The notes beneath the pieces were generated by a model, which did not search any database, was not told the DNA's origin, and saw only the letters and a list, made by a program, of their open reading frames with translations. The position numbers and the translations under genes were made by a program. 21,400 bases of DNA from a virus, in IMG/VR virus record IMGVR_UViG_3300042477_000209, positions 1-21,400 of that record; one strand, 5' to 3'. This document shows, piece by piece, positions 1-21,400 of this stretch (position 1 is the first letter of the stretch; the number at the start of each line of letters is the position of its first letter).

Positions 1-1148
1 ACCGGCTGGTGGAAGTTCTCGATCATGTACCGCTGCAGCACGCGGTACGCATCACGCTCCTCGAGCAGGCTGAGCCGGCTGCTGCTGTAGTTGCTCTCTG
101 AGAAGTTCTTGCTGATGCTCTCAAACGAAACGCCCAGGCCAGCCGCCACAGCGCGCAGCATCGACCGGGTGAATGGCTCGAGCTGCCCATCCGGTGCGTT
201 CATGTCCGGCACCGTCACGCTTTGCCCGGGATCGAGGTACTTAAAGACCCCAGGAGAAAACTCGCTCACGCGCTCGCCTTCATACATCTCGTCCGCCGTC
301 AGCTCACCCTCGGGACTGGTAATGAATCCCATCAGCGCGCTGCTAGCTCGTGCCCGCACCAGCTCGGCCTCCTCATAGCCCTGCAGCATGTGCAACCGCA
401 TCAGTGCCGACGCGAACCACGTCACGCCCCTGGTCTGCCCAGGCCGTTCCGGAATGAACAGGTGGATAACCTCATCAGCAGGCACGCGAATCCGGCGGCC
501 AGTGGTGCGCACGTTGCCGGCGTAGGTATCGCCCGGATGGTTCGCATAGAAGTGATACGCCTGCGGCCGCAGGTACTGATCCACCTCAATGCCCATCCGC
601 ACCGTGTTGCCATCCTTGGCCTGCGGCACGTCGTCATCGATCAGGTAGTCCGCCTCCAGCAACTGCAGCGCAAATGGCACACGGCTATCGCCGAACGGTC
701 GGCGGATCATCCTGATGAAGATCTCGCCGCTCTCCGCCAAGCTGCGCACCGCCAGCCGCTCAATATCGTGGAAGCCGAGCAGGCCGCTCACGTCGCAGCG
801 ATATTTATTCATCCACTTCTCGAACGCCTCGTGGATCTGGGCGTTCATCGCCTCATCCAACTTGCCGCCACGCAGCATCCGCACCTGGCTCTGATGCCGG
901 ATGCCATGGCCGATCACGTTGTTCTGGATAGCGCGCAGCGCCTGCTTTGCATAGTCCGAGTCACGGCACAACTGCCGCGCCCGGTTGCGCAATGCCTTGA
1001 AGCTCGACTTGATCTCGCTATCGGCGCTGGTGCCACTGGTCACCCAGTCGGCCGTCAGCCGGCTAACGCGTGCACCCTGATACGCACGTTGCCGCGGCCG
1101 AATCGGCGCGAATCCCATTGCCTTGAACAGCCGAGTGCGCAGACCCAT
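1..1148 (-). CDS. Phage portal protein, lambda gpB-like (C-terminus outside window)
   Basis: Read on the minus strand from ATG at 1148, the frame stays open to the window edge, giving 382 residues and no stop. The protein starts MGLRTRLFKAMG and has the features of lambda-family portals: an early SRLTADW segment, a RNRARQLCRDSDYA segment followed by a NNVIGHG motif, then LLEADYLIDD and an ERPGQTRGV stretch before the middle domain. Portals form the dodecameric ring at the capsid vertex through which terminase pumps DNA. The start is supported by GAGG five bases upstream and by a one-base TGATG overlap with the stop of the preceding head-tail gene. It follows terminase in the order usual for lambda-like head modules. 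The missing part lies left of base 1. A long plus-strand ORF over the same bases is a GC-codon shadow. Confidence 0.9.
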   Translation of the reverse strand, partial: MGLRTRLFKAMGFAPIRPRQRAYQGARVSRLTADWVTSGTSADSEIKSSFKALRNRARQLCRDSDYAKQALRAIQNNVIGHGIRHQSQVRMLRGGKLDEAMNAQIHEAFEKWMNKYRCDVSGLLGFHDIERLAVRSLAESGEIFIRMIRRPFGDSRVPFALQLLEADYLIDDDVPQAKDGNTVRMGIEVDQYLRPQAYHFYANHPGDTYAGNVRTTGRRIRVPADEVIHLFIPERPGQTRGVTWFASALMRLHMLQGYEEAELVRARASSALMGFITSPEGELTADEMYEGERVSEFSPGVFKYLDPGQSVTVPDMNAPDGQLEPFTRSMLRAVAAGLGVSFESISKNFSESNYSSSRLSLLEERDAYRVLQRYMIENFHQP

Positions 1149-1717
1149 CAGAACCTCACGAACAGATTGAACGGATTGCCCAGACCATTGGCGATCAGCT
1201 GAGCCTTCTGCTCACGATTCACGTCGGCCTTCAACTTAGTTTCTAAAGCCAGCAAATCCGTCAGGTCGTACTTGCTCAGACTTCGGTTGCCAATCGTGTA
1301 TTGCCTAACCACACCGCCGGACACGATCGCGCGGATCGCGGCCTGCACCGCATCGAGATCTTTCTGCGCCTGCGACCGTCCATCCAGCGCCGCCGGAGTG
1401 CCCGAGTAGCTCAGCGCCGCCAGCACCGTCGACTGGCCGCTGCCCAGCGTGATCGTGCTGCCAGTCTTGGTCGCAACAGCTTGCCAGTACCAAATGCCGG
1501 CATCGAAGTTCACGCTCGTGGCCGCAGCAATGCTGAACTGCCAGCCGGTCCCATACGCAGTGCCTACCACCGTCGCGCCTTCGCTCGCAGCGTTGAACCG
1601 CAGGTAGTAGGTCAGCGTGTAATCCGAACTGCTGACCTCATTGCCCAGATTGTCCACACCAGCAACATCCCGCCACTGGATCGTGTCGCCTGCTCTGATC
1701 TCGCTCGGGATGTTCAC
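1148..1717 (-). CDS. Head-tail joining protein: beta-rich N-terminal domain plus gpW-like C-terminus
   Basis: This 189-residue protein starts at GTG 1717, three bases after the large-terminase stop, and ends in a TGATG overlap with the portal start. Residues 1 to about 105 are rich in Thr, Ser, Gly, Tyr and Trp with alternating hydrophobics (IQWRD, TLTYYLRF, GIWYWQAVA), as in a beta-sandwich. Residues about 112-175 look like lambda gpW, the small head-completion protein: two helices around a short hairpin, with AVQAAIRAIVSGG, then QYTIGNRS and LSKYDLTDLLALETKL. gpW itself is only about 70 residues, so this is a longer, two-domain version. Its place between terminase and portal matches gpW in lambda. 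The gpW match is by eye. The role of the N-terminal domain is unknown; a structural or binding module is a guess. Confidence 0.7.
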   Translation of the reverse strand: MNIPSEIRAGDTIQWRDVAGVDNLGNEVSSSDYTLTYYLRFNAASEGATVVGTAYGTGWQFSIAAATSVNFDAGIWYWQAVATKTGSTITLGSGQSTVLAALSYSGTPAALDGRSQAQKDLDAVQAAIRAIVSGGVVRQYTIGNRSLSKYDLTDLLALETKLKADVNREQKAQLIANGLGNPFNLFVRF

Positions 1718-1720
1718 GGC

Positions 1721-3580
1721 CTACCAGTTGCTGACGAAGCCACTAGCAGCCACGGGTGCCGGCGACTGCTTCCTTGATCTTAGCGGTGCCTTCTTACCTT
1801 CTTCCATCTGCTGCCGCAACTGCTCCCACATCGTTGCCTGATTCATGCGCCGGCTGTAAATCAACAGCGCCGCATAGCCATACACCGCACAATCCAGCGC
1901 TTCATTTCGATCACCCGACTTCTTCACCCACTCCCTGATCGGAAATCCTCGGTGATACCGCAGTGCCTGCCGTTCGCTGGTCAACTGCCGGAAGTATTCC
2001 TGATCAGCAGCCATCCCGAAGTTCAAGCTGCCGCCCGCTTCGTTATGTCGCAATCTGCCAAACAGCGTCGTCTTGATCGTGTCAGTCCCGAGCTGGTACA
2101 GCGTCACGCCTTTCTTCAGCACCTTCCCGCGCCAGTTCACGTCCACCTTGTTCCCCTTGCCCACCGCCGGACTGTTGCGCCGGCTGCTGCCCTTGATGGC
2201 CACCACCCCCTGCCGCACGCGCTCACGCACATAGTTGTACACCTCATGCGTACAGTGGCCGCCCGAGTCGATCGCCATCTGCGCGATCTTCAACTCCTTC
2301 CCGCAAGCTGTCGACCAGCCGGTGGCCAGCACATGATCCAACTGCTTCCACACCTCGAGCTGGGTCGGGTCGCCCATCAGCTCCTGATGCCACACCAGCC
2401 AGCCGGTCTCGCCCTCGCCCCATCCCCACACACTCACCGCCAGTCGGTTGTCCTGCACGTCCACCCCGGCCGTCAGCAGCACCACCCCATCGGGGCATGT
2501 GCCCGGCTCATACGCCAGCCGCTTGGTCATCAGGCCTTCAGCGTTCACCGCCGCCGCATAGTCCTCCTCCCATGTCTCCGCCAACCGGGTGTTGACGAAC
2601 GCCTTCAGCGCTGGACCGTCACCCTTCGCGCGCAGGAAGTCATCAACCAACTGCTCCCAACTGCACCATCCCAGCGGGCTATACAGACCCGACAGATGAA
2701 AGCCAGCCGTCTTGCCATCGCTTGGTGCCGTCGCGCGCCACTCACCAGCGCCCAGCATCCGCGGTTTATGCACCTCCTCAAATCGCTCGCCGCATTTCTC
2801 GCACTCATACCTCGCCGTTTCCGGTCGCCGCTCGTCCCACTTCAACCTTGACCACTGCAGCCATTGCATCTCCCCACAACACGGGCACGGCACATAGAAC
2901 CGCCGCTGGTCGCTGCGCTCATATTCCGCCTCGATCCGGCTAAAGTCCTTCACCGTCGGCGTGCTGGTCAGCAGAATCTTCCGCCGCGCGAACGTGGTCG
3001 TCCGCCGCTCTGCCAGAGCCACCGGATCGCCTTCGCCATCCACATCGCTCGGGAACGCATCGATCTCATCAGCGAACAGATACCGGCACGGCGCAGATCG
3101 CAACCCCGTCGCGCTGTTGGCTCCGGTCAACAGCAGGATCCCGCCGAGGTACTCCTTGGCGAACATCGTGTTCCCCGAGTCCCGACTCCTGGCTGGTGCA
3201 ATCTTCTGCGCCAGGCAAGGCGTCTCATTGATCAAACTCTCCAGCCGCTGCTTGCTCAACCGCTTCGCCATCTCCACCGTTGGCTGCACGCACAACATCG
3301 GACCGGGCGCATGGTCGATCACATAGCCCAGCCAGTTGCTGCCGGCCTCCGTCTTGCCCGTCTGCGCCGCGAACATCATCACCACCCGCTGCACCGGACT
3401 GCTGCTGCTTAAGCAGTCCATCGGCTCCCGCAGGTAAGGAGTCCTTGCCGTCCGCCACGGTCCAGGCTCCGCCGATGCCTTGCTGCTCAGCCGCCGATAG
3501 CGGTCCGACCACTGGCTAACCGTCAGCGGCTCTTCAGGCCGTAACCCCTCCATGAAGCCAGCGCGCCATGGGTTAACCAT
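1721..3580 (-). CDS. Terminase large subunit, lambda GpA family
   Basis: This is the DNA-packaging motor and nuclease. With the start at ATG 3580 it has 619 residues. The ATPase half has a Walker A-like AAQTGKT at residues 71-77 and a Walker B CRYLFADEID around 165-174. A zinc-ribbon insertion follows, with Cys pairs near 232/235 and 260/263. The C-terminal nuclease half shows the acidic motifs of the GpA family: AGVDVQ, AIDSGGH and NEALDCAVYGYAAL. I chose the start at 3580 rather than the longest frame at 3604 because GGAG lies seven bases before it and because it overlaps the small-terminase stop by eight bases. Length and domain order are normal for the family. It acts with the small subunit upstream and docks on the portal encoded downstream. 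Confidence 0.95.
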   Translation of the reverse strand: MVNPWRAGFMEGLRPEEPLTVSQWSDRYRRLSSKASAEPGPWRTARTPYLREPMDCLSSSSPVQRVVMMFAAQTGKTEAGSNWLGYVIDHAPGPMLCVQPTVEMAKRLSKQRLESLINETPCLAQKIAPARSRDSGNTMFAKEYLGGILLLTGANSATGLRSAPCRYLFADEIDAFPSDVDGEGDPVALAERRTTTFARRKILLTSTPTVKDFSRIEAEYERSDQRRFYVPCPCCGEMQWLQWSRLKWDERRPETARYECEKCGERFEEVHKPRMLGAGEWRATAPSDGKTAGFHLSGLYSPLGWCSWEQLVDDFLRAKGDGPALKAFVNTRLAETWEEDYAAAVNAEGLMTKRLAYEPGTCPDGVVLLTAGVDVQDNRLAVSVWGWGEGETGWLVWHQELMGDPTQLEVWKQLDHVLATGWSTACGKELKIAQMAIDSGGHCTHEVYNYVRERVRQGVVAIKGSSRRNSPAVGKGNKVDVNWRGKVLKKGVTLYQLGTDTIKTTLFGRLRHNEAGGSLNFGMAADQEYFRQLTSERQALRYHRGFPIREWVKKSGDRNEALDCAVYGYAALLIYSRRMNQATMWEQLRQQMEEGKKAPLRSRKQSPAPVAASGFVSNW

Positions 3581-4106
3581 CAGCCAACTCCACCAGCGCC
3601 GCACGGTGCTCCTCCGTCAGCACCTGATGGATCGCCGCTGGATCCGTCTCGCCAGCAAGCTGGTGCGATAGCCGATCAGCCAAGTTCGCCAGCGCCTCAC
3701 GCACGCTCCGCCCCATCGCGAACGCTTCCTTCTTCACATCCACCGCAGGCACCAGCTCGCGCCGCTTCAGATCCACCTCCAACTTCGCTAGTTCCGCCTG
3801 GTAGTGCTCACGTCGCGCGCGGCTTTCATTCAGCTCCGGGATCTCATCATCAGGCAACGCAGCCAACCGCTGTCGCAACTCCCGCGGGTTAGCTGGCCGC
3901 GGCTCCACTGGGTCAGGTTCATCCACCTTCGCGTTGTTGTTCTTCAGCGTGTTCTTCCGCCATAGCTCCAGTGCAAGATCACGATCGAGCCAGCGCTTGC
4001 CATCTTCCTCGACAACAGCCTCAGCGATTCGGCTTTTGCTTGCGTGAGTCACCGCCGCCTTGGTGCAGCCTTTGATCAGTGCAAACTCCGCAAACGTGAC
4101 CAGCAC
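3573..4106 (-). CDS. Terminase small subunit, Nu1-like
   Basis: The 177-residue product starts at GTG 4106, with AGGAG about 11 bases upstream. Residues 1-45 (VTFAEFALIKGCTKAAVTHA) read as a winged helix-turn-helix of the Nu1/MerR type, used to bind the packaging start site. A charged Pro-rich linker follows, and then a long helical region (RARREHYQAELAKLEVDLKRRE) that in this family carries oligomerisation and contact with the large subunit. The end, LADRLSHQLAGETD, is typical of Nu1-like proteins in prophages. It overlaps the large-terminase start by eight bases, so translational coupling is likely. The noncoding stretch just upstream contains paired GTTAAC boxes that could be its binding or control sites. 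Confidence 0.85.
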   Translation of the reverse strand: MLVTFAEFALIKGCTKAAVTHASKSRIAEAVVEEDGKRWLDRDLALELWRKNTLKNNNAKVDEPDPVEPRPANPRELRQRLAALPDDEIPELNESRARREHYQAELAKLEVDLKRRELVPAVDVKKEAFAMGRSVREALANLADRLSHQLAGETDPAAIHQVLTEEHRAALVELADG

Positions 4107-4311
4107 GCAGTTAACTGCTCCTAGCTTCTGTTAACTGATACTAAACCCCTGTAAACTTCCCCTAGGGGATCTCATTGTAAGAATTACTGAGACCCTTTGC
4201 GCCGCAAGACTTTAGAGCTTTCGCACGCTGGCGCTAGCTCTTCTGCGAGGTGTGAATAGACCCGCAAATCCCTATGCCGGAAGGACCCGTAAAAGGCAGG
4301 GGTGCCCCCCC
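4107..4311. other. Noncoding stretch upstream of terminase genes
   Basis: About 205 bases without a credible gene; the best small frame is 14 codons. It holds two GTTAAC boxes (4110-4115 and 4130-4135), a perfect ten-base palindrome CCCCTAGGGG at 4159-4168, a six-base inverted pair AGAGCT/AGCTCT at 4214-4219 and 4236-4241, and a C8 run at 4305-4312. On the minus strand a TACAAT hexamer (4174-4179) could be a -10 box for the terminase operon, but I see no good -35 for it. This is where a cos or pac site could lie, since in lambda cos is next to Nu1. No cos can be proven from the sequence alone. Confidence 0.4.
4108..4137. repeat. Paired GTTAACTG boxes, 20 bp apart, before small terminase
   Basis: CAGTTAACTG at 4108-4117 is a perfect ten-base palindrome. 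CTGTTAACTG at 4128-4137 repeats nine of its ten bases exactly 20 bases further on, about two helical turns. The pair sits directly upstream of the small-terminase start at 4106 and spans its ribosome-binding region. It could be a repressor operator or a terminase-binding site. The position and phasing are seen; the function is inference. Confidence 0.4.
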
Positions 4312-4313
4312 CT
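4291..4313 (-). terminator. Possible rho-independent terminator after the 4312-5124 gene
   Basis: On the minus strand the stop codon runs into AGGGG, a six-base loop and CCCCT (4298-4313), followed three bases later by TTTT (4291-4294). The stem is only five GC pairs and the T-run is short, so it is a weak candidate. Confidence 0.25.
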
Positions 4314-5124
4314 ACCCATATTTGGCCAGCTCCCGCGACAGGCGTGAAGGGAATATCGAGGCGAACCGGGCGTCGAAGGTGGTGCGCAGGATCGGCTGGA
4401 TGGGGAAACGAGGCTCATAGCGAGGCTGCCTGGTCACATAGAAGACGGTGTGATAGCCCCTGCGTAGGTTGCTGGTGATCGGTCGACCGCGGCCGCCTGG
4501 GTTGCCCTTAGGCGCCTTGCCAACGCGCGCCATGATGCCGTAGTGCCCGCCGATATTGGCGGCGAAGAAGTCACGGCTGGATCGCTTGTTGTTGCTGCGA
4601 GCCGATGCCTTATTCACGTTCTGGCTTGAACCTTGAACGTTCATCCCCCCGAGGCGCGACAGCATCTGCGTGTAGGTGCTGCCAGAGAGGTTGCCATAGC
4701 TGTTCAGCTTCAACGGCGTGACGCCTGTGGGCACGATGAACTGACCAGACCGCAGCACGCCAGCCTGTTGAAGCTGACGCTCTGAAGACTTAGCTGCTCG
4801 ATTGCCACCACGCGCCAACGTCTCGAGATAGCGACCAGCAGGTACGCCACCACCGAAATACTTGAAGCCAACTTCAGCGCTGAGTCGGCGTGGATTGGCG
4901 AACTTCACAAAGGTGCTGTTTAAGGTCCAGGTAGTTGGCTTGTCGATGTAGCGCGGCGTCACCTCACGCAGGTACTGACGGGCATCCTTGGCCGCCTCGG
5001 TCATTGAATCAGCAATCGCCCATGACAACCGTTTGGTCATGGCATCCGTCCAGCGGATGGCTTTGGGCAATGTGCTGGAGAACTCCAGCACCGAGCCCTT
5101 GATGTTTAGGGATAACTCGGCCAT
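4312..5124 (-). CDS. Putative phage virion-associated protein of unknown role
   Basis: This frame begins MAELSLNIKGSV at ATG 5124 and gives 270 residues. A longer frame from 5184 would have to be read through the poly-C tract and I reject it. An early helical region (AIADSMTEAAKDARQYL) is followed by VTPRYIDKPTTWTLNSTF and then AEVGFKYFGGGVPAGRYLE. This pattern, 'PR-[YF]-[IV]-D-[KR]-P-T..T', resembles a family of prophage structural or tail-completion-like proteins that I recall only as hypothetical. The C-terminal half is basic and Gly/Ser/Asn-rich and has no catalytic motif I can name. Its place between the replication genes and terminase is unusual for a tail protein. It is flanked by a C11 run upstream and a C8 run at its stop codon. 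A virion role is inference; alternatives include a DNA-packaging accessory protein. Confidence 0.55.
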   Translation of the reverse strand: MAELSLNIKGSVLEFSSTLPKAIRWTDAMTKRLSWAIADSMTEAAKDARQYLREVTPRYIDKPTTWTLNSTFVKFANPRRLSAEVGFKYFGGGVPAGRYLETLARGGNRAAKSSERQLQQAGVLRSGQFIVPTGVTPLKLNSYGNLSGSTYTQMLSRLGGMNVQGSSQNVNKASARSNNKRSSRDFFAANIGGHYGIMARVGKAPKGNPGGRGRPITSNLRRGYHTVFYVTRQPRYEPRFPIQPILRTTFDARFASIFPSRLSRELAKYG

Positions 5125-5298
5125 GCCCCAAGGATAAGGCGAAAGCCTGTGCCTAACCTGACCCAACCTGACCCCCCCCCCCAAACTTAGGGTATTACCC
5201 CCTCTCTCTCCTCCTATATATACTTTATTACTAAGGTTAGGAGGTTAGTATGTTAGGAGAAAGGAGTCAGGCCGGGCGATTTCGGCTCCTAACCTAAT
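5125..5298. other. Repeat-dense, low-complexity noncoding region; candidate replication origin
   Basis: These 174 bases contain, in order, a tandem ten-base repeat CCTAACCTGA/CCCAACCTGA (5152-5171), a C11 run (5172-5182), an 18-base pyrimidine tract (5198-5215), a TATATATA block (about 5214-5222) and three tandem eight-base units AGGTTAGG/AGGTTAGT/ATGTTAGG (5234-5257). Inverted copies of the same core lie at 5286-5313. Iteron-like repeats beside an AT-rich block, directly next to a primase-helicase gene, are what a phage origin usually looks like. No gene is supported here. Control of the genes on either side is an alternative explanation. Confidence 0.45.
5234..5257 (+). repeat. Three tandem 8-bp units of the AGGTTAGG type
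   Basis: The units are AGGTTAGG (5234-5241), AGGTTAGT (5242-5249) and ATGTTAGG (5250-5257), with a perfect eight-base period. Further copies of the core lie at 5152-5159 and 5288-5295 (inverted), 5304-5311 (one change, direct) and 7385-7392 (direct, just upstream of the primase-helicase start). The primase-helicase gene is therefore bracketed by the motif. Confidence 0.6.
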
Positions 5299-5313
5299 TT
5301 AGGAGGTTGGGAG
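5286..5313. repeat. Inverted repeat / stem-loop at the 3' end of the primase-helicase gene
   Basis: CTCCTAACCT (5286-5295) faces AGGTTGGGAG (5304-5313), pairing nine of ten bases plus a G-T pair around an eight-base loop. It covers the last codons and stop of the minus-strand primase gene. CTCCTAAC (5286-5293) also pairs perfectly with GTTAGGAG at 5252-5259. No T-run follows in the minus direction, so it is not a classic terminator. Confidence 0.45.
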
Positions 5314-7341
5314 TCTGTACGCCCATTGGCGCTTACCGCCCGTGCAGTCTCGATACTTGACCCATCCGAGATCCCTGAGAATCGCTGAGACCTGCATCTG
5401 ATCTGCCCTGGTTTGGCGCTCGAGTGGTTTCTCGATCGCGTTGCTCAACAGTTCCTCAGAAGTAAGTGGGGCAATGGATCGACGGTTGGCCAGGTAGGTC
5501 TCGACGGCGGCCTGCCAAGGGTTGGAGACCAGATAGGTTTCGTTCTCGGTTTCGACCTGTCGTTCCATTTCACGGGGGAGATGGTTGGCGTCGCCATTGC
5601 GGTAGGCGGCGACGGCAGCCGACCAAATGGCATCACGCTCAAGCAGGAGACCATCCACTGCGATATGTGGTGCTGCGAGCACGGGGATGACCCAGAAGCG
5701 ACGGTTGCCGGTGTCATCCACCAAGAAGCCGCTGTCGCGGTTGGTGGAGCCGACGATGATGCAGCGGCGTGGGAAGTCCTCGGTGGCCTTGCCGTAGGGC
5801 ACGCGGAAGGTATCGGTTTGCTGCGAGAGGAAGGCCTTCACTTGGCCTGCGTGGCGACGACCAGTAAGGAAATCCAGTTCGCCATACTCCATGATCCAGG
5901 AGCGGTGGAGCACCATTAGGTCGTCCTTACTGGACACGTCGCGGAGAGCATCAGAGAAGAAGGCACCGCCGAGATTGCGCCAGAAGGTGGACTTGCCACA
6001 GCCTTGGGGTCCCATGAGCACGCAGGCTGAGTCGTGTTTAGCCCCTGGCTCATAAACGCGGCGCACTGCTGCAATGAGAGTGCAGCGGAGCATGGCGTCG
6101 TACAGAGTGCCGGGTTGATCGTCTGGGCGTAGGTACGCCGTAGCTAGATGATCGATGGGCACAGGCTGAACTTCTTCTGCAACGCGATCGAGGTATGCAC
6201 GGACTGGATCGTATTGATTCTCTCGAGCCACATAGACGACAGCATCAGCTGCCAGCTCTTTCGAAACCTTGACGCCAGCGAGTGCTAGTTCAAGGTAGTG
6301 ATGCTCCAAATTGTGAAGCGCTTTGCCGTCGAGTTCGATGGCTTGTGTATAGATGTTGTACCTGAGCCGATCACCTTGTTGCTGACGGATCAAGGCAAGC
6401 AATTCATCGACTTCGAGCTTGATTGCTTTAGATCCAGCGGTCTCAAAAGCTGCGGCCTTGGGATGATCGCTACCGAGTGCGGACTTGATTGCATTGACGG
6501 CAACTTGACGAGGCGAGATACCACCAGCTAGGTGGTAGAGAGTGCCGAGGCCAATGCCGCCAGAATCGGACTTAAAAGTCGACCATTTGTGTTCGCACTC
6601 GCCGGCCTTGAATTTGCCGGAGCCAGCAGACCATTGAATCCAATCCTTAAGGAGCGAATCATCACCGACGCTATGAAGCGCCATTCCAACCTTGACCCAT
6701 TCGTCGTAGTCATCCGCGAGATTGGATGGGATGCGATCGAGGTAGGTACGAGCGCGATCGGTATCTTCAACCGGATTGGGTACATGAATGAGTTGGGGTG
6801 GTTCTAATGTGCGCTGCATTTGCTGCAGCAGCACAGATGGCGCTTCTGCGAGGGGCAGATCTGATGGTGAGCGATCCTTAAGCCAGCGATAGGAGCCAGT
6901 CATCGGGTGCTTGCCGAGGACTACGGATTGGCAGCCAGTCCAGCGGAGTTCAAGCTGTTCACCCTTGATTGAAGATTTGAGTTTGGTGGTTTTGATCTGA
7001 TCCCAGAAGCCGCGAGGCACGGAGTAGATGATCTGCAGGCGACCATCACGGCCGGAGGTGACTGCCCACGATTTGGGGAGATCACGAAGCGAGGTGCCGA
7101 GGGATTCGAGAACTTCGGAAGCGCCGAGGCCATCGTGATCGACGAATAGCAGACCGCCTGATGGTGGACCTGCGAGAACGCCAACGGCGACGGCACGGCC
7201 TGCGTGCAGTTCAACCTCCAGTTGGCGCTTGCTCAGGGGGTTCTTCTGCCACTCGGGCTGATAGGGGCGTTTGTCGTTCCCGACTGCGACGAGCGCCCAT
7301 GAGTCAGGGATGCCTGTGAGTTGATCGATGATTGCGGCCAC
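5299..7341 (-). CDS. Bifunctional PrimPol / PriCT-2 / VapE-type primase-helicase
   Basis: The 680-residue replication protein starts at GTG 7341. Residues about 10-175 form an archaeo-eukaryotic PrimPol domain, with the metal-binding LLFVDHDG at 64-71 and a SGRDGRLQIIYS strand at 96-107. Residues about 193-272 look like a PriCT-2 domain (RARTYLDRIPS, DEWVKVGMALHS, KWSTFKS). The C-terminal part is a VirE/VapE-family P-loop ATPase: Walker A GPQGCGKST at 444-452, Walker B SWIMEYGELD at 481-490, the sensor-like GSTNRDSGFL at 531-540 and the arginine-containing GNRRFW at 545-550. It would prime and unwind phage DNA. It is the last gene of the helicase-nuclease-primase operon, 54 bases after the nuclease. 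Both ends are flanked by AGGTTAGG motifs, which fits an origin-associated initiator, though this is inference. Its coding sequence looks somewhat more AT-rich than its neighbours. Confidence 0.9.
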   Translation of the reverse strand: MAAIIDQLTGIPDSWALVAVGNDKRPYQPEWQKNPLSKRQLEVELHAGRAVAVGVLAGPPSGGLLFVDHDGLGASEVLESLGTSLRDLPKSWAVTSGRDGRLQIIYSVPRGFWDQIKTTKLKSSIKGEQLELRWTGCQSVVLGKHPMTGSYRWLKDRSPSDLPLAEAPSVLLQQMQRTLEPPQLIHVPNPVEDTDRARTYLDRIPSNLADDYDEWVKVGMALHSVGDDSLLKDWIQWSAGSGKFKAGECEHKWSTFKSDSGGIGLGTLYHLAGGISPRQVAVNAIKSALGSDHPKAAAFETAGSKAIKLEVDELLALIRQQQGDRLRYNIYTQAIELDGKALHNLEHHYLELALAGVKVSKELAADAVVYVARENQYDPVRAYLDRVAEEVQPVPIDHLATAYLRPDDQPGTLYDAMLRCTLIAAVRRVYEPGAKHDSACVLMGPQGCGKSTFWRNLGGAFFSDALRDVSSKDDLMVLHRSWIMEYGELDFLTGRRHAGQVKAFLSQQTDTFRVPYGKATEDFPRRCIIVGSTNRDSGFLVDDTGNRRFWVIPVLAAPHIAVDGLLLERDAIWSAAVAAYRNGDANHLPREMERQVETENETYLVSNPWQAAVETYLANRRSIAPLTSEELLSNAIEKPLERQTRADQMQVSAILRDLGWVKYRDCTGGKRQWAYRLPTS

Positions 7342-7395
7342 TTGGCTCTGATACGTAGCCGAAGAAGTATGACCGAAGGACGGGAGGTTAGGAAG

Positions 7396-7746
7396 CTATC
7401 TCAAGATTTCTTCTGCGTCTCGAACTGAGCGCGCGACCCCAGCGATGCCACCAGCGCCTCGGACAGTGCCCATCCAGGCCTGTTGCGCTGGAGTGAGATG
7501 GCCTGTGATGGTCTTCACCTCGATGCTGGTGAAGACGGCAACACGCTGCCCGACCATCTCGGGTGTGATTGTGATGGTGCGCCAGCCGATCAGGTCTGCG
7601 GAGCCGCGCGCCAGGCCGAACTGGACCGGCCTGCCAGTGCGTGGATCGGGCAGGGTGCCGGTGTTGTTGCGGAACAGGCGGAGATCGGATCGGGTGCCAA
7701 CTGCCAAGCGGATGCGCTGCTGAATATCGGTTTCAGCGTTTGCCAC
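7396..7746 (-). CDS. VRR-NUC domain nuclease
   Basis: This 116-residue protein is a stand-alone VRR-NUC domain, a PD-(D/E)XK-fold nuclease common in phages and related to the FAN1 nuclease domain. The signatures are an N-terminal acidic ETDIQQRIR helix, LFRNNTG near residue 24, GLARGSADLIGW with the catalytic Asp, and FTSIEVKTITGHLTPAQQAW carrying the E-x-K pair. Phage members are thought to act on branched or junction DNA; that is family knowledge. The start is GTG 7746, overlapping the end of the SF2 helicase gene by 14 bases, so the two are likely translated together. Length is normal for the single-domain form. Confidence 0.88.
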   Translation of the reverse strand: MANAETDIQQRIRLAVGTRSDLRLFRNNTGTLPDPRTGRPVQFGLARGSADLIGWRTITITPEMVGQRVAVFTSIEVKTITGHLTPAQQAWMGTVRGAGGIAGVARSVRDAEEILR

Positions 7747-9262
7747 GCGCGTGGAAGATCCGGTACGCCCAGCCGGGACTGTAGCCGCGCTCCTTGGCGA
7801 GAGCTAGGAGCTGGGGGAGGGTGCGGGCACGGCCGCGGCGGCTGCGCAGAGAACCGGATGGCCAAGGGCATAGCAGTGGCGCCATTTCAAGGTGGTACTC
7901 GCCGGAGCTGTCAATCAGGCCGATAACGTTTGGCTCTGTTGGAATGCTTTCCACGGCTTCAACCATGTACGGCCCAACACGCCTTCCCGCTGGTGGCTCA
8001 GAGGCGTAGCCGACCTTCATCCCAACCTTGAACTGGTGGGTTTTGCGTTTCAGTTCTTGCAGCTGGCCTTCAACTTGTTGCAGCTCACGCCGGGTTGGCG
8101 CACACGCTGCACCGCAGCAGGGGCACACTGGCGCGGGCTTGAAGGCTGCGTAGCACTCTGGGCATGTGCGCACTGATGGCGCTGCTGTGCCGGTGGTGCG
8201 CTTGATGCCATCGTCGAGCGTCCAGTCGCGATGATCATCCGGGAAGCCATGGCGGGTGACATTGCCAACGTGATCGAGGATCAGAGCGGCCTGCTTGCCA
8301 GGCGCTGGGCGTAGCACGCGACCGACCTGCTGTAGGTAGAGGCCGAGGGACTTGGTAGGGCGCAGAAGGATGGCAACGCTGGCAGCGGGCACGTCAAAGC
8401 CTTCGGAGACCACATCGACGGTCACCAATATCTGCACCAAGCCGGCGCCAAAATCTGCAACGACTTGATCGCGGTTGATGGTTGTGCCGAGCAGCAGTGA
8501 TGCGGTGATGCCTGCCGCCAGAAACGCAGCGCAAACGGATTCGGCGTGGGCAATATTGCAGCAGAACGCGATCGCCTGCTGGCCTGCAGCGAGCCGTTGG
8601 TAGTGCGCAATGGCATCACCTGTGACAGTTGGGCGATCCATGGCTGCCGCGGCCTGATCGTTGGCATAGTCGCCGGCTCGGCTGCGGATGCCGGATAGAT
8701 CGGCCACCAGTGGTGGCGCGTAGATGCGGGAATGACTGAGGTAGCCAGTGTCTATCAGCTCAGCAACTGATGGACCGAGGACTAAGTGATCGAACGCACT
8801 GCGGAGGCCGCGGCCATCGAGGCGGCATGGCGTGGCGGTGACGCCGAGGCGATAGGCAGATGGCCAATGCTGCAGGATGCGCTCCCACTGGCCTGCGGTG
8901 GCGTGATGCGCTTCGTCGATGATGATGAGATCCGGCTGCCAGTCGATGCGGGACAGGCGCCGCGCAATGGTCTGGACTGAGGCCACCTGCACGGGCGCCT
9001 CAGATGGCTCGATGCCTGCAGCGATCAGGCCATGTTCAAGGCCTGCCCATCGAAGCTTGTCGCTGGCCTGGCGGAGTAGCTCACGGCGATGCACCAGGAT
9101 CAGCACACGGCGGCCTCGAGCGGCTGAGGCCTGCGCGATAGCAGTGAAGATGATGGTCTTCCCGCCGCCGGTCGGTAGGCATAGCAGCGGTGCCCGGTAG
9201 CCGAAGCGGTAGGCATTGCGGAGATCGTCGATGGCGCGCTGCTGGTAGCTGCGGAGCTGCAT
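7733..9262 (-). CDS. DEAD/DEAH-box superfamily 2 helicase with zinc ribbon
   Basis: The 509-residue protein begins MQLRSYQQRAIDDL, a Q-motif-like start typical of phage SF2 helicases. It has Walker A PTGGGKT (30-36), DEAH (116-119), TAT (142-144) and motif VI QQVGRVLR (311-318), preceded by VDVVSEGFDVP. After the helicase core is a four-Cys zinc ribbon (C367, C370, C380, C383). A basic linker, a small beta-rich segment and a C-terminal RGYSPGWAYRIFHAR tail follow, the last being common in phage helicases of this type. It probably remodels replication or recombination DNA. It is the first gene of a minus-strand operon with VRR-NUC and the PrimPol/VapE protein, and is divergent from the RecE-like gene. 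No clear ribosome-binding site precedes the ATG. Confidence 0.93.
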   Translation of the reverse strand: MQLRSYQQRAIDDLRNAYRFGYRAPLLCLPTGGGKTIIFTAIAQASAARGRRVLILVHRRELLRQASDKLRWAGLEHGLIAAGIEPSEAPVQVASVQTIARRLSRIDWQPDLIIIDEAHHATAGQWERILQHWPSAYRLGVTATPCRLDGRGLRSAFDHLVLGPSVAELIDTGYLSHSRIYAPPLVADLSGIRSRAGDYANDQAAAAMDRPTVTGDAIAHYQRLAAGQQAIAFCCNIAHAESVCAAFLAAGITASLLLGTTINRDQVVADFGAGLVQILVTVDVVSEGFDVPAASVAILLRPTKSLGLYLQQVGRVLRPAPGKQAALILDHVGNVTRHGFPDDHRDWTLDDGIKRTTGTAAPSVRTCPECYAAFKPAPVCPCCGAACAPTRRELQQVEGQLQELKRKTHQFKVGMKVGYASEPPAGRRVGPYMVEAVESIPTEPNVIGLIDSSGEYHLEMAPLLCPWPSGSLRSRRGRARTLPQLLALAKERGYSPGWAYRIFHARGKR

Positions 9263-9315
9263 GGGGTTGCACTTGACCGCATCAGGCTATAGGATTGCGC
9301 AAGTCGCTACACCCT
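9263..9315. promoter_or_regulatory. Divergent promoter region between helicase and exonuclease operons
   Basis: Only 53 bases separate the two divergent start codons, so both promoters must be here or inside the flanking genes. On the plus strand TTGCAC (9267-9272) lies 17 bases before TAGGAT (9290-9295), a weak sigma-70-like pair. CTATAG (9287-9292) is a palindrome and could serve as part of a -10 in either direction. Consensus agreement is poor, so the exact boxes are uncertain. Confidence 0.35.
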
Positions 9316-10149
9316 ATGGAGAACGCCGACTATCACGCGCACCCTGCGATCTCAAAATCGCATCTGGATCTCATCGCGCGTAGCCCGCTGCACTATTGGG
9401 CGCGCTACATCGACCCGAAGCGCGTCATTCCCGAGCCGACGCCAGCGATGCGCATCGGCAGCGCAGTCCACACCCATGTGCTCGAACTGCACAAATGGGA
9501 TGCCGACTACATCGTCGCCCCCGATGGCCTTGACCGCCGCACCAAGGCCGGCAAGGAGGCATGGGCAGCGTTCGAGGCTGAGGCAAACGGCCGCACCGTG
9601 CTGAGCCGGGAGGATGCCGATCTGGTGATGCACATGGGCAGAGCAGTGCTCGGCCATCCGGCTGCTGCATTGCTGCTCGGTATAGCCGGGGAGGCCGAGA
9701 CCACGCACATGTGGACGGAGCCGACCACTGGCCTTCAGTGCAAGTGCAGGCCGGACTGGATCACTGAGGATGGCGGCATCGTGGTGGATCTCAAGACCAC
9801 CGAGGATGCCAGTCCGCGGGAGTTCCGCCGCAGCATCGCGAAGTGGCGGTATTACGTCCAAGCCGGCTGGTACATGGCGGGCATCGAGGCCGCCTATGGG
9901 AAGCGCCCCTCTGGGTTCATCTTTATCGCAGTGGAGAAGAAGCCACCGTTCGCGGTTGGTGTCTATGCCGCTGATGAGCAGATGATCGAGCGCGGCTACG
10001 AAACCGCCATGCGCGATCTGCAGACACTGGCCGAGTGCAAATCTAATGGCCGTTGGCCGGCCTACAGCGATCGGATTGAACCGATCAGGCTGCCGGCATG
10101 GATGACCGGCGAGGCCGCCACACAGACCACCGAGATCGAGATGTATTGA
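9316..10149 (+). CDS. RecE-like PD-(D/E)XK exonuclease
   Basis: A 277-residue protein starting MENADYHAH at ATG 9316. A TTG seven codons upstream is possible but has no better support. It opens with the SKSHLDLIARSPLHYWARY helix and RIGSAVHTHVLE, both typical of phage RecE/exodeoxyribonuclease VIII-like nucleases. The catalytic core is CRPDWI followed by IVVDLKTT (Asp and D-x-K). YYVQAGWYMAG supplies the Q-x3-Y motif that marks RecB-type nucleases. Such enzymes resect double-stranded ends to make 3' single strands for an annealing protein. The next gene, overlapping by one base (TGATG), is a RecT-like protein, which matches the RecE/RecT pairing. It leads the plus-strand early operon. Confidence 0.88.
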   Translation: MENADYHAHPAISKSHLDLIARSPLHYWARYIDPKRVIPEPTPAMRIGSAVHTHVLELHKWDADYIVAPDGLDRRTKAGKEAWAAFEAEANGRTVLSREDADLVMHMGRAVLGHPAAALLLGIAGEAETTHMWTEPTTGLQCKCRPDWITEDGGIVVDLKTTEDASPREFRRSIAKWRYYVQAGWYMAGIEAAYGKRPSGFIFIAVEKKPPFAVGVYAADEQMIERGYETAMRDLQTLAECKSNGRWPAYSDRIEPIRLPAWMTGEAATQTTEIEMY

Positions 10150-10802
10150 TGGAATCCACAGCACTCACCACCACCAGCTCCGGCTCGGTGTTCAGCGGCA
10201 TCCAAGCCTTCGAGGACGCCCAGCGTATTGCCAAAGCCTTAGCCAGCAGCACGCTGATCCCGCCACAGTTTCAAGGCCAGCAAGGGTTCGCCAACTGCTT
10301 GGTCGCGCTTGAGATCGCCAACCGCATGGGCATCTCGCCCTTCTTGGCGATGCAGCACCTGCATGTGATCCATGGCCGCCCATCGTGGAGCAGCAGTTTC
10401 ATCATTGCGATGGTGAACGGCTGCGGTCGATTCAGTCCGCTGCGGTTCGAGCTGAGCGGCAGCGGCGACAGCCTGGCCTGCTACGCGGTCGCCAAGGACC
10501 TCGCCAGCGGGCAGGAGCTGAAGGGACCGACCATCACGATGGCGATGGCGAAGAAGGAAGGCTGGGCGACCAAGGCGGGCAGCAAGTGGCAGACGATGCC
10601 CGAGCTGATGATCCGCTATCGCGCCGCAGCGTTCTGGGGTCGTCTGTATGCCAGTGATCTCCTGCTCGGGATGCAGAGCCAGGAGGAGGTGGTCGACATC
10701 CAGCCGGTGACCGTGAGCGATAAGGTCGCTGATCTCAACGCCGCCATCCCCGAGCCGGCACCTGCACCTGCACCCGAACCTGAGAGCGATGAACTCTTCT
10801 GA
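10149..10802 (+). CDS. RecT-like single-strand annealing protein
   Basis: A 217-residue protein starting at ATG 10149 in a TGATG overlap with the exonuclease. It shows the layout of phage RecT-family proteins: FEDAQRIAKALASSTLIP, then GFANCLVALEIANRMGISPFLAMQHL, HGRPSW, a beta-rich core, TMAMAKKEGWATKAGSKW, and PELMIRYRAAAFWGRLYASDLLLG. The function would be to coat resected single strands and pair homologous sequences. The C-terminus is a Pro-Ala-Glu linker ending ESDELF, resembling the acidic, Phe-ended tip of bacterial SSB. The family match is by eye, but the exonuclease next door supports it strongly. Confidence 0.8.
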   Translation: MESTALTTTSSGSVFSGIQAFEDAQRIAKALASSTLIPPQFQGQQGFANCLVALEIANRMGISPFLAMQHLHVIHGRPSWSSSFIIAMVNGCGRFSPLRFELSGSGDSLACYAVAKDLASGQELKGPTITMAMAKKEGWATKAGSKWQTMPELMIRYRAAAFWGRLYASDLLLGMQSQEEVVDIQPVTVSDKVADLNAAIPEPAPAPAPEPESDELF

Positions 10803-10980
10803 CTACCTGACTGCCACCCAGCTTGCACAGCGATGGGGGTTGCACCCTGACACGCTGATGCGCTGGCGCAAGGCTAATAAAGGTCCGGCGTATTTCCGCA
10901 CGCCAGGCTTCGTGCTCTACCCATTGGCCGGGGTGGAGCAATACGAACAGGCCAACACCATTACCAACGAGCAACCATGA
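10789..10980 (+). CDS. Small excisionase/MerR-like helix-turn-helix protein
   Basis: A 63-residue protein beginning MNSSDYLTATQLAQRWGLHPDTLMRWRKANKGPAYF has the classic HTH_17/excisionase layout: 'lt..elA..wgv...Tl.rWr..gkGPay', then a wing-like strand and LAGVEQYE. It overlaps the RecT-like gene by 14 bases and the next gene by four (ATGA). Proteins of this type act as excisionases, small repressors or DNA-binding helpers. No integrase is in the window, so the excisionase reading is only one option. Its position inside a recombination operon would also fit a regulator of that operon. Confidence 0.75.
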   Translation: MNSSDYLTATQLAQRWGLHPDTLMRWRKANKGPAYFRTPGFVLYPLAGVEQYEQANTITNEQP

Positions 10981-11291
10981 GCTTCAAACTCAGCCTCAAC
11001 ATCTTCAAAAGCACCAAGCCCAACAGCAAACTGGACTTCTCCGGGATGTTGAGCATCAAGCCAGCAGAGCTGGATGCGCTTTGCCGCTTTGTGATGAGCC
11101 AGACACCCGACCAGTACGGCACCGTACAGATGCCAATCAGCGGCCTTAAGAAAGTCAGCGAAAAGGTCGGTCCCTACATCGGTGCCTGGGCACAGCCTCC
11201 CATGGACTGGGTGGATCCCGGTGATGCTGCGCAGAAGCTGGCCGCGGCCACTGATGGCGTGGTGGTCGACGTGAGCGACGATATGTTCTAA
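10977..11291 (+). CDS. Hypothetical protein; possible single-strand DNA-binding partner of the recombinase
   Basis: The 104-residue product starts at ATG 10977 in an ATGA overlap with the HTH gene. It opens with a basic beta-strand-like MSFKLSLNIFKS and contains KLDFSGMLSIKPAELDALCRF and a GLKKVSEKVGPYIGAW segment. It ends VVDVSDDMF. No enzyme motif is visible. The acidic Phe-ended tail and the place right after RecE/RecT-like genes suggest a single-strand DNA-binding or replisome-contact role, but I do not recognise an OB-fold signature. Its stop shares bases with the stop of the convergent minus-strand gene at 11288. Confidence 0.6.
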   Translation: MSFKLSLNIFKSTKPNSKLDFSGMLSIKPAELDALCRFVMSQTPDQYGTVQMPISGLKKVSEKVGPYIGAWAQPPMDWVDPGDAAQKLAAATDGVVVDVSDDMF

Positions 11292-11473
11292 CGCCCCATC
11301 AGTTCACATTCGAGCCGCGCGATCTCGTTGACGGCCTGCTGGAGCAGTTGTTGCTGGTAGCAAGCCTGTTTATAGAGAGCGACGGCCATGGTGCCCGCGT
11401 CTTTGCTGTTGAGCAGAGCGCGGGCATGTTTTTCGATCTCGAACTGCTGCTCTGCCGAAAGGGTGACGGCCAT
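11288..11473 (-). CDS. Small helical hypothetical protein on the opposite strand
   Basis: Read from ATG 11473 this gives a 61-residue, mostly helical protein (LSAEQQFEIEKHARALLNSKD, then YKQACYQQQLLQQAVNEIARLE). The spacing of hydrophobics suggests a coiled coil or helical hairpin. An in-frame ATG at 11491 is an alternative start six codons longer. GGTGAG lies just before the 11473 start. The longer open frame to 11734 is low-complexity and is rejected. It is the only minus-strand gene inside the plus-strand early operon, and meets the upstream gene tail to tail with a four-base overlap (CTAA read on both strands). Coding status is supported by composition and the tight overlap. The function is unknown; a small regulator is one guess. 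Confidence 0.55.
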   Translation of the reverse strand: MAVTLSAEQQFEIEKHARALLNSKDAGTMAVALYKQACYQQQLLQQAVNEIARLECELMGR

Positions 11474-11532
11474 CCACTCACCGAACTGCATTGTGCTAGA
11501 CCAGTGGGGTACACCAACACGATAGCTGCACT

Positions 11533-11772
11533 GTGAACTGTCCCAAATGCGGTAGTGCTCGGATCTTGGCCATCGCGACCAATGGGCATGAGGTTGACCG
11601 GGTGACCAGGAAACGCAAGTGCGATAGCTGCAAACATGTGTGGTACACGGTTGAGTTGCCTGTTCATGGAGCTGTGGTTGGATGGGAGCGGTTTGGAGCC
11701 AAGGGACAAAGCAAGCCAGTGGTAAGGGTGCCATTAGAGGTTGCGGTAAGAGTCGCTAACCGCGGTGTGTGA
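11533..11772 (+). CDS. Small zinc-ribbon protein with NrdR-like N-terminus
   Basis: This 79-residue frame starts at GTG 11533 (MNCPKCGS). Cys pairs at residues 3/6 and 30/33, with RVTRKRKCDSCKHVWYTVE between and after, make a four-Cys zinc ribbon very like the N-terminus of NrdR, the ribonucleotide reductase repressor. The ATP-cone domain that follows in true NrdR is absent: the rest is a short basic tail. It is therefore better called a zinc-ribbon DNA- or RNA-binding protein than NrdR. It is divergent from the minus-strand gene at 11288-11473, with about 60 bases between. Confidence 0.65.
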   Translation: MNCPKCGSARILAIATNGHEVDRVTRKRKCDSCKHVWYTVELPVHGAVVGWERFGAKGQSKPVVRVPLEVAVRVANRGV

Positions 11773-11845
11773 AGAACTGTCACACGCTTGCGGCATGTGC
11801 CCTGTAGGTGGTGCATCATTGACGCACGGTTATCCCGTCACCACC

Positions 11846-11980
11846 ATGATCACCCGCATCAACAACGCCATCTGCCTCCTTGTCGTCACTGCTGTCTTCG
11901 CCATGATCGGCATCGAGGCAGGCAATCAAGCAGGCGCTACGCACTCCGGCACTCAGTCCTACGTCGAGGTGCGCAAGTGA
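11846..11980 (+). CDS. Small single-pass membrane or exported protein
   Basis: The 44-residue protein starts at ATG 11846: MITRINNAICLLVVTAVFAMIG is a basic N-terminus followed by a hydrophobic helix at about residues 8-23, then a short polar tail (AGNQAGATHSGTQSYVEVRK). It could be a signal-anchored membrane peptide. A GTG start at 11765 would add 27 residues of unlikely composition, including Cys-rich stretches, and is disfavoured. Its stop overlaps the next GTG start by four bases. Function unknown. Confidence 0.55.
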   Translation: MITRINNAICLLVVTAVFAMIGIEAGNQAGATHSGTQSYVEVRK

Positions 11981-12159
11981 CTGATAATCATGACGACCCG
12001 GTGATTGATTGGGATTACGTTGAGCATCGATTTAGAGCGTATCTAACAATGAACGGCCAGCGTTCCTATCTCGGAAGTTTCCAATCTCTTGAGGATGCTT
12101 TTACGGCAAGAACTCAAGCAGCATGGAACTATGTCTATCAATTTACAAACAACCCATGA
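11977..12159 (+). CDS. Stand-alone AP2-like DNA-binding domain protein
   Basis: A 60-residue protein starting at GTG 11977 in a GTGA overlap with the previous gene. After an acidic start (TDNHDDPVIDWDYVEH) it reads FRAYLTMNGQRSYLGSFQS followed by LEDAFTARTQAAW. This matches the AP2 pattern of three strands and a helix, 'wra.i..nGk..yLGsF.s.EeA..A...A'. AP2 domains in phages usually sit at the end of HNH homing endonucleases; here the domain is alone, with no nuclease in frame. It probably binds DNA. The next gene overlaps by four bases (ATGA). Recognition is by eye. Confidence 0.6.
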   Translation: MTDNHDDPVIDWDYVEHRFRAYLTMNGQRSYLGSFQSLEDAFTARTQAAWNYVYQFTNNP

Positions 12160-12329
12160 CCCCCCGCCGCTTTTACTTCACGATCAAGTCCGCCAACGTC
12201 GTCGAGTGCGTACTGGCGCACAGCCTGACGGAGGCCAAGCTGATCGCCGCCGATACATGGCTCCCTTGGTGGAATCAAATCGAATGGCTCAATCCTGAAT
12301 CTGTCACCGATCCGAATGTCTACCTCTAA
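12156..12329 (+). CDS. Small hypothetical protein, Trp-rich
   Basis: A 57-residue frame from ATG 12156 (ATGA overlap): MTPRRFYFTIKSANVVECVLAH is a beta hairpin-like start, followed by a helix (LTEAKLIAADTW) and a Trp-rich LPWWNQIEWLNP. It has the look of tiny early-phage proteins that bind a single host target, but no family is recognised. It overlaps the next gene by 14 bases. Confidence 0.6.
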   Translation: MTPRRFYFTIKSANVVECVLAHSLTEAKLIAADTWLPWWNQIEWLNPESVTDPNVYL

Positions 12330-12555
12330 CTCTCCGATCGCCTTCCAATGGCGCACCGACCCCGAAGATGAGGGCGTCTACGGCGAGGGCATCAGCAGGC
12401 CACGCAATGGTGCCCGCACTAAGGAGTATCGCCTCCTAATTTATCCCAGCGGCGCTCGGCCGATGCTCTGGATCACTCGCGCCGAGAACGTCGGTGCTGC
12501 GATCCGCTACGCCCAGAACCGCTGGCCATCCGCTGAAATCGAAGTTGCATCATGA
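12316..12555 (+). CDS. Small hypothetical protein, probable alpha/beta fold
   Basis: A 79-residue product from ATG 12316. Strand-like segments (KEYRLLIYPS and RPMLWITRAE) precede a helix (AAIRYAQNRWPSA), and it ends EIEVAS. This layout resembles a small ferredoxin-like or double-psi unit, but I cannot name a family. It overlaps the preceding gene by 14 bases and the following one by four (ATGA), so it belongs to the coupled early chain. Confidence 0.6.
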   Translation: MSTSNSPIAFQWRTDPEDEGVYGEGISRPRNGARTKEYRLLIYPSGARPMLWITRAENVGAAIRYAQNRWPSAEIEVAS

Positions 12556-12812
12556 CCCCAGATCAATCCATCGTTCCCTTCCATCGTTCGTTCATCCTTG
12601 CGAAAGTCATCCACTTGGACAAGGTGAATGATCTCAGCCGATCTGAGCTGGACATGCTCAACATCGAAACGCTGGCCGCACTCCAAGAAGCCAGGCACAA
12701 CTACGACCTGATCGAGGACAAACAATCAGAGGAGGCCAGCGGCGAATATCGCCGCATGAAGATGGCCGGCTATTTCCAAGCTGCTATTCAGATCGCCCTG
12801 CAGAGCCGATGA
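12552..12812 (+). CDS. Small helical hypothetical protein
   Basis: An 86-residue protein from ATG 12552. It is largely helical and charged (LSRSELDMLNIETLAALQEARHNYDLIEDK, then EYRRMKMAGYFQAAIQIAL), with no Cys and no motif I recognise. ATGA overlaps at both ends place it firmly in the coupled chain. The helices could form a hairpin or dimer. Confidence 0.62.
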   Translation: MTPDQSIVPFHRSFILAKVIHLDKVNDLSRSELDMLNIETLAALQEARHNYDLIEDKQSEEASGEYRRMKMAGYFQAAIQIALQSR

Positions 12813-13009
12813 ACGAAGCTGCCCGTGCTCGCCTCTATAGCCTGCTCGAAGGCAGCAACACCTTCAAAGCTGGCCAGGCATCAGAACGTGATCGCCTCCG
12901 CCTGCTGATCGACATTCGCATCGATCAGTTGCACAACACTTGCGGCATCAAGAACCGCGAACAGCTCTGTGCTGAACTGCTCCACCTTCGCAAGTACCTC
13001 GACGAATGA
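12809..13009 (+). CDS. Small helical hypothetical protein
   Basis: A 66-residue protein from ATG 12809 with alternating charged helices (ARARLYSLLEGS, SERDRLRLLIDIRIDQL, NREQLCAELLHLRKYLDE). It may form a coiled coil. ATGA overlaps on both sides. No family recognised and no catalytic residues stand out. Confidence 0.6.
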   Translation: MNEAARARLYSLLEGSNTFKAGQASERDRLRLLIDIRIDQLHNTCGIKNREQLCAELLHLRKYLDE

Positions 13010-13296
13010 CCACCACGCAACTCGACCAGCAGCGCGCCGACATGATGGAGGCGCTGTATCAACGCAGCGGCCGTCAGGAGTTGCCGTATGGCCATCCACT
13101 GCGTGGCACCCTCACCGGCCTGTGGGAGGAGTTTGCGCTCGACATCGCCGCGAACTTTCGCGACACGGACTACGCCACACTGCTCGACCGAGTGGTGAAG
13201 GCGATGGATGAGACCGAATCGGTGATGACGCAGAAGCAGGCGCAGCAGGCCATTGAGGTGTGCCGCCAGGTACTGATGGGTGAGAAGTGGCGGTGA
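13006..13296 (+). CDS. Small hypothetical protein
   Basis: A 96-residue protein from ATG 13006. It is helical, with QQRADMMEALYQRSGR, then a Gly-Pro turn (LPYGHPLRGTLTGLWEEF) and two further helices ending CRQVLMGEKWR. I do not recognise a family. It overlaps the previous gene by four bases (ATGA) and the next by ten. The composition and uninterrupted coupling support it as a real gene. Confidence 0.62.
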   Translation: MTTTQLDQQRADMMEALYQRSGRQELPYGHPLRGTLTGLWEEFALDIAANFRDTDYATLLDRVVKAMDETESVMTQKQAQQAIEVCRQVLMGEKWR

Positions 13297-13505
13297 AGGC
13301 GCCGACCAGCACCAGCTTCAAGCCAGGCCATGTGCCCGGTAACGCTGTATTGACGCCGCAGAACGCCATCGACATCCGCAAGCTGTACGCCAGCGGCTGG
13401 ACAATCAAACAACTGGCGGTCATCTACGGCATCACCAGCACCCACGTCTACGACATCATCACCCGCAAGAAATGGAAGAACGCAGAACAGCAAGCGACCT
13501 CGTGA
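13287..13505 (+). CDS. Small helix-turn-helix protein, homing-endonuclease tail type
   Basis: A 72-residue protein from GTG 13287. After a basic, Pro/Ser-rich start (KAPTSTSFKPGHVPGN) it reads LTPQNAIDIRKLYASGWTIKQLAVIYGITSTHVYDIITRKKW. That is a resolvase/recombinase-like helix-turn-helix of the kind often found at the C-terminus of HNH homing enzymes ('ir.ly..G.s...lA..ygvs...v..I...k.W'). No nuclease is attached. It is probably a DNA-binding regulator. It overlaps the previous gene by ten bases and the DUF3310-like gene by 34 in another frame. Confidence 0.68.
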   Translation: MAVKAPTSTSFKPGHVPGNAVLTPQNAIDIRKLYASGWTIKQLAVIYGITSTHVYDIITRKKWKNAEQQATS

Positions 13506-13732
13506 ACCACCCCCCGCACTATCAGGCGGGCACTATCGAGGCCATCGACTTCATCGAGTCGGTGATCGCCGATGCGCCGCATATGGTCCCGGCATACCTG
13601 CAGGGGCAGGCGCTCAAGTACATGATCCGCATGTGGCTCAAGGGCAGCGCGCTCGAGGATGCACGCAAAGCGGAGTGGTATCTGAATCGACTCATTGCCA
13701 AGATGGAGTCATGCTCGAACATCTCCGCCTGA
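13472..13732 (+). CDS. DUF3310-family protein
   Basis: The 86-residue frame from ATG 13472 contains VNHPPHYQAGTIEAIDFIE at 11-29, followed by GQALKYMIRMWLKGSALEDARKAEWYLNRLI. These are the two halves of the DUF3310 signature ('vnHP.HY..g.iEvIdfie ... KYi.R...Kg...eDl.KA.wYL'), a family widespread in phages and sometimes labelled nucleotide kinase-like without firm proof. The biochemical role is not established. It lies in the coupled early chain, overlapping the genes before and after in different frames. Confidence 0.82.
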   Translation: MEERRTASDLVNHPPHYQAGTIEAIDFIESVIADAPHMVPAYLQGQALKYMIRMWLKGSALEDARKAEWYLNRLIAKMESCSNISA

Positions 13733-13932
13733 ACTGGCTTGAGCGGCAAGCGCTGCGGATCCTATGCCGCAGCGAGCGCATCGGCCTGCTGGTGGTAAAG
13801 CGACACGGCTCTCGGATGGTCTTCATCGTGCGGGATCAGAGCGATCCGATCGATATCACGCAGGCCGATGAACCGCTATCGATGCAGCTCGAGCGGTTGT
13901 ATCACCAGCCGAGCTATGGAGAGGATGAATGA
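13711..13932 (+). CDS. Small hypothetical protein
   Basis: A 73-residue protein from ATG 13711, where GGAG lies close upstream. A helical start (LEHLRLNWLERQALRILCRS) is followed by strands (IGLLVVKRHGSRMVFIVRDQ) and an acidic tail. No family recognised. It overlaps the DUF3310-like gene by 22 bases and the next gene by four (ATGA). Confidence 0.6.
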   Translation: MLEHLRLNWLERQALRILCRSERIGLLVVKRHGSRMVFIVRDQSDPIDITQADEPLSMQLERLYHQPSYGEDE

Positions 13933-14267
13933 TCAGGTTGCACGCTGGCCGATTACTGCTGGTGTGCGACCGCATCGATCGGACATGGCACGCGCGCGTG
14001 ATTCTTGGTCCGAAGGCTGAGCACCAGGTCGAGGTGGACACTGGCACCAACAGCCTGCACGATGCGCTGCTGAAGGCTGAGGCAGTCTTCCAAGCGGCGG
14101 TGGCCAGCATCAGACCGGAGACGGCCAGCGTGATGTGTTGGGACTGCATCCAGTGGGAGATGAGCACACAGCGTTGCGATTTGTTGCTGCCGGAGAGCAA
14201 GCGAAGTGGCGGGCGCTACGCGGTGAGTTGCGACTTCTTCCAGCGGGCATTGCCGGCGGCAGACTGA
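13929..14267 (+). CDS. Small Cys-rich, probable metal-binding protein
   Basis: A 112-residue protein from ATG 13929 with GGAGAGG just upstream. The N-terminal half is strand-rich and basic (LHAGRLLLVCDRIDRTWHARVIL), followed by a helix (LHDALLKAEAVFQAAVASI). The end carries a Cys cluster: MCWDCIQWEM, RCDLLLPE and SGGRYAVSCDFF. Four Cys in a C-x2-C ... C ... C layout suggest a zinc or iron-sulphur site. A 'C..C..w...rC.l..Pe...sGgr.A..C' pattern recurs in small cyanobacterial and phage proteins by my recollection. No enzymatic function can be assigned. Confidence 0.65.
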   Translation: MIRLHAGRLLLVCDRIDRTWHARVILGPKAEHQVEVDTGTNSLHDALLKAEAVFQAAVASIRPETASVMCWDCIQWEMSTQRCDLLLPESKRSGGRYAVSCDFFQRALPAAD

Positions 14268-14286
14268 TAGAGGCCGCCAGGTCGCC

Positions 14287-14499
14287 GTGTCAAAGCGTGA
14301 GTTCAACACGCCTATCCGTGAGCCGTGGAATGTGCTCATCCATCAATCGCTGCAGGCAATCGACCGGCATAACCGGCTCTGGTTTGACTCCGGCGATGGA
14401 TGGCACCTCCAGCAGGCGCAGGTGCTGCGCGACTATGTGGCAGGCCTAAAGACATGGATCCATCGCGAGGAGGCACGGCAATGTTCGGACCTGAAGTGA
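14287..14499 (+). CDS. Small hypothetical protein
   Basis: A 70-residue frame from GTG 14287, 19 bases after the Cys-rich gene. It is mostly helical, with WNVLIHQSLQAIDRHNRLWF and LQQAQVLRDYVAGLKTWIHREEAR. No family is recognised. It overlaps the next gene by 19 bases, and its final codons contain that gene's ribosome-binding GGAGG. Confidence 0.58.
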   Translation: MSKREFNTPIREPWNVLIHQSLQAIDRHNRLWFDSGDGWHLQQAQVLRDYVAGLKTWIHREEARQCSDLK

Positions 14500-14651
14500 T
14501 CAGCCGGACTGATCGAGACGGCGGCTACATCGAGGTGCTGATGCCTGTGAAGGGTGAGGTGTACTACCGGAGTTGTGTCGGTGGCGTGTGCCGGTATAGC
14601 TCGGACTGGTTCCAGGCGGAGATTTACCTCAATCAGATGCTGCGGCCATGA
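14481..14651 (+). CDS. Small hypothetical protein
   Basis: A 56-residue protein from ATG 14481, with GAGGAGG about ten bases upstream, one of the better ribosome-binding sites in the chain. It reads as a small beta protein (YIEVLMPVKGEVYYRS, GVCRYSSDWFQAEIYL). The longer open frame starting at 14400 is rejected because it would begin inside the upstream gene without support. It has an ATGA overlap with the next peptide gene. Confidence 0.58.
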   Translation: MFGPEVISRTDRDGGYIEVLMPVKGEVYYRSCVGGVCRYSSDWFQAEIYLNQMLRP

Positions 14652-14731
14652 AGTACCCGCCGGTGGTGATCTTCGGCCTGACGTGGCTAGGCGGCATGTT
14701 GCTCGCCACCATCTGGCTGACGATGTTCTGA
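14648..14731 (+). CDS. 27-residue single-pass membrane peptide
   Basis: A very short frame, ATG 14648 to TGA 14731, joined to the previous gene by ATGA. The peptide is MKYPPVVIFGLTWLGG followed by MLLATIWLTMF, almost entirely a hydrophobic transmembrane helix after a positive start. Its last 45 bases are antisense to the end of the HNH gene. The ATGA junction and membrane-helix composition support it, but a peptide this short could be chance. Confidence 0.45.
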   Translation: MKYPPVVIFGLTWLGGMLLATIWLTMF

Positions 14732-15031
14732 GTGGCTGGTGATCCACTGCACGATCGCCCACTCGCCGAGCGCCGACCAGAACGGTTGAGCGCGATACCA
14801 GTCGACCCATGGCTTGTGGCCTTTCTGGCTGTTGCACATCAGGCAGCAGGAGACCAAGTTCTCGCGCACGGTTAGGCCGCCGTGGACCTTAGGGATGACG
14901 TGATCGAGGGTGGGGCTACGGCCGAGGGGATCGTTGCAATAGGCGCACCTATATCCCCAGCGGAGGTGGATCTGATCACGCGCCGATCGACGGGTGACCA
15001 GCCGGGTTTCATCAATGTGGTGCTGATCCAC
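14687..15031 (-). CDS. HNH endonuclease
   Basis: A 114-residue HNH nuclease from GTG 15031. The zinc Cys pairs are CAYC (29/32) and CLMC (63/66), and the catalytic ββα-metal core is LDHVIPKVHGG (D43, H44) followed by ENLVSCCLMCNSQKG. It nicks or cuts double-stranded DNA. Free-standing HNH genes in phages may be homing enzymes or, when near terminase, packaging partners. Here it is in a small minus-strand pocket between two plus-strand blocks, far from terminase on this map, so homing or defence-type roles are equally open. It overlaps the preceding small gene by 20 bases and meets the plus-strand membrane peptide tail to tail. Confidence 0.85.
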   Translation of the reverse strand: MDQHHIDETRLVTRRSARDQIHLRWGYRCAYCNDPLGRSPTLDHVIPKVHGGLTVRENLVSCCLMCNSQKGHKPWVDWYRAQPFWSALGEWAIVQWITSHSEHRQPDGGEQHAA

Positions 15032-15197
15032 AGAGGTCCACGGGGAGGGTGAACAGCTCGATGCCCAGCTCTAGGAGATCTTCCTCGTTGTGGACGAACT
15101 CAGCGATTTGGGAGTAAATGTCAGCCGGCAGCTCCTCGGGATCGGTTTCGGAGCGCACCAGCACCTTGGCGGTGATCTCCACGATGTACGCCCGCAT
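15012..15197 (-). CDS. Small acidic hypothetical protein
   Basis: A 61-residue protein from ATG 15197 with an acidic core (RSETDPEELPADIYSQIAEFVHNEEDLLELG). Its beta start, RAYIVEITAKVLV, suggests a compact alpha/beta fold. No family recognised. Its 3' end overlaps the HNH start by 20 bases, so the two are likely translated together. A small acidic protein next to a nuclease could modulate it, but that is speculation. Confidence 0.6.
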   Translation of the reverse strand: MRAYIVEITAKVLVRSETDPEELPADIYSQIAEFVHNEEDLLELGIELFTLPVDLCGSAPH

Positions 15198-15334
15198 GGG
15201 CGGCAGCCCCGGCTGGTTAAACGGTAGCGGGTGAGACGGGATCGGCAGATGTGACAGTTCGTTAACGTGCCCTGCATCCGGGGCACTGTGCCCTGCCGGC
15301 GGGGTATTCTTTCTCTATCGACAGCCACCCGATC
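15198..15334. promoter_or_regulatory. Divergent intergenic region with GTGCCC repeats
   Basis: 137 bases between a minus-strand start (15197) and a plus-strand start (15335). GTGCCCTGC occurs twice (15267-15275 and 15288-15296), 21 bases apart. GTGCCC (15267-15272) also faces GGGCAC (15281-15286). TGTGACAGTTC (15250-15260) is the reverse complement of a motif at 11774-11784. A TATTCT (15305-15310) could be a plus-strand -10, but no clear -35 accompanies it. No small gene is visible. Confidence 0.4.
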
Positions 15335-15502
15335 ATGTTCTTTCTCGAAGTCAACGGCATCGCTCAGACCGGCATGATGACCCGCAAGGCCGCCATCGCT
15401 GCAGCCGAGCGTGGTCATGCTGAGCGCCCTGATGCCATCGTCGTCCTCATGAAGTTCAATCCCGTCACCAACCGCGATATCGAAGTCAAGCGTCTCTACT
15501 GA
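15335..15502 (+). CDS. Small hypothetical protein before the methyltransferase
   Basis: A 55-residue frame from ATG 15335: MFFLEVNGIAQTGMMTRKAAIAAAERG, then AERPDAIVVLMKFNPVTNRDIEVKRLY. The predicted layout is strand, helix, strand, strand, as in a small alpha/beta protein. It ends in a TGATG overlap with the methyltransferase start, so the two are cotranscribed and likely coupled. No family recognised. Confidence 0.55.
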   Translation: MFFLEVNGIAQTGMMTRKAAIAAAERGHAERPDAIVVLMKFNPVTNRDIEVKRLY

Positions 15503-16104
15503 TGCGAGTCCTTGTCGCCTGCGAATACAGCGGCCGAGTGCGTGATGCCTTTCGCCGCCATGGCCATGACGCATGGAGCTGCGATCTGCTCGAGTGCGAG
15601 GCCGATCCCCGTTGGCATCTACAGCAACCAGTCGAGGAGATCCTCAATCAAGGCTGGGATTTGATGGTTGCCCACCCTCCCTGCACCTATCTCGCCATCA
15701 GCGGCATGTGGGCGACTTACTCGGGTAAGCGTGATCCTGCTTTGACCGATCAGGCAATGGACTTCGTGCGCCTTCTGATGGCAGCACCAATCCCGCGCTG
15801 GTGCCTTGAGAATCCAGTCAGCATGATCAGCACCACCATCCGCAAGCCGGATCAGATCATCCAGCCATGGGAGTACGGACATGGCGAAGTGAAGACCACC
15901 TGCCTGTGGCTGCATAACCTCCCAAAGCTCAGACCGACCAGCTACGCCGATGGGCGTGAGCAGCGGATCCTGAATCTCCCTCCATCACCGGATCGATGGA
16001 AGGAGCGTTCGCGCACTTATCAAGGGATCGCCGATGCCATGGGCGACCAATGGGGCGCGCGTGAGCTACCACCTATTGCACAGCAGTTAGCCTTGCTCCC
16101 ATGA
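15502..16104 (+). CDS. Dcm-like DNA cytosine methyltransferase (short form)
   Basis: A 200-residue protein from ATG 15502. The start MRVLVACEYSGRVRDAFRRHGH is a Rossmann SAM-binding strand and helix (motif I-like, C-E-Y-S-G in place of F-x-G-x-G). DLMVAHPPCTYLA at 53-65 carries the catalytic Pro-Cys motif IV of C5-cytosine methyltransferases. CLENPVS at 101-107 is an ENV-like motif VI, and KTTCLWL at 131-137 corresponds to motif VIII. It lacks room for a normal target-recognition domain and the closing motifs IX-X, so it is about half the usual length. Such short forms recur in phages. No restriction partner is adjacent, which fits an orphan phage enzyme that protects or marks DNA. Activity is unproven. 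Confidence 0.75.
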   Translation: MRVLVACEYSGRVRDAFRRHGHDAWSCDLLECEADPRWHLQQPVEEILNQGWDLMVAHPPCTYLAISGMWATYSGKRDPALTDQAMDFVRLLMAAPIPRWCLENPVSMISTTIRKPDQIIQPWEYGHGEVKTTCLWLHNLPKLRPTSYADGREQRILNLPPSPDRWKERSRTYQGIADAMGDQWGARELPPIAQQLALLP

Positions 16105-16289
16105 CCTACATCCTCCGCATCGGTCCGTGGCATATCGGACCGTTCACCACCCACATCGCTGCCACCACCTTCGCGGAGCAGCACGGCTGCGACGATTACA
16201 CGATGATCCCGCTGGATGATCCGGCTGAAGCACCCGGCAACATCCACCGGCTACGGATGGCGCCGCTGCAGCATCCGATGGCGCGCTAG
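16101..16289 (+). CDS. Small hypothetical protein
   Basis: A 62-residue frame from ATG 16101, ATGA-coupled to the methyltransferase. It starts YILRIGPWHIGPFTTHIAATTFAEQHG and continues YTMIPLDDPAE. Several His and Thr residues and a strand-helix-strand layout are seen, but no known motif. Its TAG stop and the TAG stop of the opposing dCTP deaminase gene are both contained in the four bases CTAG. Confidence 0.55.
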   Translation: MTYILRIGPWHIGPFTTHIAATTFAEQHGCDDYTMIPLDDPAEAPGNIHRLRMAPLQHPMAR

Positions 16290-16801
16290 CCCTTGCTGCC
16301 CGTGACGCCGAGATCGGCGTTGTAGCGGCCTGTGGCGGCATAGCTCCGGTCTGGGCGACCGCTCACCAGCAGGAACTTCATCTGCCCGATCCGCAGGCCA
16401 GGCCAGATCGGCAGTGGATGCATCCGGCGGCCGTTCTTCAGCTCCATGGTCAGCCTGCTGCCATACCAGCCGGGATCACACCATCCGGCCTCAGCGTGAT
16501 CCCAGCCTTCGCGTGCGCGACTCGACTTAAGAACGAACTGCGCACCGACGTGATCAGGCAGGTTGAAGATCTCCCTGGTCTCCGCTAGGAACCACTCCCC
16601 CGGCTGAATCCAGAATGGATCCTGCTGCGTGTGGCCGGTGATGCCAAGGATCTGCAGCTCAGGATGGCCTGCCACCTCGATCATGATCCGATCGCCCAGC
16701 GTCACGTCCAAGCTGGCTGGGTTCAGGTGATCATCGATGTACGGCGTCACCATCGCCTCCTGCTTGCACAGGCGGCAGATCTCATGATCAGGTAGGAGCA
16801 T
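16286..16801 (-). CDS. dcd: dCTP deaminase / dUTPase-family nucleotide enzyme
   Basis: The 171-residue protein matches the dCTP deaminase family. ASLDVTLGD at 29-37 is the early signature. QFVLKSSRAREGW near 88-100 carries the Ser and Arg of the active site. GWCDPGWYGSRLTMELKN at 106-122 holds the expected catalytic Glu (E120), and LRIGQMKF at 136-143 holds the Gln used to discriminate the base. Such enzymes convert dCTP to dUTP, feeding thymidine synthesis. Phage copies help reshape the nucleotide pool. Its start overlaps the endolysin stop by one base (TGATG), so it is read from the lysis transcript. Deaminase versus dUTPase activity cannot be separated safely by eye. Confidence 0.87.
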   Translation of the reverse strand: MLLPDHEICRLCKQEAMVTPYIDDHLNPASLDVTLGDRIMIEVAGHPELQILGITGHTQQDPFWIQPGEWFLAETREIFNLPDHVGAQFVLKSSRAREGWDHAEAGWCDPGWYGSRLTMELKNGRRMHPLPIWPGLRIGQMKFLLVSGRPDRSYAATGRYNADLGVTGSKG

Positions 16802-17883
16802 CAGGCGTAATCCCAGCGCCGGCGCTTGCCATCAGCGCGGCGGCCGAGATGAATGAAGGCCGGTGCAGCGTAGCCGAGACTGAACGGCCAGTTTTCATCG
16901 CACCATTTCTCGACAGCTTTCATGTCGGCGCCATCGATCACGAAGTCGACCGCACCAACGCCAGGTGCTGAGTACAAATGCTCACTATCAGCAGCGCCAC
17001 CCACCGATGCGTTGATTGCTGCCGGCCTGAAGCCGCTGGTGAGGATGATGCTCTTGCTGCCGAACCGTTGCCGCACACGTTCGAGGAACGCCGCCAGCTC
17101 TGCTGCAGTATTGACCTGATACTGATGCCGGAATCGACGCGCCTCCTGATCGAGCGCGAACTCACCCAGGCGGATGTGCGGTGTGATCCGTGCGCTGAAC
17201 GATGAGTCTGGCGTCAGCCTGGCAGGTTCCTGCTGCACCTTCGGCCGATGGTCACCCCACAGCTCGCCTTCTGCTTTGCGCCGCCGCAGTAGACCAGCTT
17301 CGACGTTGCTGCCAGGGTTCCTGTACAATTCCATGGCGGCGGGCGCCTTGTCCCATGCCTGCTCGCGCAGCACCTTGCTGATCGTCTCGAATCCGGGTGT
17401 GCCGTAGAAGCCAGCACCGAGGTTGTAGGCAAAGCTCACCAGCGCCGATCGCTGGTTGTCATCCATCACCTTCCAGTGCGGGATGGTGCTGGCCAGCTTG
17501 TCGGCAATACGATCCACCTCAAGGCGGAGCATCATGTCGGCCTCGATCATGGTGATTTTGTCGCCACGCTTCACCGGCACGCCACCGCTATAGCGGGTGG
17601 TGCCATAGCCGATCGTCCACGGATCGCCACCGCTGAGCGGATCGGGATAGGCGGAGAGATGCACACCCTCGAACTGCTTGATCAGGTTGATGCCAGCCGA
17701 TAGATCGACCTGCTTGCCATCCTGCGACCAAGCCTCGAACCACGGCCGATCACGCCGCATCGCCTCCTGGTAGCCATTGGCGGCAAGGTCTTGCTCGAGC
17801 AAGCTGATCGCCGCGGCCTGATGGGGGAATCCCTTGTAGTACCGGAACAGAGCCTGCAGTGTGATCGGCGCCGTGTTGGCCAT
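16801..17883 (-). CDS. Bifunctional endolysin: GH24 lysozyme plus M15 peptidase
   Basis: A 360-residue lysis enzyme with two catalytic domains. Residues 1-55 form a helical, possibly binding, segment (LQALFRYYKGFPHQAAAIS). Residues 61-210 are a T4-type GH24 lysozyme: INLIKQFEGVHLSAYPDP gives the catalytic Glu72 and Asp81, and TIGYGTT gives Thr90, followed by QRSALVSFAYNLGAG. Residues about 235-360 are an M15-type zinc carboxypeptidase: SGFRP at 283-287, SEHLYSAPG to VDF with H302 and D313, and FIHLG with H345. The first would cut glycan strands and the second peptide stems. The His-to-Asp spacing is four longer than the usual compact motif. It is preceded, two bases away, by a small membrane protein, as in a lysis cassette. 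Confidence 0.92.
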   Translation of the reverse strand: MANTAPITLQALFRYYKGFPHQAAAISLLEQDLAANGYQEAMRRDRPWFEAWSQDGKQVDLSAGINLIKQFEGVHLSAYPDPLSGGDPWTIGYGTTRYSGGVPVKRGDKITMIEADMMLRLEVDRIADKLASTIPHWKVMDDNQRSALVSFAYNLGAGFYGTPGFETISKVLREQAWDKAPAAMELYRNPGSNVEAGLLRRRKAEGELWGDHRPKVQQEPARLTPDSSFSARITPHIRLGEFALDQEARRFRHQYQVNTAAELAAFLERVRQRFGSKSIILTSGFRPAAINASVGGAADSEHLYSAPGVGAVDFVIDGADMKAVEKWCDENWPFSLGYAAPAFIHLGRRADGKRRRWDYA

Positions 17884-17885
17884 AA

Positions 17886-18026
17886 TCAGCGGCGCTTAGG
17901 GAACAGAACACGCAGCGCTTGAAGGAGGAGCTGGATCCAGCTATTGGATTTCAGCGGGGAGACGGCGATGATCTCGGAGCCAGCGGCCACGATGATCGCG
18001 ATGATCGCAATGGTTTCAGGGGACAT
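17886..18026 (-). CDS. Small membrane protein, holin candidate
   Basis: A 46-residue protein from ATG 18026: MSPETIAIIAIIVAAGSEIIAV is one hydrophobic helix, then SPLKSNSWIQLLLQALRVLF is a second amphipathic or short hydrophobic helix, and the end is basic (PKRR). A short helix-turn-helix membrane layout with a charged C-terminus, placed two bases before an endolysin gene, suggests a holin. I recall near-identical tiny proteins in cyanophage and cyanobacterial genomes, always annotated hypothetical. The holin role is inference. Confidence 0.65.
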   Translation of the reverse strand: MSPETIAIIAIIVAAGSEIIAVSPLKSNSWIQLLLQALRVLFPKRR

Positions 18027-18050
18027 AGCAGCAGTGCCTGAATCTCTAAG

Positions 18051-18284
18051 TTACTGCTGAAGCTCAAGTGCGCGCACGCGCTTATCTAGGTCGGACAGTT
18101 CGTTGCGTGCGTCGATCTTTAGCTCTTCGATCGATTTGGCCATCTGCACCACAGTGGCCTCAATCCGTGCGGACTGGATCTGCATCGAGATCAGCAGACC
18201 ACCAATGGCGATCATGCCAGTAGCTAAGACGGTGGGCAGCGAGGCGGAGAAGACGCCACCTACGCTCTGTGGTTCTTCAGCCAT
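18051..18284 (-). CDS. Membrane protein with coiled-coil tail; holin or spanin-like candidate
   Basis: A 77-residue protein from ATG 18284. A short N-terminus (MAEEPQSVGGVFSASL) leads into one transmembrane helix (PTVLATGMIAIGGLLISMQI), followed by a charged heptad-patterned region (IEATVVQMAKSIEELK, then ARNELSDLDKRVRALELQQ) that should form a coiled coil. A single N-terminal membrane helix followed by a coiled coil is the layout of inner-membrane spanins, and it also occurs in accessory lysis proteins. No lipoprotein partner is visible. The longer frame to 18425 is rejected because it covers the next gene. It overlaps that gene by eight bases. Confidence 0.68.
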   Translation of the reverse strand: MAEEPQSVGGVFSASLPTVLATGMIAIGGLLISMQIQSARIEATVVQMAKSIEELKIDARNELSDLDKRVRALELQQ

Positions 18285-18441
18285 TGCTGCGGCTTCCATC
18301 CCATCCATCGTAGCGATCGAATGGGTCCGGCCTCCCCTGCAGGATGACCACCGCACGGCGATAGTAATGGTTGTCCGTCTTCCCGACACGCTCGAGGTGG
18401 TCGCGAATCTTGCGCCAATTCTCAAGAGTGTCGCGATCCAT
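18277..18441 (-). CDS. Small conserved-looking cyanophage protein
   Basis: A 54-residue protein from ATG 18441: MDRDTLENWRKIRDHLERVG, then KTDNHYYRRAVVILQGRPDP and DRYDGWDG. It is charged, soluble and helical, with an aromatic YYRRA segment. I recall similar 'LENWRKI..HLE..G.TD..yY.RA' proteins in T4-like cyanophages, function unknown. It overlaps its neighbours by one base (TGATG) and eight bases, so all three are read together. Confidence 0.65.
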   Translation of the reverse strand: MDRDTLENWRKIRDHLERVGKTDNHYYRRAVVILQGRPDPFDRYDGWDGSRSNG

Positions 18442-18578
18442 CAGCGGCCTTGCCCCCGCAGTGGCTTACGGCCGCGGCGCCGTGGGCGGGACTGCTGTCC
18501 ATACCCTTGGCGCGTGGTCTTCGGTGGTCCCGGCTGATGCTCAATGCGAGCGGTGCCGGTCTTCGACTTCACTGCCAC
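18441..18578 (-). CDS. Small very basic protein of cyanophage type
   Basis: A 45-residue protein from GTG 18578 (a second GTG at 18572 is possible): VAVKSKTGTARIEHQPGPPK, then TTRQGYGQQSRPRRRGRKPL and RGQGR. It is rich in Arg, Lys, Gly and Pro with no hydrophobic core and is probably disordered and nucleic-acid binding. The KSKTGTARIEH...GPPKTTRQG pattern is familiar to me from cyanobacterial myovirus small proteins. It overlaps the preceding gene by ten bases. Too short for the usual ORF cut-offs, it would be easily missed. Confidence 0.65.
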   Translation of the reverse strand: MAVKSKTGTARIEHQPGPPKTTRQGYGQQSRPRRRGRKPLRGQGR

Positions 18579-18904
18579 GGCACACCAGCAGCCTGCGTCG
18601 GATGCCGCTGTTCATCGAGCTGGTGCTGCAGGGCGCCCTCGATCTCGGTCACCTTCTCAGCGCCGAAGTTGTCCTTCACCCAGCCGATCACCATCTCCTC
18701 GGTGAGATCCGCAAAAGGGATCAGCTTGTCGGGGCGCTCGAAGCCAAGACTGCCATAAGCACCACTGCTGTAGGTGCCGTCTTCGGCGCTGATGGTGTAG
18801 TGCGCCGTCATCACGAACCCATCAGCGGTCTCGCGCTCTAGGTTGGCAATGTGCCAGGTGAAGACCGTGGTGGGTGCAGCGGGAACGGAGGCAGCTTTAG
18901 GCAT
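18569..18904 (-). CDS. Conserved-looking phage protein of unknown function
   Basis: A 111-residue protein from ATG 18904. VFTWHIANLERETADGFVMTAHYTISAEDGTYSSGAYGSLGF is a run of beta strands. A helical acidic region follows (LTEEMVIGWVKDNFGAEKVTEIEGALQHQLDEQ). I recall this strand-then-helix protein from cyanophage genomes next to tail-fibre or lysis genes, without a known job. It is the first of five tightly packed minus-strand genes leading to the endolysin. No catalytic motif is visible. A role in tail assembly or as a small structural protein is possible. Confidence 0.72.
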   Translation of the reverse strand: MPKAASVPAAPTTVFTWHIANLERETADGFVMTAHYTISAEDGTYSSGAYGSLGFERPDKLIPFADLTEEMVIGWVKDNFGAEKVTEIEGALQHQLDEQRHPTQAAGVPWQ

Positions 18905-18998
18905 GGTGTTAGCTGTTTCTGCTGGAGTTTACTGGAGGTGCAACCTGTTGGGAATGGCCGGTTGCCCGCCTTTTGAAGGTGATTAGAGAGTAGGGTTA
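18905..18998. other. Short noncoding gap between tail-fibre and small-gene block
   Basis: 94 bases. A partly matched hairpin (GGCCGG/CCCGCC, 18956-18970) followed by TTTT on the plus strand is present, but the genes run the other way. No clear minus-strand promoter or ribosome-binding site is seen. Confidence 0.3.
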
Positions 18999-21104
18999 CT
19001 AGCTCAGGCGATAAGACACAAAGGTGTTACTCGCTGTGCGCCGTGAAGCAAAACGTCCAGATGATCCGTTTGCTACTGTGCTGGATCCCACGATGGTATG
19101 CCCTGTGTCGGTGCCGATGGTGCAAGTGTCGGATCCGGTGTTGATAATTGACCATTCAAATGTCAAGTTGGTGGTAAAACCGATAAACCCCCCTTGCATC
19201 AGTGTTCCGTTCGGCAGTGTCAAGGTATTTGCGGAGCCCGTGTACTGGATAATCTTGGTTTTAAGTTCTGCAACTGTTAATGTCGCAGCACCGCTCTTGG
19301 TTGTTGGTGCTGGTTGAGCATAGCAAACAATTTGATCATTAGTAATGCGTAGTGCTTCAGTTGGTGACGCAGCTCCATCTGCGGTAACGAAAAACGACAA
19401 TCTACCTGGCATATCATCAGCGCCAGGGGTGCCATCAACGAAGCCCTGTATGCGTGCCCCTTCGACAAATTCGGTCCCGTCCGAGCCTTGAAAACTAAGG
19501 GCGCCAAGCTGATCGCTTTCGGCCACCACTGTGACACCGCCTACTGACGATGACCGATGTTTTGCAAAAATGTGGTACGGACCAGCAGCGTTTGCTGAAA
19601 GACCGTAAATCTGTGCAGTATAGCGGCCAACCTCGCTATTTGCTGCTTCAACTTGAAACAACCCGGAAGTTGAGCCATTTAAAAAGTTGCTACGCGCAGT
19701 AGACGTGCCAACTAAGAGCCTGCCTGAGGAGTCAATGCGGGCGTGCTCACTAGGACCATTTCTAAACACGTGAGCGCCCAAAGCAGAGCTAAAGTTCTGA
19801 TTTTTGTAAATTAAGTCATACGTAGTCGTATCTTTTATGATTGAACCAGTTCGGGCATTTGCGCTATTTGTACCACCTATTGTGATACCAACAAATTCGC
19901 CAGAAGCCGAGTCGTTTCCGTTGCTTACATGCAACGCATGGCCAGGGCTAGTAGTGCCAATCCCTACGCGGCCTGTGGAGCCGTCAATCCGCATATACTC
20001 AACTGCATCAGCGGCTGCTGTTCCTGATTGGTGGCCAAAAAATCCAAGTCCAACAACATCATTGTCGGTTGTACCTTGAATTGCCGCTATTGCAGCACGC
20101 CCAGTACCACCAACGCCGAACGAAACTGCACCGCCAAACAGACCGCTGCCACCTGCTGTTGCTTGTAGGTCGATACCAGCAAGTGCTCTACCAGAGTTCT
20201 GAACAACGTAAGCAGAACTTCCAGACAAAGAAAGCAGTGAGCTAGGGCTACTAGTCCCCAGACCTAAGAGGCCAGCGGAGGTTAGGCGCATCCGCTCATT
20301 GGCTCCAGTACCAAAAAGTAGAGGTGTCGCTCCAGTCGTATTAATGAATGAGTAGCCCGTTGCGTTTGTAACTCGAAACGTTTCGGCTCCGCCTTGCATC
20401 ATGGACAGGATGGCCCCATCCGCTCCGTTTATGGTTAATCCGCCGTAGCCAGCATTATTGACAGGACTCGCAGCACCAACTCCAACATTCCCATTCGCAT
20501 CAACAAACAACCGCCCAGTACCACTAGTTGAGATGGCTACTTGATCGGCGCCGGGAGAATAAATACCAGTATTTGCATCGCCGGTGAAGGTCAGCGTGGG
20601 TGCAGCAGCAGAACCGAGCGGATAGCTAAAACGCTCAGAACTGGTCCACGCATCGGTGGAATCAACCCAGTTGATGGTTTTATCGGTCGTACCTTTTAGC
20701 GTGATGCCGCCACCGTCTGCGGTTACATCGGTAGGGGTAGTTACATCGCCAAGGATAATATTTTTGTCTTCAATAACAAGGTTGGTGGTGTTGATATTGG
20801 TGGTCGTACCGTTAACAGTCAGGTCGCCTGCAATCGTTACCGCGCCAGCAGAATCAATCAGCAGACGCTGCGTGCCGCCGGTGGTCACCGCAACCTGATC
20901 GGCGCCGGGGGAATAGATGCCGGTGTTGGGGTCGCCGTCAAAGGAAATAGCCGGAGCTGCCGCCGTACCAAGGCTGGCGTTCTTCATCACGTTGGCGATA
21001 CTGACCTTTTTGGTCACGTCGCTGGTAACGTCAACGATTGGCAGCACATCCGTATTGACCGGATCTGTGTAAGCCGTCAGGTCAGTGATCTTGGTGGTAG
21101 CCAT
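18999..21104 (-). CDS. Tail-fibre / receptor-binding structural protein with internal repeats
   Basis: A 701-residue protein from ATG 21104, with GGAG eight bases upstream. It starts MATTKITDLTAYTDP and has two copies of a repeat of about 43 residues (near 47-89 and 164-207) built on GTAAAPAISFDGDPNTGIYSPGAD-like sequence, cited here in part as NTGIYSPGADQVA. Between them is the TNLVIEDKNIILGD segment seen in cyanophage tail fibres. The middle has many Ser/Thr/Gly-rich turns and 'vGiGttsP' units, typical of trimeric beta-helical fibres. The C-terminus (LKTKIIQYTGSANTLTLPNG onward) looks like a folded tip domain. The DNA from about 19000 to 20600 is visibly more AT-rich than its surroundings, suggesting module exchange. 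Confidence 0.85.
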   Translation of the reverse strand: MATTKITDLTAYTDPVNTDVLPIVDVTSDVTKKVSIANVMKNASLGTAAAPAISFDGDPNTGIYSPGADQVAVTTGGTQRLLIDSAGAVTIAGDLTVNGTTTNINTTNLVIEDKNIILGDVTTPTDVTADGGGITLKGTTDKTINWVDSTDAWTSSERFSYPLGSAAAPTLTFTGDANTGIYSPGADQVAISTSGTGRLFVDANGNVGVGAASPVNNAGYGGLTINGADGAILSMMQGGAETFRVTNATGYSFINTTGATPLLFGTGANERMRLTSAGLLGLGTSSPSSLLSLSGSSAYVVQNSGRALAGIDLQATAGGSGLFGGAVSFGVGGTGRAAIAAIQGTTDNDVVGLGFFGHQSGTAAADAVEYMRIDGSTGRVGIGTTSPGHALHVSNGNDSASGEFVGITIGGTNSANARTGSIIKDTTTYDLIYKNQNFSSALGAHVFRNGPSEHARIDSSGRLLVGTSTARSNFLNGSTSGLFQVEAANSEVGRYTAQIYGLSANAAGPYHIFAKHRSSSVGGVTVVAESDQLGALSFQGSDGTEFVEGARIQGFVDGTPGADDMPGRLSFFVTADGAASPTEALRITNDQIVCYAQPAPTTKSGAATLTVAELKTKIIQYTGSANTLTLPNGTLMQGGFIGFTTNLTFEWSIINTGSDTCTIGTDTGHTIVGSSTVANGSSGRFASRRTASNTFVSYRLS
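20540..20970 (-). repeat. Two diverged copies of a tail-fibre coding repeat
   Basis: The stretches around 20543-20608 and 20899-20962 encode the same NTGIYSPGADQVA core and remain clearly alike at DNA level (shared GATCGGCGCCGGG start, then GAATA and several matching blocks). They are in-frame repeats within one gene. Confidence 0.6.
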
Positions 21105-21139
21105 CGTTGATGCTCCGGTAGGTTGAGTTTAGGCGCGGC

Positions 21140-21400
21140 TCAAGTCTTAATACAAGCCAGCAGCGCGATGTTTCTGGGTCGTGCCTCGGTGTCACCGCTG
21201 TTGTTGATTGTGATGCCGGTGCTTACGGTTGTCGTTGCCCGAGGTGATGTGCCTTGGTCGGCGGCCACGGCGGTGTTGCCGGAAGTGCCAGTGTTCCAAG
21301 CGCCGTTGTTGTACTGAACGGTGTGGGCGTGACCCGGATCGGTGATGCCGTGCGTGTGAGCCAAGTTGGCGCTGGCTTGCGCGGAGCCAAAAGTTCGACC
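21140..21400 (-). CDS. C-terminal end of a tail-fibre or collar-type protein (N-terminus outside window)
   Basis: The minus-strand frame is open from the window edge to TGA at 21140, giving 87 residues of C-terminus. It has a His-rich pattern AHTHGITDPGHAHTV and ends EARPRNIALLACIKT. The H-x-H repeats and the 'aRPrNiallaCIKt' ending are typical of phage tail-collar/short tail-fibre C-termini, where His pairs bind metal along the fibre axis. An in-frame ATG is not needed here because the start lies right of base 21400. It precedes the longer tail-fibre gene by 35 bases, making a fibre pair on one transcript. Confidence 0.8.
   Translation of the reverse strand, partial: GRTFGSAQASANLAHTHGITDPGHAHTVQYNNGAWNTGTSGNTAVAADQGTSPRATTTVSTGITINNSGDTEARPRNIALLACIKT

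Follow-up and report, generated by a model that had tools for sequence, protein, structure and literature searches.

The alpha protein of phage P4 unites a primase, a helicase and a repeat-binding domain in one polypeptide, its primase being of the Toprim type, and the rep-ori modules of SaPIs were reportedly described by Ubeda et al. 2007. According to the available text of two papers, the origin of SaPI/PICI rep-ori units lies immediately 3' of the rep gene, with two sets of iterons around an AT-rich region, and the initiator is of the VapE/D5 type with a C-terminal DNA-binding domain (PMC7581432, PMC6092414). As far as the available text goes, the isolated C-terminal domain of SCCmec Cch2 binds three repeats directly downstream of the gene (PMC7581432), and pRN1 ORF904 joins a prim-pol, an SF3 helicase and a C-terminal winged helix, the origin 3' of its gene being a stem-loop of about 100 nt without iterons (PMC4234260). 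The initiator of PLE is assigned to a different family in the part of PMC7145576 available. A search for cyanophage origin of replication together with iteron returned only PLE/ICP1 work, and no described origin for the aquatic cyanophage group considered here was found in the literature searched.

The window analyzed here is an entire IMG/VR virus record of 21,400 bases. An earlier note on this DNA had singled out a repeat cluster at 5125-5313, between the stop codon of a minus-strand primase-helicase gene (5299-7341) and the ATG of the next minus-strand gene (5124), as an origin or a control site for the operons around it. We propose that this cluster is very probably where replication of the phage begins, with the phage's own primase-helicase as the protein that binds it, in an arrangement resembling SaPI/PICI rep-ori units and carried by a tailed cyanophage. 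The origin half of the earlier reading is thus supported, and the control half partly so, through copies at the primase promoter. The module lies directly 3' of the Prim-Pol/PriCT-2/VapE-like gene and reads, on the primase strand, as repeats A1/A2, array B, an AT-rich block, a polypurine tract, a G11 run and array D. Its features and those nearby are the following.

5299..7341, minus strand: initiator candidate, Prim-Pol + PriCT-2 + VapE-like P-loop helicase, 680 aa (Pfam)
5302..5532, minus strand: C-terminal domain of the initiator candidate, residues 604-680, predicted winged helix (AF2; wing at about residues 661-676)
5141..5307, minus strand: origin core in primase orientation (profile-HMM match, nhmmer E=1e-32, sole match in the record; the window is in the training set)
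5304..5311, plus strand: repeat A1, AGGTTGGG, within the 3' end of the primase gene (same place in relatives)
5288..5295, minus strand: repeat A2 (CCTAACCT on the plus strand), forming an inverted pair with A1 over the stop codon (relatives compared)
5234..5257, plus strand: repeat array B, three tandem 8-bp units (sequence, relatives)
5215..5239, no strand: AT-rich candidate unwinding element, 84% AT, overlapping the edge of array B (AT scan)
5198..5214, plus strand: polypyrimidine tract, polypurine on the primase strand (purine block conserved in the core profile)
5172..5182, plus strand: C11 run (close relatives retain the G-run, others do not)
5152..5171, minus strand: repeat array D, two decamers (CCTAACCTGA CCCAACCTGA on the plus strand), 10 bp apart, facing B
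7385..7392, plus strand: repeat U, copy at the primase promoter (one intact unit in the window, a tandem pair in many relatives)
7366..7371, minus strand: -10-like CATACT adjoining repeat U (read by eye)
4312..5124, minus strand: next gene, ATG at 5124 (TATCCTTGGGGCATG at 5136-5122 resembles a leaderless -10)

The elements listed in the earlier note were largely found where it had placed them: the three tandem units AGGTTAGG/AGGTTAGT/ATGTTAGG at 5234-5257, the decamers CCTAACCTGA/CCCAACCTGA at 5152-5171, and the TATATATA block, the pyrimidine tract and the C11 run. As to the inverted copies it had named, the one at 5288-5295 is confirmed, whereas the one at 5304-5311 is oriented like the 5234 array; the copies inverted relative to that array are those at 5152, 5162 and 5288. 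The further copy that it had reported at 7385-7392 is also present. Another exact AGGTTAGG, which it had overlooked, lies at 20279-20286 within a long, unrelated ORF on the minus strand (18999-21104), well away from the origin, and is probably due to chance.

As in SaPI/PICI units, insofar as the available text describes them (PMC7581432, PMC6092414), the candidate origin is found 3' of the initiator gene (149 of 156 loci), two arrays, B and D, surround an AT-rich block, the initiator is VapE-like by sequence and its C-terminal part is a predicted DNA-binding domain. This domain may set iteron specificity here: it co-varies strongly with the repeats, and one natural swap is seen. Judged from its predicted elements, the cyanophage module is structurally a unit of the SaPI/PICI rep-ori kind. 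It differs from what is described for the satellites in belonging to tailed phages with terminase, tail-like and lysozyme genes, in having repeats also at the initiator's promoter, in a core that occurs in both orientations and in GC-rich repeats accompanied by a purine tract. The terminase-like, tail-like and lysozyme genes, as well as the existence of S-LBS1, a complete relative with portal and capsid, speak against the window phage being a helper-dependent PICI satellite. Cch2 offers a similar arrangement, with repeats directly downstream of the gene and a C-terminal domain as the reader (here predicted), but in the available text it has a separate primase-polymerase, only three repeats and a staphylococcal cassette as its setting (PMC7581432). 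The likeness extends to pRN1 as covered by the available part of PMC4234260, where ORF904 has the same protein domains and an origin 3' of its gene. P4 alpha/ori is similar in having primase, helicase and repeat-binding domain (here predicted) in one protein. Unlike in pRN1, no large stem-loop follows the gene here, and a pRN1-like stem-loop origin was rejected (DNA fold z -0.77 and -1.19).

The gap of 189 bp, out of 21,400, holds 7 of the 16 AGGTTAGG-type octamers of the window (at most one mismatch, both strands). Its inverted-iteron score was reached by none of 40 dinucleotide shuffles and none of 99 other equal-length windows of the record, and chance clustering of the repeats is ruled out by the octamer count together with these scores. 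A cruder best-7-mer score gave 11 in the window against a maximum of 9 in 20 shuffles; since it beats its shuffles in just 51 of 77 loci, single-locus statistics are weaker than comparative ones. Of 21,375 windows, 3 are at least as AT-rich as the richest 25-mer of the gap (84% AT, about 5215-5239), that 25-mer being one of them. An Rfam search gave no RNA-element match, a tRNA was rejected as the identity of the cluster, and neither a sigma-70-type promoter consensus nor a terminator-like site was found in the gap.

The comparison with relatives relied on scans of viral contigs, from which we took the best 80 of 112 for the window's clade, fragments included, and the best 80 of 285 for the S-LBS1 type. 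Loci whose stop codon is not in the contig were dropped from the first set (L021, L059, L061, L062, L076). The second set consists of 77 of L106-L185 plus S-LBS1, L103 and L104, and leaves out L139, L156 and L165, whose matches end early, and L105, matched to residues 4-272 only. By eye, the 3' regions inspected from the first set (best 80 of 112) show the same order of elements, barring contig-end cuts. A core profile trained on dereplicated window-clade loci and run on all loci (threshold E<0.01) matches 76 of 76 window-clade sequences, roughly half of which had served for training, and 73 of the 80 untrained loci of the second set, the S-LBS1 type being represented by the best 80 of 285 (misses: L120, L122, L131, L154, L178, L180, L181). 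All these matches, in 149 of 156 loci, fall at -70 to +300 of the primase stop, and 12 long records contain one match with E<0.01 each; in 29 of 37 loci the AT maximum lies at +57 to +71 past the stop. In 77 sequences (first set, window and S-LBS1), exact copies of the best repeat word amount to 12.8 per kb in the 3' region, a value biased by the choice of the word there, to 7.2 per kb in the 90 nt before the gene, which is unbiased because this stretch was not used in choosing, and to 0.17 per kb elsewhere. The earlier note had made its reading depend on the repeats being conserved beside homologous primase genes and on the motif not being equally common elsewhere; both hold in these loci, and the octamers of the window also bear out the second.

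The core is not tied to one orientation. Among the 73 matched untrained loci, 44 have it on the primase strand and 29 inverted, and at least 9 changes of its orientation are needed on a tree built with FastTree from the protein minus its 77 C-terminal residues (73 labelled rows, 77-locus set). All 18 inverted members of this tree set have a pyrimidine instead of a purine tract, which by a simple measure is also found in 9 of the 55 non-inverted members.

The isolated Synechococcus phage S-LBS1 (MG271909) encodes an initiator 49% identical to that of the window and has the same module at 34344-34517, its repeats being GGTTAGGCA/GGTTGGGCA and present in more copies. In the available text of the S-LBS1 paper (PMC6157547), the word 'repeat' is absent and no S-LBS1 origin is mentioned. 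The last 100 bases of this record (L102) recur 254 bp earlier, inside the origin (34288-34641), which could mean that the origin is partly duplicated or else that a circular assembly was opened at this point, and at 34260-34290 two repeats form GAGGTTGGGCAGCTGCCTAACCTC, followed by T7, as an intrinsic terminator made of origin-type repeats. Three relatives were found among MAG contigs and they do not fix the host; L103 and L104, in contigs binned as Planctomycetota and as a beta proteobacterium, are close relatives with the same origin core, and these are probably misbinned phage contigs. The 73-kb contig G004 (that of L078) encodes two primase-helicases of the family, at 3145-5172 and 49535-51595, 56% and 68% identical to the query.

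Pfam matches of the candidate initiator are to VapE-like (2.2e-64), PriCT_2 (7e-23) and Prim-Pol (PF09250, 2.1e-17), and phmmer aligns it with 7pds ('Similar to D. nodosus vapE') at 1.9e-27; by sequence, it is a predicted self-loading helicase of the VapE/D5 type. No Toprim match was found in it at E 0.001 (Pfam), and the Prim-Pol domain sets it apart from P4 alpha. An AF2 model of its last 91 residues gives a winged helix (H-H-H-E-E, pLDDT 81.0) with a hairpin at residues 661-676; the full-length model is poor (pLDDT 54). Structural matches to the C-terminal model are mostly winged-helix proteins, the best of them generic, with Z at most 6.3. They include PriRep1 with dsDNA (7pds) at Z 5.5, tied with unrelated proteins, so that this match shows the fold and not kinship. 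The C-terminal domain alone gave no relevant match by sequence to solved structures or Pfam.

If the C-terminal domain reads the repeats, the two are expected to change in step. The repeat sequence indeed switches many times across related phages, its types including GGTTGGGA, GGTAGGCAA, GGTGGGGCA, GGTAGGAAA, GGTTGGAAC, GGTTGGGACA and AGATAGGACGG. For Mantel tests we used 38 loci after 3% dereplication, without L064 (partial) and loci with short 3' ends, and then without L052 (too few pattern matches), leaving 37. The repeat profile follows the C-terminal domain (604-680) with r 0.681 (partial 0.673), as compared with 0.190 for Prim-Pol, 0.030 for PriCT-2, 0.248 for the middle part and 0.264 for VapE. 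In a wider set (n=77) the C-terminal r is 0.377 (partial 0.354) and that of the next domain 0.252, and a repeated-6-mer measure gives a weaker co-variation (r 0.21) than the repeat profile. When 37 nearest pairs, all disjoint, are compared, the C-terminal domain has a rho of 0.77 and the wing one of 0.72, against 0.49 (residues 1-603), 0.40 (Prim-Pol) and 0.38 (VapE). The 30 best-covarying columns include 19 of the 61 variable C-terminal columns (439 columns in all), among them residues 665, 666, 667, 670, 671 and 672. The arms also agree within a genome, the observed value being reached in 12/5000, 5/5000 and 1/5000 permutations, counts that are not independent because the phages are related.

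The C-terminal codons border directly on the module; we therefore took as a control the upstream repeats, which lie at a distance of 2 kb, next to the Prim-Pol codons. Their highest partial correlation is 0.46 with the C-terminal domain versus 0.20 with Prim-Pol, without L041, L056 and L069; with L056 and L069, which were removed for lack of an upstream pair, the values were 0.45 and 0.33. Prim-Pol, which adjoins U, also correlates with these repeats (r 0.42-0.49), and part of the 3' correlation could likewise be linkage, a share that the upstream test lowers and does not remove. The non-repeat spacer beside the C-terminal codons reaches an r of 0.31 only. One pair of loci, L124 and L117, illustrates the joint change: per 40-column block their proteins are 0.90-1.00 identical up to about residue 640 and then about 0.5 identical over the last 80 residues or so, their repeats differ (GGTTGGCAG vs GGTAGGGCA), their cores are oppositely oriented, and DNA identity returns about 290 nt past the stop. 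The predicted DNA-binding domain and the candidate origin have changed together here, the rest of the gene being kept.

The composition of the genome changes at the same place. Detrended cumulative GC skew has its minimum at most 2 kb from the core in 9 of 12 long records, whichever strand codes (elsewhere in G007, G010 and G011), the circular distances presuming circular permutation of linear records. Skew is lower to the left than to the right of the core in 11 of the 12 and passes from negative to positive in 9; as these records are related and their ends uncertain, no P value is attached. The window shows a rise from -0.153 to +0.104 across the core with both flanks minus-strand coded; a change of skew at the cluster is what the earlier note had asked for.

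Copies of the repeat, single or as a tandem pair, also lie at the primase promoter in most window-clade relatives. An upstream copy with at most one mismatch is found in 60 of 77 sequences (first set, window and S-LBS1), and a strict tandem pair in 23 of 36 loci, with a YANNNT hexamer 5-8 nt after it; the window has a single intact unit and is not scored as a pair. In the S-LBS1 type, U is mostly absent (by eye, 33 loci). This spacing puts the pair at the usual -35 position, which suggests that the primase promoter is controlled by a repeat-binding protein. At the other end of the module, the A of the ATG of the next gene is preceded in 22 of 37 loci, at a distance of exactly 12 nt, by a TANNNT hexamer within TACCCTTGGNNNATG; the version in the window (5122-5136, TATCCTTGGGGCATG) is not among these exact ones. 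The hexamer is kept although the next gene differs between relatives and looks like a promoter for a leaderless mRNA.

Beyond this group, we scored 13 other phages beside their VapE gene, using an inverted-array score against 40 shuffles (Ln-9 5' of the gene, as it has no 3' gap). Arrays beat 40/40 shuffles in five: Pseudomonas U5, where a small ORF separates gene and array, Acutalibacter, Listeria LWP01, Paenibacillus Jacinda and S. mitis MissE2. Two are borderline, S. thermophilus CHPC1282 (3/40 shuffles) and H1-Guo (1/40, a low-complexity AT word). No significant inverted-repeat score was obtained for the remaining six, Pseudomonas PPpW-3, Bacteroides BU241P1, Phocaeicola BV200P1, Nonlabens P12024S, Leuconostoc Ln-9 and Caulobacter BL94; the last scores 0, yet inspection by eye shows TGTAACCACC / GGTGG..GGTTACA repeats surrounding an AT/purine block.

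One could assume that the repeats are an operator only, bound by a regulator (the primase or another phage protein) of the primase operon and the next gene, with replication starting elsewhere. The promoter repeats with their -10-like hexamer at a near-constant distance and the -10-like motif ahead of the next gene would agree with this, but a core that occurs either way round with respect to the genes beside it, an AT-rich block between facing arrays, a skew minimum at the module and the similar arrays that follow VapE genes in other phages regardless of the next gene make it quite unlikely. A packaging (pac/cos) site might be suspected from the small-terminase-like gene (3573-4106) about 1 kb away and from the small-terminase genes near the module in S-LBS1, U5 and BL94. 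We consider it very improbable, given that the repeats track the primase C-terminus and that in the Acutalibacter, Listeria, Paenibacillus and S. mitis phages the arrays follow VapE while the terminase is kilobases off or outside the stretch.

It is just as hard to see the module as a terminator of the primase gene or an element of its mRNA, or as a stem-loop origin like that of pRN1: the A1/A2 inverted pair does span the stop codon, and the S-LBS1 repeats do build a stem followed by T7, but the fold energy is unexceptional by the z values given above, no terminator-like site was found in the gap and 29 of 73 cores are inverted. On the other hand, the origin could be real and the co-variation a matter of hitch-hiking, the C-terminal codons and the repeats recombining together while another protein reads the repeats. 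The exchange between L124 and L117 as a single block is what this would produce. We nevertheless hold it to be unlikely, because the upstream repeats 2 kb away follow the C-terminal domain too, the adjacent non-repeat spacer follows it less, and the covarying columns are concentrated in the wing, with 19 of the 30 highest-ranking ones in the C-terminal domain.

We thus favor an origin bound by the primase-helicase itself, and infer its mode of action as follows. The protein would bind the GGTTAGG/GGTTGGG repeats by its C-terminal winged helix and assemble at the facing arrays B and D, where it could melt the AT-rich block between them. The VapE-like helicase would then be loaded and the Prim-Pol domain would prime bidirectional synthesis. 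The primase-helicase very likely also binds the repeat at its own promoter and may adjust its own supply, in whichever direction.

For this widespread group of cyanophages from aquatic settings, the results provide a candidate origin, a candidate initiator and a candidate specificity domain; several phages of Pseudomonas and of Bacillota have similar arrays after their VapE genes. The many joint switches of repeat and domain make the question of how an initiator changes its origin directly testable. A tentative hypothesis, which we regard as possible but still doubtful, is that the last 80 or so initiator codons and the adjacent origin of about 300 bp form an exchangeable specificity cassette, which aquatic phages would swap, flipping the core, so that co-resident relatives or satellites could not fire or hijack each other's origins. 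If this were true, the dozens of natural wing/repeat pairs would constitute a readable recognition code for orthogonal replicons.
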